Source: Microbacterium testaceum StLB037 (lineage in GTDB: Bacteria; Actinomycetota; Actinomycetes; Actinomycetales; Microbacteriaceae). Taken from it: a stretch of DNA of 64,000 bases. The notes beneath the pieces are model-generated. The model saw nothing but the letters and a program-made list of their open reading frames with translations, did not search any database and was not told the DNA's origin. The stretch is taken from the NCBI RefSeq assembly GCF_000202635.1, contig NC_015125.1, positions 682,001 through 746,000 on the forward strand, in the 5' to 3' direction. Both the position numbers and the translations under genes were made by a program. Below, piece by piece: positions 1 to 64,000 of the stretch; position 1 is the first letter of the stretch, and the number at the start of each line of letters is the position of its first letter.

Positions 1-443
1 AAAACCTCCGGCTCGCCTCGCCCTCGGCATCCGACGCCGACTGCGAACGGGTGCTGCGCGAGGTCAACCTCGGCGACGTCCTGGAGCGGAGCCCGCTCGG
101 CGTCGACGCGCCCGTGGGCGAGGACGGCGTGATGCTCTCGGGCGGCGAGCGTCAGCGTCTCGCGATCGCGCGCGCACTGCTCGCGGCGCCCCCGGTTCTC
201 CTGCTGGACGAGTCGACCTCGTCGCTCGACGGTGTGAACGAACAGCGCATGCGCGAGGCGATCGACGCCGTCGCGACCGATCGGACGCTCCTGGTCATCG
301 CGCACCGGCTCTCCACGGTGGTCGACAGCGACCTCATCGTCGTGCTCGAGAACGGTCGCGTGGTCGGGCAGGGCACGCACAGCGAGCTCGTGGCATCCAC
401 TCCCCTGTACCGGGATCTGGCGAAGCACCAGCTGCTGGTCTGA
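1..443 (+). CDS. ABC transporter ATP-binding subunit, C-terminal part (5' truncated by window)
   Basis: The 3' end of an ATP-binding cassette protein; the reading frame is open from the first bases, so the start lies upstream of the window. Visible are the signature LSGGERQRLAIARALL, the Walker B with catalytic glutamate (VLLLDESTSSLD) and the H-loop (VIAHRLSTV). The spacing and the serine-rich D-loop are typical of export-type ABC proteins with a fused membrane domain, but that domain is outside the window, so substrate and direction cannot be read. The gene ends at a strong bidirectional hairpin shared with pckG. Confidence 0.85.
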   Translation, partial: NLRLASPSASDADCERVLREVNLGDVLERSPLGVDAPVGEDGVMLSGGERQRLAIARALLAAPPVLLLDESTSSLDGVNEQRMREAIDAVATDRTLLVIAHRLSTVVDSDLIVVLENGRVVGQGTHSELVASTPLYRDLAKHQLLV

Positions 444-458
444 CTCCGCGCGGGCATA

Positions 459-499
459 CCGATGCCCCTCCTGCGCGCCAAGAACGGGAGGGGCATCGG
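459..499. terminator. bidirectional intrinsic terminator
   Basis: A perfect 13-bp stem (459-471 pairs with 487-499) with a 15-nt loop lies between two convergent genes, the ABC gene on + and pckG on -. No clear T-run follows, as is usual in high-GC actinobacteria. Confidence 0.7.
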
Positions 500-546
500 A
501 TTCGAAGGCTCGCCCGCCCGCTCGGAGGCGGGACGGGACGAGCGGG

Positions 547-2430
547 TCAGGCGCGCTGCAGGCGGTAGCGCAGGGCGGCGAGCTCGGCGCGGAGCGCGGC
601 CGGTAGGTGCGAGCCGAAGGTGTCGAAGAACTCCTCCGTGAGGTCGGCCTCGGCGAGCCACGAGTCGCGGTCGATCGCGAACAGCTCCTCGAGGTCGGCG
701 GCGGGGAGGTCGAGACCCGACAGGTCGAGGTCTTCCACGCGGGGCAGGCGCCCGATCGGGCTGTCGACCGCCTCGACCTGGCCGTCGACGCGGCGGATGA
801 TCCAGTCGATCACGCGGGCGTTGTCGCCGAATCCGGGCCAGAGGAAGCGGCCGTCGTCGCCCTTGCGGAACCAGTTGACCTGGAAGATGCGCGGAGCGCG
901 GTCGAAGCGCAGCTTCTGGCCGACCTTGAGCCAGTGGCCGAAGTAGTCGCCCATGTTGTAGCCGCAGAACGGGAGCATCGCGAAGGGATCGCGGCGGAGC
1001 TCGCCGACCGTGCCCTCCTGGGCCGCGGTCTTCTCGGACGAGACCGTCGAGCCGAGGAAGACGCCGTGCGACCAGTCCGTGGCCTCGACCACGAGCGGGA
1101 CGTTCGTCGCGCGACGACCGCCGAACAGGATCACGTCGAGGGGAACGCCCTCGGGCGCCTCCCAGTCCTCCGCGATCTGCGGGCACTGCGCGGCACCCAC
1201 CGTGAAGCGCGAGTTGGGATGCGCGGCGGGACGGCCCGATGCGGGCGTCCACGCGTTGCCCTCCCAGTCGGTGAGGTGCGGCGGAGCCTCGTCGGTCAGG
1301 CCCTCCCACCACACGTCGCCGTCGGGACGCAGCGCGACGTTCGTGAAGATGGTGTTGCCCCACAGCGTCTCGATCGCGGTGACGTTGGTGGACTCGCCGG
1401 TGCCGGGAGCGACACCGAAGAAACCGGCCTCGGGGTTGATGGCCCACATGCGCCCGTCTTCGCCGGGGCGGATCCAGGTGATGTCGTCGCCGAGCGTCTC
1501 GACGCGCCAGCCGGGGATCGTGGGGCGGAGCATCGCGAGGTTCGTCTTGCCGCACGCCGAGGGGAAGGCCGCGGCCACGTGGTAAGCCTTGCCCTTCGGG
1601 TCGATCACGCGGATGAGCAGCATGTGCTCGGCGAGCCAGCCCTCGTCGCGGCCGATGACCGAGGCGATGCGCAGCGCGAAGCACTTCTTCGCGAGGATCG
1701 CGTTGCCGCCGTAGCCCGAGCCGTACGACCAGACCTCGAGCGTGTCCGGGAAGTGGACGATGTACTTCTCGTCGTTGCACGGCCACGCGACGTCGGCCTG
1801 GCCGGGGGCGAGCGGGGCACCGACCGAGTGCACGGTCTTGACCCAGGGAGCGCCCGCGGCGATCTGCTCGGTGACGGCGGTGCCGACGCGGGTCATCACG
1901 CCGATGGATGCCACGGCGTACGCGCTGTCGGTGATCTGGACGCCGATGTGGCTCAGGGGGCCGCCGACCGCGCCCATCGAGAAGGGGACGACGTACATCG
2001 TGCGCCCGCGCATCGACCCCTCGAAGACGCCGTTCAGCGTCTCGCGGATCTCGGCCGGGGCGATCCAGTTGTTGGTGGGACCGGCATCCTCTTCGCTCTC
2101 GGAGGCGATGTAGGTGCGCGACTCGAGGCGGGCGACGTCGCCGGGGTGAGAGCGGGCGAGGTAGGAGCCGGGGCGCCACTCGGGGTTGAGCTTGATGAGC
2201 TTGCCCTCGTCGACCATCTCCCGCAGCAGCGCGTCGTTCTCGGCGGCCGAACCGTCGACCCAGTGGATGCGATCGGGCTGCGCGAGTGCCGCCACCTGGT
2301 CGACCCAGGCGAGGAGACCGGGCATGCCGGGACCGTCGACCTCGGGGCGCGCACCGTAGCCGGGGCGGGCGACAGCGGTGGTCGCGGCGGGGCGGCCGGC
2401 GGGGCGGGCGAAGATGTCGGCGAGGGCCAT
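547..2430 (-). CDS. pckG: phosphoenolpyruvate carboxykinase (GTP)
   Basis: Converts oxaloacetate and GTP to PEP and CO2, the entry step of gluconeogenesis in the cytoplasm. The 627-aa product has the usual length of the GTP-dependent family. It shows the P-loop-like kinase motif [13 protein letters not shown] near residue 290, followed by GDDITW and [13 protein letters not shown], all hallmarks of GTP-PEPCK. The start at 2430 is chosen because AAGGAGA sits 5 nt upstream on the minus strand; a longer frame up to 2514 would run through the promoter. It faces a ramB-like regulator across a short divergent promoter region, which suggests control by acetate or propionate status. Confidence 0.97.
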
Positions 2431-2504
2431 GTCGTCTCCTTTGTCGAGCGGAATTCCTTGGTGTTCCCCCACTCTGACGCGCCGTGAGCGGATCTTTAGA
2501 GAGA

Positions 2505-2546
2505 AAATGGGCATAAGAATCGCGAAACTTTCGATATGGTCAAGGA
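2505..2546. promoter_or_regulatory. divergent pckG / ramB-like promoter with palindromic operator
   Basis: The 11-bp palindrome CGAAA-C-TTTCG (2523-2533) sits between the two genes. TATGGT (2535-2540) is a good -10 for the rightward gene and lies 6 nt before its ATG at 2547, implying a leaderless mRNA; the nearest SD-like bases touch the start codon. Leftward, TTGACC (minus strand, 2543-2538) is a possible -35 for pckG, which would place the palindrome between its -35 and -10. The motif loosely resembles RamB-type sites, which carry an AACTTT core. Confidence 0.55.
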
Positions 2547-3986
2547 ATGGCCTCGTCGCTCGAACTGACCACGCTCGGACACCGCATCCGCCACCACCGC
2601 CTCGCCCGCGGGCTCACGCTCGATGAGCTCGGCGCGCTCGTGGGCGTCGCGGGCAGCCAGCTCAGCCTGATCGAGAACGGCAAACGCGAGCCCAAGCTCT
2701 CGCTCCTGCAGGAGATCGCGCGGGCGACCGAGACCGAGGTCACCGAACTCCTGTCCACCGAGCCGCCGAACCGCCGGGCGGCGCTGGAGATCGAGCTCGA
2801 GCGCGCGCAGTCGAGCCCGTTCTTCCAACAGCTCGGCATCCCCCCGGTGAAGGTGACCAAAGGCACCACCGACGAGACGATCGAGGCGGTGCTGGGCCTT
2901 CACCGCGAACTGCAGCGGCGCGAGCGCGAGACGATCGCGAGCCCCGAAGAGGCACGGCGCGCGAACACCGAGATGCGCCTGCGCATGCGCGCGGTCGACA
3001 ATCACCTGCCCGACATCGAGAAGCTCGCCGAGAAGCAGCTCAAAGCCGCCGGCCACGGCACGGGGGCGCTGACCCACCGCACCGTCAGCATCATGGCCGA
3101 GCAGCTGGGCTTCGAGCTGATCTACGTCAGCGACCTGCCCCACTCGGCGCGGTCGGTGACCGACCTCGAGAACGGCCGGATCTACCTCCCGCCCGCCTCG
3201 ATCCCCGGCGGCCACGGCCTGCGCTCGATGGCGCTGCAGGCGATGGCCCACCGCCTGCTCGGGCACCGCCCGCCCACCGACTACGCCGACTTCCTCCAGC
3301 AGCGCCTCGAGATCAACTACTACGCGGCCTGCTGCCTCATGCCGGAGACGAGCTCGGTCGCGTTCCTCGCGCAGGCGAAGAAGGACCGCAACCTCGCCGT
3401 CGAGGACTTCCGCGACGCCTTCGGGGTCACGCACGAGGCCGCCGCGATGCGGATGACGAATCTCATGACCGCACACCTCGGCATCCGGTTGCACTTCCTC
3501 CGCGTCGACGGCGACGGGGCGATCTCGCGGGTGTACGAGAACGACGGCCTCCCCCTGCCCACCGACGTGACGGGGTCGGTCGAGGGACAGATCGTGTGCA
3601 AGAAGTTCTCGGCGCGGTCGGCCTTCGCCGAGCACAACCGCACGACCGAGCACTACCAGTACACCGACACCCCCGCGGGGACGTTCTGGTGCTCGACGCA
3701 GACGGGAACCACCTCGGACGGCGACTTCTCGATCACCGTGGGAGTGCCGTTCGACGACGCGCGGTGGTTCCGCGGCCGTGAGACCTCGACCCGGGGCGTC
3801 TCGCGCTGCCCCGACGAGTCGTGCTGCCGTCGACCCGAGTCGGACGCGGCGGCGCGCTGGCAGGGCAAGGCCTGGCCGAGCGCGCGCGTGCACCGGCACA
3901 TGTTCTCGCCGCTCCCCCGCGGCATGTTCCCCGGTGTCGATGACGCCGAGGTGTTCGCGTTCCTGGATCGGCACGCGGACGGCTGA
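2547..3986 (+). CDS. ramB: RamB/ScfR-type short-chain fatty acyl regulator (XRE HTH + IrrE-like domain)
   Basis: A 479-aa DNA-binding regulator. Residues about 8-65 form a Cro/C1 helix-turn-helix ([27 protein letters not shown]). The centre (about 180-300) is an IrrE/M78-like domain in which the peptidase HExxH is degenerate (MAHRLLGH), so proteolysis is unlikely. The C-terminus carries a cysteine cluster (CPDESCCR, near residue 421) typical of the ScfR/RamB C-terminal domain. In Corynebacterium glutamicum RamB controls acetate metabolism genes, and ScfR proteins sense short-chain acyl-CoA. Its divergent placement next to pckG, with a palindrome in the shared promoter, suggests it regulates pckG and itself. 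The exact orthology to RamB is inferred. Confidence 0.85.
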
Positions 3987-4013
3987 GGTCTCGCGCCCTC
4001 GCGTCGCGCCGGC

Positions 4014-4101
4014 GGGCCGAACTCCGGAGAAGCGGGGCGAGACGGTCCGCCGAAGGCCCGTTCCGCCGCTGCCGGCCCCGAAACTCAGGAGTTTCGCACG
4101 C
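4014..4101. repeat. dispersed palindromic element family A, copy 1
   Basis: Left arm GGGCCGAACTCC (4014-4025) and right arm CGAAACTCAGGAGTTTCG (4079-4096) followed by CACGC. The same two modules recur at 10456-10543 and 40989-41075. It lies in the 414-bp gap between the ramB-like gene and the 4401 operon; the rest of that gap holds no gene, only the promoter region near 4342. Confidence 0.75.
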
Positions 4102-4341
4102 AGCGCGGCGGGGAGACGCCTGGATGCCAGGACCTCGGGCCCTTTCCGGGTGCCGGGCCGTGGCATCCGGGGCTCACGGCGCGGTCTGCAGCCCGCGCGT
4201 TCACGCGCGAGTTCGCTCAGACGCCGTCGCCCGTGCGCAGCATCGCCCGCTGAAGGCCGGCGCCTCTTGGTCGCGCGCCCGTCGTGAGCACGGCATCCCG
4301 CGCACGAGGTCCGGTAATCGGACTGTCATGCACGACGTGGT

Positions 4342-4392
4342 TTGACGAAACGTAAAAGATTTACATTTACGGGACACACACCGCTACGGAGG
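4342..4392 (+). promoter_or_regulatory. probable promoter/operator of the FolE-like transporter operon
   Basis: TTGACG (4342-4347) could serve as a -35. It is followed by an inverted repeat with arms CGTAAA (4351-4356) and TTTACG (4366-4371), a locally AT-rich patch in a very GC-rich gap. The Shine-Dalgarno GGAGG (4388-4392) precedes the ATG at 4401. The inverted repeat is a candidate operator for the LacI-type protein encoded last in the operon. No TPP or other known riboswitch pattern was seen here. Confidence 0.45.
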
Positions 4393-4400
4393 CTCCCGAA

Positions 4401-5537
4401 ATGTCACACCTTCGCACCGTCCTGTCCCCTGCCCCCTCTTCTCCGACGCCGCGCGGCCCCTCGACCCGCGCCTCGCGTCGCCGTCGCCGCGTCGCCACGA
4501 CTGCGGCCGGCGTCCTCACCCTCGCCCTCGTCGTCTCGGGGTGCGCCTCGCCCGCATCCTCGTCGGGGAGCGCCAGCTCCAGCTCTTTCGGCACCGCCAG
4601 CGTGGCCCTGAGCTGGATCAAGAACTACGAGTTCGCCGGCTACTACTTCGCCGAGGACGACGGCGACTACACCGATGCCGGCTTCGACAAGGTCGATCTC
4701 ATCGCCGGCGGTGGCAACACGAACTCCTGGGATCTCGTCCTCGGAGGCCAGGCGCAGATCGGCCTCGCGTCCGACCTCACCGGAATCACCGGCGCCATCA
4801 ACGACGGCGCGGGCCTGAAGATCATCGGCGCGCAATTCGTGAAGAACCCGGTCGGCTTCGTCTCGCTCGCGAAGAACCCCATCCGCACCGTCGCCGACCT
4901 CAAGGGCAAGCGCATCGGCGTCGACGCGGGTGGCAAGCTCGCCGTCGAGGCGGTGCTGAAGGCCAACGACCTTCCCGCCGACACGGTGGAGTTCGTCTCC
5001 GTCCCCAACGGTGTCGACCCCCTCATGAACGGCGAGGTCGACGCGCTCATCGGCTTCCTCACCAACTACCCCATCGCCGTCAAGAACGCCGGCGGCGATG
5101 TGGTGACCATGTCCTTCGCCGACGCGAACTACGCGCAGTTCGGTGACGCCGTCGTCGTCAGCGACAAAGAGCTGGCCGAGAACCGCGAGGAGCTCAAGGC
5201 GATCATGAAGGCCAGCATCGAGGGCTGGAACAGCGCACTCAGCAAGGGAACGGATGCCATCGCCGACATCGCCATGAAGCACGGCGGGGCCGACAACGGC
5301 CTCGACCGCCAGCTCCAGGTCGACTCCGCAAGCGTCCTGCCGTCGTTCATGCTGACGCCCGACACCGTGAAGAACGGCATCTTCACGCTCACGCCCGACC
5401 TCATCGACCAGGCCGTCTCCTCGCTCGCCGCGGCCGGCATCACAGCCGACCCGAGCATGTTCGACACGTCCCTGCTGCAGGAGGTGTACGCCGAGAACCC
5501 CGACCTGATCCCCGGCTTCACCGTTCCGGCATCCTGA
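4401..5537 (+). CDS. NMT1/THI5-type ABC transporter substrate-binding lipoprotein
   Basis: Extracytoplasmic solute-binding lipoprotein of 378 aa. A long basic N-region leads to a hydrophobic stretch and a lipobox (VVSGC, lipidated Cys48). The mature part begins VALSWIKNYEFAGYYFAED, matching the NMT1/THI5 pattern seen in proteins binding thiamine pyrimidine precursors, riboflavin-like compounds, nitrate or taurine. The start has GGAGG 8 nt upstream. It opens a seven-gene operon with two permeases, an ATPase, a FolE-like enzyme, a creatininase-family hydrolase and a LacI regulator. The substrate is unknown; the two enzymes suggest a pteridine, pyrimidine or purine-derived compound rather than sulfonates. 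Confidence 0.88.
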   Translation: MSHLRTVLSPAPSSPTPRGPSTRASRRRRRVATTAAGVLTLALVVSGCASPASSSGSASSSSFGTASVALSWIKNYEFAGYYFAEDDGDYTDAGFDKVDLIAGGGNTNSWDLVLGGQAQIGLASDLTGITGAINDGAGLKIIGAQFVKNPVGFVSLAKNPIRTVADLKGKRIGVDAGGKLAVEAVLKANDLPADTVEFVSVPNGVDPLMNGEVDALIGFLTNYPIAVKNAGGDVVTMSFADANYAQFGDAVVVSDKELAENREELKAIMKASIEGWNSALSKGTDAIADIAMKHGGADNGLDRQLQVDSASVLPSFMLTPDTVKNGIFTLTPDLIDQAVSSLAAAGITADPSMFDTSLLQEVYAENPDLIPGFTVPAS

Positions 5538-5589
5538 CGCTCGTCACCCCGCACGTCGACACCCCGCACCCCGACCGAGAGGACGCCGC

Positions 5590-6390
5590 GTGATGATCCC
5601 GACTCCCGTGCGCGGCGTCCTCTTCGGCGCCGCGGGACTGGGCGTGCTGCTGGTCGCCTGGCACATCGTCGCCGTGACGGTGTACCAGCGCGCCAACGGC
5701 AGTCCCGGCCCCGTGCCACCCCCGCTGCCCGTGTTCGCCCGGGCGCTCGACGGTCTGTTCGGCGGCGCCTACGCCGAGGGACTCGCGGCGACCGCGGGGG
5801 CGGCCGTGACCGGGTACGCGGTGGCCGTCGTGATCGCTCTGGGGCTCGGCATCCTGGTCATGATCGCCCCGCCGCTGGGTCCCTTCGCCTCGCAACTGGG
5901 TGTCGTGGCCGCGTGCGCACCCGCCGCGGCCATCGCCCCGATCGTGGTGCTGCTGAGCCCGTCGGGCAGCCGCGCCGTGAGCGTCGTGCTCGCGCTGCTC
6001 GCCGTCGAGTTCCCCCTCGTGATCGGCGTGCTGCTCGGGCTGCGCTCCGCCGCCCCCGCCCAGATCGACCTCGTCCACGCGTACGGCGGAGGCGCCTGGA
6101 CGGCCATCCGCAAAGTTCGGGTCATCTCGGCCATCCCGGCCCTGCTGGCGGCGCTCAAGCTCGCCGCCCCCGCCGCCTTCCTCGGCGCGATGACGGGTGA
6201 GTTCTTCACCGTCGGCGTCGACGAGGGCGCCGGGCGCCTGCTCATCTCGCAGCAGTACGTCGGCGACTACACCGGCATGTGGGCGATCGCCCTCCTCGCC
6301 ACGGTCGTCTCCGCGCTGGGCTACGGCGCGATCGCGCTGCTCGGGCGCGTGCTCGCCCCCTGGACCGCACACACCGGGAGCATCCGATGA
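5590..6390 (+). CDS. ABC transporter permease (BPD family), subunit 1
   Basis: Integral membrane permease of 266 aa with about six hydrophobic segments. The cytoplasmic coupling (EAA-like) loop is VHAYGGGAWTAIRKVRVISAIPA, positioned as in SsuC/ThiX-type permeases. GTG 5590 has GAGAGGA about 7 nt upstream; an ATG immediately follows at 5593 and is an alternative start. Its last codon overlaps the ATG of the next permease (ATGA), so translation is coupled. It forms the heteromeric channel of the NMT1-type importer. Confidence 0.88.
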   Translation: MMIPTPVRGVLFGAAGLGVLLVAWHIVAVTVYQRANGSPGPVPPPLPVFARALDGLFGGAYAEGLAATAGAAVTGYAVAVVIALGLGILVMIAPPLGPFASQLGVVAACAPAAAIAPIVVLLSPSGSRAVSVVLALLAVEFPLVIGVLLGLRSAAPAQIDLVHAYGGGAWTAIRKVRVISAIPALLAALKLAAPAAFLGAMTGEFFTVGVDEGAGRLLISQQYVGDYTGMWAIALLATVVSALGYGAIALLGRVLAPWTAHTGSIR

Positions 6391-7217
6391 TCCGCCTGCC
6401 CGCCTGGGTCTGGACGACCCTGTGCACGCTCGGCACCGCCGCGCTCCTGCTGGTCGGGTGGCAGCTGGCCATCACGTTCTCCGGGCTGAGCCCCTACCTC
6501 GCCAAGACCCCGGTCGACGTGTGGCGGTACCTCTTCGTCGACGGCGTCGGCAACCCGGCCGAGGCCGCCGAGCGCCGCGCTGCGCTCGTGCCCATGATCG
6601 GCGTCACGCTCGGGCACAGCGCCATCGGTCTGCTCCTCGGCATCACCGCCGGATTCATCGGCGCGGTCGCGCTGACCGTCTCTCGGGCGCTGCGCTCGAT
6701 CTTCCTCCCGCTCGCGCTGCTGCTGCAGACCGTCCCCCTGATCGCGATGGCACCGGTCATCTACGCGGTGTTCGGGTCCGGCATCCTGACCGCCGCCGTG
6801 GTGGCCGCGGTCGTCACGTTCTTCCCTCTGCTGATGAACATCGGCGCGGGGCTGTCATCCTCCACGCCGGAGACGGTGGACCTCGTGCACGCCTATGGGG
6901 GCGGGCGCTGGACGCTGCTCCGATTCGTCCAGCTGCCGGCATCCCTTCCCTCGCTCTTCGCCGGTCTCAAGCTCGCCGCACCGGCCACGGTGTCGGCGGC
7001 GACGCTCTACGAGTTCCTCTTCTCGTTCGAGGGGCTCGGCGCGAACCTGCTGACGAGCAAGTCGTACTCGGACTACGGGCTGCTGTGGACGCTTGTCGTG
7101 ATCACGGTGCTGCTCTCGCTCGCCGCGTACGGTCTGGTCGTCTTGGCCGAGACGCTCCTGCTCGCCGGTCGCTTTCCGCCGCGCGCTTCGACTCCCGCCC
7201 AGAAAGGCCTCGCATGA
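6387..7217 (+). CDS. ABC transporter permease (BPD family), subunit 2
   Basis: Second permease, 276 aa. It is related to subunit 1: the coupling loop VHAYGGGRWTLLRFVQLPASLPS is nearly the same, suggesting an old duplication and a heterodimeric channel. Several strongly hydrophobic helices are visible. The start at 6387 is chosen because it overlaps the upstream stop as ATGA; a longer in-frame extension exists but would overlap the first permease by over 100 bp. The stop likewise overlaps the ATPase start (ATGA). Confidence 0.87.
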   Translation: MIRLPAWVWTTLCTLGTAALLLVGWQLAITFSGLSPYLAKTPVDVWRYLFVDGVGNPAEAAERRAALVPMIGVTLGHSAIGLLLGITAGFIGAVALTVSRALRSIFLPLALLLQTVPLIAMAPVIYAVFGSGILTAAVVAAVVTFFPLLMNIGAGLSSSTPETVDLVHAYGGGRWTLLRFVQLPASLPSLFAGLKLAAPATVSAATLYEFLFSFEGLGANLLTSKSYSDYGLLWTLVVITVLLSLAAYGLVVLAETLLLAGRFPPRASTPAQKGLA

Positions 7218-7972
7218 CCGCGTCCGGCGTCCACATCCGTGCCCTCACGCGCCACTTCGCCACCCGGGGCGGCCCGGTGGTCGCGGTGGACGGCGTCGAC
7301 CTCGACACCCCCCGCGGCTCGTTCCTGTCGCTGCTCGGCCCCTCCGGGTGCGGCAAGTCCACCGTGCTGCGCATGCTCGCCGGTCTCGACACCCCCACCT
7401 CGGGCTCCGCGACAGTCAACGACCTGACGCCCGCGGCCCTGCGGCGCACCCACGCGTACGGCATCGCGTTCCAGGATCACGCGCTGCTGCCCTGGCGCAC
7501 CGTGGAGCGCAACATCGCGCTCCCGTTCGAGATCGCCGGGCTCCCCGTCGACAGGGAATGGGTACGCGAGCTCCTGCACCTCGTCCGCCTCGAGCAGTTC
7601 GCGAAGGCTCGACCGTGGCAGCTCTCGGGAGGAATGCGCCAGCGCGTCGCCATCGCCCGTGCCTTGGCGCTCCGCCCGAGCGCACTGTTCCTCGATGATC
7701 CGTTCGGCGCGCTCGACGACGTCACGCGGCAGCGCCTCAACATCGAGCTGCAACGACTGTGGAGCGAGCAGCAAGCCACCACCGTCATGGTCACACACGG
7801 CGTGCAGGAGGCCGTCTTCCTCAGCGACCAGGTCGCGGTGATGAGCCCGCGTCCGGGTCGCATCAAGGAGGTCATCGACATCGACCTCCCGCGGCCGCGC
7901 ACGCTCGAGATGACGAGCACGCCCGAGTTCCACGCGTACGTGGACCGCGCCACCGAGCTTCTGTTCCACTGA
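7214..7972 (+). CDS. ABC transporter ATP-binding protein (SsuB/TauB/ThiZ type)
   Basis: The 252-aa ATPase energises the importer. Walker A GPSGCGKST is near residue 38, the Q-loop FQDHALLPW near 90, the signature LSGGMRQRVAIARAL near 137, Walker B ALFLDDPFGALD near 157 and the switch histidine in VTHGVQEA. LLPW plus DDPFGALD is the common pattern of nitrate/sulfonate/taurine/thiamine-precursor import ATPases. It starts by ATGA overlap with the second permease and is followed after 21 nt by the FolE-like gene. Confidence 0.92.
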   Translation: MTASGVHIRALTRHFATRGGPVVAVDGVDLDTPRGSFLSLLGPSGCGKSTVLRMLAGLDTPTSGSATVNDLTPAALRRTHAYGIAFQDHALLPWRTVERNIALPFEIAGLPVDREWVRELLHLVRLEQFAKARPWQLSGGMRQRVAIARALALRPSALFLDDPFGALDDVTRQRLNIELQRLWSEQQATTVMVTHGVQEAVFLSDQVAVMSPRPGRIKEVIDIDLPRPRTLEMTSTPEFHAYVDRATELLFH

Positions 7973-7993
7973 TCCCCCGAAAGGCCGCACCCC

Positions 7994-8596
7994 ATGACCG
8001 AACTCACCGCCGTCGCCGCCACCCACATCACCCCCGACCTGGATGCCGCGGAGGAGGGCATCCGCATGTACATGCGCGCGATCGGTCTCGACACCGAGCA
8101 CCCCACCCTCATCGACACTCCGCGCCGCGTCGCGCACGCCGGCCTCGACCTCTTTTCGGGGATGGCGGGCGATCCTCATCGCGCGCTCGGCGGCGGCGAG
8201 CCCATCGAGGGCGTCTACCCCGGACCCGTGGCGGTGCACGACATCCCCTACTCCTCGATGTGCGAGCATCACCTGCTGCCGTTCCAGGGCACCGTGTCGG
8301 TGGCCTACCTGCCCGACCGCGCGCTCGCCGGGATCGGGGACTTCGACGCGATGCTGCGCGTGCTCGCCGCCCGCCCGCAGATGCAGGAGCGCCTGGCCGA
8401 CCAGATCGCCGAGGTCGTCTCCGACACGCTCGGCGCGAAGGGCGTGCTCGTCCGGTTGACCGCGCAGCACGCGTGCATGTGGGCTCGCGGCGAACGCACC
8501 GTCGGGTCGACGGCGTTCTCCCTCGCGTCCCGCGGGATCTACGACACCGACGCCGCGGCTCGGGCCGAGGCACGGGTGCTGCTCGGACTGCACTGA
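7994..8596 (+). CDS. folE: GTP cyclohydrolase I (FolE)-like enzyme with altered phosphate site
   Basis: FolE-fold enzyme of 200 aa. FolE opens the guanine imidazole ring of GTP, passing through a formamidopyrimidine, to make dihydroneopterin triphosphate. Zinc ligands Cys90, His93 and Cys161 and the catalytic histidines His92 and His159 are present (CEHHLLPF; QHACMWARG), as is QERL at 131-134. Aligned with E. coli FolE by a constant 20-residue offset (numbering from memory), the triphosphate contacts Lys68, Ser135, Lys136 and Arg139 are His48, Gly115, Asp116 and Ala119, while Arg65 and Arg185 are kept. That argues for a smaller or unphosphorylated substrate. It lies inside a transporter operon, not among folate genes, so it is probably a specialised paralogue. 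Confidence 0.85.
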   Translation: MTELTAVAATHITPDLDAAEEGIRMYMRAIGLDTEHPTLIDTPRRVAHAGLDLFSGMAGDPHRALGGGEPIEGVYPGPVAVHDIPYSSMCEHHLLPFQGTVSVAYLPDRALAGIGDFDAMLRVLAARPQMQERLADQIAEVVSDTLGAKGVLVRLTAQHACMWARGERTVGSTAFSLASRGIYDTDAAARAEARVLLGLH

Positions 8597-8597
8597 G

Positions 8598-9392
8598 ATG
8601 ACGAGCTCGACGCAGATCTCCGATGTCGCCGCACGAGAGGGGGTGGCGCTCGTCCCCATCGGCGCGACCGAACAACACGGGCCACACCTCCCCGTCACGA
8701 CCGACACCACGATCGCGGCGGCCTTCGCCACGGCCGCGGCCGCGCGTGCCGCGAAAGAGGTCGCGACGTGGGTGCTTCCCCCGCTGCCCTTCGGCTTCTC
8801 CCCCGAGCACGCCGGACGTCCCGGCACGATCGCTCTGTCGCCGCAGACCCTTCTGGCCATCGCCGACGACATCGGTCGCGGCGTCGCGGCCAGCGGCATC
8901 CGGCGCCTTCTGTTCGTCAACGGGCATGGCGGCAATCCCGAGCTGTTGCACGTGGCCTGCCGTCAGCTTCGCGAGCGACGGGGCCTCGCGGCGTTCGCCG
9001 TGCACGTGCCCGGGCTCGCGCTCCCGCCCGAGCTCGCCGAGGGGGTGACCACGGGCGATCTCGACGCGCACGCGGGTCACTACGAGACGAGCGTGCTGCT
9101 CGCCCTCGACCCGGCGGCGGTCGAGATGGATGCCGCCCGGGCGGACGGCCTCGAGGAGGTGAGGGCTGCCGCAGACTCCCTCACCCGGCCCTTCGGTGCG
9201 GTGAGCGTGCCCTGGCACGTCGACGACCTGTCCCGCTCCGGAGTGATCGGCGACCCCACCACGGCCGATGCCCGGTGGGGCGAGCGGGCGTTCGCCGCGC
9301 AGGCTGGCGCGCTGGCCGATATCGTGCGCGCCGTGGCGGCGCATCCCCTTCCGCCCGAGTGGGTACACTCGCGGCGGGGGGATGCCGAATGA
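8598..9392 (+). CDS. creatininase-family amidohydrolase
   Basis: A 264-aa metal-dependent amidohydrolase. The ligand pattern E-x-H-x8-D is seen at Glu25, His27 and Asp36 (EQHGPHLPVTTD), followed by VNGHGGN and the late motif HAGHYETS. The family includes creatininase, the archaeal formamidopyrimidine deformylase ArfB and the mycofactocin protein MftE; no mycofactocin genes are nearby. It begins 1 nt after the FolE-like stop, so the two are co-translated and probably act on the same compound. ArfB acts on a formamidopyrimidine of the kind FolE forms as an intermediate, so a deformylase or ring-amidase role is a reasonable guess, not shown. Confidence 0.85.
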   Translation: MTSSTQISDVAAREGVALVPIGATEQHGPHLPVTTDTTIAAAFATAAAARAAKEVATWVLPPLPFGFSPEHAGRPGTIALSPQTLLAIADDIGRGVAASGIRRLLFVNGHGGNPELLHVACRQLRERRGLAAFAVHVPGLALPPELAEGVTTGDLDAHAGHYETSVLLALDPAAVEMDAARADGLEEVRAAADSLTRPFGAVSVPWHVDDLSRSGVIGDPTTADARWGERAFAAQAGALADIVRAVAAHPLPPEWVHSRRGDAE

Positions 9393-10390
9393 CCGACGGT
9401 CCAGGCCGGACGCCGACCCTCCAAGAGGTGGCGACCGAGGCGAAAGTGAGCCTCGCGACCGCGAGCAATGCCCTCACCGGCAACCGCGGGGTGAGCCCGA
9501 AGCTGCGCGACCGCGTGCTCGAGGCGGCGCAGCGCGTCGGCTACCCGCGCGCGTCCGGGCGGCGGCGCACCGACCGCACGACCGTGGGCATCGTGCTGCC
9601 CGACGTGCGGCATCCGGCCTACGCCGAGCTCGCCCACGCCTTCGAGCGCGAGGGCGCGCAGCGCGACTGGGCTCTCGTCCTCGCCGGTTCCGACTACGAG
9701 CCCGACAACGAGCTGGAGGCCCTCGAGAACCTCGTGCGCAGCACGGACGGCGTCCTGCTGTCGCCCTCGCGCCCGCCGCGTTCGGGCGTGCACCGGCTCC
9801 AGGCGAGCCCGGTGCCGATCGTTGCGTGCGATGAGCCGGCCGACTCCGCCCTGATCGGCGGGTGGGTGCGCTCCGACAACTTCGGCGGCGGGCGCGTGGC
9901 CGCCCACCATCTCGTGGATGCCGGCGGTAGCCGCTTCGCCATGCTTGGCGGCGAGGGCTACCTCCCGTCGACGAAAGAGCGGCGCGAGGGCTTCCTCGCC
10001 GGACTCGCCGATCGGGGCGTCGCCGACGACGACGTCCTGATCATCGGCGAGAACTACGGCATGGACGGCGGCCAGAGCGCGATGGCCGAACTGCTCGAGA
10101 CCGACGCTGCCGTCGACGCGGTCTTCGCGGTGAGCGACCTGCACGCGGTGGGGGCGTTCTTCCGCGCCCTGCAGGAGGGCCGATCGGTGCCCGACGACCT
10201 GCTGCTGTGCGGCTTCGATGGTGTCGCCTGGACGCGGCAGATCTCCCCCACCATCACGACGGTGCGACAGGACTGGGGCAAGATCGCCGGCCGTGCGATG
10301 GACATCCTCGACACCCTCATGGCCGGTGGCGACGGCGACCGTGCCGTCATCCCCGTCGAGCTGGTCCCGGGCGAGTCGACGCGGCGCTGA
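9389..10390 (+). CDS. LacI-family transcriptional regulator
   Basis: A 333-aa repressor-type protein. The N-terminal HTH (TLQEVATEAKVSLATASNALTG) is followed by the hinge helix (KLRDRVLEAAQRVGYP) and a periplasmic-binding-protein-like effector domain ending near residue 330. The start is set by ATGA overlap with the creatininase-family gene; the frame stays open far upstream but that part is antisense to nothing meaningful. As the last gene of the operon it probably autoregulates it, with the inverted repeat at 4351-4371 as a candidate operator. The effector would be the imported compound or its product. Confidence 0.92.
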   Translation: MTDGPGRTPTLQEVATEAKVSLATASNALTGNRGVSPKLRDRVLEAAQRVGYPRASGRRRTDRTTVGIVLPDVRHPAYAELAHAFEREGAQRDWALVLAGSDYEPDNELEALENLVRSTDGVLLSPSRPPRSGVHRLQASPVPIVACDEPADSALIGGWVRSDNFGGGRVAAHHLVDAGGSRFAMLGGEGYLPSTKERREGFLAGLADRGVADDDVLIIGENYGMDGGQSAMAELLETDAAVDAVFAVSDLHAVGAFFRALQEGRSVPDDLLLCGFDGVAWTRQISPTITTVRQDWGKIAGRAMDILDTLMAGGDGDRAVIPVELVPGESTRR

Positions 10391-10455
10391 CGCCCACCGT
10401 CGGCTCCAGCTCCGGGCGGCAGCGGGTCCGGCGGCAGGCGGGCCGGGCGGCAAGC

Positions 10456-10543
10456 GGGCCGAACTCCTGACAAATCGTCACCCGCCCGGATCGAACACCC
10501 CCACACACGTCTCCGCCGCCCGAAACTCAGGAGTTTCGCACGC
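10456..10543. repeat. dispersed palindromic element family A, copy 2
   Basis: Modules GGGCCGAACTCCTGA plus CAAATCGTC (10456-10479) and CGAAACTCAGGAGTTTCG plus CACGC (10521-10543). The left module complements the right one, so the transcript can fold into a long hairpin. It sits between the convergent LacI and succinate-semialdehyde dehydrogenase genes; the rest of 10391-10614 holds nothing recognisable. Confidence 0.8.
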
Positions 10544-10614
10544 ACCGCGGCGGCCAGAACGACGGATGCCGCGACCCCCCGCCGCGGAGCGCCGGGGCCG
10601 TGGCATCCGGTGTC

Positions 10615-12087
10615 TCAGGCGTAGGGGTTCGCCGTGAGCGTGTACTTCGTCTGCAGGTACTCGTGGATGCCCTCGTCGCCGCCCTCGCGGCCGAGGCCGG
10701 ACTGCTTCCAGCCGCCGAACGGGGCCGCGGCGTTGGAGACGACGCCGACGTTCAGGCCCATCATCCCGGTCTCGAGCTTGTCGATCATGCGCTGACCCCG
10801 CGCGAGCGACTCGGTGAAGACGTACGAGACGAGGCCGTACTCGGTGTCGTTGGCGAGGCGCACGGCGTCGTCCTCATCGTCGAAGGGGATGATCGCGAGG
10901 ACGGGTCCGAAGATCTCCTCGCGGAGGATGTCACTGCCCGGCTGCACGTCGGACACGACGGTCGGCTCGAAGAACGTGCCGGGGCCGTCGATCGGCGAGC
11001 CGCCGGTGGTGACCTTCGCGCCGCGCTCGACGGCATCCCCCACCAGGGTCTTGGCCTTGTCGACCGCGCGGTCGTCGATCAGGGGGCCGATCTGCACGCC
11101 CTCCTCGGTGCCGCGGCCGATCTTCATGCCCTGCACGCGCTCGGTGACACGGCGGGTGAACTCCTCGACGACCGAGCGCTGCACGATGAAGCGGTTGGCC
11201 GCGGTGCACGCCTGACCGATGTTGCGGAACTTCGCGAGCATCGCCCCGTCGACCGCCTTGTCGAGGTCGGCGTCCTCGAACACGACGAAGGGGGCGTTGC
11301 CGCCGAGCTCCATCGAGGTGCGGAGCACCCCGGGCGCCGCCTGCTGCAGCAGCTTCACGCCGACCGGGGTGGAGCCGGTGAACGAGAGCTTGCGCAGGCG
11401 CGGGTCGGAGATGATGCGCTCCGAGACGGGGCCGGTGTTGGTCGTGGTGACGACGTTGACGACACCCGCGGGGACGCCGGCGTCCTGCAGGATCTGCGCG
11501 AAGAACAGCGTCGTGAGCGGCGTGAGGGTCGCGGGCTTGATGACGACCGTGCAGCCGGCGGCGAGCGCGGGCGCGATCTTGCGCGTGGCCATCGCGAGCG
11601 GGAAGTTCCACGGGGTGATGAGGTAGCACGGGCCCACGGGGTGCTGCGTGACGATCATGCGGCCGGTGCCCTCGGGGTTCGCGCCGTAGCGGCCCTGGGT
11701 GTGCGCGGTGACCTCGCTGAACCAGCGGAGGAACTCCCCGCCGTAGCCGACCTCGCCGCGCGCCTCGGCGAGGGGCTTGCCCATCTCGAGCGTCATCAGC
11801 AGCGCGATGTCCTCCTTGCGCTCCTGCAGCAGGTCGAACGCGCGGCGGAGGATCTCGGCGCGCTCCCGCGCGGGGGTCGCCGCCCAGGACGGGAACGCCT
11901 CGGCCGCGGCATCCATCGCCGCCACTCCGTCGTCGACCGTGGCGTCGGCGATCTCGTGGATGACCTCACCGGTGGCGGGGTCGTTCACGGCGACGGTCTT
12001 GCCGCCCGTCGCCGCGCGCCACTCGCCGTTGATCAACAGGCCGGTGGGTACGGATGCCAGCAGCTCGCTCTCGCGCGAATCGGTCAT
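10615..12087 (-). CDS. gabD: NAD(P)-dependent succinate-semialdehyde dehydrogenase
   Basis: A 490-aa aldehyde dehydrogenase that oxidises succinate semialdehyde to succinate. It has the catalytic glutamate in MELGGNAPFVVFEDAD and the catalytic cysteine in GQACTAANRF, plus FTGSTPVGVKLL; the GNAPFVVF context is characteristic of GabD-type enzymes. The start at 12087 has AGGAGG 5 nt upstream; the frame extends further but through a region without coding character. It is monocistronic here. It could use the succinate semialdehyde released by the HpaI aldolase of the homoprotocatechuate operon in this window, as well as GABA-derived substrate. Confidence 0.9.
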   Translation of the reverse strand: MTDSRESELLASVPTGLLINGEWRAATGGKTVAVNDPATGEVIHEIADATVDDGVAAMDAAAEAFPSWAATPARERAEILRRAFDLLQERKEDIALLMTLEMGKPLAEARGEVGYGGEFLRWFSEVTAHTQGRYGANPEGTGRMIVTQHPVGPCYLITPWNFPLAMATRKIAPALAAGCTVVIKPATLTPLTTLFFAQILQDAGVPAGVVNVVTTTNTGPVSERIISDPRLRKLSFTGSTPVGVKLLQQAAPGVLRTSMELGGNAPFVVFEDADLDKAVDGAMLAKFRNIGQACTAANRFIVQRSVVEEFTRRVTERVQGMKIGRGTEEGVQIGPLIDDRAVDKAKTLVGDAVERGAKVTTGGSPIDGPGTFFEPTVVSDVQPGSDILREEIFGPVLAIIPFDDEDDAVRLANDTEYGLVSYVFTESLARGQRMIDKLETGMMGLNVGVVSNAAAPFGGWKQSGLGREGGDEGIHEYLQTKYTLTANPYA

Positions 12088-12266
12088 GGGTCCTCCTGGA
12101 TCGGGGCGGGGTTTCCCGCCCATTCTTGTCAGGGCACGCGCGCGCGCCGATATACGTGGCGTACAAAGGGGATGCCGAGATCGCCGCCGTGGACGCCGGG
12201 GGCGGTGCCGCGGTCCGCGTCGCGCGGGGACCGTGTCCCGCGCCGCTCGGCGCCGCGCCACCCCCG

Positions 12267-12333
12267 CGATAAACGCCATTCCTCGCCGGAAACGCCGCGA
12301 CGCCGCGTTTCTGGCGAGGATCGGCGTTTATCG
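12267..12333. repeat. dispersed palindromic element family B, copy 1
   Basis: Arms of 29 nt (12267-12295 and 12305-12333) are complementary except at three positions, separated by 9 nt. Each arm begins with CGATAAACGCC. A second copy lies at 50390-50456. The element sits in the 276-bp gap between the gabD start and the monooxygenase stop. Nothing else is recognisable in the gap. Confidence 0.85.
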
Positions 12334-12363
12334 GGAGCATCCGCGGCGAGCAGAACGCACGCG

Positions 12364-14208
12364 TCAGGTCGCCGCGGCGACCGCCGGCACGGCCACCACG
12401 CCCGCGAGGAACCGCTCCAGACCAGCCGGGTCGGTCAGCGGCAGCACGTGCGCGACGTACTGATCGGGGCGCACCACGACCACGGCCCCCGCGGCGCCGA
12501 TCCCGCGCTCGGCGAAGATGTCGGCGCTCGTCCACGCCGAGGGCGCGGCGGCGAAGACCTTCTCGAGGTCGGTCAGGCCGAGCGGCCCGGAGCGCGGGCG
12601 GAACAGGGCGGGCACGTCGACGACGTCCTCCCACCGGCCGGGGAAGACCACCTTCACGTCGAACACGGCGTCGAGGTCGGCACCCTCGGGCGTGAAGCGC
12701 TCGACGATCGGGAGCGCGGCCGCCGCCCACGCCCGCAGAGCCGAGCCCTCGGCATCCGCGAAGGCGTACACGCGCCAGCGTCCGTCTGCGCGAGCATGGT
12801 GCCCGAGATGCACGGCGTTTCCGTCGCACACCCGCACGACCTCCACGCTCTGGAAGCGCTTGCCGACGGGGAATCCGGATGCCAGCTCCTCGGCCGCGTC
12901 CGACGCGACGATGCGCGAGGGGGCGTAGTGCGTGCCGAAGCCGGAGGGGAACTCCGCGGTGGCGAGGTAATAGGTCGCGAGCTCGTCGGGGTCGGTGATC
13001 TCGCCGGGCTTGCGCGCCATGAGCGACGACCACTCGCGGTCGAAGTCGATGAGCTGCTGGGCGACCGGGCGCCGTTCGGCGTCGTAGGTGCGCAGCAGGT
13101 CGACGGGAGCGAGACCGGTGAGCACGTGCCCGAGCTTCCAGCCGAGGTTGAAGCCGTCCTGCATCGAGACGTTCATCCCCTGCCCCGCCTTCGCGCTGTG
13201 CGTGTGACAGGCGTCGCCGGTGAGGAAGACGCGGGGGTTCTCGAGGTCGTCGACGAACTGGTCGGTCACCCGGTGGCCCACCTCGTAGACGCTGTGCCAG
13301 GCCACCTGCTTCACGTCGAGCGTGTACGGGTGGAGGATCTCGTTCGCCCGGCGGATGATCTCCTCGATCGGCGTCTGGCGCACGCGCCGATCGTCGTCGG
13401 CGGCGACCTCACCGAGATCGATGTACATCCGGCTGAGGTACCCGCCCTCGCGCGGGATGTGCAGGATGTTGCCGGCCGCGGCGTTGATCGCGCACTTGAT
13501 GCGCCAGTCAGGGAAGTCCGTCTCGACGAGAACGTCCATGACACCCCACGCGTGCTGCGCGGCAGCACCGACGTGGCTTCGTCCGATCGCCTGGCGCACG
13601 CCACTGCGGGCCCCGTCGCACCCCGCGACGTATTTCGCACGGATGGTGCGCTCCCCCGCGTCGGTACCCACGCGCACATCGACGTGGTCGTCCTGCACCT
13701 CGAGCCCCAGGAACTCCACGCCGTAGTCGGGCACGATGCGCGCCGGGCCGTTCGCCGCCGCCTCGGCGAAGTAGTCGAGCACGCGCGCCTGGTTGACGAT
13801 CAGGTGCGGGAACTCGCTGATCTTGTAGCCGTAGTCCTCGGTCCGGGTCGTGCGGACGATCCGCTCCGGGTTCTCGGGGTCGGGCGCCCAGAAGTTCATC
13901 CAACCGATGTTGTACGCCTCGGCGGTGATGCGGTCGGCGAACCCGAAGGCCTGGAACGTCTCGACGCTGCGCGGCTGGATGCCATCGGCCTGACCCAGAG
14001 CGAGCCTGCCGTCGCGCTTCTCGATGAGGCGCGTGGTGAGCTGCGGGAACTGCGACATCTGTGCCGCGAGCAGCATGCCCGCCGGCCCGGAGCCGACGAT
14101 GAGCACGTCGACCTCGTCGGGGAGGTCGTCCGGGCGGTCGATGCCCGTGCCGGCGGCGTTCTGCACGCGCGGGTCGCCGGAGACGTAACCGTGGTGGTGG
14201 AACTGCAT
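12364..14208 (-). CDS. FAD-dependent aromatic monooxygenase (phenol 2-monooxygenase / 3-hydroxybenzoate 4-monooxygenase type)
   Basis: A 614-aa flavoprotein hydroxylase that uses NAD(P)H and O2 to hydroxylate a phenolic substrate. The FAD-binding Rossmann motif VLIVGSGPAGMLLA is near residue 36, a central catalytic region follows, then the second FAD motif FLTGDACHTHSAKAGQGMN and a C-terminal thioredoxin-like domain ending in YVAHVLPL. Size and domain order match phenol hydroxylase and 3-hydroxybenzoate 4-hydroxylase (MobA). GGAGAAACG precedes the ATG at 14208. It is divergent from an IclR-like regulator with two palindromes in between. Whether it serves the dihydroxyphenylacetate pathway at 41194-48029 is unknown. 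Confidence 0.87.
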   Translation of the reverse strand: MQFHHHGYVSGDPRVQNAAGTGIDRPDDLPDEVDVLIVGSGPAGMLLAAQMSQFPQLTTRLIEKRDGRLALGQADGIQPRSVETFQAFGFADRITAEAYNIGWMNFWAPDPENPERIVRTTRTEDYGYKISEFPHLIVNQARVLDYFAEAAANGPARIVPDYGVEFLGLEVQDDHVDVRVGTDAGERTIRAKYVAGCDGARSGVRQAIGRSHVGAAAQHAWGVMDVLVETDFPDWRIKCAINAAAGNILHIPREGGYLSRMYIDLGEVAADDDRRVRQTPIEEIIRRANEILHPYTLDVKQVAWHSVYEVGHRVTDQFVDDLENPRVFLTGDACHTHSAKAGQGMNVSMQDGFNLGWKLGHVLTGLAPVDLLRTYDAERRPVAQQLIDFDREWSSLMARKPGEITDPDELATYYLATAEFPSGFGTHYAPSRIVASDAAEELASGFPVGKRFQSVEVVRVCDGNAVHLGHHARADGRWRVYAFADAEGSALRAWAAAALPIVERFTPEGADLDAVFDVKVVFPGRWEDVVDVPALFRPRSGPLGLTDLEKVFAAAPSAWTSADIFAERGIGAAGAVVVVRPDQYVAHVLPLTDPAGLERFLAGVVAVPAVAAAT

Positions 14209-14249
14209 CGTTTCTCCTGACGTCGTCGTCGGACTTGCTCGCCGCGGGG

Positions 14250-14289
14250 GTTCGTTCTATATTCGAACAGAGCGTTCTTCTATCGAACG
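14250..14289. promoter_or_regulatory. tandem palindromic operators between monooxygenase and IclR-like gene
   Basis: Two adjacent inverted repeats occur: GTTCG-9nt-CGAAC (14250-14268) and CGTTC-7nt-GAACG (14273-14289). They share the GTTCG half-site and lie 23 bp apart, about two helical turns. Both are immediately upstream of the regulator and in the promoter region of the monooxygenase, so they are probably its binding sites. Confidence 0.7.
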
Positions 14290-14305
14290 AGAGGTTAGCT
14301 CCCCC

Positions 14306-15010
14306 ATGCCCGCACGGCAAGAGGCGTCACCCGCGTCGCAGACGCTGAGCCGCGGCATCCGGTTGCTCGAAGAGCTCGCCGACGCGCGCACTCCCCTGTC
14401 GATCGACGACCTGGCGGCCCGCGTCGAACTGCATCGCTCGGTCGCGTACCGACTGCTGCGCACCCTCGAAGACCACGGATTGGTGACCCGGGATGCCGCG
14501 GGCGCGGTGCGTCTCGGAACGGGTCTCGCGGCGCTGGCGGCGGGCGTCGCCGCCGACCTGCAGGCCGAGGCTCTGCCCGAGCTGACCGCGGCGGCGAACG
14601 AGCTGGGCATGACGTGCTTCCTCGTGGTGCTCGACCACGACGAATGCGTGACGCTCACGAGCGTCGAGCCGCGGCACGCGGTCACCGCCGTCGCTCAGCG
14701 GCCGGGGGCTCGGCATCCGGTCACCCGGGGGGCTCCCGGCCGGGCCATCCTCGCCCAGCTGCCTCCGCGCCGCTGGCCCGAGACCGTCGACGCCCGCCTC
14801 GCGGCCGAGGTCGCGGACGCCGCGGAGCGCGGGTGGGCGACGAGTCACGACGAGGTGGTGCCGTCGCTGCGGGCGGTGGCCGTACCCCTCAGCGTGCAGG
14901 GGCGCCAGCCCGCCGCGGTGGCGGCGGTCTACGTCGCGACCTCCCTCGACGACGCCGCGATCGCCGCGCGCCTGGCAGCCGCCGCCGAAGCGGTGCGCGT
15001 CGCCCTGTAG
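14306..15010 (+). CDS. IclR-family transcriptional regulator
   Basis: A 234-aa regulator. The N-terminal winged HTH spans about residues 10-65 (LSIDDLAARVELHRSVAYRLLRTLEDHGLV). The C-terminal ligand domain is shorter than in classical IclR proteins but keeps the family layout, including the GAPGRAILAQ segment. ATG at 14306 is preceded by GAGAGG. Divergent transcription from the aromatic monooxygenase plus the palindromes between them indicate a local regulator of aromatic hydroxylation. Confidence 0.82.
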   Translation: MPARQEASPASQTLSRGIRLLEELADARTPLSIDDLAARVELHRSVAYRLLRTLEDHGLVTRDAAGAVRLGTGLAALAAGVAADLQAEALPELTAAANELGMTCFLVVLDHDECVTLTSVEPRHAVTAVAQRPGARHPVTRGAPGRAILAQLPPRRWPETVDARLAAEVADAAERGWATSHDEVVPSLRAVAVPLSVQGRQPAAVAAVYVATSLDDAAIAARLAAAAEAVRVAL

Positions 15011-15019
15011 CCCGCGAGG

Positions 15020-15661
15020 TCAGCTCGCGAGGCCCGTCCCGCACGAGGAGCAGAAGCGGGCGCCCGACGGGTTCTCCGAGCCGCAGCCCGTGCAGGTCGC
15101 GACGACGACGAGCGGCGACCCGCACTCCCCGCAGAACTTGCCGCCGTGCGACTGCGCGCCGCACGCGCCGCAGCGCGGTCGGGCCGGCGTCTTCAGGTCG
15201 ACGCCCCCGACCATGTCGACGGTCTCGAGCCGCTCCTGCACCTGCCGGCGCCGCGCCTCGGCCTGCAGCTGCGCGAGCTCCTCGACCGCGATCGGCGAGC
15301 AGCGCACGCACTGGCCGACCCCGTCGTTCCAGCACACGTCGTCGCACACCCAGTCGCTGCAGGCGCGGCACTGGTGGAACTTCGGGGCGATCTCCGCCGT
15401 CGCCGCGCGCAGCGCCTGGTCCTTGGCCGGAGAGTTCGTCCCGCGGTCGAGGAGCCGATCGGCCATCGAGGTGAACTGCGACACCTGCCCGCCGAAGAGG
15501 TTGCCGATTCCGCGCGCGAGCCGCTGCCCGGCGGCCCGCGGGTCGGACCGGAAGGCTGACCGGTAGCCGTTGCCGCAGCGTTCGCAGCGGAACTCGAACT
15601 GATAGCCGTCGGTGTTCGACAGGTCGCTGAAGTTGTCGGTGAACGGGACGAGATCGCTCAT
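15020..15661 (-). CDS. zinc-ribbon protein of unknown function
   Basis: A 213-aa cytoplasmic protein with many CxxC knuckles: RCERCGNGY near residue 27, CRACSDWVC and CVRCSP in the middle, and a C-terminal double zinc ribbon (CGACGAQ, CGECGSP, CTGCGSENP, CSSCGTG). The middle contains a predicted helical stretch (VEELAQLQAEARRRQVQERLE). The start at 15661 has AGGAG 5 nt upstream and lies 1 nt past the stop of the TetR gene, so it belongs to that operon. No function can be assigned; a scaffold or nucleic-acid-binding role is possible. Confidence 0.8.
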   Translation of the reverse strand: MSDLVPFTDNFSDLSNTDGYQFEFRCERCGNGYRSAFRSDPRAAGQRLARGIGNLFGGQVSQFTSMADRLLDRGTNSPAKDQALRAATAEIAPKFHQCRACSDWVCDDVCWNDGVGQCVRCSPIAVEELAQLQAEARRRQVQERLETVDMVGGVDLKTPARPRCGACGAQSHGGKFCGECGSPLVVVATCTGCGSENPSGARFCSSCGTGLAS

Positions 15662-15662
15662 G

Positions 15663-16256
15663 TCACTCCTGATCGGGGGCGGGGGCACGCGGGGTGCCGG
15701 GTGAAGGGGAAAGCGGCGGCCGCTCACCGAAGACGAGGTCGATGAGCGGGGCGAAGTCGTAGTCGCGGGAGTACCGCGGGGCTTCCATGAGGAGGAGGTT
15801 GTTGATGAGCATCCCGCGCCCCATGAACGCCCACAGCTCCGCGTCGCTCGCCCCGGCCTCCCGCAGGGTCCGGTAGACGTCGTCGAACTGCCGCCGGGAT
15901 TCCGCACCGATCGCCGGCTCGGCGGTCGCCGCCGAGAACGCGTGCGCCCACACCAGCAGGGCCGCGGGATTCGACAGGACGAGCTCTCGATAGGCCGCGC
16001 CGAGACGGTCCCCGTCGAAGCCGTCCGTCATCGCGGCGCGGAAGACCTCGACGATCTCGGCGGCGGCGAACGCATGGGTACGCACGAACAGCTCGAGCTT
16101 CGAGCCGAATGTGCGGATCACGTACGGCTGCGACACCCCCATCTCGGCCGCGACCTGGGCCGTCGAGGTCCCGAAGTACCCCCGCGCGGCGAAAGCGCGC
16201 ACCGACCCCGCGAGCAGCTCGGCATCGCGGGCGGCACGGCGTCGGGGGGTCGGCAT
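15663..16256 (-). CDS. TetR-family transcriptional regulator
   Basis: A 197-aa regulator with the N-terminal TetR HTH (GYFGTSTAQVAAEMGVSQPYVIRTFGSKLELF, residues about 25-57) and an all-helical ligand domain. The start at 16256 is chosen because GGAAGGA lies about 7 nt upstream; an in-frame extension to 16379 would run through the promoter palindrome at 16280-16293. It is probably autoregulated through that palindrome and is co-transcribed with the zinc-ribbon gene. The ligand is unknown. Confidence 0.85.
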   Translation of the reverse strand: MPTPRRRAARDAELLAGSVRAFAARGYFGTSTAQVAAEMGVSQPYVIRTFGSKLELFVRTHAFAAAEIVEVFRAAMTDGFDGDRLGAAYRELVLSNPAALLVWAHAFSAATAEPAIGAESRRQFDDVYRTLREAGASDAELWAFMGRGMLINNLLLMEAPRYSRDYDFAPLIDLVFGERPPLSPSPGTPRAPAPDQE

Positions 16257-16279
16257 CCGCGGTCCTTCCGGGGGCGGTG

Positions 16280-16293
16280 TTATCGCTTGATAA
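16280..16293 (-). promoter_or_regulatory. palindromic operator upstream of the TetR gene
   Basis: TTATC-GCTT-GATAA, a 14-bp palindrome, lies 24-37 nt upstream of the TetR start and overlaps a possible -10 (TATTAT on the minus strand). It is a likely autoregulatory site. Confidence 0.55.
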
Positions 16294-16326
16294 TACTGCG
16301 ACCTCCGACCGCCGTCACCTGTTGCT

Positions 16327-17499
16327 TCACCCGCCGGCGGGCAGCCATCCCGACGCCGTGAGGGCGAGCGCCACCGCACCCATCACCGTCGACCGCTCGG
16401 CGAGCGCGCCCCGCACGATCTCGGGCGCCGACTGGGTGTCGGGGATGAGTCCGCGACGCAGCGCGCGGGCGAACGGCTCGAGCACGGCATCGCCGGCCTC
16501 GGCCATCGCGCCGACCACGATCACCCGCTGCGGCGCGAAGAGCAGGCACGCGCGCGACGCGGCGTCGCCGACGAGCTCGGCGGCATCGGAGACGATCCGC
16601 GATGCCCGCGGCTCACCGGCGACCGTCCGCTCCACGAGAGATCGCACGTCGGGCGTCTCGGTGTCGGTCGACACCGCGTCCAGCAGGGCGGGGATCGCGG
16701 CGAAGGTGTCGAGGCATCCCCTCTTCCCGCACCGGCACACCTGCCCCTCCGCCGCCACCGCGAAGTGGCCGATCTCGCCCGAGCCGGCACCCCCCACGAG
16801 GCGATCGCGCACGATCAGCCCCGCCCCGATCCCGCTGTGGAACTTCACCGTCAGCGAGTCGGCCACGTCGCGACCGGCGCCGAAGACGTGCTCGCCGAGG
16901 GCGGCGAGGTTCGCGTCGTTCTCGATCACGGTGTCGACGCCGAAGGTCTCGGTCAGCTCTTCGGCCGTGGTGCCCGACCATCCCGGAAGCACCGCCGAGC
17001 CGATCACGCGTCGACGCACCGCGTCGATGGGCCCGGGCAGGGCGACTCCGACCGTGACGACGGCCCCCTGTTCCTCGGGAAGCGCCGACACGGCCGACCG
17101 GTAGAGCTGCGCGGCGACGGAGAGCCCCTCCTCGCTCGAGTACCGCTCGGCCAGACGGCTCTCCCGCGTCACCAGCACCCGGGCATGCACATCGCACACC
17201 GCGACGCGGACCGTACGGAAGCCGAAGTCGATGCCCGCCACCGAGGCCAGGGCGGGATCCACACTGAGACCCCGGCCCCTCGGCCCCGTGCGCGACACCG
17301 GCTCCCCGGCATCCTCCACCTCGTGCAGCACCCCCTCCACGGCGAGGCTCTGCGCGGCCGAGGTGATCGTGGAAGCGGCGAGGCCCGTACGGCGGGCGAG
17401 GTCTGCGCGGCTGATCGGACCGTGGTCGCGCACCGCGGCGAGGACACGGTGGCGCGTGCTCGACGCGTCTTCTCCGGCGACGTCGACGAAGGTTCTCAT
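16327..17499 (-). CDS. ROK-family transcriptional regulator
   Basis: A 390-aa NagC/XylR-like regulator. The N-terminal winged HTH (GPISRADLARRTGLAASTITSAAQSL) joins a sugar-kinase-fold ROK domain with the phosphate loop GIDFGFRTVRVAVCD, a GIGAGLIV segment and the zinc motif CRCGKRGCLDTF. The start at 17499 is likely leaderless: TATGTT lies 6 nt before the ATG and no good SD is present. It is divergent from the sugar importer at 17694, whose promoter region contains two GAACGAAGGATT repeats, so it probably represses that operon and responds to its sugar. Confidence 0.9.
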   Translation of the reverse strand: MRTFVDVAGEDASSTRHRVLAAVRDHGPISRADLARRTGLAASTITSAAQSLAVEGVLHEVEDAGEPVSRTGPRGRGLSVDPALASVAGIDFGFRTVRVAVCDVHARVLVTRESRLAERYSSEEGLSVAAQLYRSAVSALPEEQGAVVTVGVALPGPIDAVRRRVIGSAVLPGWSGTTAEELTETFGVDTVIENDANLAALGEHVFGAGRDVADSLTVKFHSGIGAGLIVRDRLVGGAGSGEIGHFAVAAEGQVCRCGKRGCLDTFAAIPALLDAVSTDTETPDVRSLVERTVAGEPRASRIVSDAAELVGDAASRACLLFAPQRVIVVGAMAEAGDAVLEPFARALRRGLIPDTQSAPEIVRGALAERSTVMGAVALALTASGWLPAGG

Positions 17500-17545
17500 G
17501 CGGCGAACATAGCCCGCGTCACGCGTCATCTCCAGCCCAACACTT

Positions 17546-17616
17546 CATTGAACGAAGGATTGTTGCGCTCAGTGTCCAAAATTTGTCTTGACAGGTTCAC
17601 CGAACGAAGGATTTAC
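17546..17616 (+). promoter_or_regulatory. promoter and ROK operator repeats of the sugar ABC operon
   Basis: TTGACA (17588-17593) is a perfect -35, followed after exactly 17 nt by the weak -10 ATTTAC (17611-17616). Two direct repeats sharing GAACGAAGGATT end at 17561 and 17613, 52 bp apart (five turns). The downstream copy fills the -35/-10 spacer, as expected of a repressor site. Confidence 0.65.
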
Positions 17617-17693
17617 TGAGCCTCGCCCGACGGTCCATCGACACGTCGGAGCACCACCGACGTGTCACCGACGATCCGAAGGACTGCCCGACC

Positions 17694-18461
17694 ATGGTCA
17701 CGCCAAGCCTCGAACTGCAGGGCATCACCAAGCGCTTCGGCCACGTGGCCGCTCTCCGCGACGTCCACCTGTCGGCGTACGCCGGACAGATCCTCGCGGT
17801 GGTCGGCGACAACGGCGCCGGCAAGTCGAGCCTGATCCGCACGATCAGCGGCGTCTACCGCCCCGACGAGGGGACCGTCCGCGTCGACGGGGCGGAGCAG
17901 GTCTTCACCAATCCCGCCGCGGCGCGCTCCGCCGGCATCGCCACGGTGTTCCAGGACCTCGCCCTCATCGAGGTCCTGGACGTCGCCACCAACATGTTCA
18001 TCGGCCAGTACCCGCGCCGCGGCCCCTTCGTGCGACGCCGGACGATGGAGCGCGAGACCCGCGCCTTCCTGGACGAGCTCGGCGTCTCGGTCGCCTCGGT
18101 GCGCACCGAGATCGGCATGCTCTCCGGCGGGCAGCGCCAGATCGTCGCGATCGCCCGGGCGATGCGCACCGGCGGCCGCATCGTGCTGCTGGACGAGCCG
18201 ACCGCCGCCCTCGGGGTGCGCGAGACGGCCCAAGCAGCCGACATGATCCGCACGCTCCGCGAGCGGGGCAACACCGTGATCATCGTCAGCCACGACATGT
18301 CGCTCGTCTTCGATCTCGCCGATCGCATCCAGGTCATGCGCCTCGGCCGCGTCGCCGGAATCCGGGAACGAGCGCAGACCACGCGCGACGAGATCATCGG
18401 CCTCATCACCGGAGCGGTCACCGGCGACGAGGGCACCGCCCCGGCGGACACCGCAGCCTGA
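17694..18461 (+). CDS. sugar ABC transporter ATP-binding protein (single-cassette, FrcA-like)
   Basis: A 255-aa ATPase of the ribose/fructose-type CUT2 family with one nucleotide-binding domain instead of the usual two. Walker A is GDNGAGKSS (near residue 39), the signature LSGGQRQIVAIARAM (near 143), Walker B VLLLDEPTAALG (near 163) and the H-loop VSHDM. Single-cassette members such as FrcA act as homodimers. AAGGA precedes the ATG. It is the first gene of an operon with a binding protein, a permease and an SGNH hydrolase, divergent from the ROK regulator. Confidence 0.92.
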   Translation: MVTPSLELQGITKRFGHVAALRDVHLSAYAGQILAVVGDNGAGKSSLIRTISGVYRPDEGTVRVDGAEQVFTNPAAARSAGIATVFQDLALIEVLDVATNMFIGQYPRRGPFVRRRTMERETRAFLDELGVSVASVRTEIGMLSGGQRQIVAIARAMRTGGRIVLLDEPTAALGVRETAQAADMIRTLRERGNTVIIVSHDMSLVFDLADRIQVMRLGRVAGIRERAQTTRDEIIGLITGAVTGDEGTAPADTAA

Positions 18462-18534
18462 CCGGTCCCACCCCAGGGCGGCACAGCCCGCGCCGCCCGC
18501 ACTCGCACCCGACGAACGACAGAGAGGTCTTCGC

Positions 18535-19518
18535 ATGTCCCTCATCTCCACCCGGCGCCTCGCCGCCACGGCACTCGCCGGCGCCACCCTCGTCGCGGCC
18601 CTCACGGGCTGCGGCGCCCTTTCGGGCGGCTCCATCGCCGCCTCCTCCGATCCCTCCGCCTCGCTGCGCGAGGTGAAGACGATCACGTACGTGAACCCCG
18701 CTCCCTTCTACCCCGCCTTCGACGACGTCGGACGCTGCTTCGAGGACGCGGCGAAGAAGAACGGCTGGACGCCGGTCGAGGTCGGCACCTCGGGCAGCGC
18801 GGTCGACAACCAGGGCGCGATCGACCTCATCTCGCAGGCGATCGCCAACGGCACCGACGCCCTCGTCGTCTTCCCGACGATCCCCGAGCTGTTCACCCCC
18901 GTCATCACGCAGGCCCGCAACGCGGACATCTACGTCGTGGCACAGAACGCGGGCGACCCCAGCACCGGACAGCAGACGCAGGTCGGAACGGATGCCACGC
19001 AGCTCGGCGCGCTCATCGCCGAGGGGCTGGGAAAGACCGACCCGAACGCGCAGGTCGGCATCCTCTCGGGGTCGGCCAGCACCACCCCGCACGTGCAGGA
19101 GATCCAGGGGTTCACCGACTACGCGAAGGAGCACTTCCCGAACATGAAGGTCGTCGCCAGCGACTACACGAACGGCGACCCGACCAAGGCCCCCGAGCTC
19201 TTCAGCAACATGCTGACCGCCCACCCCGAGATCACCGCGCTGTTCCCCATCGAGGGCACCTCGGTCGCAGCCGCCATCACCGCCGTGAAGGAGCGCGGGC
19301 TCACCGGGAAGGTGAACGTCGTCGCCAACGACCTCACCGACGATCACCGGGCCTCGATCGAGGACGGCACCCTGCTGGGCGTCGGCGAACAGGGATGGTG
19401 CGAGTCGGGGACGAAGGCCGTCGAGGCGGTCAAGGACCTCTCCGAGGGGAAGACCCTCCCCGCCTTCATCGCCACCACGAGCACGTTCTACGACAAGAGC
19501 AACCTCCCCGCGAAGTGA
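18535..19518 (+). CDS. sugar ABC transporter substrate-binding lipoprotein
   Basis: A 327-aa RbsB-like binding protein (type I periplasmic binding fold). The signal peptide ends at the lipobox ALTGC (Cys26). Typical features are LISQAIANGTDALVVFPT and VANDLTDDHRASIEDGTLLG. AGAGAGG lies upstream of the ATG. Position between the ATPase and permease is normal for CUT2 systems. The sugar is not predictable from sequence alone. Confidence 0.92.
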   Translation: MSLISTRRLAATALAGATLVAALTGCGALSGGSIAASSDPSASLREVKTITYVNPAPFYPAFDDVGRCFEDAAKKNGWTPVEVGTSGSAVDNQGAIDLISQAIANGTDALVVFPTIPELFTPVITQARNADIYVVAQNAGDPSTGQQTQVGTDATQLGALIAEGLGKTDPNAQVGILSGSASTTPHVQEIQGFTDYAKEHFPNMKVVASDYTNGDPTKAPELFSNMLTAHPEITALFPIEGTSVAAAITAVKERGLTGKVNVVANDLTDDHRASIEDGTLLGVGEQGWCESGTKAVEAVKDLSEGKTLPAFIATTSTFYDKSNLPAK

Positions 19519-19575
19519 CCGGCGTCGGGACCCGGCCGCGGCCGGGTCCCGACCTCAGAGAGCGAGACCCCACCC

Positions 19576-20541
19576 GTGCGAAACGTCGTCCGTCGCATTG
19601 CCGCGGCCCCTCAGCTGGGCCTGATCCTCATCATCGTCCTGTTGATCCTCGTCGCCCAGGCGGCCAACCCGCAGGCCCTGGCCCCGGCGAACATCGTCGA
19701 GATCCTCCGGTCGAGCGCGCTGTACTTCATCGGGGCCAGCGCGGCCACTCTCGTGCTGGTCGGAGGCGGCCTCGATCTGTCCATCGGCTCGCTCTTCGCG
19801 GTCGGCGGCGTCACCGTGGGCATCTCGATGAACGCGGGCGTGCCGTGGCCGCTCGCGATCATCGTCGCCCTGGCGGTGTGCGCGCTGCTGGGGCTGGTCA
19901 ACGCCTCCCTGATCACATGGGTGGGCGTTCCCCCGTTCATCGCCACGCTGGGCATGCTCTTCGCCGCGAGCGGCGTGGTCGTCGTCTCCACCGGCGGGAT
20001 CCCCCGCTTCGGCTTTCCGAGCGCGTTCACCGACCTCGCCCAGCTCAACCTCTTCGGCATCCCTCTGCTGGTCTACTACGCCGTCGCCGTGGGTATCGCG
20101 GCGCACGTCGTCCTGCAGCACACGGTCTTCGGCTACAACATCCGGGCCTTCGGCGGGAACGCCACGGCCGCGCGGGCCAACGGCATCCGAGCCTCCCGGA
20201 TGAACATCTCGCTCTACGTCATCAGCGCGGTCGTCGCGGGACTCTGCGGCGTCCTGTTGGCCTCCCGCGTCGCCACGGCCGACCCGGGTGCGGGCGGCAC
20301 CGGCTTCGCCTTCCAGGTGCTCGCGGCCGTGATCATCGGCGGCACGAGCCTGTTCGGCGGGGTCGGCACCATCACCGGCACGGCCCTCGGAGCGCTGCTC
20401 TTCGCCGTCATCAACAACACCCTCGCGCTGACGAACACCAACCCCCAGTGGCAGAACGTCGCGACGGGAGTGATCCTCGTCACCGCCGTCGCGGTCGACC
20501 ACCTGCGCCGCAAGCGGCGCTTCGCGGTGCGCTCGACCTGA
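19576..20541 (+). CDS. sugar ABC transporter permease (RbsC-like)
   Basis: A 321-aa permease with 8-10 hydrophobic segments of the branched-chain/ribose permease family; characteristic stretches are GGGLDLSIGSLFAV and IIGGTSLFGGVGTITGTALGAL. GTG start at 19576 with GAGAGCGAG upstream. It completes the importer of 17694-20541. Function: membrane channel for a monosaccharide or related polyol. Confidence 0.92.
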   Translation: MRNVVRRIAAAPQLGLILIIVLLILVAQAANPQALAPANIVEILRSSALYFIGASAATLVLVGGGLDLSIGSLFAVGGVTVGISMNAGVPWPLAIIVALAVCALLGLVNASLITWVGVPPFIATLGMLFAASGVVVVSTGGIPRFGFPSAFTDLAQLNLFGIPLLVYYAVAVGIAAHVVLQHTVFGYNIRAFGGNATAARANGIRASRMNISLYVISAVVAGLCGVLLASRVATADPGAGGTGFAFQVLAAVIIGGTSLFGGVGTITGTALGALLFAVINNTLALTNTNPQWQNVATGVILVTAVAVDHLRRKRRFAVRST

Positions 20542-20595
20542 GCCTCGGCATCCCGTCTCTCCCTTCATTGCCTGTCGTCCTGGAAGGACCGCCCC

Positions 20596-21417
20596 GTGAC
20601 CGAGATGTCGGATCCGCATCGCATCACCGCTCGTTTCGTTCACCCGGCCGGACAGCCGTTCGTCCAGCGGGCGGGGGTCGGGGCCGCCGAGAGCGCGCCG
20701 TTCGCGGCGCTCCTCGCCGGCGTCGACGAAGCGACGTTGACCGGGTACCTCGCGGCGTTCGACGCGGACGTGCGCGCGTCGGCCGCCCTCGTCGACCCCG
20801 AGTTCGCGACGCGCCTGCCGTTCGCCCCGGGTGACCGGATCCTCGCGCTGGGCGATTCGATCACCGACGACTCCCTGTCGTGGGCGCACCAGTTGCAGGC
20901 GTATCTCGATCTGCACCGTGCGGCCGACGGCATCCGGGTCGTGAACGCCGGTATCACCGGCAACACCACCCAGGAGGCCGTGGCCCGCATCGACCTCATC
21001 GCCGCGGCGCGTCCGACGTGGGTGATCCAGATGCTCGGTACGAACGACGCGCGGCGTCACGGGAGTCTCCGCGCGCGGATGCAGTCGATCGAGGAGACCC
21101 GCCGGAACCTGTGGCTGCTCGCCGAGCTGATCGCCGTGGAGACCGGCGCGACGCACGTCTGCCTCACCCCTCCCCCGGTGGTCGAAGCCGATGCCGACGC
21201 CTGGGAGCCGTTCCAGCAGGAGCGGATCACGTGGCGCGAGGCCGACGTCGCCGAGATCGCGGACGCCGTCCGCGCGCACGACGGCACGGTCGTGGATGTG
21301 CACGCGCGGCTGCGTAGCGCCCCGGAGGGATGGCTGCTGCCGGACGGCGTGCACCCGACGCTCATGGGCCAACGCCTCATCCTCGAGACCGTGCTGCGGG
21401 AGCTGGCCGGGTCCTGA
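20596..21417 (+). CDS. SGNH/GDSL-family hydrolase
   Basis: A 273-aa serine esterase/lipase-type protein without a signal peptide. Block I is LALGDSITDD (catalytic Ser), block III GTND and block V DGVHPT (catalytic Asp and His). GTG at 20596 has GAAGGA 7 nt upstream. It follows the sugar permease by 54 nt and is probably the last gene of the ROK-controlled operon, where it might remove acyl groups from an imported sugar conjugate. The substrate is not known. Confidence 0.87.
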   Translation: MTEMSDPHRITARFVHPAGQPFVQRAGVGAAESAPFAALLAGVDEATLTGYLAAFDADVRASAALVDPEFATRLPFAPGDRILALGDSITDDSLSWAHQLQAYLDLHRAADGIRVVNAGITGNTTQEAVARIDLIAAARPTWVIQMLGTNDARRHGSLRARMQSIEETRRNLWLLAELIAVETGATHVCLTPPPVVEADADAWEPFQQERITWREADVAEIADAVRAHDGTVVDVHARLRSAPEGWLLPDGVHPTLMGQRLILETVLRELAGS

Positions 21418-21491
21418 ATCCCGCGCCGACGGGCATCGATGCGGCACGCGCAGACAATCGCGCGCGCGACCGAGGCACCACAGTGGACGGT

Positions 21492-23513
21492 ATGCACGAG
21501 CACGAGCCCTCCGCTCCCCCGCAGCCCGGCGGCAACCCCGACGTCCGCGCCCCGCACGATGCCGGTCCCGCCGTCCACCCGCTGGACCCTCTCACCGCCG
21601 AGGAGATCGAGCGCACGCGCGACATCCTCGTCGCCGCGGGCCTGCTCGGCGAGACCGTGCGGGTGCCCATGCTGCTGCCCGCCGAGCCCGACAAGAAGGC
21701 GGTGGCTTCGTGGCATCCGGGAGATCCGATCGATCGCCGCGCCGATGTGACCCTGCTCGACACGGCGACCGGCGAGGTGACCGAGGCGATCGTGTCGATC
21801 ACGGCGGGCGAGGTCGTCCAGAGCCGCCGCCACCCCGCCGACACCGCGCCGTACGGCCAGCCGCAGTACCTCTTCGAGGAGTACGAGCGCGCCGCCGAGT
21901 TGGTCAAAGCCTCCCCCGAGTGGCGCGCCGCGATGGTGCGCCGGGGCCTCGCCGACCGGATCGAGCTGGCGTTCTGCACACCCCTCGCCCCCGGGTTCGT
22001 CGGGCGGGAGAACGAGGTCGGGCGCCGCGTCATCCGCTCCCTCACCTTCCTCCGCGACAGCGAGGACGACATCGCCTGGGCGCACCCCGTCGAGGGCCTC
22101 ATCGTGCACATCGACCTCACCGCGAACCGGGTGATCGGCCTCGAGGACGAGGGCGACGTGCCCGTGCCGGCGGGCAGTGGCCGGTACGACCCCGCGGCCA
22201 CCGGCCCCGCGCGCACGACGCTCAAGCCGATCGAGATCACGCAGCCCGAGGGGCCGAGCTTCCACGTCGAAGGCTCGCACGTGCAGTGGGAGAACTGGCA
22301 GCTGCGCGTCGACTTCAACGCCCGCGAGGGACTCGTGCTGCACGACGTGCGCTTCGACGATCGCCCCGTGCTCTCGCGCGCGAGCGTGCCCGAGATGGTC
22401 GTGCCCTACGGCGACACGAGCAACACCCGGTTCTGGATCAGCTACTTCGACGCCGGCGAGTACCTGCTCGGCAAGAACGCCAATCACCTGGAACTCGGAT
22501 GCGACTGCCTCGGCGTCATCCACTACTTCGACGGGCACGTCGCCGACGATCACGGGCACGCGATGCGCATCCCGAACGCGGTGTGCATGCACGAGGAGGA
22601 CTACGGCGTGCTGTGGAAGCACACCGAGCCCGGCCCCGTCGGCTCGCACGTGCGCCGGTCGCGGCGCCTGGTGGTGTCGTACTTCGCCACGATCGGCAAC
22701 TACGACTACGGCTTCTTCTGGTACTTCTACCTCGACGGCTCGATCCAGGTCGAGGCCAAGGCCACCGGCATCGTGTTCGTCGGCGGCGGTGAGCCCGGCT
22801 CGACGAACCGGCACGCGCCCGAGATCGCCCCCGGCGTCTTCGCGCCCGTGCACCAGCACCTCTTCTCGGCACGCCTCGACATGGCGATCGACGGCGACGA
22901 GAACCGCCTGTTCGAGGTGGATGCCGTGCGCATCCCGATGGGCGAGGACAACCCCTTCGGCAACGCCTTCACGTGGTCGCACACGCTGCTGCGCACCGAG
23001 CAGGAGGCGCAGCGCGAGGCCGACACCTCCGTCGCGCGCGTGTGGGAGGTGCAGTCCACTTCTCGGACCAACTACGTGGGCAAGCCCACGGCGTACCACC
23101 TCATCCCGGAACCGACCGCGCTGCTGATGGCCGACCCGGCCTCGACCGTCGCCGCCCGGGCCGCCTTCGCGACGAAGCACCTGTGGGGCACCGCCTACGA
23201 CCCCGAGGAGCGCTGGCCCGCCGGCCGCTACCCGAACGCGCACGCCGGAGGAGCGGGCCTTCCCGCCTACACGGCTGACGACCGTTCGATCGACGGCGCC
23301 GACCTCGTGCTCTGGCACACGTTCGGCCTCACGCACGTCCCGCGCCCCGAGGACTGGCCGATCATGCCGGTCGACTACGCCGGGTTCTGGCTCAAGCCCT
23401 ACGGCTTCCTCGACCGCAACCCCGCGCTGGATCTGCCGGAGTCGTCGCAAGCACACGCGCGGGGCGGCGACGGCTGCTGCGGCGGCGGTGACGCCTGCCA
23501 CTGCGGGCACTGA
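21492..23513 (+). CDS. tynA: primary-amine oxidase (copper, TPQ) with Cys/His-rich C-terminal tail
   Basis: A 673-aa copper amine oxidase that oxidises primary amines such as phenylethylamine or tyramine to aldehydes, giving NH3 and H2O2. The cofactor tyrosine lies in TIGNYDYG, the catalytic aspartate in ISYFDAGEYL, and copper histidines in VHQHLF with a third in TWSHTLL. Length matches the Arthrobacter phenylethylamine oxidase family. ATG 21492 is preferred; GTG at 21483 is an in-frame alternative, and neither has a strong SD. No signal peptide. Unusually, the last residues (GGDGCCGGGDACHCGH) hold four Cys and two His and may bind copper. Nearby AraC, SDR, APC permease and MoaF genes suggest an aromatic monoamine pathway. 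Confidence 0.93.
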   Translation: MHEHEPSAPPQPGGNPDVRAPHDAGPAVHPLDPLTAEEIERTRDILVAAGLLGETVRVPMLLPAEPDKKAVASWHPGDPIDRRADVTLLDTATGEVTEAIVSITAGEVVQSRRHPADTAPYGQPQYLFEEYERAAELVKASPEWRAAMVRRGLADRIELAFCTPLAPGFVGRENEVGRRVIRSLTFLRDSEDDIAWAHPVEGLIVHIDLTANRVIGLEDEGDVPVPAGSGRYDPAATGPARTTLKPIEITQPEGPSFHVEGSHVQWENWQLRVDFNAREGLVLHDVRFDDRPVLSRASVPEMVVPYGDTSNTRFWISYFDAGEYLLGKNANHLELGCDCLGVIHYFDGHVADDHGHAMRIPNAVCMHEEDYGVLWKHTEPGPVGSHVRRSRRLVVSYFATIGNYDYGFFWYFYLDGSIQVEAKATGIVFVGGGEPGSTNRHAPEIAPGVFAPVHQHLFSARLDMAIDGDENRLFEVDAVRIPMGEDNPFGNAFTWSHTLLRTEQEAQREADTSVARVWEVQSTSRTNYVGKPTAYHLIPEPTALLMADPASTVAARAAFATKHLWGTAYDPEERWPAGRYPNAHAGGAGLPAYTADDRSIDGADLVLWHTFGLTHVPRPEDWPIMPVDYAGFWLKPYGFLDRNPALDLPESSQAHARGGDGCCGGGDACHCGH

Positions 23514-23536
23514 GGGCGGGTCGGGCCGGGGACGGC

Positions 23537-23564
23537 GCGCAACCTCCGTGATACGCGCAACCTC
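23537..23564. repeat. direct repeat upstream of the TetR gene
   Basis: GCGCAACCTC occurs at 23537-23546 and again at 23555-23564, 18 bp apart. It lies in the 190-bp gap between the amine oxidase and the TetR gene. It could be a regulator site or part of a repeat; no more can be said. Confidence 0.35.
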
Positions 23565-23703
23565 AGCCGGAATCTCCGGATGCCACTGACCCTGGGCACA
23601 TCGCGGAAGTCACGCCGGCGGATAGGGTGGGCCGGTCCGTGCCCGCCGTCTCCCTCGTGCGAGGGCGGGTGTCGGCATCCGGACAGGACCAAGGAGAACC
23701 CCC

Positions 23704-24297
23704 GTGCCCCGACGCGTGGACCACGATGCGCGACGCCACGAGATCGTGCTGGCCACGTGGCGTCTCATCGCTGAGCGCGGCATCGAAGCCACGACCATGC
23801 GCGAGCTCGCTCGCGAGCTGGGGCTCGCCAACGGCAGCGTCACGCACTACTTCCCCGACAAGAGCGCGATCCTCACCGCCGCGTTCGCGCACGTGTTCGA
23901 CGCCACGACCGCGCGCTTCGAGCGGGGTCGCGCCCGGACGGGTGACACCGGGCTCGCGGCGTTGCGGGCGTTTCTCCTCGAAGCGGCCCCGATCGACGAG
24001 GAGCGCTCCCTCGAGGCACGGATCGTCATCGCCTTCCTCGAGTACGCCGCTGCCGACCCGGCCCTGGCCGAGATGTTCCGCGGGCTGATGCGTCAGTGGC
24101 AGGAGGCGTTCGCCGAGATGGTGGCCGAGGCCCAGGAGCGCGGCGAGGTGCGCGACGGCCTCGACGTGCAGGCCGTGAGCGACGCGATCCTGCACGCGGT
24201 GAACGGCATGCAGGCCAACGGCGTGCTCCTGCCCGAGACGGCGCGAGAGGAGCGCATGCTCGCGACCGTCGACGCGCTCGTCGAGATGCTCCGCTGA
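23704..24297 (+). CDS. TetR/AcrR-family transcriptional regulator (BetI-like)
   Basis: A 197-aa regulator. The HTH is IEATTMRELARELGLANGSVTHYFPDKSAIL (about residues 27-57), with the VTHYF pattern common in BetI-like members. The C-terminal helical domain is of the BetI type. GTG start at 23704 with AAGGAGAA 6 nt upstream. It follows the amine oxidase in the same direction and probably controls nearby amine genes; the ligand is unknown. Confidence 0.87.
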   Translation: MPRRVDHDARRHEIVLATWRLIAERGIEATTMRELARELGLANGSVTHYFPDKSAILTAAFAHVFDATTARFERGRARTGDTGLAALRAFLLEAAPIDEERSLEARIVIAFLEYAAADPALAEMFRGLMRQWQEAFAEMVAEAQERGEVRDGLDVQAVSDAILHAVNGMQANGVLLPETAREERMLATVDALVEMLR

Positions 24298-24413
24298 ACG
24301 GGGCTCTCGCGGCATCCGATACATCGGGGTAATATTCGGGAAACTTTGGTTCTACAAGCGTCGGATAAAAAGGACGCGGGAACCGAGTGCCGAGGGAAAC
24401 GAGGAGGTCTCCC

Positions 24414-25367
24414 ATGCCGATCGCTGCCATCCGCCAGCCGGGCGTCACCGCCGTCCACGCCGCCGATCTGGCCGCGTTCCGCGCGGCCGTCGACGACAGC
24501 TTCGTCCCGCTGCATGTCACCGCGGCCGACCCCGACCGCTTCCGCGGCTCGATTCGCGCGGCCTCGGCCGACGGCATCCACGTCAGCACCGTCGCGGCAT
24601 CCGCGCACGTCGTGGAGCGCACCCCCGACCTCATCGCGCGCGCCGACGGCCCCGCCGTGAAGATGAGCCTCATGCTGGCGGGCACCGGTCTGCTGGTCCA
24701 GGACGGCCGCGAAGCGCTCCTGCGCCCCGGAGACTTCGCCGTCTACGACACCTCCCGCCCGTACACGCTGGCGTTCAGCGGCGACTTCCGCACGATCGTG
24801 ACGATGTTCGCGCCGAGCGCCCTCCCCCTGCCGTCGTCGGCCCTCGCGCAGCTGACCGCCGTGCGCGTGCCGGGCGACGGCGGGCTCGGTGGCGTCGTCG
24901 CCCCCTTCCTCGCGCAGCTCGGGACCCACCTCGACCAGGTCGCCAGCCCGTCCGGGTCTCGGCTGGTGCACACCGCGCTCGACCTGCTCACGACGGTCTA
25001 CGCCCACGAGCTCGGCAGCGACGTCGCCGCGGGCGATCCGCACGCCGCCCTCCGTCGCCGCGTCGAGGAGCACATCGACACCCACCTCGCCTCCCCCGAC
25101 CTCGGGCCGGGAACGATCGCCGCCGCGCACTACATCTCGACGCGGCACCTGCACACGCTCTTCCAGGGCCAGGGCACGACCGTGGCCGCGCTCATCCGCG
25201 CGCGTCGCCTCGAGCGCTGCCGGCGCGACCTGACGGATCCGCTGCTCGCCGATCAGTCGGTCTCGGCGATCGGCGCGCGGTGGGGATTCCCGGATGCCGC
25301 GCACTTCAGCCGCACCTTCAAATCGGCGTTCGGCTTCTCCCCGAGCGAGTGCCGCGCGGGGCGCTGA
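24414..25367 (+). CDS. AraC-family transcriptional activator (FeaR-like)
   Basis: A 317-aa activator. The N-terminal AraC-binding-like domain (MSLMLAGTGLLVQDGREALLRPGDFAVYDTSRPY) is of the type found in FeaR, the activator of the E. coli tyramine/phenylethylamine oxidase genes. The C-terminal double HTH (residues about 215-315) ends FGFSPSECR. ATG 24414 is chosen because a perfect AGGAGG lies 7 nt upstream; the in-frame ATG at 24387 lacks one. Close linkage to tynA makes control of amine oxidation the best guess. It ends 7 nt before a palindromic duplication. Confidence 0.87.
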   Translation: MPIAAIRQPGVTAVHAADLAAFRAAVDDSFVPLHVTAADPDRFRGSIRAASADGIHVSTVAASAHVVERTPDLIARADGPAVKMSLMLAGTGLLVQDGREALLRPGDFAVYDTSRPYTLAFSGDFRTIVTMFAPSALPLPSSALAQLTAVRVPGDGGLGGVVAPFLAQLGTHLDQVASPSGSRLVHTALDLLTTVYAHELGSDVAAGDPHAALRRRVEEHIDTHLASPDLGPGTIAAAHYISTRHLHTLFQGQGTTVAALIRARRLERCRRDLTDPLLADQSVSAIGARWGFPDAAHFSRTFKSAFGFSPSECRAGR

Positions 25368-25374
25368 GCGCCCC

Positions 25375-25656
25375 CATGTCCCACTTATGACAGAGCATGT
25401 CCCGGAAGTGGTGGGTTGAGAGGCCCTCAACCGACCATTTCTGGGACATGGTCCCGCGCGCGGCGCGGCGCCGGCGATCACATCCCCGCGTGGTCGAAGG
25501 CGATGCGCGCGACTGCCCCCTATGTCCCACTTATGACGGTGCGTGTCCCAGAAGTGGTCGGTTGAAGGGCCCTCAACTGACCATAAGTGGGACATGATCC
25601 CGCGCGCGGCACGGCCCGCGAGGTCACACCCCGGCATGGTCGAAGGCGATCGTCGG
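25375..25656. repeat. tandem duplication (146-bp period) of a palindromic element plus the 3' end of an SDR gene
   Basis: The units begin at 25375 and 25521 and match along their length. Each contains a long hairpin: in unit 2, ATGTCCCACTTATG (25522-25535) pairs perfectly with 25582-25595, around an inner stem GGTCGGTTGA/TCAACTGACC. Downstream of each hairpin the units carry the last codons of the SDR gene. In unit 1 this is a fossil (25491-25505) in which an IAFDHAG-plus-stop end is still readable on the minus strand. Confidence 0.85.
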
Positions 25657-26427
25657 CACGTCGACGATCTGCGCGCCGCCGTCGGCGACGATCGTCGCTC
25701 CGGTGATGTACGACGAGTCCGGGGACGCGAGGAAGCGCACCACCCCCGCGATCTCGTCGGGCTGCGCCGGGCGTCCGAGCGGCACGTCCGTGGTCACGGC
25801 CGCGTAGGCCGCCGCGCGGTCGGAGAGCCCCGCGGCTCGGGCGAAGGCATCCATCTCCTCATCGGCCATGGGCGTCGCCACCCAGCCCGGGCAGACCGTG
25901 TTGACCCGCACGCCGGCACGGCCGTAGTCGCGCGCGAGGGAGCGGGTGAGTCCGATCAGCGCGTGTTTGCCGACGGTGTAACCGGCGACGGAGGGACCTG
26001 CGGCGAGGCCCGCGATCGACGACATCACCACGACGCGTCCCCGGGCCGCGATGAGCGCCGGGAGGGCGGCGCGGACCATGACGAACGCCGTCGTGACGTT
26101 GGCGCGCAGCGCCGCCTCCCACGCGTCGTCGTCGGTGTCGGCGACGGTGGCGAAGCCGTGCCCGCCGGCGTTCGCGACGACGATATCGAGCCTCCCGCGC
26201 TCCTCGAGGATGCGCGCGACCAGCGCTTCCGCGTCGGCGGATCGCGCGGCGTCCGCGGCGAGCGCCGTCCCACCGATATCCGTCGCAACGCGCTCGAGGG
26301 GCTCGAGCCGGCGCCCCGTGACGACGACGTGCACGCCCTCGCGCGCGAGCCGCCGAGCGACCGCCTCGCCGATCCCCGTCCCGCCGCCCGTCACCAGCGC
26401 CACCTGGCCCCGTAGTTCGTCGTTCAT
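25624..26427 (-). CDS. SDR-family oxidoreductase
   Basis: A 267-aa classical short-chain dehydrogenase. NAD(P)-binding TGGGTGIGEAVA, the NAG motif (VVANAGGHG), catalytic Ser in MSSIAG and YxxxK as YTVGK. A basic pair GRR after the second strand suggests NADP(H). The start at 26427 has AGGGA upstream. It sits in the amine block next to a second SDR; in Klebsiella monoamine clusters an SDR-type gene (moaE) accompanies moaF, so a role in aromatic aldehyde or alcohol metabolism is possible. Its 3' end is duplicated downstream. Confidence 0.9.
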   Translation of the reverse strand: MNDELRGQVALVTGGGTGIGEAVARRLAREGVHVVVTGRRLEPLERVATDIGGTALAADAARSADAEALVARILEERGRLDIVVANAGGHGFATVADTDDDAWEAALRANVTTAFVMVRAALPALIAARGRVVVMSSIAGLAAGPSVAGYTVGKHALIGLTRSLARDYGRAGVRVNTVCPGWVATPMADEEMDAFARAAGLSDRAAAYAAVTTDVPLGRPAQPDEIAGVVRFLASPDSSYITGATIVADGGAQIVDVPTIAFDHAGV

Positions 26428-26542
26428 CGTCCCTGCTCTCCGCTCGCGCCCGCGCGCGAGCCTGCTTCAAGCCGCGATCCCGCGGTCCGCCGTTCGCCCG
26501 TGCATCCGCGTGAGCCTGTCCTGCGCGGCGCCGTCCTGCCGC

Positions 26543-27274
26543 TCACGCCGGAAACCCCGACCGTGCACTGACACCGAAATCCGACACCCAGGTCGCCGCC
26601 GACACCGGCCGCAGGCGCGGGGATGCCAACAGCACGATCTGGTCGGCCACCTCGGCCGGCGTCTGCACCGGGTATTCCGCGTCGGCGAAGCCGCTCGGCA
26701 TCCCGAGATCTCCGCGACTCATCGGGGTGTCGACGATCGAGGGGCACACGGCGTTGACGCGGATCCCCTCGGGCGCGAGCTCGACGGCGGCGGCGCGCGC
26801 GAGCTGGAGCAGCGCGGCTTTCGAGGCGCCGTAGGGCACCATGCCCGGGGTGGCGACGAGCGCCGAGTCACTCGCCACGATGACGACCGAGGCGGCATCC
26901 GACCTCCGCAGCCACGGCAGCGCCGCGCGCAGCGCGAGGAAGGCGCCCGTGACGTTGACGGCGAAGACGCGTTCCCAATCCGCCACCGACGTCTCGGCGA
27001 GCGGGGTGCCCACCGGGCCGGAGATGCCCGCCGCCAGCACCAGTACGTCGAGTCCGCCGACCTCCCGCGCGCACGCGTCCACCGCGGCGGCGGCCGCGTC
27101 GGCATCCGTGAGGTCGGCGACGACGCCCGGAGCCCCGACCTCCCGCACGCGCGGGTCGAGGTCGACCCCTCCGGTGCGCGCCCCCTCGGCGGCGAGCGCC
27201 CGCACGGCGGCGCGTCCGATTCCTCCGGCGGCGCCGGTGACGAGCGCTCTGCGCGCGGTGAGGTGAAGGTCCAT
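26543..27274 (-). CDS. SDR-family oxidoreductase
   Basis: A 243-aa short-chain dehydrogenase. TGAAGGIGRAAV binds the cofactor, an acidic residue in GVDLDP after the second strand suggests NAD(H), LAAGISG replaces the usual NNAG, and the catalytic residues are Ser in VASDSA and YGASK. The start at 27274 has AGGATGG upstream; an extension to 27610 would overlap the divergent permease gene. It is divergent from the APC permease at 27432 and in the same direction as the SDR at 25624. Confidence 0.9.
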   Translation of the reverse strand: MDLHLTARRALVTGAAGGIGRAAVRALAAEGARTGGVDLDPRVREVGAPGVVADLTDADAAAAAVDACAREVGGLDVLVLAAGISGPVGTPLAETSVADWERVFAVNVTGAFLALRAALPWLRRSDAASVVIVASDSALVATPGMVPYGASKAALLQLARAAAVELAPEGIRVNAVCPSIVDTPMSRGDLGMPSGFADAEYPVQTPAEVADQIVLLASPRLRPVSAATWVSDFGVSARSGFPA

Positions 27275-27431
27275 GCCGCCATCCTGTTCGCGGCGGCGGC
27301 GGGCGGCATCCGTCCCTGCACGGACGCAACAGGCCCCCTCACCCGCGGTCAAGTCCGGAGCGCGCGAGCGGAGCAAGATCGCTGCAACGGGCGCCGCTGC
27401 CCGCTCGGAACCCGAACCCGAAGGATTCGCC

Positions 27432-28913
27432 ATGACCGACTCGACCACCGCCGGCTCCTCCACCGCGTTGCAGCGCGGCGCGTTGGGCGTCGCCGGCATC
27501 GTCTTCCTCGTTCTCGCCGCCGTCGCGCCGCTGACCGGGATCGTCGTGGTCGCCTCGCTCGCGATCGCGCTCGGCAACGGCGGCGGCACGCCCGCGTCGT
27601 TCCTGATCATCGCGGTGATCCTGCTGCTGTTCGCGGTCGGCTACGCGCAGATGTCGAAGCAGCTGGTCAACGCCGGCGGCTTCTACGCCTTCGTCGTCAA
27701 GGGGCTCGGGCGCACGGGCGGGCTCATCGCGGGCCTGATCGCCACCCTCGGCTACAACTTCTTCGTCGTCGGCACGATCGGCACGAGCGGCTTCTTCATG
27801 CAGTCGATCATCGCCGGGCTGACCGGCTTCGACCTTCACTGGTACGTATGGGGGCTGCTGTCGATCGTCGTCTGCTTCCTCATGGCGCGCACGGGCGTCG
27901 ACTTCTCGTCAAAGGTGCTCGGCGTCGCCCTCGTGCTCGAGGTGCTGATGCTCGTCGTGTTCGACATCTCGGTGCTGGTGCAGACGGGGTACGACCTGGG
28001 CGCCTTTTCCCCCGAAGCCGTCTTCTCGGGCTCGCTGCCAATCGGCCTCTTGCTGGCGGCGACCGGCTTCCTCGGGTTCGAGGCGACCGCGCTGTTCGGC
28101 GAAGAAGCGCGCAACCCGCTGAAGACCATCCCCCGCGCCACCTACACCGCGATCATCGCGATCGGCGTGATCCTCGGCGTCACCACCTGGGCCGTGGTCA
28201 GCGCGACCGGCGTCGCCCAGGCGCAGGGCACCGCTCAGGAGCATCTGGCCACGGGTGACCTCATCTTCAGCCTCGCGGCGACCTACCTCGGTCCGCAGCT
28301 CACCGTCGTCATGCAGGTCCTCCTGCTGGTGAGCCTGTTCGCGGCGATGCTCGCCTTCCACAACTCCGCCACGCGCTACCTCTACGCCCTCGGCCGTGCC
28401 CGCGTGCTGCCCTTCGCCCTCGCCCGCACGCGCGCCTCGGGTGCCCCGCAACTCGCCGGCATCGTGCAGGCCGCGTTCGCCGCGATCGTCGCGGGGATCT
28501 TCGCCCTCGTGGGCCTCGACCCGATCCTCAACCTCGTCCCCGCGATGCTCGGCTTCGGCACGCTCTCCGTGATCGTGCTGCAGGCGCTCGCGGCCCTGTC
28601 GATCGTGGTCTTCTTCCGCCGCCGCGGCGACCGCCGCTGGTGGAGCACGCTGATCGCCCCCGGCGTCGGCTTCCTCGCGCTGTCGGTCATCGTGGTGCTG
28701 GCCGTCGTGAACTTCGACGTCGTCGCCGGATCCAACGAACCCGCGATCCGCCTGATGCCGCTGCTGCTGGTCGCGGCCGTGATCGGGGGGATCGGGTACG
28801 CCGTGTTCCTGCGCCGCCGCAAGCCCGCCGTGTACGCCGGGCTGTCCGACGACCTCGAGGCCTTCAACGTGGCCTCGGCCGAGAAGGGCAAAGACCCGGT
28901 CCCCGGACTCTGA
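27432..28913 (+). CDS. APC-family amino acid/amine permease
   Basis: A 493-aa secondary transporter with about 12 hydrophobic segments. The first helix holds the APC signature (AAVAPLTGIVVVASLAIALGNGGG), and GFLGFEATALFGEEARNP is typical of the amino acid-polyamine-organocation superfamily. AAGGA is 6 nt before the ATG at 27432. Followed by the MoaF gene and surrounded by amine catabolic genes, it probably imports an amine or amino acid in exchange for or symport with an ion. Confidence 0.92.
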   Translation: MTDSTTAGSSTALQRGALGVAGIVFLVLAAVAPLTGIVVVASLAIALGNGGGTPASFLIIAVILLLFAVGYAQMSKQLVNAGGFYAFVVKGLGRTGGLIAGLIATLGYNFFVVGTIGTSGFFMQSIIAGLTGFDLHWYVWGLLSIVVCFLMARTGVDFSSKVLGVALVLEVLMLVVFDISVLVQTGYDLGAFSPEAVFSGSLPIGLLLAATGFLGFEATALFGEEARNPLKTIPRATYTAIIAIGVILGVTTWAVVSATGVAQAQGTAQEHLATGDLIFSLAATYLGPQLTVVMQVLLLVSLFAAMLAFHNSATRYLYALGRARVLPFALARTRASGAPQLAGIVQAAFAAIVAGIFALVGLDPILNLVPAMLGFGTLSVIVLQALAALSIVVFFRRRGDRRWWSTLIAPGVGFLALSVIVVLAVVNFDVVAGSNEPAIRLMPLLLVAAVIGGIGYAVFLRRRKPAVYAGLSDDLEAFNVASAEKGKDPVPGL

Positions 28914-29031
28914 TTCCGGATGCCGCACCCCGGCGGGTCCGTCCCGTCCGGCCGCGCTCCGCCGACGCCCGGCGAAGCGTGGGGCCGCGGCATCCGTCCC
29001 GCTCCTCCCTCCCTCCAGAGAAAGAAATCGC

Positions 29032-29850
29032 ATGACGACCGACACCCTGAACCTGTCCGACACCCGCACCTGGCTGCCGCTCGACGGGCTCGCACCCGGC
29101 TTCGACGCGGCCAAGGCTGAGCTGACCGTTGCCCTCGCGGGCCGCACGTTCACCACCGTGGATGAGAGCGGCACGCGGACGGAGTACCGCTTCGGAGCGG
29201 ATGCCGTGGAGTGGACGTCGACGTCCGAGAACGGCCGCGACGCCGTCGAGGTCATCGAGGTCGACGAGGAGCTGTACTACGCGCAGTACACCCCCGCCGC
29301 GCACCCTGACGAGGCCGTGACCCTCATCCTCGACCTGCGCAGCGGGCACGCGCTGACGGTGATCAGCACCCTGGGGACGGCCGCGCCCGGGCGCACCGCG
29401 GTGCAGATGAGCTTCACGCCCGCGACCATCGCCGAGCTCGAGGTGAGCGGGGACGCTCCGGCGCCGACCGACGAGCTGATCGGCCGCCGCGTGCTGTGGG
29501 TGTACTCGACGGTGCACGCCTACGAGCACGTGTACCTCTCGCCGCACTGGTACTCGTGGCACTGCCTCGCCGGCCCCGAGCAGGGCCTCGCCGACACCGA
29601 CGAGAACACCGTGTGGCGAGTGCGTCCCGGCATCTACGTCTTCACGTGGCGCGAGAAGGTCATCCCGTGCGGCTCGGTGACGATCGCCGACCACCGCGAC
29701 CAGAAGGCGCTGCGCGCCCACGGCGTGCTGTTCGGCACCGACGAGTCGGGCTCCGGCGCCACGCACTTCACCTTCGGCGCGCACGGGCGCCTGCTGTCGA
29801 ACACCGTTCACCCCGTCGAGTACGACCCCGCGCGTCCGTTGGAGCGCTGA
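29032..29850 (+). CDS. moaF: MoaF-family protein
   Basis: A 272-aa cytoplasmic protein resembling MoaF from the Klebsiella monoamine regulon (historically named molybdenum cofactor biosynthesis F). Two similar beta-rich halves are visible: an N-terminal domain with YRFGADAVEWTS and a C-terminal one with YVFTWREKVIPCGSVTIADHRD, consistent with MoaF N- and C-domains. The biochemical role of the family is not established. It follows the APC permease by 118 nt in the amine oxidase neighbourhood, which supports the assignment. A strong terminator follows. Confidence 0.75.
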   Translation: MTTDTLNLSDTRTWLPLDGLAPGFDAAKAELTVALAGRTFTTVDESGTRTEYRFGADAVEWTSTSENGRDAVEVIEVDEELYYAQYTPAAHPDEAVTLILDLRSGHALTVISTLGTAAPGRTAVQMSFTPATIAELEVSGDAPAPTDELIGRRVLWVYSTVHAYEHVYLSPHWYSWHCLAGPEQGLADTDENTVWRVRPGIYVFTWREKVIPCGSVTIADHRDQKALRAHGVLFGTDESGSGATHFTFGAHGRLLSNTVHPVEYDPARPLER

Positions 29851-29864
29851 GCGTTCTTCGCCGG

Positions 29865-29897
29865 AGAGCCGCGTCCCCGAGTGGGGCGCGGCTCTTT
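29865..29897 (+). terminator. intrinsic terminator after moaF
   Basis: AGAGCCGCG-T-CCCC pairs with GGGGCGCGGCTCT around the loop GAGT (one bulged T), followed by TTT. Confidence 0.8.
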
Positions 29898-29949
29898 CGT
29901 GTGCGCGTGTCAGCCGTGCGCGGCTGAGCCGTGCGCCCTCTGACCGCGA

Positions 29950-30036
29950 ATACGCCACAGAATCGGACGGGAGCACCAGAATCGGATGCCGCGGCGGCAT
30001 CCATCCGATTTCGCTGCGGCGATCCGATATCGAGGT
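29950..30036. repeat. imperfect palindrome resembling family C
   Basis: AGAATCGGATGCC and GGCATCCATCCGATTT form an inverted pair around 29978-30012, with further ATCGGA/TCCGAT modules outside. These modules resemble family C arms at 59072-59140. It lies in the 252-bp gap between two terminators and convergent genes. Confidence 0.5.
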
Positions 30037-30065
30037 GCCCGCGCCCACCGCCGCGGGCACGCGAA

Positions 30066-30091
30066 GGCCGCGCCCCCGTGGGGACGCGGCC
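30066..30091 (-). terminator. intrinsic terminator after the second sugar permease
   Basis: GGCCGCG and CGCGGCC arms with CCCC/GGGG inside form a stable stem just downstream of the minus-strand permease stop. Confidence 0.65.
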
Positions 30092-30102
30092 GGTGCGACA
30101 GA

Positions 30103-31137
30103 TCAGGCAGCCAGCGCCACCAGCTTCCGCGCCCGCGCCGTCGCGAGCCGCAGACGCAGCACGTGCGTGAGGGCGCTCAGGCCGATCGCCGCGACGAGCG
30201 CGAGGCCGCTGGCGACCGCCTGCCAGAACGTCGTGACGCCCAGCAGCACGAGCGAGTTGTTCAGCGCGCCGTAGAACAGCACGCCCACGACGACCCCGAA
30301 GATGGTTCCCTCACCGCCGGTGAGCGCGACCCCGCCGAGCAGCACCGCCGTCAGCACGACGAGTTCGAACCCGGCACCGAGCTGCCCGGCCGGGGCGCTG
30401 TTCAGGCGAGCGGCGACGATCGTGCCGGCGAAGCCCGACATCGCCCCCGACAGCACGAAGAGCGCGAACGGCAGGCGCCGAACCGGGACGCCGGAGAGGT
30501 ACGCCGCCTGTCGATTGACACCGACCGCGTAGACGTGGCGGCCGGTGGGCGTGAGCGACAGGAAGATTCCGGCGGCGATGAGCAGCAGCGCCGCGATCCA
30601 CACCGACAGGGGCACGCCCGCGACCGTCCCGACGCCGAGCAGGCCGAACTGGTCGCCGAAGTTGTTCCGCGGCGTGGGGCTGATGAGCTGCGCCACCCCG
30701 CGCACCGCGGTGAGCGTGCCGAGGGTGGTGATGAACGAGTTCAACCCGAGGATCGTGATGATCACGGCGTTCACGAGCCCCACCAGCGCCCCCGCGAGGA
30801 TCGCGAGCACGATGGCGACGGCGGGCTGCCCGGCGCCCTTGTCCATGACGAGGGATGCCACCACCCCGCCGAGCGCGAGGCTCGAGCCCACCGAGAGGTC
30901 GATGTAGCCCGCGATGAGGAGCATGGCGACGGGAATGGCGACGATCGCGATGACCGCGCTGTCCTGCAGGATGCCGCGGATGTTCTGCCATCCGAAGAAG
31001 GAATCGGTCGCGATCTGCACACCGATCACAAGGATGATCAGCACGATGAGCAACGGGGTGCGCACGACGCCCTCGACAGCGGCGCGCAGGAAACGGTTCT
31101 CTGTGACGAGCGGGCTCGTCACGGTGGATTTCGTCAC
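30103..31137 (-). CDS. RbsC-like ABC transporter permease
   Basis: A 344-aa CUT2-type permease with about ten hydrophobic segments; GYIDLSVGSSLALGGVVASL and LTGGEGTIFGVVVGVL are family hallmarks. Its start overlaps the stop of the upstream ATPase gene by 4 nt. Third gene of a minus-strand importer operon (binding protein, ATPase, permease). The substrate could be a sugar or another small polar compound, given the adjacent amidohydrolase. Confidence 0.92.
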   Translation of the reverse strand: MTKSTVTSPLVTENRFLRAAVEGVVRTPLLIVLIILVIGVQIATDSFFGWQNIRGILQDSAVIAIVAIPVAMLLIAGYIDLSVGSSLALGGVVASLVMDKGAGQPAVAIVLAILAGALVGLVNAVIITILGLNSFITTLGTLTAVRGVAQLISPTPRNNFGDQFGLLGVGTVAGVPLSVWIAALLLIAAGIFLSLTPTGRHVYAVGVNRQAAYLSGVPVRRLPFALFVLSGAMSGFAGTIVAARLNSAPAGQLGAGFELVVLTAVLLGGVALTGGEGTIFGVVVGVLFYGALNNSLVLLGVTTFWQAVASGLALVAAIGLSALTHVLRLRLATARARKLVALAA

Positions 31138-32696
31138 GGCAGGGGTCCTTCGGTGAGATCGGCGGAAGCGGGGTGGGCGACGGGTCCGGTCGTGGCTCCC
31201 GCGGCAGCGGGGGCGGTGTGGATGGCCGAGAGCAGGCCGTCAGCCGTGGTCAGGGCGACGTCGACCTCGTCGACGACGGCCCCCTTCGAGAAGATGAGGC
31301 AGCGGTGCGCGAGGTCGACGACCTCTTCGGGCTCGTTGGTCGCGACGATCACCCCCATCCCCTGCTCGGCGGCGAGGGTCTTGATCGCGTCGTAGATGTC
31401 CTTCCGGGCGCCGACATCGACGCCCTGGGTCGGGTCGTCGAGCAGGATCACCCGCGTGCGCGCGGCGTCGTTGACCCAGCGTGCGAGCAGGATCTTCTGC
31501 TGGTTGCCGCCGCTGAACCGACCGGCGGGCAGGTCGGCCGCACGCGGGCGCAGGGCGAGACCGTCGGCGATGCGGTCGAACACCCCCCGTTCGGCGCGAA
31601 GCGACCGCAGCCCCCACGATCCGAGGCGGCGCATCGCGTCGATGACGGTGTTGTCCTGGGCGGGGAGCGCGGCGAACAGCCCCTCTCGCGCACGGTCCGC
31701 CGGAACGAGGGCGATACCGGCGCGCAGTCCCTGCGCGGGTGAGCGCGTCTCGCGCGGCACGCCGTCGATGAACAACGTGCCGCCGGTGCGCGGCATCCGT
31801 CCGAAGACCGTACTGAGGAACCGCGTGCGCCCCGAACCGACCAGCCCGTAGCAGGCGACGATCTCGCCGGGCGCGACGGACAGGTCGATCGGCGTGAGCC
31901 CGGGTGCCGTGAGCCCGCGGACCTCCAGCACGGGCGTCTCGCCACGCCGCGGAGGGGCGGGACGCTCGTTCGTCGCGCCGTGACCGTCGCTGATCGCCGC
32001 GACCAGCGCGTCGCGCGTGATGGCGGACCCCTCCGCCGACCACACGGCGCGTCCGTTGCGCATCACGGTCGCGGCGTCCGCGAGCGCGAGCACCTCGCCG
32101 AGCAGATGCGTGACGTACAGGATCGCGATCCCCCGGCCGGCGAGGTCGCGCACGAGCTCGCCGAGGCGGGCAGCCTCGGCCCGCGAGAGGGCGGCGGTCG
32201 GCTCGTCGAACACGATGAGCCGAGCGTCGCGCCGCACGACCTTCGCGATCTCGACGAGCTGTCGCTGGCCGATCGGCAGGGTCGACACCTTCACGTCGGG
32301 GTCGATGCCGGTCGCGCCGACCGCGTCGAGAGCCGCGCGGGCGAGCCGATGCTGCTCGCCGCGGCGGATGACACCGCCGGCCGTGAGTTCCTGGCCGATG
32401 AAGAGGTTCTCGGCGACCGTCATGTTCTCCAGCAGGCTCAGGTGCTGGTAGATGACCGCGACGCCCGCGGCGATGGAGGTCCGCGGGGTGAGGGCGTCGT
32501 GGGTCGTGCCGTCGATGTCGATGGTGCCGGCGGTCGGGGCGACGCCGCCGCCCAGACACGCGATGAGGGTGGACTTCCCGGCTCCGTTGTGGCCGAGCAG
32601 CGCGTGGATACGCCCGCCGGGGATGTCGAGGGTGACGTCGTCGAGGGCGAGGGTCGCCCCGTACCGCTTCGTCAGGCCGCGCACGGTGACAGACAT
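31134..32696 (-). CDS. RbsA/MglA-like ABC ATPase with two cassettes
   Basis: A 520-aa fused double ATPase. Cassette 1: Walker A GHNGAGKST (near residue 35) and Walker B LIVFDEPTAALS; cassette 2: GLVGSGRTR in place of a canonical Walker A, signature FSGGNQQKILLARW and Walker B VILLDDPTQGVD. The degenerate second P-loop (no GK[ST]) is normal for RbsA/MglA. The start at 32696 is preceded by GGAATCG with only a weak SD. It pairs with the permease at 30103 and the lipoprotein at 32754. Confidence 0.93.
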   Translation of the reverse strand: MSVTVRGLTKRYGATLALDDVTLDIPGGRIHALLGHNGAGKSTLIACLGGGVAPTAGTIDIDGTTHDALTPRTSIAAGVAVIYQHLSLLENMTVAENLFIGQELTAGGVIRRGEQHRLARAALDAVGATGIDPDVKVSTLPIGQRQLVEIAKVVRRDARLIVFDEPTAALSRAEAARLGELVRDLAGRGIAILYVTHLLGEVLALADAATVMRNGRAVWSAEGSAITRDALVAAISDGHGATNERPAPPRRGETPVLEVRGLTAPGLTPIDLSVAPGEIVACYGLVGSGRTRFLSTVFGRMPRTGGTLFIDGVPRETRSPAQGLRAGIALVPADRAREGLFAALPAQDNTVIDAMRRLGSWGLRSLRAERGVFDRIADGLALRPRAADLPAGRFSGGNQQKILLARWVNDAARTRVILLDDPTQGVDVGARKDIYDAIKTLAAEQGMGVIVATNEPEEVVDLAHRCLIFSKGAVVDEVDVALTTADGLLSAIHTAPAAAGATTGPVAHPASADLTEGPLP

Positions 32697-32753
32697 GTCG
32701 ATTCCGTTCTCGTCGGAAAGGGGCGGGGCGGGTCACCCCGCCCCGCCGAGAGG

Positions 32754-33755
32754 TCAGCCGCCGAGCTCGGTGATGTAGCTCGACAGGTTCGGGTCGGAGA
32801 CCGTGACCACCTTCACGGGGAGGTCGACGCTGGCATCCGTCTTCCCCTCGCCGAGGGCGATGGGGATGTCGATGACGTTGTCGACGAGGTCCTTCAGCGA
32901 GAAGTAGGTCGCGGCTCGGAAGAAGTTCCCTTCCTGCATCTTCTGCAGCAGGAAGAGGTTGGGGTCGAGACCGCCGACGTAGGTCTTCGGGTCGTTCTCG
33001 GCGCGACCCGATGCGACGAGCGCCTGATACGCCCCCTGCGCGGCATCGCCGACGGCCGAGACCACGACGTTGGCGTTCGGGTGCTGCGCGAGCAGCGTCG
33101 TGGTCACCGAGAGCCCGTCATCGGGGGTCACCGCCTGCTGCTGACCGACGATCTGCAGGTCGGGGCCGGTTTCCTTGAGCCCGTCGAGCAGGCCCTTCGT
33201 GCGCTCCTGACCGATCTGACGCTCGGTCTCGCTCAGCACGATGACCTCGGCGTTCGGCCCGACGTTCTTCAGCGCCCACTCCGCGGCATCCTTCCCCAGG
33301 TCGTAACCCGACTGGTAGAAGCTGAACTGCAGGGTGGCGTCCTGGTTGGTCATGTCGCCGCCGTAGGTGACCCAGTACTTCCCGGCGGCCCGGTACTGCT
33401 GGGCGACCGACTCGAGGCTGGCGGGGTCGACGGGGAACGACACGACGGCGTCGACGTCGCTGCCGAGGTTCGAGGTGAGCTGGCTCACCTGCTTCTGCAG
33501 GTCCATCTCGTCGTTGGTGAACGTGACCTCGACGCCCTTCTCGGCCGCACGCGCCTGCACGATGTTCGTGATGGCGCCGTACACGGGCAGGGCGGTGAAG
33601 GGGTAGTCGAACAGGATCTTCTTCACGGGCCCGCGGTCGGCCGAGGCGGTGGCCCCGGTGCCGGCGTCGTCGGCGGCCGTGGTGCTGCAGGCCGAGAGGG
33701 CGAGGCCGGCGAGGGCGACCGTGGCGAGGGCGGTCAGGCGGAGACTGCGCTTCAT
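32754..33755 (-). CDS. RbsB-like ABC transporter substrate-binding lipoprotein
   Basis: A 333-aa binding protein. The signal peptide ends in LALSAC (lipidated Cys23), followed by a Thr/Ala/Asp-rich linker and a type I periplasmic binding fold (LDGLKETGPDLQIVGQQQAVTPDDG, VVVSAVGDAAQGAYQAL). GGAGCATC precedes the ATG. First gene of the importer operon; the amidohydrolase 75 nt upstream reads in the same direction and may be co-transcribed. Confidence 0.92.
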   Translation of the reverse strand: MKRSLRLTALATVALAGLALSACSTTAADDAGTGATASADRGPVKKILFDYPFTALPVYGAITNIVQARAAEKGVEVTFTNDEMDLQKQVSQLTSNLGSDVDAVVSFPVDPASLESVAQQYRAAGKYWVTYGGDMTNQDATLQFSFYQSGYDLGKDAAEWALKNVGPNAEVIVLSETERQIGQERTKGLLDGLKETGPDLQIVGQQQAVTPDDGLSVTTTLLAQHPNANVVVSAVGDAAQGAYQALVASGRAENDPKTYVGGLDPNLFLLQKMQEGNFFRAATYFSLKDLVDNVIDIPIALGEGKTDASVDLPVKVVTVSDPNLSSYITELGG

Positions 33756-33830
33756 GATGCTCCTTGCGGTGAGGTGAGTGCTGCGTGATGGTGCAGGGGG
33801 GAAGCTTTCGAGCGAGACGGATGCCAGGGG

Positions 33831-35480
33831 TCAGGGCGTCCACACGCGTCGGCCCGCGAACCACGTCTCGACCGCGCGGGTGTCCACGACGCGCTCGATG
33901 TCGACGGCGAAGGGGTCCTGGTCGAGCACGACGTAGTCCGCCGACTTGCCCGCGGTGAGCGAACCCGTCACGTCGCCGAGCCCCATCGCGGTCGCCGCGT
34001 TCACGGTGAAGACCTCGAAGGCCTCCGCGAGGGTGAGTGCCTGCTCGGGCCACAGGGTCCCGGGTGCCCGGCCGAGCGGGTCGGCGCGCGTGACGAGTCC
34101 CTGGATGCCCTCCCACGGATTGGGCGAGACGCTGACCGGCCAGTCGGACCCGCCGGCGACGAGCACGCCGCGGTCGACGAGGTCGCGGTTGGGCTGGAGG
34201 TGCGCGGCCTCGGGCTGGGGGCGGACGTGGGCGATGGCATCCGGGATCACGCCCGGGAACCACAGGAACGGCGAGATGTCGGCCGACACGTCGAGGTCGA
34301 CGAAGCGCTGCCGATCGTCGGGGTGCACGAACTGGCCGTGGGCGATCTGGTAGCGGGTGCTCGTGTCGCCGCTCGCGCGGACGGCGGCGATCGCGTCGAG
34401 CGCGATGCGGACGGCGGCGTCGCCCGTGCAGTGGATCTTCGCCCCGAGTCCCTGCGCCGCGGTGCGGGTGAGCCAGTCGGTGAGTTCCGCCGGGTCCATC
34501 GTGGTCACGCCGCAGTGCGCGTGACCGTGGTCCGCGCTCGGCAGGTAGGGGGTCAGGAACGCCCCGGTGTGGGTGGGCGGCACCCCGTCGAGCGCGACCT
34601 TGACGAAATCGGGGCGGTGGTGGGAGGTGCGGAACTCCTCGCGTCGCGCGACGAGCTCGTCCCCCACGGGCGTGTTCGCGAAGAGGAACTCGCTCGACAG
34701 CAGCGACGACACGACCCAGGCGTGCAGGTCGCCGGCGACGTCGAGGTCGCGGAGCGCCCCCATGATCTCGACGGTGGCGGCGGCATCCTGGAACGCGGTG
34801 ATCCCGAAGGAGTGCAGGATCTCGATCGCGCGGGCACTCGCCCGGCGGTAACGCTCGGGGGTGCGGGCAAGGCTCCGGTCGAGCGCCTCGGTGACCGGTA
34901 GGGTGGCCGACTCCATGAGGAGCCCGGTCGGCTCCCCCGACGCGGGGTCGCGCACGATGCGCCCCTGGGCGGGGTCGGGAGTGTCGGAGTGGATGCCGGC
35001 TGCCGCCAGCGCCGCGGAGTTCGCGAAGCGATTGTGGTGGCTGTCGTCGGTGAGCACGACGGGACGCCCGCCCGCCGCCTCGTCGAAGCGCGCGCGGGTC
35101 TCGGCGCAGGCGAAGTCGTCGAGCAGCACGCTCCCGAATGCCTCTCCCACGATCCACTCACCCGGGCCGAGCCCGGCGGCGTACGCGCGAACCGCCTCGA
35201 GCACCACGTCGAGCCCCGCCGTGGGCGGGAAGGCGAGCTGGAAGAGGTCGGCCTCGCCCGCCATGAGGTGGTGGTTGTGCACGTCGACGAGCCCGGGCAC
35301 GACCGTCGCGCCCTCCAGATCACGGATCTCGGTCGCGGGCCCCGCGGTGGCGAGCACCTCCTCGTCCGTGCCGACAGCGAGCAGGCGACCGTCCGCCACG
35401 GCGAGCGCGGTGGCTCGAGGCTGCGAGCGATCGGCCGTGTGGATGACGGCACCGTGCAAGATGAGGTCGGCGACGGTCAT
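33831..35480 (-). CDS. metal-dependent amidohydrolase (YtcJ / N-substituted formamide deformylase-like)
   Basis: A 549-aa amidohydrolase-superfamily enzyme with a TIM-barrel metal site. PGLVDVHNHHL carries the first metal histidines, IHCTGDAAVRIALDA and IAHGQFV further ligands, and GGSDWPV the catalytic aspartate. The layout (about 540-580 aa, split insert) matches YtcJ and NfdA. The start at 35480 has GGGAGA 5 nt upstream; the open frame continues further but through unrelated sequence. Grouped with an importer and an aldehyde dehydrogenase, it may hydrolyse an imported amide or formamide to an amine. Confidence 0.87.
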   Translation of the reverse strand: MTVADLILHGAVIHTADRSQPRATALAVADGRLLAVGTDEEVLATAGPATEIRDLEGATVVPGLVDVHNHHLMAGEADLFQLAFPPTAGLDVVLEAVRAYAAGLGPGEWIVGEAFGSVLLDDFACAETRARFDEAAGGRPVVLTDDSHHNRFANSAALAAAGIHSDTPDPAQGRIVRDPASGEPTGLLMESATLPVTEALDRSLARTPERYRRASARAIEILHSFGITAFQDAAATVEIMGALRDLDVAGDLHAWVVSSLLSSEFLFANTPVGDELVARREEFRTSHHRPDFVKVALDGVPPTHTGAFLTPYLPSADHGHAHCGVTTMDPAELTDWLTRTAAQGLGAKIHCTGDAAVRIALDAIAAVRASGDTSTRYQIAHGQFVHPDDRQRFVDLDVSADISPFLWFPGVIPDAIAHVRPQPEAAHLQPNRDLVDRGVLVAGGSDWPVSVSPNPWEGIQGLVTRADPLGRAPGTLWPEQALTLAEAFEVFTVNAATAMGLGDVTGSLTAGKSADYVVLDQDPFAVDIERVVDTRAVETWFAGRRVWTP

Positions 35481-35761
35481 GGGGTCTCCCGAGGGGTCGG
35501 CGGACGCGTGTCCGGTGCGGGCGGAGCAGGGTCGCCGGAGCGGGTGACGTGCCGGCGAGTGCGGGTGGGGCGGGCGGAGCGGCAGTGCTGCGGTGCGGGT
35601 TCGACCGGTGGGGCGGGTGAGTACATCCTCCGCGCCCGCGCTCGGCGCGACTTGACCAGGGATGCCGCGACGTTGACGGTGGACGCATGACCGGGGTCGG
35701 TCGTGCGGTGTCCCCCGCCGGAACGGAACTCGCGCGTCCAGGCGGGGGGGCGATGCGGCGC

Positions 35762-37234
35762 TCAGCCGTTGATGACCTGCGGAACGCCGAGGGCCTTGAG
35801 CCCCTCGACGCCGAACTCGAGGCCGTAGCCCGAGCCCTTGACCCCGCCGAACGGGATCATCGGGTGCACGCCGCCGTGCGAGTTGATCCACACGGTGCCG
35901 GCCTGGAGGCGCGCGGCGACGCGGCGCGCCGCGTCGCGGTCGCTCGACCACACCGAGGCCCCGAGGCCCACGTCGAGGCCGTTCGCGCTCGCGATGGCCT
36001 CCTCCACGTCGCTGTACCGGATGACGGGAAGCGCCGGTCCGAACTGCTCCTCGTCGACGAGGGCGACGCCGTCGGTGACGTCGGCCACGATCGTCGTGCG
36101 GTAGAACAGCTCGCCGAGGTCGGTGGCGGGCTCGCCGCCGAGCACGACGCGGCCGCCGGAGGCCTTGGCCTCCTGGACGAGACGGTCGACGATGTCGAAC
36201 TGCTGCTTGTTCTGCAGCGGTCCGAGCACCGTGCCCTCGTCGAGCCCGCGGCCCATCGGCACGTTCGCGGCGTACCCGGCGAGCGCGTCGACGACGGCGT
36301 CGTAGACGTCGTCGTGCACGTACAGTCGCTTGAGCGCCGCGCACGTCTGGCCCGTGTTGATGAACGCGCCCCAGAACAGCCCCTCGGCGATCGCAGCGGG
36401 ATCGACGTCGGGCAGCACGATGCCTGCGTCGTTCCCGCCGAGCTCGAGGGTCAGGCGGGCGAGGTTGCCCGCCGAGCTCTCGATGATCTTCCGACCGGTG
36501 GCGGTGGAGCCGGTGAACATGACCTTGTCGACGTCGGGGTGGGCGGTCAGCCTCGCCCCGGCATCCCGGTCGCCCGAGACGGCGATGAGCACATCGTCCG
36601 GTAGCCCCTCGGTGATCACGTCGACGAGGGCGAGCACGCTCAGCGGCGTGTACTCGCTCGGCTTGACCACGACCGTGTTGCCCATCCGCAGGGCGGGGGC
36701 GATCTGCCAGACGGTGATCATCATGGGCCAGTTCCACGGTCCCACCGCCGCGACGACCCCGAGCGCGCGGTAGTGCAGCTCGGCGTACACCTCGCCGTCG
36801 TCGACGACGACCTCCGGCTTCAGCTCGGTGGCGGCGGCGGTGCGCAGCCACGCGGCGCATGCGCCCACCTCGAAACGCGCGTTGGGGCCGTCGAGCGGCT
36901 TCCCCTGCTCGCGCGAGAGCAGGCGCGCGAGCGCCTCGGCGTTCGCTTCGATGCGGTCGGCCGCCGCCATCAGCAGGCCGCTGCGCTCCTCGTGCCCGAG
37001 GGCGTCCCACGCGGGCTGCGCCGCGCGGGCGCGGGACACGGCGGCGTCGACGTCGGCGACCGTGTGCACGGGCGCCCGTCCGATGACCTCGCGCGTGGCG
37101 GCATCCGGGATCTCCCGCCCCTGTCCCTCGGGGGCCTGCACGCGGGCGAGCAGGGCCGCGTCGTCGGCGTCCGTCGACGCGGCGGTGGAGGCCTCGACCT
37201 CGGGATCGACCAGGGCGGGGGTGGGGTCGGACAT
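35762..37234 (-). CDS. aldehyde dehydrogenase family protein
   Basis: A 490-aa NAD(P)-dependent aldehyde dehydrogenase. PWNWPMMITVWQIAPALRMGNTVVVKPSEYTPLS is the cofactor region, LELGGNDAGIVLPDVD holds the catalytic Glu and NTGQTCAALKR the catalytic Cys. GAAGGAG lies 6 nt before the ATG at 37234. It could oxidise arylacetaldehydes made by TynA, or the product of the adjacent amidohydrolase pathway. The 281-bp gap to the amidohydrolase contains G-rich sequence but no gene or clear site. Substrate not assignable. Confidence 0.9.
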   Translation of the reverse strand: MSDPTPALVDPEVEASTAASTDADDAALLARVQAPEGQGREIPDAATREVIGRAPVHTVADVDAAVSRARAAQPAWDALGHEERSGLLMAAADRIEANAEALARLLSREQGKPLDGPNARFEVGACAAWLRTAAATELKPEVVVDDGEVYAELHYRALGVVAAVGPWNWPMMITVWQIAPALRMGNTVVVKPSEYTPLSVLALVDVITEGLPDDVLIAVSGDRDAGARLTAHPDVDKVMFTGSTATGRKIIESSAGNLARLTLELGGNDAGIVLPDVDPAAIAEGLFWGAFINTGQTCAALKRLYVHDDVYDAVVDALAGYAANVPMGRGLDEGTVLGPLQNKQQFDIVDRLVQEAKASGGRVVLGGEPATDLGELFYRTTIVADVTDGVALVDEEQFGPALPVIRYSDVEEAIASANGLDVGLGASVWSSDRDAARRVAARLQAGTVWINSHGGVHPMIPFGGVKGSGYGLEFGVEGLKALGVPQVING

Positions 37235-37425
37235 CTCGGCTCCTTCGGTTCGAGTCCCGGGCCCTCGTGCGCGGGCCCGTCCCGTCAGCTTCCGCTCGCC
37301 GATGCCCCTCTTCTTGTCCACCCGCGCGCGCCGCATGTCCGGCCGCGCCGATCCTGCCCGCCCTGCCGCCGCGTGAGGGTCAGCCTCCGTCGTCCGTCCC
37401 ACCGCGAACGGCGGAAAGTGACCCC

Positions 37426-37938
37426 TCACGGGTAAGGGCGGACCAGACCGGGCTCGAGCTCCGCGAACGCCGCGCGCAGCCGCGCGCGGGCCCGCTCGTA
37501 CCGCTTGCGCGCCGCCGCCGGCCGCACCCCCGCCAGCGCACCCGCCTCGGCGACACCGAATCCGTCCCACAGGACGAGCCGCAGCAGCTCCTGGTCGGCG
37601 GGCGGGAGCATCCTCAGCGCTTCGAGGGCCAGGAACGCCTCGTCGCTGACCGGCTCGCGCTCCTCGCGCACGAGCGTCTCGTCGATCCGCGCGCGGCGAG
37701 CCCTCTTGCGCGCGTGGTTCGCGAGCACGTTCCGGGCGATCCCGAAGGCCCACATCCGTTGCTCCTCGGATGCCACGGGCAAGCGCCGACGATGACGCCA
37801 CAGCACGAGCGTGGTCTCCGACACGCAGTCGTCGGCGTCGGCGCGCGGATCGACGCGGCGCACGAAGTACCGCAGGAGGTCGGGGATGAGGGGCTCGACC
37901 GCCGCCTCGAAGCGCCGCCGTTCGGCCGGGACCGTCAC
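37426..37938 (-). CDS. ECF-type RNA polymerase sigma factor
   Basis: A 170-aa sigma-70 family protein. Region 2 spans LLRYFVRRVDPRADADDCVSETTLVLWRHR plus RMWAFGIARNVLANHARKR; region 4 is [42 protein letters not shown] 37938 overlaps the stop of the upstream membrane protein gene as GTGA, giving tight translational coupling. Probably held by that membrane protein and released on an envelope or metabolic signal. Confidence 0.88.
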   Translation of the reverse strand: MTVPAERRRFEAAVEPLIPDLLRYFVRRVDPRADADDCVSETTLVLWRHRRRLPVASEEQRMWAFGIARNVLANHARKRARRARIDETLVREEREPVSDEAFLALEALRMLPPADQELLRLVLWDGFGVAEAGALAGVRPAAARKRYERARARLRAAFAELEPGLVRPYP

Positions 37939-38630
37939 CGGGCGCGCCCCTCGAGCATCTCGCCACACCAGGCGTCGGCGGACTCGACCCCGGCGCGGTC
38001 GCCCGCGGTCGCCGCGGCGGCGAGGGTGCGCTCCTCCTCGACGATGCCACCGCCGTCCGTCGCGACGGTGGCGGGCCAGGTCGCCGCGGCGGTCAACGTC
38101 TCCGCGGCGGTCGCCGCCCGTGACGCGTCGCCGAGCGCGTCGGCATCCAGCCACTCCGCCCGCCACGCGCAGCGCGCGTTCTGCTCGAACTCGCTCCGGA
38201 TGCCGGTGACCTGGCGCAGTCCCTCGGGCGCGTCCGCGGCGACGGCCCGGGCGAACACCGCGGTGTCGTACGCGGGAGGGAGGGTCGCGTACGCGGGCCA
38301 GAGCGTCACCGCGTAATCGCCGTAGTCCGCCGCCGACGTGTCGATCCACTCGCTGCCGTCGGCCTCGGTGCCGACCGGCCGCGTGCCCTCGGGAGAGCCG
38401 GGGTTGGGCGAGCCGAACCATCCCGTGCGCGCGAGGTAGCCGGAGGCGACAGCCGCCCCCGGGATGCCGACGGCGCACACCGCGGCGATCGCCGCGGTCG
38501 GGAGGATCCAGCGCCGCCGACGGGGTCGCGAGGTCGCCGCGCGCACGAGGCGCCGGACGTCGGCGTCGGGCAGGGAGACGTCGCGTGCCGGGTCGGCGGC
38601 GGCGAGCGCCGCAACGGGATCGGTGTTCAT
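37935..38630 (-). CDS. membrane protein, probable anti-sigma-like partner
   Basis: A 231-aa protein with a short cytoplasmic N-terminal region rich in Ala/Asp/Arg, one transmembrane segment near residues 42-64 (WILPTAAIAAVCAVGIPGAA) and an extracytoplasmic C-terminal domain with two cysteines (ARCAWRAEW, DAWCGEM). It has no recognised zinc anti-sigma motif. Unusually it precedes rather than follows its sigma gene, overlapping it by 4 nt. The partnership is inferred from position and topology only. The start at 38630 has AGAGGA upstream. Confidence 0.75.
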   Translation of the reverse strand: MNTDPVAALAAADPARDVSLPDADVRRLVRAATSRPRRRRWILPTAAIAAVCAVGIPGAAVASGYLARTGWFGSPNPGSPEGTRPVGTEADGSEWIDTSAADYGDYAVTLWPAYATLPPAYDTAVFARAVAADAPEGLRQVTGIRSEFEQNARCAWRAEWLDADALGDASRAATAAETLTAAATWPATVATDGGGIVEEERTLAAAATAGDRAGVESADAWCGEMLEGRAR

Positions 38631-38708
38631 GAGGGGTCCTCTCTCATTCTCTTCACCCCGTTCCTGTCGCGAGCCCGCTCGAACGTGACACCCCGCGCGC
38701 CTTTTCTT

Positions 38709-38769
38709 CGGAGGTTCGCGCCGAATGCTCGCTGAGAAGCTGTTTTCTTGAGCATTCGGCGCAACTCCG
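38709..38769. repeat. long palindrome (family E) in divergent gap
   Basis: CGCCGAATGCTC (38719-38730) pairs perfectly with GAGCATTCGGCG (38750-38761); outside, CGGAGGTTCG and CAACTCCG extend the arms imperfectly. It lies between the divergent anti-sigma-like and TPP enzyme genes. Only one copy was seen in this window. Confidence 0.7.
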
Positions 38770-38785
38770 TAGAGAGAGCTGCGCC

Positions 38786-38906
38786 TATACTCGATCCCGT
38801 CAGGCGCACGAAGTCGTGCGTCGCTGCTCGAAAAAAGGGCACGTAGCGGGTTTCCGCGAGACACATACGGCATTCATCCCGTCTCCGTCTCGAAAGGTTC
38901 CTTTCG
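38786..38906 (+). promoter_or_regulatory. promoter -10 and RBS-sequestering hairpin of the TPP enzyme gene
   Basis: TATACT (38786-38791) is a good -10; no convincing -35 was seen. Just before the ATG at 38909, CGAAAGG-TT-CCTTTCG (38891-38906) forms a perfect 7-bp hairpin that includes the only SD-like bases (AAAGG). It may hide the ribosome site or act as a protein-binding palindrome. Confidence 0.45.
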
Positions 38907-38908
38907 CC

Positions 38909-40567
38909 ATGCCCACCGTCTCCGCCCACGTCGCGCACACCCTCGCCCGCCACATCGACACCGTGTTCGGTGTCATGGGCAACGGCAACGCCTACTTCCT
39001 CGACGCGCTCGGGCGCGACACCGGCTCGGGTTTCGTCGCGGTCCGGCACGAGGCCGCGGGAGTCGTCGCCGCCGACGCGCACTACCGCGCGTCGGGGCGC
39101 CTCGCCGCCGCCACCGCCACCTACGGCGCGGGTTTCACGAACACGCTCACCGCGCTCGCCGAGGCCGTGCAGGCGCGCACGCCCCTCGTCCTCATCGTCG
39201 GCGACGAGCCCACCTCCGGTCCGCGCCCGTGGGGCGTCGACCAGATCGCCCTCGCCGCCGCCGTCGGCGCGCGCACGTACACCGTGGGTCATCGCGACGC
39301 CGCCGCCACGATCGTCATCGCGATCGAGCACGCCCTCACCTATCGCCTGCCCGTGGTCCTCGGCATCCCGTACGACGTCGCCACCCGCGAGGCGGGCGAG
39401 ATTCCGGATGCCACGGCCCCCGGCGCCGAGCCCCAGGTCACTCCGGAGCACCCCCCGCTCGATGCGTACGCCGACGGAGTGATCGACCAGATCGTCGACG
39501 CGCTCGCGACCGCCCAGCGCCCCGTGCTCCTCGGGGGACGCGGCGCCTGGCTCGCGGGCGCGGGCGCCGCCCTCGACGAGGTCGCCGCCCTGACGGGGGC
39601 CCTCACCACCACCTCGGCACTGGGACGCGGCCTGTTCTCCGACCCCTCGCGCGACCTCGGCGTCGCCGGCGGCTTCGGCGCCCCCGGGGCGATGGCGCTC
39701 GCGCGGGAGGCCGACGTGGCCGTCGTCTTCGGCGCGGGCCTCAACCAGTTCACGATGCGCTTCGGCGAGCTCTTCGCCCCCGGCACGCGCGTCTTCCAGG
39801 TCGACCTCGCGGCCACCGCCACGCACCCTCACGTGGGCGGGTACGTGCGGGCGGATGCCGACGACGTCGCGCGCGAGATCGCCCGGCGCCTGCGCACGCG
39901 CGGGGCGACCCCGTCGACCTGGGGCAACGGTCTCGACCTCGCCGCCGCACGTCGACAGCCCGAGGGCCAGGGTCTCGGCCCGGACGGACGCCTCGACCCC
40001 CGCACGGCCGCCGCGCGCCTCGCCGAACTGCTGCCCGAGGATCGCGTGGTGGTGCACGACGGCGGCCACTTCATGGGCTGGTCGAACATGTACTGGCCGG
40101 TCGAGTCACCCGATCGCCTGATCATGGTCGGCACGGCGTACCAGTCGATCGGCCTCGGCTTCCCGAGCGTCCCGGGGGCCGCGATCGCCCGTCCGGACTC
40201 CACGATCGTGCTCAGCACGGGCGACGGCGGTGGGCTCATGGCCCTCGCCGATCTCGAGACCGCGATCCGCGTGGCCGGCGGCCGGGGTGTGGCCCTCGTC
40301 TGGAACGACGCCCAGTACGGAGCCGAGGTCCTCAACTACGGCGTGAAGGGCCTGCACCCCGACCCGATGCTCATCCCCCAGGTCGACTTCGCCGCCGTCG
40401 CGCGCGGGTTCGGCGCCGAGGGCGTCGTGGTCGAGACGGTCGACGACCTCGAGGCGCTGGCATCCTGGACGTCCCGTCCTGTCGAGGACCGCGGGTTCCT
40501 GCTGCTCGATCTGCGGGTGAGCGCGGCGATCGTCGCACCGTTCTGGGAGGAGATCGCGGCGCGCTAA
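38909..40567 (+). CDS. thiamine pyrophosphate-dependent enzyme (acetolactate synthase-like)
   Basis: A 552-aa TPP enzyme with three domains. The N-terminal Pyr domain has the activating glutamate in VRHEAAGVVAADAHYRASG; the middle domain is Rossmann-like; the C-terminal domain binds TPP-Mg through GDGGGLMALADLETAIR and WNDAQYGAE. No FAD-specific feature of true acetolactate synthase is evident, and no small subunit is adjacent. It might be a 2-keto acid decarboxylase or a carboligase. ATG 38909 follows a 16-nt hairpin. A GNAT gene follows after 10 nt. Confidence 0.85.
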   Translation: MPTVSAHVAHTLARHIDTVFGVMGNGNAYFLDALGRDTGSGFVAVRHEAAGVVAADAHYRASGRLAAATATYGAGFTNTLTALAEAVQARTPLVLIVGDEPTSGPRPWGVDQIALAAAVGARTYTVGHRDAAATIVIAIEHALTYRLPVVLGIPYDVATREAGEIPDATAPGAEPQVTPEHPPLDAYADGVIDQIVDALATAQRPVLLGGRGAWLAGAGAALDEVAALTGALTTTSALGRGLFSDPSRDLGVAGGFGAPGAMALAREADVAVVFGAGLNQFTMRFGELFAPGTRVFQVDLAATATHPHVGGYVRADADDVAREIARRLRTRGATPSTWGNGLDLAAARRQPEGQGLGPDGRLDPRTAAARLAELLPEDRVVVHDGGHFMGWSNMYWPVESPDRLIMVGTAYQSIGLGFPSVPGAAIARPDSTIVLSTGDGGGLMALADLETAIRVAGGRGVALVWNDAQYGAEVLNYGVKGLHPDPMLIPQVDFAAVARGFGAEGVVVETVDDLEALASWTSRPVEDRGFLLLDLRVSAAIVAPFWEEIAAR

Positions 40568-40577
40568 CGTCGGGGAC

Positions 40578-41003
40578 GTGCGGTACTCGTTCGACTCCCC
40601 GACCGCGGCCGAGTTCGCGGCCCTGTACGCCCAGACCTGGTGGGGCGAATGGCCCGTCGAGACCTTCGAACGCGCCCTCGCCGGCAGCTGGGTCGTCTGC
40701 ACGGCGCGCGACGACGAGGAAACGCTGGTCGGAATGGGCCGTCTCCTCAGCGACGGAGCGCTGCACGCCTTCGTGACCGAGATGATCGTCGCCGAGACCT
40801 CTCGCGGAGCCGGCGTCGGCGCCGAGATCCTCCGGCAGCTCGTGGCCGAGGCGCACCGCCGCGGCGTCCGCGACGTCCAGCTCTTCGCCGCCCGCGGCCG
40901 CGCGGCGTTCTACGAGCGCAACGGTTTCGTCCGGCGCCCCGCCGACGGCCCCGGGATGGATCTGGCCGACGAGCGCGACGCCGTACCCGGGCCGAACTCC
41001 TGA
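40578..41003 (+). CDS. GNAT-family N-acetyltransferase
   Basis: A small 141-aa acetyltransferase. The acetyl-CoA loop is TEMIVAETSRGAGVGAEILRQLVAEA, followed by the C-terminal strand FYERNGFVRRP. GTG start at 40578 with GGGGA upstream, 10 nt after the TPP enzyme gene. Its last codons and stop (GPNS-stop) lie inside the left module of a family A palindromic element, so the protein end was probably set by that insertion. Substrate unknown. Confidence 0.85.
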   Translation: MRYSFDSPTAAEFAALYAQTWWGEWPVETFERALAGSWVVCTARDDEETLVGMGRLLSDGALHAFVTEMIVAETSRGAGVGAEILRQLVAEAHRRGVRDVQLFAARGRAAFYERNGFVRRPADGPGMDLADERDAVPGPNS

Positions 41004-41075
41004 GAAATCGTCGCTGACGGCCTGACACGGCGGCATCCGGGACCTGGCGCAACGAAATGTCGGGAGTTTCGCACG
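40989..41075. repeat. dispersed palindromic element family A, copy 3
   Basis: GGGCCGAACTCCTGA plus GAAATCGTC (40989-41012) matches copy 2 in 23 of 24 positions. The right module CGAAATGTCGGGAGTTTCG plus CACGC (41053-41075) is more diverged. The element overlaps the stop codon of the GNAT gene. Confidence 0.8.
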
Positions 41076-41156
41076 CGCCGAAGGCGAGCCGGGCGCGGGA
41101 GAAACGCGGCCGATCGCTGCAGGGAGTCGCGCGCCCCCTTGTCGGCTGCGACGTGA

Positions 41157-41178
41157 TCGTATACGATTTCGCATACGA
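41157..41178 (+). promoter_or_regulatory. GntR-type operator upstream of the homoprotocatechuate operon
   Basis: An imperfect 22-bp palindrome: TCGTAT (41157-41162) and ATACGA (41173-41178) around CGATTTCG-like sequence, AT-rich in a GC-rich gap. It ends 15 nt before the ATG and 3 nt before the SD GAAGGAG. It is the likely binding site of the FadR-type regulator encoded second in the operon. Confidence 0.6.
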
Positions 41179-41193
41179 CGCGAAGGAGCCTCC

Positions 41194-42846
41194 ATGACCG
41201 ACACCGACCCCCGGTTCTCCGTCCTCGGCGCGCGGCCCGGAAAGATCGTCGCCGTCCACCTCGCGTACGCCTCGCGCGCCGACCAGCGCGGCCGCCGCCC
41301 GGCCGCTCCCTCGTACTTCTTCAAGCCGTCGAGCTCGCTCGCCCCCTCCGGCGCCGAGATCGTCCGTCCCGCCGGCACCGAGCTCCTCGCCTTCGAGGGC
41401 GAGATCGCGCTGATCATCGGCGAGCCCGCCAGATGGGTGACCCCGGATGCCGCGTGGTCGCACGTCGCCTCCGTCACCGCCGCGAACGACTTCGGCCTGT
41501 ACGACCTGCGCGCGAACGACAAGGGCTCGAACGTCCGCTCCAAGGGCGGCGACGGGTACACCCCGTTGGGTCCCGCGCTGATCGACGCTCGCCGGGTCGA
41601 CCCGACCGACCTGCGCCTGCGCACCTGGGTCGACGGCGAGCTCGTGCAGGACGACTCCACCGCGGGCCTCATCTTCTCCCTCGCCCGGATCGTCGCCGAC
41701 CTCTCGCAGCACTTCACCCTCGAGACGGGAGACGTCATCCTCACCGGCACCCCCGCGGGCTCGTCGGTCGTCACTCCCGGGCAGGTCGTCGAGGTGCAGG
41801 TGGATGCCGGCTCCCGTTCCACCGGCCGACTCCGCACCACGGTGGTCCAGGGCGAGCGCTCCTTCGACGCCGCGATCGGCTCGCTCCCCTCGGTCGACGA
41901 CACCCAGCGGACCGAGGCGTGGGGGTCGGCGGAAGCGGCGGCCGCCGGTGTCACGAGAACAGGGGAGGTCGCGGAAACAGGCGAAAATCCGGTGGATCAG
42001 CCTGTTCCCGTCGCATCCCCTGTTCTCGTGACGGATGCCGCGGCGCCCCACACCGCGCCGAAACCAGGCGATGTCACCGAAGCAGGCGGAAACACCGCGA
42101 TTCGCCCGGTTCCCGTCGCATCCCCTGTTCTCGTGACGGATGCCGCGGCCCCGGCCCTCTCCGCCGAGCTGCGCGCGAAGCTCGCGCGCGTCCCGGTCGC
42201 CGCCCTCAGCGGCCAGCTCCGCAAGCGCGGGCTGAACGACGTCACGATCGACGGCGTGCACGCCCTCACCCCGGGCAGCCGCTTCGTCGGCACCGCGCGC
42301 ACGCTGCGGTTCCTCCCCCACCGCGAAGACCTCTTCGCCACGCGCGGCGGCGGCCAGAACGCCCAGAAGCGCGCGTTCGACGCCGTCGGCGAGGGCGAGG
42401 TCATCGTGATCGAGGCCCGCGGCGAGACCGGGTCGGGCACGCTCGGCGACATCCTCGCGATCCGCGCGCACGCCCGCGGCGCCGCCGCGATCGTCACCGA
42501 CGGGGGCGTCCGCGACGCCGAGGCCGTGGCCGCGGTCGGCATCCCCGTGTTCACCGCCGGCCCGCACCCCGCCGTCCTCGGCCGCCGGCACGTCCCGTGG
42601 GAGACCGACGTCGCCGTGGGCTGCGGCGGAACCACCGTCGAGCCCGGCGACATCCTCGTCGGCGACGGCGACGGGGTGATCGTGCTCCCTCCGGCCCTCG
42701 CCGAGGAGGTGGCCGATGCCGCCCTCGCGCAGGAGGAGGAAGACGCGTGGATCGCCGGGCAGGTGGCATCCGGTCATCCGATCGAGGGCCTGTTCCCGAT
42801 GAACGCGGCCTGGCGCGCGCGATTCGAGAGCGAGAGGAAGGCGTGA
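41194..42846 (+). CDS. fusion of fumarylacetoacetate hydrolase-family and RraA-like domains (HpaG-type isomerase/decarboxylase candidate)
   Basis: A 550-aa two-domain enzyme. Residues about 1-240 are a FAH-family domain (SYFFKPSSSL; metal ligands in FEGEIALIIGE; ANDFGLYDLRA; TGTPAGSSVV), the family of HpaG, which decarboxylates 5-oxopent-3-ene-1,2,5-tricarboxylate and isomerises the product. Residues about 325-550 are an RraA-like domain keeping the metal/catalytic VTDGGVRD motif of HMG/CHA aldolases, which also decarboxylate oxaloacetate. E. coli HpaG is two FAH domains; here the second is replaced. The linker (about 245-324) is encoded by palindromic repeats. GAAGGAG precedes the ATG; first gene of the homoprotocatechuate operon. 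Confidence 0.85.
   Translation: MTDTDPRFSVLGARPGKIVAVHLAYASRADQRGRRPAAPSYFFKPSSSLAPSGAEIVRPAGTELLAFEGEIALIIGEPARWVTPDAAWSHVASVTAANDFGLYDLRANDKGSNVRSKGGDGYTPLGPALIDARRVDPTDLRLRTWVDGELVQDDSTAGLIFSLARIVADLSQHFTLETGDVILTGTPAGSSVVTPGQVVEVQVDAGSRSTGRLRTTVVQGERSFDAAIGSLPSVDDTQRTEAWGSAEAAAAGVTRTGEVAETGENPVDQPVPVASPVLVTDAAAPHTAPKPGDVTEAGGNTAIRPVPVASPVLVTDAAAPALSAELRAKLARVPVAALSGQLRKRGLNDVTIDGVHALTPGSRFVGTARTLRFLPHREDLFATRGGGQNAQKRAFDAVGEGEVIVIEARGETGSGTLGDILAIRAHARGAAAIVTDGGVRDAEAVAAVGIPVFTAGPHPAVLGRRHVPWETDVAVGCGGTTVEPGDILVGDGDGVIVLPPALAEEVADAALAQEEEDAWIAGQVASGHPIEGLFPMNAAWRARFESERKA
41951..42136. repeat. palindromic element (family H) inside the FAH-RraA linker
   Basis: TCACGAGAACAGGGGA (41951-41966) pairs perfectly with 42016-42031, with an inner GGAAACAGG/CCTGTTCCC stem. 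A second right half lies 105 bp downstream (42121-42136). As 105 is 35 codons, the frame is kept and the protein repeats PVPVASPVLVTDAAAP twice. Confidence 0.88.
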
Positions 42847-43571
42847 TGGCCCTTCGACAGGCTCAGGGACCCCATCGGCAGGCTCAGGGGCCGGAGGCGG
42901 CCGCGCAGAGCAAGTCGCAACAGGCGTACCACTGGATCAAGAACCGCATCGCGTCGCAGGAGTTCACCCCCGGCTACCGCCTGGTGCTCGGCTCGATCGC
43001 CGGCGAGCTCGACATGAGCGTCGTCCCGGTGCGCGAGGCGATCCGCCAGCTCGAAGCCGAGGGGCTCGTGACGTTCGAGCGCAACGTCGGCGCGCGCGTC
43101 TCGATGGTCGACGACACCGCGTACCGCTTCAGCATGCAGGCGCTGAGCCTGCTCGAGGGGGCCGCGACCGCGCTGTCGGCCCGTGCGCTCACGGTCGACG
43201 ATGTGCGCCGCGCCCGCCACGTCAACGAGCTGATGGTCGAGACGCTGGAGCACTTCGACCCGCGCGCGTTCACGGCGCTGAACCAGGAGTTCCACGCCAT
43301 CCTCTTCGAGAGATGCGCCAATCCGCGCCTGCTCGAGCTGGTGCGGGCCGAGTGGGGGCGCCTCGGGCACCTGCGCGATTCGACGTTCAGCTTCGTCCCC
43401 GGTCGCGCCGCCGAGTCGGTACGCGAACACGAGAACATCCTCGTCCTCATCGAGACCGGCGCCCCGCTCGCCGAGATCGAGAAGGTCTCGCGGCGCCACC
43501 GCTCCGCCACCCTCGACGCCTACCTGATCCACGAGCACCCCGACGAAGTGCTCGGCCTCCCCGCTTTCTGA
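42846..43571 (+). CDS. GntR-family (FadR-type) transcriptional regulator of the hpa operon
   Basis: A 241-aa regulator. The winged HTH covers about residues 25-85 (LGSIAGELDMSVVPVREAIRQLEAEGLVTFERNVGARV), followed by an all-helical FCD-type effector domain ending near 235. Its ATG overlaps the previous stop (TGATG). The first 16 residues (MALRQAQGPHRQAQGP) are encoded by a fragment of the CTTCGACAGGCTCAG palindromic repeat and look like an added tail; no alternative start with a clear SD was found nearby. It probably autoregulates the operon at 41157-41178, sensing an arylacetate or ring-cleavage product. Confidence 0.88.
   Translation: MALRQAQGPHRQAQGPEAAAQSKSQQAYHWIKNRIASQEFTPGYRLVLGSIAGELDMSVVPVREAIRQLEAEGLVTFERNVGARVSMVDDTAYRFSMQALSLLEGAATALSARALTVDDVRRARHVNELMVETLEHFDPRAFTALNQEFHAILFERCANPRLLELVRAEWGRLGHLRDSTFSFVPGRAAESVREHENILVLIETGAPLAEIEKVSRRHRSATLDAYLIHEHPDEVLGLPAF
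42850..42892 (+). repeat. fragment of CTTCGACAGGCTCAG palindromic repeat at a gene start
   Basis: CCTTCGACAGGCTCAGGGACC is followed by a second, shorter copy of GGCAGGCTCAGGGGCC. The same core occurs in the repeat pair at 52081-52254. Here it is coding and provides residues 2-16 of the GntR regulator. Confidence 0.8.
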
Positions 43572-43615
43572 TTCCGGATGCCATCGGCATCCGCCCCTCC
43601 AAAGAAGGAGCTTCC

Positions 43616-45118
43616 ATGACCCGCCGCATTCCCGCCGACCTGCCCGAGCGGATCCAGCACTACATCGGGGGCGCGTTCGTCGACTCGGTCGACGGCGACA
43701 CCTTCGACGTGCTCGACCCGGTCACCAACGAGACCTACGTCGCGGCCGCCGCCGGCAAGAAGGCCGACATCGACCTCGCCGTCGCCGCCGCGCGCAAGGC
43801 CTTCACCGAGGGGCCCTGGCCGCGCATGCTCCCCCGCGAGCGCTCGCGCGTGCTGCACCGGATCGCCGACCTCGTCGAGTCGCGCGACGAGCGCCTCGCC
43901 GAACTGGAGTCGTTCGACTCGGGCCTGCCGATCACGCAGGCGCTCGGCCAGGCGCGTCGGGCGGCGGAGAACTTCCGCTTCTTCGCCGACCTGATCGTCG
44001 CGCAGACCGACGACGCCTTCAAGGTGCCCGGCCGCCAGCTCAACTACGTCAACCGCAAGCCGATCGGTGTCGCGGGCCTCATCACGCCGTGGAACACGCC
44101 CTTCATGCTCGAGTCGTGGAAGCTCGGACCGGCGCTCGCGACCGGCAACACCGTCGTGCTGAAGCCCGCCGAGTTCACGCCCCTGTCGGCATCCCTGTGG
44201 GCCGGGATCTTCGAGGAGGCGGGCCTCCCCGAGGGCGTGTTCAACCTCGTCAACGGCCTCGGAGAGGATGCCGGAGACGCCCTGGTGAAGCACCCCGAGG
44301 TACCGCTCATCTCCTTCACGGGCGAGAGCAGCACCGGGCAGTTGATCTTCGCGAACGCCGCACCCTTCCTGAAGGGACTGTCGATGGAGCTCGGCGGCAA
44401 GAGCCCCGCGATCGTCTTCGCGGATGCCGACCTCGACGCGGCGATCGACGCGACCATCTTCGGCGTCTTCTCGCTCAACGGCGAGCGCTGCACCGCGGGC
44501 AGCCGCATCCTCGTGCAGCGCGACGTGTACGACGACTTCGTCGAGCGCTACGCCGCACAGGCCGATCGCGTGAAGGTCGGCTTCCCCGACGACCCCGCCA
44601 CCGAGGTCGGCGCGCTCGTGCACCCCGAGCACTACGCGAAGGTCATGTCGTACGTCGAGCTCGGCAAGAGCGAGGGACGCCTCGTCGCCGGCGGCGGCCG
44701 CCCCGAGGAGTTCCCCGAGGGCAACTTCGTGCGTCCCACGGTGTTCGCCGACGTCTCCCCCGACGCGCGGATCTTCCAGGAGGAGATCTTCGGCCCCGTC
44801 GTCGCCATCACCCCCTTCGACACCGACGACGAGGCGCTCGCCCTGGCGAACAACACGCGGTACGGCCTCGCCGCCTACGTCTGGACCAACGACCTGAAGC
44901 GCGCGCACCTGTTCGCACAGAACGTCGAGGCGGGCATGGTGTGGCTGAACTCCAACAACGTCCGTGACCTGCGCACGCCCTTCGGCGGGGTGAAGGCCTC
45001 CGGCCTCGGGCACGAGGGCGGCTACCGCTCGATCGACTTCTACACCGACCAGCAGGCCGTGCACATCACGCTCGGCGGCGCGCACAACCCGACGTTCGGC
45101 AAGGCGCCGGCGCACTGA
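43616..45118 (+). CDS. hpaE: 5-carboxymethyl-2-hydroxymuconate semialdehyde dehydrogenase
   Basis: A 500-aa NAD-dependent aldehyde dehydrogenase that oxidises the ring-cleavage product of 3,4-dihydroxyphenylacetate to 5-carboxymethyl-2-hydroxymuconate. Catalytic Glu in SMELGGKSPAIVFADAD, catalytic Cys in NGERCTAGSRI, cofactor region GLITPWNTPFMLESWKLGPALATGNTVVLKPAEFTP. Similarity to HpaE is supported by position beside hpaD, hpaH and hpaI. AAGGAG lies 6 nt before the ATG. A GGATGCC-ATC-GGCATCC hairpin separates it from the GntR gene, and a long palindrome (45156-45234) separates it from hpaD. Confidence 0.93.
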   Translation: MTRRIPADLPERIQHYIGGAFVDSVDGDTFDVLDPVTNETYVAAAAGKKADIDLAVAAARKAFTEGPWPRMLPRERSRVLHRIADLVESRDERLAELESFDSGLPITQALGQARRAAENFRFFADLIVAQTDDAFKVPGRQLNYVNRKPIGVAGLITPWNTPFMLESWKLGPALATGNTVVLKPAEFTPLSASLWAGIFEEAGLPEGVFNLVNGLGEDAGDALVKHPEVPLISFTGESSTGQLIFANAAPFLKGLSMELGGKSPAIVFADADLDAAIDATIFGVFSLNGERCTAGSRILVQRDVYDDFVERYAAQADRVKVGFPDDPATEVGALVHPEHYAKVMSYVELGKSEGRLVAGGGRPEEFPEGNFVRPTVFADVSPDARIFQEEIFGPVVAITPFDTDDEALALANNTRYGLAAYVWTNDLKRAHLFAQNVEAGMVWLNSNNVRDLRTPFGGVKASGLGHEGGYRSIDFYTDQQAVHITLGGAHNPTFGKAPAH

Positions 45119-45155
45119 GCCCGCGCCGGGCGGCCGCGGCCGCCGTCCCGCCCGG

Positions 45156-45234
45156 CGAGATCACACGATCCACGCGAGATCACGCGATCCGCGCCGCTCA
45201 CAGCGAGTCACCTCGTCACGATCGTGTGATCTCG
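45156..45234. repeat. long palindrome (family F) between hpaE and hpaD
   Basis: CGAGATCACACGATC (45156-45170) pairs perfectly with 45220-45234; an internal near-copy (CGCGAGATCACGCGATCC) lies at 45173-45190. It is inside an operon, so it may attenuate expression or protect the hpaE transcript 3' end. Confidence 0.75.
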
Positions 45235-45256
45235 CGGCGCAACCCCGCCCTCCCGG

Positions 45257-45282
45257 CATCCGACATCCGACATCCGACATCC
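45257..45282 (+). repeat. heptamer microsatellite upstream of hpaD
   Basis: Three tandem CATCCGA units plus CATCC lie 22 nt before the hpaD ATG, just upstream of its AAGGA ribosome site. Copy-number change could occur by slippage. Confidence 0.7.
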
Positions 45283-45303
45283 ACCCACGCAAGGACGCGA
45301 CCC

Positions 45304-46449
45304 ATGGCAAAGCACACCGAAGAAGAGAAGACCTCCTCCGGCTTCTGGGTGACCCAGGAAGCCCCCATCGTCTCCGACGACCCGATCCCCACGCCGACCG
45401 CCCCCGCGCCCGACATCCTGCGCTGCGCGTACATGGAACTCGTGGTCACCGACCTCGCGGCATCCCGGGTCTTCTACGTCGACATCCTCGGCCTGCACGT
45501 CACCGAGGAAGACGACGAGGCCATCTACCTCCGCTCCACGGAGGAGTTCATCCACCACAACCTCGTGCTGCGCAAGGGCCCGGTCGCCGCGGTCGCCGCG
45601 TTCTCGTACCGCGTGCGCTCGGCCGACGACCTCGACAAGGCCGTCGCGTTCTACGAGGAGCTGGGCTGCGACGTGCGCCGCGCGCCGGGTGGTTTCACGA
45701 AGGGCATCGGCGACTCGGTTCGCGTGGTCGACCCGCTCGGCTTCCCGTACGAGTTCTTCTTCGACACCGAGCACCAGGAGCGCCTGTCGTGGCGCTACGA
45801 CCTGCACTCCCCCGGGGAGCTCGTGCGCCTCGACCACTTCAACCAGATCACCCCCGACGTGCCCCGCGCCGTGAACTTCATGCAGGCGCTCGGCTTCCGC
45901 GTCACCGAGGACATCCAGGACGAAGAGGGCACCGTCTACGCCGCGTGGATGCGTCGCAAGCCCACCGTGCACGACACCGCGATGACCGGCGGCGACGGCC
46001 CGCGCATGCACCACGTCTGCTTCGCCACGCACGAGAAGCACAACATCCTCGCCATCTGCGACAAGCTCGGCGCCCTCCGTCGATCGGATGCCATCGAGCG
46101 CGGCCCCGGCCGCCACGGCGTCTCGAACGCGTTCTACCTGTACCTGCGCGACCCCGACGGACACCGCGTCGAGGTGTACACGCAGGACTACTACACCGGC
46201 GACCCCGACAACCCCGTCATCACCTGGGACGTGCACGACAACCAGCGCCGCGACTGGTGGGGCAACCCCGTCGTGCCGTCCTGGTACACCGACGGCTCGC
46301 TCGTTCTCGACCTCGACGGAAACCCCCAGCCCGTGAGCGCCCGCGAGCACACGAGCGAGATGGCCGTGACGATCGGCGCCGACGGCTTCTCGTACACGCG
46401 CGCGCCCGAAGAGGCCGACGGCGAGTTCAAGCTCGGCAACCAGCTCTAG
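45304..46449 (+). CDS. hpaD: 3,4-dihydroxyphenylacetate 2,3-dioxygenase (type I extradiol)
   Basis: A 381-aa vicinal-oxygen-chelate dioxygenase that opens the homoprotocatechuate ring next to the hydroxyls. The 2-His-1-Glu metal site is visible: His in RLDHFNQITPD, His in MHHVCFATHE and Glu in HRVEVYTQDYY. The length and the long charged C-terminal tail (after DWWGNP) match the Brevibacterium fuscum Fe and Arthrobacter Mn enzymes, not the unrelated type III enzyme of E. coli. ATG 45304 has AAGGA upstream; a longer frame begins in the repeat region. Confidence 0.95.
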   Translation: MAKHTEEEKTSSGFWVTQEAPIVSDDPIPTPTAPAPDILRCAYMELVVTDLAASRVFYVDILGLHVTEEDDEAIYLRSTEEFIHHNLVLRKGPVAAVAAFSYRVRSADDLDKAVAFYEELGCDVRRAPGGFTKGIGDSVRVVDPLGFPYEFFFDTEHQERLSWRYDLHSPGELVRLDHFNQITPDVPRAVNFMQALGFRVTEDIQDEEGTVYAAWMRRKPTVHDTAMTGGDGPRMHHVCFATHEKHNILAICDKLGALRRSDAIERGPGRHGVSNAFYLYLRDPDGHRVEVYTQDYYTGDPDNPVITWDVHDNQRRDWWGNPVVPSWYTDGSLVLDLDGNPQPVSAREHTSEMAVTIGADGFSYTRAPEEADGEFKLGNQL

Positions 46450-46458
46450 GGAGACCCC

Positions 46459-47244
46459 ATGCTCACCGACGCACAGATCGACACCATCGCGGCCGAGCTC
46501 GCCGAGGCCGACCGCACCCACTCGGTCGTCCCGCGGATCACGGCGAGATTCCCGGATGCCACGGTTGACGACTCCTACCGGATCCAGGGTCGCTGGCGCG
46601 ACAGGCAGCTCGCCGCCGGCCGCACGCTCGTGGGGCGCAAGATCGGCCTGACGTCCAAGGCCATGCAGCAGGCGACGGGCATCACCGAACCGGACTACGG
46701 CGTGATGTTCGACGACACGGTGTACCGCTCGGGCGACGATATCCCCGTCGACCATTTCTCGAACGTCCGCATCGAGGTCGAGCTCGCGTTCGTGCTCAAG
46801 ACGCCGCTCGAGGGCCCCGACTGCACGCTGGAGGCCGCCCTCGCCGCGATCGACTACGCCGTCCCCGCTCTCGAGGTGCTCAACTCGCACATCGAGCTCG
46901 AGGGCCGCACGATCGTCGACACCATCAGCGACAACGCCGCCTACGGCGCGATGGTGCTCGGCGACGTCCGCAAGCGCCCCGACGAGATCGACCTGCGCTG
47001 GGTGCCCGGCGTCCTGAGCCGCAACGGCGAGATCGAGGAGACCGGCGTCGCGGCGGGCGTCCTCGGCCACCCGGCCACCGGCGTCGCGTGGCTCGCCAAC
47101 AAGTTCTCCCAGCACGGCGCGCGCCTGGAGGCGGGAGAGATCATCCTGGCAGGATCGTTCACGCGCCCGATGTGGGTGTCGCGGGGCGATGAGGTCCTCT
47201 GCGACTACGGACCGATGGGAACGATCTCGTGCCGCTTCGTCTGA
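46459..47244 (+). CDS. hpaH: 2-oxo-hept-4-ene-1,7-dioate hydratase
   Basis: A 261-aa hydratase of the FAH/hydratase fold that adds water to 2-oxohept-4-ene-1,7-dioate to give 4-hydroxy-2-oxoheptane-1,7-dioate. Motifs GRKIGLTSKAMQQATGITEPDYG and the acidic metal ligands in RIEVELAFVLK are as in HpaH/MhpD. AGGGAGA precedes the ATG, 9 nt after hpaD. Its 3' end overlaps the hpaI start by 16 nt, indicating coupled translation. Confidence 0.93.
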   Translation: MLTDAQIDTIAAELAEADRTHSVVPRITARFPDATVDDSYRIQGRWRDRQLAAGRTLVGRKIGLTSKAMQQATGITEPDYGVMFDDTVYRSGDDIPVDHFSNVRIEVELAFVLKTPLEGPDCTLEAALAAIDYAVPALEVLNSHIELEGRTIVDTISDNAAYGAMVLGDVRKRPDEIDLRWVPGVLSRNGEIEETGVAAGVLGHPATGVAWLANKFSQHGARLEAGEIILAGSFTRPMWVSRGDEVLCDYGPMGTISCRFV

Positions 47245-48029
47245 CCCCGACCTTCCGCGCCGCGCTCGCGGCATCCGATCGTCCCCTCGCCGGGATGTGG
47301 GTGTGCTCGGGCAGTCCGGTCGCCGCCGAGATCGCCGCGGGTTCCGGGCTGGACTGGCTGCTGCTCGACATGGAGCACTCGGCCACCTCGCTCGAGACCG
47401 TGCTCACCCTCCTGCAGGTGACCGCCGCGTACCCGGTGACCCCGGTCGTCCGGGTGCCGTGGAACGACCCGGTCGTCATCAAGCAGGTGCTCGACCTCGG
47501 CGCGCAGAACCTCATCGTGCCGATGGTGTCGTCGGCCGACGAAGCCCGGGCGGCGGTCTCGGCGACCCGCTATCCGCCGCACGGCATCCGCGGCGTCGGC
47601 AGCGCCCTCGCCCGCAGCGCCCGCTGGAACCGCGTCGACGGCTATCTCGCCGACGCGTCCGCGCACGTCTCGCTCACCGTCCAGATCGAGACGACCACCG
47701 GAGTCGCCGCCGCGGCCGAGATCGCGGGCGTCGAGGGAGTGGATGCCGTCTTCGTCGGCCCGTCCGACCTCTCGGCATCCATGGGTCTTCTCGGGCAGCA
47801 GTCGCACCCCGACGTGGTCGCCGCGGTTCACACTGTCTTCCGAGCAGCTCGGGATGCCGGGACCCCCGTCGGCGTGAACGCCTTCGACCCCGTGGTGGCC
47901 GAGGCGTACCTCGCGGCGGGAGCGGACTTCGTCGCGGTCGGCGCGGATGTCGCTCTCCTCGCCCGAGCATCGGAGTCGCTCGCGCATCGCTTCGCCGCAC
48001 CGAATGACGGCGAACGCGCAAGTTACTGA
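47229..48029 (+). CDS. hpaI: 4-hydroxy-2-oxoheptanedioate aldolase
   Basis: A 266-aa class II aldolase of the HpcH/HpaI family that splits 4-hydroxy-2-oxoheptanedioate into pyruvate and succinate semialdehyde. LLLDMEHS carries the catalytic histidine, RVPWND the arginine, QIETTTGV the metal Glu and VDAVFVGPSDLSASMG the metal Asp. GTG 47229 lies within hpaH and has no strong SD, consistent with coupling. It is the last gene of the homoprotocatechuate operon; succinate semialdehyde could be taken up by gabD at 10615. Confidence 0.93.
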   Translation: MPLRLTPTFRAALAASDRPLAGMWVCSGSPVAAEIAAGSGLDWLLLDMEHSATSLETVLTLLQVTAAYPVTPVVRVPWNDPVVIKQVLDLGAQNLIVPMVSSADEARAAVSATRYPPHGIRGVGSALARSARWNRVDGYLADASAHVSLTVQIETTTGVAAAAEIAGVEGVDAVFVGPSDLSASMGLLGQQSHPDVVAAVHTVFRAARDAGTPVGVNAFDPVVAEAYLAAGADFVAVGADVALLARASESLAHRFAAPNDGERASY

Positions 48030-48065
48030 GACCGCACGCAAAGGCTTCGCCCCTAGGGTGACCGC

Positions 48066-48797
48066 ATGACGACGTTCCCCGCGCTGCAACCGCTCTCCGA
48101 TCGTGCCGCCTTCTTCACGGCGCTGCGGCAGGACGACCTCGGCACCGCCGCGGACGCGCTCGGTCCTCACCGGTGGGACACCGACCTCTCGGCGGGCACC
48201 CTGACCTTCAGCGCGCTCGACGACCCGCGCCGCACGCTCGTCGCCCGGGCGCACCTCATCGCCTCGATCGCCCCGGGCCCGCGCTCGGTGCTGTGGGGCT
48301 GGGCGCACCCGAACGGCGGCGGAGACGCGAACATCGCCACGCAGCTGCGGACGTACGGCCAGACCCACGGGATCACCGAGCTCAGCTCCCCCGAAGCGCC
48401 GTTCCCGTCCGACGCCGCCGGCGACGCCGACTGGATCGCCGAGGCCTCCCACGTCATCGCCGGCACCGCCGTCGAGATCACGGGCCGCTCGCCGTACTAC
48501 TCCGCCCCGGTCGGAGAGGCGGGCACCCGCGCCGTCCTGCTCCTCGACGCTCCCCTCCCGCCCCTGACCGTCGCGCACGCCGGAATCCGGATGCCGCGCA
48601 TCCTGGCCTCCACGACTCCCGCCGACCCGCGCGGCTCGGTGTGGGACCTCGCGCGCCTGGCCGGATGGACGCTGGAGTGGGCCGACGACGCCTTCTCGGC
48701 GGCGACCGTGCGGGATGCCACGGGGTCGATGACCTTCCGCTTCGACGAGCACGCCCGCATCACGGCGATGGAGAGCTCGCTGGGCGCACCGGCCTGA
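48066..48797 (+). CDS. DUF6882-like conserved hypothetical protein
   Basis: A 243-aa protein without signal peptide or membrane segment. It has an alternating strand pattern with conserved-looking WGWAHPN, SRSVLWGW-type and SMTFRFDEHARI segments; the family label is from recollection and uncertain. TAGGGT lies 7 nt before the ATG with no SD, suggesting a leaderless transcript. It ends at a strong bidirectional terminator. No function can be given. Confidence 0.6.
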   Translation: MTTFPALQPLSDRAAFFTALRQDDLGTAADALGPHRWDTDLSAGTLTFSALDDPRRTLVARAHLIASIAPGPRSVLWGWAHPNGGGDANIATQLRTYGQTHGITELSSPEAPFPSDAAGDADWIAEASHVIAGTAVEITGRSPYYSAPVGEAGTRAVLLLDAPLPPLTVAHAGIRMPRILASTTPADPRGSVWDLARLAGWTLEWADDAFSAATVRDATGSMTFRFDEHARITAMESSLGAPA

Positions 48798-48818
48798 GGG
48801 TCGCGCCCGCGGACAGGA

Positions 48819-48850
48819 AAGGGGGCCGGACGATCCCGTCCGGCCCCCTT
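48819..48850. terminator. bidirectional intrinsic terminator
   Basis: Perfect 14-bp stem AAGGGGGCCGGACG / CGTCCGGCCCCCTT with the loop ATCC between convergent genes, followed by CTT on + and preceded by TTTCC (reverse) for the other strand. Confidence 0.85.
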
Positions 48851-48861
48851 CTCCGCTCTGG

Positions 48862-49341
48862 TCAGTCTTCTTCGTCGTCCTCGTCGTCGTCACCGATGAT
48901 CTCGATGTCCTCGACCTCGAGCTCGGGGGTCAGCTGCACGTGCACGAGCGCGTCGGGGAACGCCGTCTCCCCGGCGAAGACCACGATGATCGCGTCGGCG
49001 AACACCCCCACGCCGATCGCTTCGAGGTCGGTGCGCAGGTCGATGTCGGCGCTCAGCTCGTCCTCGTCCACCGCTTCCTCGATCTCGGTGGCGATCTCGT
49101 CGACGATCGCGCTCCAGCGGTCCTCGCTCACCGCGAGGATGTCCTTGAGGTTCGCCAGGATGCCGTCGAGGTCGGGCTCGTCCTCGTCTTCGATCTCGGG
49201 GTCGAGGTCGACCTCCACCTCGACGCCGGCGGCATCCAGGTGTCCGACACCGATGACACTGTCTTCGTCGATCTGGGCGTCATCGAGAAGGCCGCTCGCG
49301 GTGACGCGGCGGAGGAGGTCGTTCAACACGGACTCAGTCAT
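48862..49341 (-). CDS. acidic conserved hypothetical protein
   Basis: A 159-aa very acidic cytoplasmic protein ending in DDDEDDEED. The N-terminal half has helices (LNDLLRRVTASGLLDD) and the C-terminal half a beta pattern (VGVFADAIIVVFAGETAF). ATG 49341 is preferred; a second ATG 6 nt upstream (49347) is possible. No SD is obvious. No known domain is recognised. It is convergent with the gene at 48066. Confidence 0.65.
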   Translation of the reverse strand: MTESVLNDLLRRVTASGLLDDAQIDEDSVIGVGHLDAAGVEVEVDLDPEIEDEDEPDLDGILANLKDILAVSEDRWSAIVDEIATEIEEAVDEDELSADIDLRTDLEAIGVGVFADAIIVVFAGETAFPDALVHVQLTPELEVEDIEIIGDDDEDDEED

Positions 49342-49431
49342 GCACATACGATCCCACGCCGAGCGGGATCCTGCCCAGCCCTTGCGTGCACTGCTCCGTC
49401 CGTTCGCTCGGCGGCCGTGTCTCGTTCACCC

Positions 49432-50316
49432 TCAGCCGCCGGCGGCGCGCTCCGCGGCCTCGACGACGTTGGTCATCAGCAGCGCGACCGTCATCGGACC
49501 GACGCCGCCGGGGTTCGGCGAGACGAACCCGGCGACCTCGGCCACGTCGGGGTGGACGTCGCCGTAGACTCGCGACTTCCCCGTCTCGGGGTCGGTCTCG
49601 CGCGTCACTCCCACGTCGAGCACGGCGGCCCCGGGCTTGACGTCTTCGGCACGCACGATGTGCTTCACACCCGCGGCGGCGACGATGACGTCGGCCTCAC
49701 GCAGGTGCTGTGCGAGGTCGACGGTGCCGGTGTGGGTGAGGGTCACGGTCGCGTTGATCTCGCGACGGGTCAGCAGCAGCCCGATCGAGCGGCCGATCGT
49801 GACGCCGCGCCCGACGACGACGACCTCCTTGCCCTTCAGGTCGTAGTCGTTGCGGAGCAGCAGCTCGATCACGCCGCGCGGCGTGCACGGCAGCGGCGTG
49901 AGGATCGGGGCGTTGACGTTGAGCACGAGGCGCCCGAGGTTCGTGGGGTGGAGGCCGTCGGCATCCTTGGCCGGATCGATGCGCTCGAGGATCGCGTCGG
50001 TGTCGATGTGCTTCGGCAGCGGCAGCTGCACGATGTAGCCGTGGCAGGCGGGGTCGGCGTTGAGGCGGTCGATGACGGCCTCGACCTCGTCCTGCGTGGC
50101 CTCGGCGGGCAGCTCGACCTGGATCGAGTTCATGCCGATCGCCTCGGACTGCTTGTGCTTCATGCCGACGTACAGCTGCGAAGCGGGGTCGGCGCCGACG
50201 AGCACCGTCGCGATGCCCGGGACGATCCCCTTCTCGCGCAGGGCCGCGACGCGCTCGGTGAGCTCCGCCTTGATCGCCGCCGACGCGGCCTTACCGTCGA
50301 GAATCGTCGCCGTCAT
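49432..50316 (-). CDS. folD: bifunctional methylenetetrahydrofolate dehydrogenase / methenyltetrahydrofolate cyclohydrolase
   Basis: A 294-aa one-carbon enzyme interconverting 5,10-methylene- and 10-formyl-THF. Catalytic lysine in [14 protein letters not shown], the substrate/cofactor motif [10 protein letters not shown], the NADP-binding [14 protein letters not shown] and the closing [15 protein letters not shown]. Compared with the usual GRS(xxx)G, the loop reads [11 protein letters not shown]. The start at 50316 has GAGGGA upstream; a longer frame would include a palindromic repeat. It lies downstream of glyA in the same direction, so the ZTP riboswitch before glyA may control both. Confidence 0.95.
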
Positions 50317-50389
50317 GGCATCCCTCGTTCTGTGTGTGTCGTTCGTGGTGTCGCGCAGTCGCTGCCCCGCTGCCCCGGTGCCCCCTCGG

Positions 50390-50456
50390 CGATAAACGCC
50401 GATCCTGTCGAGACACACGCCGTCGCCGCGTGTTTCGGCAGGATGAGCGTTTATCG
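50390..50456. repeat. dispersed palindromic element family B, copy 2
   Basis: Arms beginning at 50390 (CGATAAACGCC) and ending at 50456 (reverse complement CGTTTATCG) match family B copy 1 at 12267-12333. The inner parts differ (ATCCTGTCGAGACACACGC side) but compensating changes keep the stem. It lies in the 270-bp gap between glyA and folD. Confidence 0.85.
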
Positions 50457-50586
50457 GGCCGCCGTGTTGCACGAGCGCGGCCCCGTGTCGCGCACCAGGG
50501 CAGCGGATGCCGGACCCGCGCGCCGTGGGGCGGTCAGCCGAGCGCCGGGGCGGGGCCGCGCGATGCGACCCCGCCCCGGCCGGAGC

Positions 50587-51861
50587 TCACTGCTGCAGGT
50601 CGGGGTACAGCGGGAAGGCGTCGGCGAGCTTCGCGACGCGCGCGCGCAGAGCCTCGACATCGGCGCCGGGGATCAGCGCGAGCGCGATGATGTCGGCCAC
50701 CTCGGTGAACTCGGCGTCGCCGAAGCCACGCGTCGCGAGCGCCGGGGTGCCGATGCGCAGGCCCGAGGTCACCATCGGCGGACGCGGGTCGTTCGGCACC
50801 GCGTTGCGGTTGACCGTGATGTGGATGTCGTGCAGCAGGTCTTCGGCCTGCTTGCCGTCGATCTCGGCGTCGCGGAGGTCCACGAGCACGAGGTGCACGT
50901 CGGTGCCGCCCGAGCGCACGGCGATACCGGCGTTCTTGACGTCGTCCTGGGTGAGGCGGTCGGCGAGGATCGACGCTCCCCGAAGCGTGCGCTCCTGGCG
51001 TTCCTTGAACTCGGGCGTCATCGCGAGCTTGAACGCCGTGGCCTTCGCGGCGATGACGTGCATGAGCGGACCGCCCTGCTGGCCCGGGAAGACCGCGGTG
51101 TTGATCTTCTTCGCGAGGGCCTCGTCGTTGGTGAGGATGAGGCCCGAGCGGGGGCCGCCGATCGTCTTGTGCACGGTGGTCGAGACGACGTGCGCGTGCG
51201 GGATGGGCGACGGGTGCACGCCCGCGGCCACCAGACCGGCGAAGTGCGCCATGTCGACCCAGAGCAGCGCACCCACCTCGTCGGCGATCGCGCGGAACGC
51301 GGCGAAGTCGAGCTGACGGGGGTAGGCCGACCAGCCGGCGATGATGACCTTCGGCTTGTGCTCGAGGGCGAGGCGGCGCACCTCGTCCATGTCGATGATC
51401 GAGGTCTCGGGGTCGACGCCGTACGCGACGATGTCGTAGAGGCGGCCCGAGAAGTTGATCTTCATGCCGTGCGTCAGGTGACCGCCCTGGTCGAGGGCGA
51501 GACCGAGCAGCGTGTCTCCGGGGCGCGCGATCGCGTGCAGCACGGCGGCGTTGGCGGAGGCACCCGAGTGGGGTTGGACGTTCGCGAACTCGGCACCGAA
51601 GAGCTGCTTCGCCCGCTCGATCGCGAGCGACTCGGCGACGTCGACCTCTTCGCAGCCGCCGTAGTAGCGGCGACCGGGGTAGCCCTCGGCGTACTTGTTG
51701 GTCAGCACCGAGCCCTGCGACTGCAGCACCGAGACGGGAACGAAGTTCTCCGACGCGATCATCTCGAGGAACCCGCGCTGGCGGTTCAGCTCGCGCTCGA
51801 GCACCTCCGCGATCTCGGGGTCGACCTCGGAGAGGGGGGCGTTGAAGTACGGATCGGTCAT
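50587..51861 (-). CDS. glyA: serine hydroxymethyltransferase
   Basis: A 424-aa PLP enzyme converting serine and THF to glycine and methylene-THF. The PLP lysine is in [43 protein letters not shown] and [13 protein letters not shown] are family signatures. AAGGAGA lies 5 nt before the ATG at 51861. A ZTP (pfl) riboswitch occupies the leader, linking expression to 10-formyl-THF shortage. folD follows downstream. Confidence 0.97.
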
Positions 51862-51916
51862 GCGATCTCCTTGACGATGGTTCCGGATGCCGCGGGCTCG
51901 GGCGAGTCCGCGTGAA

Positions 51917-52005
51917 TACCGCATCGACCCAGGCGTGCGGTCGAATACCGTCAAGCGGTCGCTCCCCGGTGGTGGCCCACCTCAACGCCAGTCGCGACGG
52001 TGCCA
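51917..52005 (-). ncRNA. ZTP/ZMP (pfl) riboswitch in the glyA leader
   Basis: Reading the minus strand from 52000, the aptamer core shows GCGACTGGCG, then GGTGGG..CCACC, then CACCGGGGAGCGACC, a variable stem, and the distal CCGCACGCCTGGGTCGATGC. These match the conserved sub-domains and pseudoknot partner of the pfl motif, known upstream of glyA and folD in actinobacteria. TAAAGT (52010-52005) is a possible -10 placing transcription start at the aptamer edge. About 55 nt remain before the glyA start for the expression platform. Confidence 0.85.
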
Positions 52006-52080
52006 CTTTAGCGGGTAAAGGTGGCCGCGCCCCGCGTGTTCCGGCATCCACTGTTCCTGCACAGGTTCGTCCGAAGCGGA

Positions 52081-52254
52081 GGTGGCTGAGCTTGTCGAAG
52101 CCACCGGGGTCCGCACGGGTCCGGTCCCTTCGACAGGCTCAGGAACCTCGACAGCTCGACCGAGCGCGATCCCGGAAACACAGGTGGCTGAGCTCGTCGA
52201 AGCCACCGAGACCCGCACGGGTCCGGTCCCTTCGACAGGCTCAGGAACCTCGAC
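52081..52254. repeat. tandem pair of CTTCGACAGGCTCAG palindromic repeats
   Basis: Two 72-bp units begin at 52081 and 52183 (period 102 bp). Each has GGTGGCTGAGC..GTCGAAGCCACC (a hairpin) and then CCTTCGACAGGCTCAGGAACC, whose halves also pair across the unit (GAGC-TGTCGAAG with CTTCGACA-GCTC). The gap 51862-52323 contains this pair and the riboswitch; nothing else is evident. Confidence 0.85.
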
Positions 52255-52323
52255 GGCGCGACGAAGGGCTCGACGGCGAGGGATCCTGGATGCCGCGTCC
52301 CGGTGCCCGCGTAAAATGGCGGG

Positions 52324-52710
52324 GTGACCGAATCCCCCAACGTCCGCGCGCAGGCACCGCTCGCTCCCGGCATGCGCCCGCGTCCGACCGCGATCGAGAT
52401 CGGCAGCGTGCTCTGCGGGATCTTCGCGTTCGTGACCCTCGCGATCTGGGGCTTCACCGCGTGGCCGTTGCCGTGGAGCATCGTCGCGGGCATCGGCGCC
52501 CCCGCCCTGGCCATCCTCGTCTGGGCTCTCTTCGTCTCGCCGCGCGCGGTACTCGCGGTGCACCCCTTCATCCGCGCGCTCGTCGAGCTCTTCGTCTACG
52601 CCGCGGCCACGGTGGCGTGGTGGAGCATGGGTCAGGCCTGGATCGGCCTCGGCTTCGCGATCGTCGCCGTCGTCCTCGGCGCTCTGAACGGTCGGCGGCG
52701 CCTGGCGTGA
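52324..52710 (+). CDS. DUF2568 / YrdB-like small membrane protein
   Basis: A 128-aa integral membrane protein with four hydrophobic helices (GSVLCGIFAFVTLAIWGF, WSIVAGIGAPALAILVWALF, VELFVYAAATVAWWSMG, IGLGFAIVAVVLGAL), matching the four-helix YrdB/DUF2568 family of unknown function. GTG at 52324 follows GGCGGG. Its stop overlaps the next start (GTGA), so it is coupled to the GlcD-like oxidase. Confidence 0.75.
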   Translation: MTESPNVRAQAPLAPGMRPRPTAIEIGSVLCGIFAFVTLAIWGFTAWPLPWSIVAGIGAPALAILVWALFVSPRAVLAVHPFIRALVELFVYAAATVAWWSMGQAWIGLGFAIVAVVLGALNGRRRLA

Positions 52711-54116
52711 GCGCCGACGAGGCGGCGACCCCGTCGACGCCCGCGCGCAGCGCAGCGGAGGCGACACTCGCACTGCTCCGCGCCGAACTCGGCGATCGCG
52801 TCGACACCTCCCCCGATGCCCTCGCCGCCGTGCGCGCCGACAAGTCGGGCCACGCGTCCGCCGGCACACCCCTCGCGCTCGTGCACGCGGCATCCGTCAC
52901 CGACGTCCAAGCGGTGATGCGCGTCGCCACGGCCACCCGGACGCCCGTCGTGCCCCGCGGCGCCGGCACCGGGCTCGCCGGTGGCGCCAACACCGGTGGC
53001 GGCGAGATCGCCCTGTCGCTGCGCGGCATGGATCGCGTCCTCGAGGTGCGCCCCGACGATCTGCTCGCCGTCGTCGAACCCGGCATCATCAACGCCGAGC
53101 TGAACGCCCTCCTCGAGCCGCACGGCGTCTGGTGGGCGCCCGATCCGGCGAGCCGCGCGATCTCGACCGTCGGCGGCAACATCGCCACGGGCGCGGGCGG
53201 CCTGCTCTGCGCCAAGTACGGCGTGGTGCGCGACGCGGTCCTCGGCGTCGACCTCGTGCTCGCCGACGGCCGCCTCCTGCGACTCGGCCACCGCAGCGTC
53301 AAGGGCGTCACGGGTCTCGATCTCACCTCGCTCGTCATCGGCTCGGAGGGCACGCTCGGCACCGTGGTGGGCGCGACGCTCAAGCTGCGACGTCTGGTCG
53401 AGGGCGAGCGCGTCACCCTGACCGCCCTGTTCGACGGCGTCCGCGCCGCCGCCGTCGCCTCCGCCGCCGTCACGGCATCCGGCATCCAGCCCGCCATCAT
53501 GGAGCTCATGGATGCCACCAGCCTCGCGGCCGTGCATCGCCTGCTGTCGCTGCCCGCACAGCCCGCGGGTGCGGCGCAGCTGACCATCCAGACCGATGGT
53601 CCGGTCGCCGCCGCCGAAGCGCACGCCATCGCCGAGGTGCTGACGGCCGCAGGAGGCCGGGTGTCCGTCGCCGCGAACGACGCCGAGGGCGAGAAGCTCC
53701 TCGCCATCCGGAGGGCGATGCACCCCGCCATGGAGTCGCTCGGCACGGCCCTCATCGAGGACGTCTCGGTACCGCGCAGCGCGCTCCCCGCGATGTTCGA
53801 CGAGATCGCGCGGATCGAGCGGACCTACGACCTCGTCATCCCGACGGTCGCGCACGCCGGTGACGGAAACCTGCACCCGAACTTCATCTTCGACGGTCCC
53901 GAGGTGCCGGCGATCGTGTGGGAGGCCGCTGAAGAGCTGTTCCGCGCGGCGCTCGCGCTCGGTGGAACGCTCACCGGTGAGCACGGGATCGGCGTGTTGA
54001 AGCGGCGATGGCTCGCCGACGAGCTCGGTGACGACCAGTGGCAGCTCCAGCGCGACATCGCCCGGGTGTTCGATCCCCTCGGCATCCTGAATCCGGGAAA
54101 GGTCTTCGCCGCCTGA
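52707..54116 (+). CDS. FAD-binding oxidase (GlcD / D-lactate dehydrogenase-like)
   Basis: A 469-aa flavoprotein of the VAO/PCMH family. The FAD-binding domain has VVPRGAGTGLAGGANTGGGEIALSL and VGGNIATGAGGLLCAKYGVVRD with VIGSEGTLGTVVGATLK. The C-terminal domain has VAHAGDGNLHPNF (metal/substrate histidines) and GTLTGEHGIGVLKR. This is the pattern of glycolate oxidase GlcD and D-lactate dehydrogenases acting on 2-hydroxyacids. GTG 52707 overlaps the preceding stop. No GlcE/GlcF genes are adjacent, so a single-subunit D-2-hydroxyacid dehydrogenase is more likely. Confidence 0.9.
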   Translation: MSADEAATPSTPARSAAEATLALLRAELGDRVDTSPDALAAVRADKSGHASAGTPLALVHAASVTDVQAVMRVATATRTPVVPRGAGTGLAGGANTGGGEIALSLRGMDRVLEVRPDDLLAVVEPGIINAELNALLEPHGVWWAPDPASRAISTVGGNIATGAGGLLCAKYGVVRDAVLGVDLVLADGRLLRLGHRSVKGVTGLDLTSLVIGSEGTLGTVVGATLKLRRLVEGERVTLTALFDGVRAAAVASAAVTASGIQPAIMELMDATSLAAVHRLLSLPAQPAGAAQLTIQTDGPVAAAEAHAIAEVLTAAGGRVSVAANDAEGEKLLAIRRAMHPAMESLGTALIEDVSVPRSALPAMFDEIARIERTYDLVIPTVAHAGDGNLHPNFIFDGPEVPAIVWEAAEELFRAALALGGTLTGEHGIGVLKRRWLADELGDDQWQLQRDIARVFDPLGILNPGKVFAA

Positions 54117-54124
54117 CGCGGGGT

Positions 54125-54305
54125 CCGGCGCGGGGGCGCGGGCGGGCGGGCGCGGGTTGCGGCGCAGGGCCGCGGGCGGGCGCGGGCGCGGGTTGCGGCG
54201 CGGGGGCGCGGGCGGGCGCGGGTTGCGGCGCAGGGCCGCGGGCGGGCGCGGGGCCGGGAGCGGGCTGCGGCGCAGGGCCGCGGGCGGGAGCGCTGCCGCG
54301 AGCCG
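54125..54305. repeat. GC-only minisatellite
   Basis: Degenerate tandem repeats built from GCGGGTTGCGGCGCAGGG and CGCGGGCGGGCGCGG blocks, about four cycles of 35-45 bp, almost without A or T. It lies between the oxidase stop and the L,D-transpeptidase promoter. The reading of it as Gly/Ala/Arg repeats is an artefact of composition. It may fold into G-rich structures. Confidence 0.75.
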
Positions 54306-54410
54306 CGGGCCGACCTCCGTGTCGACGTGATAAGACCGTGATAGAACTCGGGGCCGGGATACAGCAGTCGCCTCTACCATGAGAAGACTGACTATCGGGG
54401 GGTTTGACAT

Positions 54411-55811
54411 ATGACCGACGGCGCGAACAGCACCGACGGCGCGACGTACGCCTGGGCACCGCCCGAGCCGCCGAAGCGCAAGAACCGATCGGGGCTGTGG
54501 ATCGGCATCCCGGCGGGCGCGACGGCTGTCGCCCTGCTGGCGGCCTCGTTCGTCCTCATCGCCCCCGGGGCCTCCGTCGCCGGCGTGCAGATCGGCGGCC
54601 TCACCGCCGGTGCCGCCGCGCAGGCGATCTCCGACCGTCTCGCGAGCACGAGCATCGCGGTCGAGAGCCCGGCCGGCTCGGTGACCGTGACCGGCGCCGA
54701 GCTCGGTGCCACGGTCGACGCACAGGCCATCGCCGACAAGGCCTTCTCCGAGAACCCGATGTGGAAGCCCTCGTCGTGGTTCCCCGAAGGCACCGGCGTC
54801 TCGATCAACGTCGACCCCGCCAAGGCCGCGGCAGCGCTGCGCGACCTCGCCCCCGACACCTACAAGGCGCCCATCGACGCCACCGTCGCGTACGACGCCG
54901 GTTCGCAGTCCTACGTCGCGACCCCGGCCCAGCCCGGCGAGGGCATCGACCCCGCCGCGGTCACCGCAGCGCTCCAGAGCGCCTTCGACGCCGGCACGGT
55001 CAGCACGACCGCGCAGGCGGGAGTCGTCCCGGTCGAGGCGCCGGTCACCACCGAGGAAGCCGACGCCGCCGTCGCTCAGCTCAACGGCATCCTCGACAAC
55101 GCGGGCTTCTACGTCGGTGACGAGCGCACGGTCCCCGTCGACCGCGCCACCGCCGCCTCGTGGCTGACGATCACCCCCGACGGCAAGGGCGACTTCGCGA
55201 TCTCCGCCGACGAAGCCGCGATCCAGCAGGCCGTCAACGGCCTCGCCGGCGCCGTCGACCGGGGTGCCGTCAACGCCGATGTGATCGTCGACAAGGGTGG
55301 CGAAGTCATCCACACGAACACCGAGGGTCAGACCGGCCGCTCGCTCGGCGACACCACCGCGATCGCCGCCGCCTTCGCCTCGCAGCTCACCGAGGGCAAC
55401 GGCCGCTACGCACTGGCTGTCACCGAGACGCCGTTCGAGACGACCAAGACCGAACGGCACATCGACGTCAACCTCAGCACGCAGACCACGACGCTCTGGC
55501 AGAACGGTCAGGTGTACCGGTCGTGGTCGATCTCGTCCGGCGCGGGTGAGCACGCCACCCACACCGGTGAGTTCCGCATCGGTTGGAAGACGTCGATGCA
55601 GGACATGGGCTGCGTCCCCGGCTACGACTACTGCACGAAGGACGTTCCCTGGGTCTCGTACTTCAACGGCGACGAGGGCTTCCACGGCACGTACTGGCAC
55701 AACAACTTCGGTACGCCGATGAGCCACGGGTGCATCAACATGACCATCTCCGCCGCGAAGGAGCTCTACGACTGGGCTTACCGCGGCACGGAGGTCTCGG
55801 TCCACTACTGA
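54411..55811 (+). CDS. L,D-transpeptidase with PG-binding-4 repeats
   Basis: A 466-aa cell-wall enzyme making 3-3 peptidoglycan cross-links or attaching wall proteins. After a proline-rich cytoplasmic tail, a membrane anchor spans about residues 28-50 (GLWIGIPAGATAVALLAASF). Two PG-binding-4-like domains cover about 60-330, and the YkuD catalytic domain about 345-466, with HGTYWHNNFG and the active-site cysteine in SHGCINM. ATG 54411 is preceded by GGGGGG. A strong terminator follows immediately. Confidence 0.92.
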   Translation: MTDGANSTDGATYAWAPPEPPKRKNRSGLWIGIPAGATAVALLAASFVLIAPGASVAGVQIGGLTAGAAAQAISDRLASTSIAVESPAGSVTVTGAELGATVDAQAIADKAFSENPMWKPSSWFPEGTGVSINVDPAKAAAALRDLAPDTYKAPIDATVAYDAGSQSYVATPAQPGEGIDPAAVTAALQSAFDAGTVSTTAQAGVVPVEAPVTTEEADAAVAQLNGILDNAGFYVGDERTVPVDRATAASWLTITPDGKGDFAISADEAAIQQAVNGLAGAVDRGAVNADVIVDKGGEVIHTNTEGQTGRSLGDTTAIAAAFASQLTEGNGRYALAVTETPFETTKTERHIDVNLSTQTTTLWQNGQVYRSWSISSGAGEHATHTGEFRIGWKTSMQDMGCVPGYDYCTKDVPWVSYFNGDEGFHGTYWHNNFGTPMSHGCINMTISAAKELYDWAYRGTEVSVHY

Positions 55812-55824
55812 GTCCGGACTTTCT

Positions 55825-55857
55825 GAGGGGGCGGATGCCATCGGCATCCGCCCCCTC
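55825..55857 (+). terminator. intrinsic terminator after the L,D-transpeptidase
   Basis: A perfect 15-bp stem, GAGGGGGCGGATGCC / GGCATCCGCCCCCTC with loop ATC, ends in TCTGT. The stem is built from an inverted pair of the over-represented GGATGCC heptamer. Confidence 0.85.
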
Positions 55858-56042
55858 TGTCGTTTCCGCGCGGCTGCACCGGACTCCGACCGGCCGACGG
55901 ACACACCCCGGGTCGATACCGCTCCGGCCCGCCACGGACGGGGCAGGCCGGCGTGCTCGCGACCGGCGTCGCCCCGCCGCGACACGACGCAGGACTTCCG
56001 TCCTGCCACCTCCCCCGACACCCCGCCTCCGGGCCCCGGCGC

Positions 56043-56113
56043 GCACAACTCCTGCAGTACGCCCCACCGGGCCCTCCGAAGCCCCCGAGAACAGCGGATT
56101 GCAGGAGTTGTGC
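56043..56113. repeat. long palindrome (family G) between convergent genes
   Basis: GCACAACTCCTGCA (56043-56056) pairs perfectly with 56100-56113, enclosing 43 nt. Its AACTCCTG core resembles family A arms. It lies in the 381-bp gap between the L,D-transpeptidase and icd; the rest of the gap contains only the two terminators. Confidence 0.75.
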
Positions 56114-56148
56114 CGCGCGGGCGAGCCGAGCCGCGAGCCGAGAATGCA

Positions 56149-56181
56149 GAAGGGGCGGATGCCGATGGCATCCACCCCTTC
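56149..56181 (-). terminator. intrinsic terminator after icd
   Basis: On the minus strand AAGGGGTGGATGCC pairs with GGCATCCGCCCCTT (one mismatch) around ATC, followed by CTG. Like the previous terminator it is built on an inverted GGATGCC pair. Confidence 0.75.
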
Positions 56182-56192
56182 CGAGTCCGGGC

Positions 56193-58412
<2,220 letters not shown>

Positions 58413-58587
58413 GTCAGATCTCTCCGTAGAGGCGGCCAGGGTTGCGTTTCAGCCTATCGCACCTCGACAAAGTCTCTTGATGTCAAGATAATTCGACCCG
58501 TCGACATCCCGCCTCATGCGCGTTTCGTCCCGGACTCTGCGGCATCCCGAAGGTTGCACACCCCCGGAGGCCCGATACCCTGGGCGC

Positions 58588-59040
58588 ATGGCCGACCTGC
58601 GTCTCGTCGAACTGTCCGCCGCCACGATCGTGGCGGTCAACACGCTGTCGTTGAAGCCCGGGCAGGAGCAGTTCCTGGCGCCGGTGAGCTACGGCATCGC
58701 GTCCACCGTCATGAATCCCTCGACGTCGTGGCAGCGCGTCGTGCTCGACGGCGACGAGGTCGTGGGCTTCGTCAGCGCCAACTTCGACCCGGACGCGCAC
58801 GAGGAGCACTTCCGCTCGGTGCTGTGGCGCATCAACGTCGACGCCGACGAGCAGGGCCGCGGCGTCGGCAGCTACGCCATCGCCGCGGTGCTCGCCGAGG
58901 CGCGCGAGCGCGGCATGGACCACGTCGACGTCATCTACGAACCCGGCGTCGGCGGCCCCGAGGCGTTCTTCCAGCGCGTGGGCTTCCAGCCCGTCGGCGA
59001 GACCGAGTACGGCGAGGTCATCGCGCGCGTCGGTCTGTAA
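58588..59040 (+). CDS. GNAT-family N-acetyltransferase
   Basis: A 150-aa acetyltransferase, SpeG-like in length. The CoA-binding segment is RINVDADEQGRGVGSYAIAAVLAEAR, followed by FFQRVGFQPVGE. ATG 58588 is preceded by GATACCCTGGGCGC; TACCCT could be a -10 of a leaderless transcript, since GGAGG is 18 nt away. Substrate unknown; polyamine or small amine acetylation is one option for this subgroup. Confidence 0.85.
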   Translation: MADLRLVELSAATIVAVNTLSLKPGQEQFLAPVSYGIASTVMNPSTSWQRVVLDGDEVVGFVSANFDPDAHEEHFRSVLWRINVDADEQGRGVGSYAIAAVLAEARERGMDHVDVIYEPGVGGPEAFFQRVGFQPVGETEYGEVIARVGL

Positions 59041-59071
59041 CGCGCGCTGCGCGGGGGCGCGCGCGCAACGG

Positions 59072-59140
59072 AATCGGCTTCGGGCAGCAGATTCGGACCA
59101 AATCCGTTTGCTCATCCGAATCCGCTGCACCGTTCCGATT
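59072..59140. repeat. dispersed palindromic element family C, copy 1
   Basis: Two 26-nt arms (59072-59097 and 59115-59140): both, read outward-in, give AATCGG, six variable bases, then GCAGC(A/G)GATTCGGA. The loop is 17 nt. Related arms flank the IS30-family insertion at 60115-60140 and 61448-61464. Confidence 0.75.
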
Positions 59141-59245
59141 TGATGACGGCGGGGCCTTCCCTCCACATACGCGAACCTGCCCGAGCCGTGCACCGTTGAC
59201 AGCTATTGCCACGCGACGCGTCGCTCGCGCGGGCAGGGTGAAGCG

Positions 59246-60082
59246 ATGGACATCGCGAAGTGGGTGGCAGAGCGCGGCGGCATCGTGCATCGGCAACAGA
59301 TTCTGGATGCCGGTGTCCCGGCGAGCCGTCTGCGCACAGCCATCACGCGGGGCGAGGTCGGCCGGGTGCGACGCTACTGGGTCACTTCCCCGAACGCTCC
59401 GGCCGCGCTCGTCGAGGCCGCGCGGTCGTCGGCACGGCTGGCGTGCGTCAGCGCCGCCGCGTTCCGCGGGTGGTGGATCCCACCGGGCGTCGGTGACTCG
59501 ATCCATGTCGCCGTGAAGGCCGACGGGCGCCCTCCCGCCGACGGTGTCGTGGCGCATTGGTCGTCGCCGCTCGTCCCGCTGCCGCCCCACCAACTCGTCG
59601 AATCGGTGCTCGACAGCCTGGAACACGTGGCGAGCTGCCTGCCGTTCGAACAGGCCCTGGTCGTATGGGAATCGGCGTTGCGCCACGAGCGGTTGCATCC
59701 TGACGTCATCGCCAACGTCCGCTGGCGATCGCCCGTGGCGCGCCGACTCGCCTCCGTCTCGAGCGGGAAGTCCGATTCGGGGCTGGAAACGATCTTCGTC
59801 GTTCGTCTCTCGCCGTGGGGCGTAACGATCCGCCAGCAGGTGCTGATCGCGGGACACCACGTCGATGTCCTGATCGGCGATCGACTCGTCGTCCAGCTCG
59901 ACGGCTTCGCCTTCCACTCGACCCCCAAAGACCGGCAGCGGGACCTCGACCACGATCGAGAGCTCGTCGCGCGCGGGTACACGGTGTTGCGCTTCACCTA
60001 TCGCGACATCGTGACGGACTGGCCCGCCGTCGAGAGGGTCATCGCGACAGCTCTCGCGCAGGGGCTTCACATGGCGGCGTGA
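59246..60082 (+). CDS. DUF559-type endonuclease-fold protein with AbiEi-like N-terminus
   Basis: A 278-aa protein. The N-terminal region (WVAERGGIVHRQQILDAGVPASRLRTAI) resembles the winged helix of type IV antitoxin AbiEi proteins. The C-terminal region (about 180-275) has the Vsr/DUF559 nuclease-fold pattern: Glu in SGLETIF, Asp in HHVDVLIGDRLVVQLDG and HDRELVARGYTVLRFTYRDI. No cognate toxin is adjacent. ATG 59246 is preceded by CAGGGTGAAGCG. The role is unknown; such genes are common singletons in actinobacteria. Confidence 0.75.
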   Translation: MDIAKWVAERGGIVHRQQILDAGVPASRLRTAITRGEVGRVRRYWVTSPNAPAALVEAARSSARLACVSAAAFRGWWIPPGVGDSIHVAVKADGRPPADGVVAHWSSPLVPLPPHQLVESVLDSLEHVASCLPFEQALVVWESALRHERLHPDVIANVRWRSPVARRLASVSSGKSDSGLETIFVVRLSPWGVTIRQQVLIAGHHVDVLIGDRLVVQLDGFAFHSTPKDRQRDLDHDRELVARGYTVLRFTYRDIVTDWPAVERVIATALAQGLHMAA

Positions 60083-60178
60083 TTTGCGCTCGACTCGTGT
60101 CTGACGGCGCGGCGCGATCGGAACCATGAGCAGATTCGGATCGGCGCACCGGAATCGGACCGCGGGTGTTCCGGCATC

Positions 60179-61427
60179 GGCGGAGTCATACGGCCGTTGC
60201 ATCATCCGGGTGATGGAGGGGGTGCCGGTTGTATTCGGTGGCGGTGCGTGACGCGGCGTTGGCGGCGGTGTGTGCAGGGGCGTCGTTCTCTCGGGCGGCG
60301 GCGATGCTGGGGGTTTCGGATGACATCGTGTCTGTGTGGTGGCGTGACAGTGGAGGCGTGCCTGCCGGTCAGGGTCTGTCGCCTGTGTCCGAGCCGATTC
60401 GTCCGGGAGGGTCGGGACGTGCGTTGACGTTGGAGGAGCGGGTCGAGATCCAAGCGGGCGTGCGGGCGGGTGAGCGCCAGCGGGCGATCGCGGAGCGGAT
60501 CGGTCGGGATCAGTCCGTGGTGTCTCGGGAGCTGGCGCGTCATCGCGGTGCCGACGGGTCGTACCGCGCGGTCATGGCTCAGTATGCGGCGCAACGGGAT
60601 CGGCGCCGGGTCAAGCCGTTCAAGCTGGACACCAACCGGCAGTTGGCGGCGCAGGTTGAGGAGTGGATCGATGAGGGGTGGAGTCCACGGCTCATCGCGC
60701 AGGTGCTCGAACGTGATCATCCGGACGATCAGACTTGGCGGGTGAGTCACGAGACGATCTATCAAGCCCTGTATGTCCAAGGGCGCGGGCAGCTGCGTCA
60801 GGATCTCGCCCGTCAGCTGTCCACCGGACGTGTCAGCCGCAAAAGCCGGGCCTCAGCCGCGAGGCGCTCCCCGAGCCCGTTCAAAGAGGCCCTGGTCATC
60901 AGCGAACGACCCGCTCAGGTTCAAGATCGCGCCGTTCCCGGGCACTGGGAAGGGGATCTGATCCTGGGCGCTGGGGGCGTATCGGCCATCGGCACCCTGG
61001 TGGAGCGCAGCACTCGGTTCGCGATCTTGCTGCATCTGCCTGGTCGTCACACCGCCGACGAAGTCGCCGCAGCGATGATTCGCGAGATGAGCAGATTGCC
61101 CTCTCACCTGCGCCGCTCGATCACCTGGGATCGGGGCACTGAGATGGCCGATTACGCCGAGATCCAACTCGAGCTGCAAGCCCCGGTCTACTTCTGCGAC
61201 CCGCACTCGCCCTGGCAACGCGGCACCAACGAGAACACCAACCGCCTCCTACGGCATTGGTTCGCTAAAGGCAGCGACCTCAGCGCCTGGGACGGCCCCG
61301 CCCTACAGAAAATCGCCGACACACTCAATAGCCGGCCCCGACCCACCCTCGACCTCAAGACCCCCGCTCAAGCACTCAACGAGCACCTTCTCAAAGCCGC
61401 TTGATGCACTGACCCCTTGACCCCGCC
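60179..61427 (+). mobile_element. IS30-family insertion sequence, apparently complete
   Basis: About 1249 bp. The imperfect terminal inverted repeats start GGCGG(A/G)GTCA at both ends and continue with GCATCA and CGG modules (about 25 of 36 positions match). The element is flanked by a 3-bp direct repeat ATC (60176-60178 and 61428-61430), as expected for IS30-type transposition. Removing it and one ATC restores GGCATCC and joins two halves of a family C palindrome. Confidence 0.85.
60229..61404 (+). CDS. IS30-family transposase
   Basis: A 391-aa transposase, full length for the family. The N-terminal HTH region includes LTLEERVEIQAGVRAGERQRAIAERIGRDQSVVSREL. The catalytic triad is Asp in WEGDLILG, Asp in TWDRGTE and Glu in NENTNR, with exactly 33 residues between the second Asp and the Glu (DD33E). 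The start appears to be TTG 60229 with GGAGGGGG upstream. The frame is intact, so the element may be active. Codon use is somewhat less GC-rich than the neighbours. Confidence 0.93.
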   Translation: MYSVAVRDAALAAVCAGASFSRAAAMLGVSDDIVSVWWRDSGGVPAGQGLSPVSEPIRPGGSGRALTLEERVEIQAGVRAGERQRAIAERIGRDQSVVSRELARHRGADGSYRAVMAQYAAQRDRRRVKPFKLDTNRQLAAQVEEWIDEGWSPRLIAQVLERDHPDDQTWRVSHETIYQALYVQGRGQLRQDLARQLSTGRVSRKSRASAARRSPSPFKEALVISERPAQVQDRAVPGHWEGDLILGAGGVSAIGTLVERSTRFAILLHLPGRHTADEVAAAMIREMSRLPSHLRRSITWDRGTEMADYAEIQLELQAPVYFCDPHSPWQRGTNENTNRLLRHWFAKGSDLSAWDGPALQKIADTLNSRPRPTLDLKTPAQALNEHLLKAA

Positions 61428-61504
61428 ATCCGAGGTTGCTGCACAGGTCCGAATCCGTTGCGGTGAGGCAGCGCCTGGACGATACCCCGCGCAGCCACGA
61501 CAAA

Positions 61505-61551
61505 CCCCGGATGCCACGCCCCCGCGCGAGCGGGAGGCGTGGCATCCGGGG
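61505..61551 (-). terminator. intrinsic terminator of the ABC exporter operon
   Basis: Perfect 16-bp stem CCCCGGATGCCACGCC / GGCGTGGCATCCGGGG with a 15-nt loop, 13 nt downstream of the minus-strand ABC stop. It again contains the paired GGATGCC heptamer. Confidence 0.8.
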
Positions 61552-61563
61552 GGCTGACGAACG

Positions 61564-63381
61564 TCAGACGAGCGAGTCCTGCCACGCGGCGTGGAGCTGC
61601 GCGAACTTGCCGGTGCCGGCGATCAGGGCGGCGGGGGTGTCGTCCTCGATGATGCGACCGTGCTCCATCACCAGTACGCGGTCGGCGATCGCCACCGTCG
61701 AGAGACGGTGGGCGATGATGATCGCGGTGCGGTCGGCGAGCAGGGTCTGCAGGGCGTCCTGGATCTGGCGCTCGCTCGGGATGTCGAGCGACGCCGTCGC
61801 CTCGTCGAGGATCAGCACGGCGGGGTTCGCGAGGAAGGCCCGCGCGAACGAGATCAGCTGGCGCTGGCCGGCCGAGACGCGTCCGCCGCGCTTGTTCACG
61901 TCGGTGTCATAGCCGTCGGGGAGCTTCTCGATGAAGCCGTCGGCACCGACCGCGCGGGCTGCGGCGCGGATCTCGTCCATCGTCGCGTCGGGCTTGCCGA
62001 GGGCGATGTTGTCGGCGACGGTTCCGCTGAACAGGTACGCCTCCTGCGTGACCATGACGATCGCGCGACGCAGATCCTTCGGGTGCAGGCGGCGCAGATC
62101 GACGCCGTCGAGCGTCACCGCCCCCTTCGTGGGGTCGTAGAAGCGCGACACGAGCTTGGCCAGCGTCGACTTGCCCGCGCCCGTCGTCCCCACGAGGGCG
62201 ATCGTCTGCCCCGCCGGGATGTCGAGCGAGAAATTCGGCAGGATGACGCGATCGTCGCTGTAGCCGAAGGTGACCTCGTCGAAGCGGACGTTCCCCTGCG
62301 CCTCCCAGAGGTCGACCGGGTCGGTCGGGTCGGGGACCGTGGGCTCCTCCTCGAGCACGCCCGACACCTTCTCGAGCGCCGCCGTGGCCGACTGATACGA
62401 GTTCAGGAAGAAAGCGACCTCCTGCAGCGGGGAGAAGAAGTTGCGGACGTACAGCACCGCCGCGGTCAGCACGCCGATCTCGAGCGGGCCGGCGATCACC
62501 CGTCCACCGCCCCACAGGAGCACGAGCGCGACCGACACGGCGGCGACCGCCATGATGCCGGGCTCGAACGTGCCGAAGAGACGGATCGACCGCATGTTGA
62601 CGTCGCGGTAGTCGCCGGCGAGCTTGCCGAACTCCTCGTCGTTGCGCGGCTCCTTGCGGAATGCCTTCACGGCGCGGATGCCCGTCATCGTCTCGACGAA
62701 CTTGACGATGACTTGCGCGCTGATCACCCGCGACTCGCGGTAGATGGCCTGCGAGCGGCGGTAGAACCAGCGCATGAGCAGGTACATCGGGATGCCCATG
62801 ACCAGCAGGATCAGCCCGGACTGCCAGTCGATGAGGAACAGGGCGATCAGCGTGAAGAGACCGTACAGGACGCCCGACACGAGCTCGTTGAGTCCACCGT
62901 CGAGCAGCTCGCGGATCGTGTCGAGGTCGCTCGTCTGGCGCGAGATGATGCGGCCCGACGTGTAGGACTCGTGGAACTCCAGGCTCAGCTTCTGGGTGTG
63001 CAGGAAGATGCGCTTGCGCAGGTCCAGCATCACTGCCTGGGTCAGGCGGGCGGCGACCACGACGTACCAGCCGATGAGCACGGCACCGCCGATGCCCGCC
63101 GTGAGGTAGATGGCGACGACCCCGATGGTCGGCATCCAATCAGCCTGATCGATGACCGCGGGCAGGGCGTTGTCGATGCCGTAGGCGATCAAGGCCGGGC
63201 CGGCGACGCGGAGCGCGGTCGACACCACGAGGACCGCCGCGGCGAGGACGAGCTGCCAGCGCAGCGGAGAGACGAGGGAGCCGAGCAGGCGCAGCGAACG
63301 CTGGCGGATCGCCCGGCTCTCGTCGCGCGTGTAGTCGGAGCGGTCTTCTCCGGTGGTTCCGGAGACGGTCGCGGTGGTCAT
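61564..63381 (-). CDS. ABC exporter half-transporter with canonical ATP site
   Basis: A 605-aa protein with a six-helix ABC_membrane domain (about 35-330) fused to an ATPase (about 360-600). Walker [10 protein letters not shown], signature [15 protein letters not shown], Walker B with catalytic Glu [12 protein letters not shown] and [10 protein letters not shown]. The signature is VSAGQ instead of LSGGQ. Its ATG overlaps the stop of the upstream partner gene (ATGA), and the partner has a degenerate site, so the two form a heterodimeric multidrug/lipid-type exporter. Confidence 0.93.
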
Positions 63382-64000
63382 CGGGTCGCCTCCTTCTCGG
63401 TCAGCGTGTCGTCGTCGTGGGCGCGGATCACATCGATCGCGCCCGTGCGCGCTTCGCGCTCGGCCTCCTCGAGGCTCGAGATGACGTAGCGGTAGTGATC
63501 GCTCTCGCGCAGCAGGTCGGAGTGCGCCCCGACGGCGGTGATCCGTCCGTTCTCGAGCAGAGCGACCCGGTCGGCGAGCGTCACCGTCGAGGGACGGTGC
63601 GCGACGACCAGCGCGGTCGTCTCGCTGAGCACCTCGCGCAGCGCATCTTCCACGAGCGCTTCGGTGTCGACGTCGAGCGCCGACAACGGATCGTCGAGGA
63701 CCAGCACTGCCGGTCGCGCAGCCACCGCGCGGGCCAGCGCCAGACGCTGCCGCTGCCCTCCCGACAGGCTGAGCCCCTCCTCGCCGATGACGGTGTCCAG
63801 GCCCGCGGGAAGGTCGAGGACGAAGTGCGCTTGGGCGACCTCGAGCGCTTCCTTCAACACGCGTTCCGCCTCGGCGGACCCCGGCTCGAGGTCTTCGCGG
63901 CCGAGAAGGACGTTGTCGCGGACGGTCTGTGAGAAGAGCGTCGCGTCTTCGAACGCCATGCCGACGTGCCGGCGCAGCTCCGCCAGCGACAGGTCGCGCA
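63378..64000 (-). CDS. ABC exporter half-transporter, degenerate-site partner (5' truncated by window)
   Basis: The C-terminal 207 codons of an ATP-binding domain; the gene continues beyond the window end. The signature is [16 protein letters not shown] and Walker B reads [12 protein letters not shown], with Asp in place of the catalytic Glu. Together with the canonical partner downstream this is the asymmetric arrangement of heterodimeric exporters such as BmrCD and TM287/288. The two genes overlap by 4 nt. Confidence 0.9.

Follow-up and report, generated by a model that had tools for sequence, protein, structure and literature searches.

FolE chemistry has its role in making the precursors of folate and pterins, and enzymes of the creatininase family act on diverse substrates or open cyclic amides. 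Among described systems, ArfA and ArfB of archaeal riboflavin synthesis and BrbF, a bacterial protein annotated as a creatininase that deformylates a formamidopyrimidine of the riboflavin pathway according to the excerpts of PMC9478397 used here, come closest to the enzymes considered below. We propose that they share with our locus a two-step logic: a cyclohydrolase goes no further than a formamidopyrimidine, from which a second enzyme, a formamidase, frees formate. On the side of uptake, the nearest relatives are ThiXYZ/ThiY, an importer of formyl-aminopyrimidine, and the importers of the NMT1/THI5 type found in the xanthine riboswitch regulon of Proteobacteria. PMC7373994, in the part on which we draw, links NMT1/THI5-like genes with purine degradation and terms their thiamin label misleading.

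Here we analyse an operon in a 64,000-nucleotide stretch of Microbacterium testaceum StLB037 DNA (the window). Like the purine-degradation clusters, it joins an NMT1-type binding protein to an ABC module; where those have deaminases or oxidases, however, this one carries FolE-like and creatininase-like genes, and a LacI operator, not a riboswitch, accompanies it. Its features are as follows.

4348..4368, no strand assigned: operator AAACGTAAAAGATTTACATTT, departing at a single position from the palindrome AAACGTAAA-N3-TTTACGTTT (genome pattern search)
4401..5537, + strand: solute-binding protein of the NMT1/THI5 type, lipoprotein-like, 378 aa (Pfam NMT1, 115 bits)
5593..6390, + strand: ABC permease A, 265 aa (Pfam BPD_transp_1; kept in 12 of 12 loci)
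6387..7217, + strand: ABC permease B, 276 aa (Pfam BPD_transp_1; ATGA overlap with permease A)
7214..7972, + strand: ABC ATPase, 252 aa (Pfam ABC_tran; ATGA overlap with permease B)
7994..8596, + strand: FolE-like protein with altered phosphate and ribose site, 200 aa (Pfam GTP_cyclohydroI, 159 bits)
8598..9392, + strand: creatininase-family hydrolase, predicted amide hydrolase or formamidase, 264 aa (Pfam Creatininase, 223 bits)
9389..10390, + strand: LacI-family regulator, 333 aa (Pfam LacI and Peripla_BP; ATGA overlap with the creatininase-family gene; kept in 12 of 12 loci)

All seven genes start with ATG and stop with TGA, and the spacings between them, in gene order, are 55, -4, -4, 21, 1 and -4 nt, so that the tight packing reported in the first-pass annotation (three ATGA overlaps and gaps of 21 and 1 nt) is borne out by measurement. 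dN/dS against two relatives lies between 0.05 and 0.21 across the seven. The same genes occur in identical order in all 12 other loci of the FolE-like clade, a count that includes two loci with a gene clipped at a contig end (the binding protein in L101, LacI in L108) and the L108 ATPase gene, which was recovered as a two-piece match. Six of the 12 lack every gene that flanks the operon in the window, and the shared order across the loci is a grouping beyond chance. The clade is monophyletic and restricted to Microbacteriaceae in our genus, family, order and class samples, which overlap one another; the co-occurrence of the seven families, which the first-pass annotation proposed to look for across actinobacterial genomes, is conserved within this one family. 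tblastn on plasmids gave matches (242 records) that were all below 60% identity. Five weaker FolE matches outside the clade (L112-L115 and L173) all lack the importer operon: those of L112, L113 and L173 sit in folate clusters, and the neighbours of the L115 FolE appear unrelated. Our search of the open-access literature found no description of the seven-gene set. At L107, a histidine ammonia-lyase and an amidohydrolase are encoded close to the operon.

Fold comparison assigns the FolE-like protein to the GTP cyclohydrolase I fold. To characterize its active site we tallied residues, in E. coli numbering, over 43 clade rows and 175 rows from other FolEs; the outgroup rows P0031-P0120 are biased to similar FolEs because they were found as matches of the window protein. 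A contig profile search with the clade alignment returned mostly ordinary FolE, one of its search patterns being common to FolE, and the best 80 loci among the matches listed served as outgroup only. The zinc ligands C110, H113 and C181, the guanine-binding E152, Gln151 and the phosphate contacts R65 and R185 are present in 43 of 43 clade rows. Four other positions distinguish the clade: Asp replaces K136 (40/43 versus 1/175 others), position 138 is Asp (43/43 versus 0/175), Ala replaces R139 (40/43 versus 4/175) and position 183 is Trp (43/43 versus 1/175). This pattern was unchanged after redundancy removal at 90% (29 versus 146 rows). The sections of PMC4005822 drawn on here assign phosphate contacts to K136, R139, R185 and R65 and, for the Thermus thermophilus enzyme, phosphate binding to the equivalents of K136 and R139 and ribose binding to that of Ser135. 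The window protein, with Asp and Ala at the equivalents of K136 and R139, therefore has two of the four published phosphate contacts replaced. The catalytic His179 is retained in the window enzyme itself, but 11 of 43 clade rows, L106 and L107 among them, have Gln at this position, as does 1 of 175 others; as far as our partial source for Bracher 1999 goes, H179 mutants of E. coli GTP cyclohydrolase I yield the formylamino-pyrimidine triphosphate.

These changes have to be read against variation among ordinary FolEs. The sole FolEs found in the genomes G452 and G613, both encoded in folate clusters, likewise have no R139, and housekeeping FolEs of Microbacteriaceae, such as that at L001, lack K136 and S135. 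Because such enzymes share them, the losses at K136, R139 and S135 alone are no proof of a new substrate, and loss of R139 by itself is not diagnostic. The family models divide similarly: the protein scores 139.7 bits with the folE equivalog TIGR00063, below the cut-off of 181.6, and 163.6 with the FolE subfamily model NF006826, above the cut-off of 162. The window protein differs from housekeeping FolE at K136, R139, Asp138 and Trp183, and also in being a second copy, placed inside an importer operon. As the first-pass reading presupposed, the folate-pathway FolE of the genome is another protein: a second FolE, canonical and scoring 199.5 bits, adjoins ftsH, folP and folB. Two FolEs were found in eight of the nine hosts tested; in the remaining one, G387, the search returned the clade FolE only.

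The creatininase-like protein is predicted from its sequence to be an amide hydrolase or formamidase. Residues of the metal-site type are invariant across 43 aligned sequences, and the protein falls under the cut-offs of all four NCBIfam families it matches: MftE, the nearest (164.8 bits, cut-off 172), creatininase TIGR04448 (90.7, cut-off 235), ArfB NF033501 (23.1, cut-off 180) and IolN. In an alignment read by eye, Asp154 occupies the position of creatininase Trp174, which we take to be a functional residue of creatininase proper. We rejected identity with MftE, given the score below cut-off and the distribution of the mycofactocin radical SAM gene, which G683 alone carries among the 13 hosts, M. 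testaceum StLB037 included. The likeness to BrbF is one of family annotation, not of sequence comparison. In comparison with ArfA/ArfB, the window cyclohydrolase is of the FolE type and not a GCH III, and its unit includes an importer and LacI.

Both by sequence and by fold, the solved structures nearest to the binding protein are of the ThiY type, namely ThiY and a thiamin-bound protein, whose ligands are thiamin or its pyrimidine. Identity to ThiY over the fold is 17 to 21%, and the window unit differs from ThiXYZ/ThiY in having no thiamin gene among its seven and no Rfam match. A link to purines comes from sister importers of Microbacteriaceae that are only 32 to 44% identical to the window importer. 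At 11 of 19 places these lie no more than 8 kb from an adenosine deaminase gene, with 0.38 expected, the 8-kb limit having been set after the loci were inspected. The genomes were the best-scoring 14 of 34 non-clade ones, except that G331 was included and G425 left out; at L166, gene calling was mostly unsuccessful. Some sister importers are also near phosphorylase, nucleoside hydrolase, xanthine dehydrogenase or urate-pathway genes. The window operon and those of its 12 relatives contain no classical purine genes, and in M. testaceum StLB037 some 29 kb separate the importer from the closest adenosine deaminase.

Altogether we favor, tentatively and at somewhat less than an even chance, a model in which this is a LacI-controlled operon for the uptake and breakdown of a purine-type compound without a triphosphate. 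The NMT1/THI5-type importer would take up the compound. The FolE-like zinc enzyme, probably a descendant of the FolE of the folate pathway, would hydrolyse its imidazole ring and, in some members at least, halt at a formamidopyrimidine, from which the creatininase-family hydrolase would strip the formyl group, or open the next amide, in a manner akin to ArfB or BrbF. The first-pass proposal of salvage or breakdown of a purine- or pyrimidine-like compound thus stands in outline, in view of the conserved operon and the second FolE, each the opposite of an outcome named in advance as refuting it, and, as indirect support, of the purine neighbours of sister importers, the NMT1 literature and the BrbF precedent, while its substrate, activities and repression are inferred; we regard the identity of the imported compound and the activities of both enzymes as putative.

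Other models assign the FolE-like enzyme a more conventional role. It could still convert GTP or another nucleotide to a pterin or formamidopyrimidine for cofactor or signal synthesis, with the importer serving something else. The retained fold and catalytic residues, R65 and R185, the absence of R139 from folate-cluster FolEs too and the NF006826 score all agree with this, but Asp136, Asp138 and Trp183 are nearly confined to the clade, a canonical FolE is already in the genome and all 12 other loci have an importer within the unit, and we consider continued use of GTP unlikely. The same fold and catalytic residues, combined with a partial loss of phosphate contacts, would suit pterin or folate salvage, in which imported guanosine-like compounds are turned into dihydroneopterin by a route that bypasses GTP. 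This we judge quite improbable: the Gln at position 179 in 11 of 43 rows should stop the later steps, if the E. coli enzyme, as covered by our partial source, is a guide; a canonical FolE is present; and the creatininase-family gene, next in line in 12 of 12 loci, would be left unexplained.

The substrate could also lie outside the purines. Two hydrolases acting in turn might open some other cyclic substrate that contains an imidazole or a cyclic amide, an idea that draws on the breadth of the creatininase family, with the MftE, creatininase and IolN models all under cut-off, and on an importer whose ligand may be other than a purine. The guanine-binding Glu152 and Gln151, kept in every clade row, and the purine genes beside sister importers argue against such a compound, which seems to us distinctly unlikely. 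Salvage of a breakdown product of the thiamin pyrimidine, such as formyl-aminopyrimidine, would account for ThiY and a thiamin-bound protein being the nearest solved relatives, with ThiY-like import, a creatininase-family deformylase and the FolE-like protein in a side role. However, a search of window positions 3900-10700 at the Rfam gathering threshold gave zero matches and therefore no TPP riboswitch; the conserved unit is devoid of thiamin genes, the sister importers adjoin purine genes and the thiamin label is the one called misleading above. We hold this model to be highly improbable.

If uptake and breakdown of a purine-type compound is correct, FolE chemistry would have been recruited to nutrient breakdown, and the labels "FolE" and "NMT1/thiamin" in Microbacteriaceae can mask a different function. 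Relatives of GTP cyclohydrolase I in which the His179Gln change occurs naturally, and whose gene is followed by one of a formamidase family, offer a directly testable case. A bolder version, which we regard as doubtful, is that the operon encodes an undescribed, oxygen-independent breakdown of purines in which a re-tuned FolE opens the ring at C8 without going past the formamidopyrimidine, and a formamidase of the creatininase family completes the step, with no part for xanthine dehydrogenase or uricase. The imported compound would then presumably be a purine base or nucleoside, and a hydrolytic purine opening would be added alongside the oxidative urate route. Uricase was found in 0 of 10 Microbacterium hosts, in 57 of 198 genomes of the genus and in 3 of 3 Herbiconiux-like hosts. 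We dropped a role for the operon as a substitute for absent uricase, since the enzyme is in so few genomes of the genus as a whole and in all three Herbiconiux-like hosts; as the latter have uricase, they give no sign that a further route is required.

Riboswitch control of the operon was likewise rejected, as positions 3900-10700 hold no Rfam match. In the favored model, LacI would hold the operon off through one palindrome until its ligand arrives; both the repression and the ligand are putative. The operator first proposed, CGTAAA-N9-TTTACG, was in the wrong register, the conserved palindrome being the one listed above; it precedes this operon only, in 11 of 13 hosts. There the palindrome has a single place per genome, always directly upstream of the operon, and a reversed-pattern control gave 0 places. 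At L108 and L110, an additional SDR gene lies between the creatininase-family gene and LacI.

The seven tightly packed genes at window 4401-10390 are well supported as a conserved, dedicated import and processing operon under LacI control. Assignment of all seven to Pfam-type families (an NMT1/THI5-type binding protein, two permeases, an ATPase, GTP_cyclohydroI, Creatininase and LacI) matched the gene list of the first-pass annotation, and its claim of close packing agrees with intergenic spacings of, in order, 55, -4, -4, 21, 1 and -4 nt. Judged from sequence divergence, all seven are under evolutionary constraint, since dN/dS is 0.05 to 0.21 in comparisons with two relatives.

The co-occurrence for which the same annotation proposed a search is found, in identical gene order, at 12/12 other loci of the clade (the monophyletic group around the window's FolE-like protein), but its range is narrow. 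The FolE-like protein was matched in 10 of 295 genus genomes, its own among them (whole-genome search, E <= 1e-45), and at the same threshold in 8 of 398 genomes of a family-level sample; four of these eight are clade members (its own genome and three from one other genus) and four are weaker matches, 46 to 51% identical, outside the clade. An order-level sample (396 genomes, 1e-50) gave no match except its own genome, and matches in a class-level sample (394 genomes, 1e-55) were limited to its own and one folate-cluster FolE; the four samples overlap one another. Five of the 12 loci carry, on either side of the operon, the flanking genes known from the window (PEPCK, XRE regulator, aldehyde dehydrogenase, phenol-type monooxygenase, IclR), and a sixth, L101, has the downstream flank, after which its contig stops; within the stretch fetched around each, flanking genes were undetected at 6/12. 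With gene order kept and the flanks undetected at six loci, the seven genes act as one unit of narrow taxonomic range. The following genes lie outside this unit, since no loci other than the six closest showed them:
10615-15010, adjoining the operon: aldehyde dehydrogenase (succinate-semialdehyde type), phenol 2-monooxygenase-type flavoprotein and IclR regulator

Contig ends truncate the SBP gene of L101 and the LacI gene of L108, and the ATPase gene of L108, a draft-genome locus, was matched in two pieces (2604-3088, minus strand), through assembly error or decay. In two distant operon-family members, a short-chain dehydrogenase (SDR) gene separates the creatininase gene from the LacI gene, a possible sign of one more oxidation or reduction step:
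L110:5722-6456, minus strand, SDR gene
L108:521-1252, minus strand, SDR gene

The operator first proposed, CGTAAA-N9-TTTACG, is an off-register version of a better palindrome upstream of the operon, AAACGTAAA-N3-TTTACGTTT. With up to three mismatches, this palindrome has a single site in 11 of 13 host genomes (its own and those of the other clade loci), always right upstream of the operon, and the pattern read backward, as a control, gave 0 sites in host genomes. It is missing from G103, whose contig stops within the SBP gene, and from G239. Because it lies at one place per genome in these 11 hosts, the LacI protein probably controls the seven-gene operon alone. Among solved structures, CcpA-type regulators come closest to this LacI protein, and PurR ranks lower.

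The operon's FolE-like protein is distinct from the housekeeping FolE. The first-pass annotation had allowed that it might be the organism's only one; its genome encodes a second FolE, scoring 199.5 bits versus 159.2 for the operon's protein and situated between ftsH and folP-folB (gene names from translations). A PF01227 search found two FolEs in 8/9 hosts (G103, G233, G006 and G239 fall outside these nine), and the clade FolE was the sole one matched in the draft assembly G387 (about 50 contigs). The Arg139 phosphate contact (E. coli FolE numbering) is missing in folate-cluster FolEs of other Microbacteriaceae (L112:6903-7490, L113:7150-7716, L173:6864-7430), and such a FolE is the sole one matched in genomes G452 and G613.

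On indirect evidence, the operon's substrate is likely a purine-type compound, and the best mechanism would be hydrolytic ring opening followed by deformylation, both predicted activities. Excerpts of PMC4005822 state that FolE His179 protonates N7 and that the E. coli enzyme loses activity when this residue is replaced; the title of Bracher 1999 (cited in PMC7750480) has His179 mutants forming 2-amino-5-formylamino-6-ribofuranosylamino-4(3H)-pyrimidinone triphosphate. A FolE halting at this formylamino-pyrimidinone stage would require a formamidase; the gene after the FolE-like one, a single nucleotide away in the window, encodes a member of a family in which a formamidase is known. Gln occupies position 179 in 11 of the 43 clade rows versus 1 of 175 others, a change found on at least two tree branches (the group of L106, L107, P0006, P0015 and P0020; and P0023); the window's own protein retains His179.

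The creatininase-family protein falls below the cut-offs of the NCBIfam models for MftE (164.8 of 172 bits), creatininase (90.7 of 235), IolN (62.7 of 245) and ArfB (23.1 of 180). The mycofactocin radical SAM gene was not found in its own genome, and one of 13 hosts (G683) was positive. Residues E25, H27, D36, H110, H158 and E163, unchanged across 43 aligned sequences, are by analogy the inferred metal and catalytic residues. BrbF, an annotated creatininase, deformylates AFRPP, the riboflavin formamidopyrimidine, according to excerpts of PMC9478397, which report no sequence similarity between BrbF and ArfB. Searches of the open-access literature gave no description of the seven-gene set; there is a real chance that the pathway is new.

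Among sister importers (non-clade relatives, 32 to 44% identical), loci L158, L159, L161, L162 and L165 carry a luciferase-like FMN monooxygenase, of NtaA/DmoA type at L162 and assigned by N-terminal sequence likeness at the others. An adenosine deaminase lies near four of the five, which are possibly another purine-processing set. Elsewhere in the window, the following elements belong to ordinary one-carbon metabolism:
51920-52005, minus strand, ZMP/ZTP riboswitch RF01750 (56.1 bits), upstream of the two genes below
50587-51861, glyA-like gene, downstream of the riboswitch
49432-50316, folD-like gene, downstream of the riboswitch
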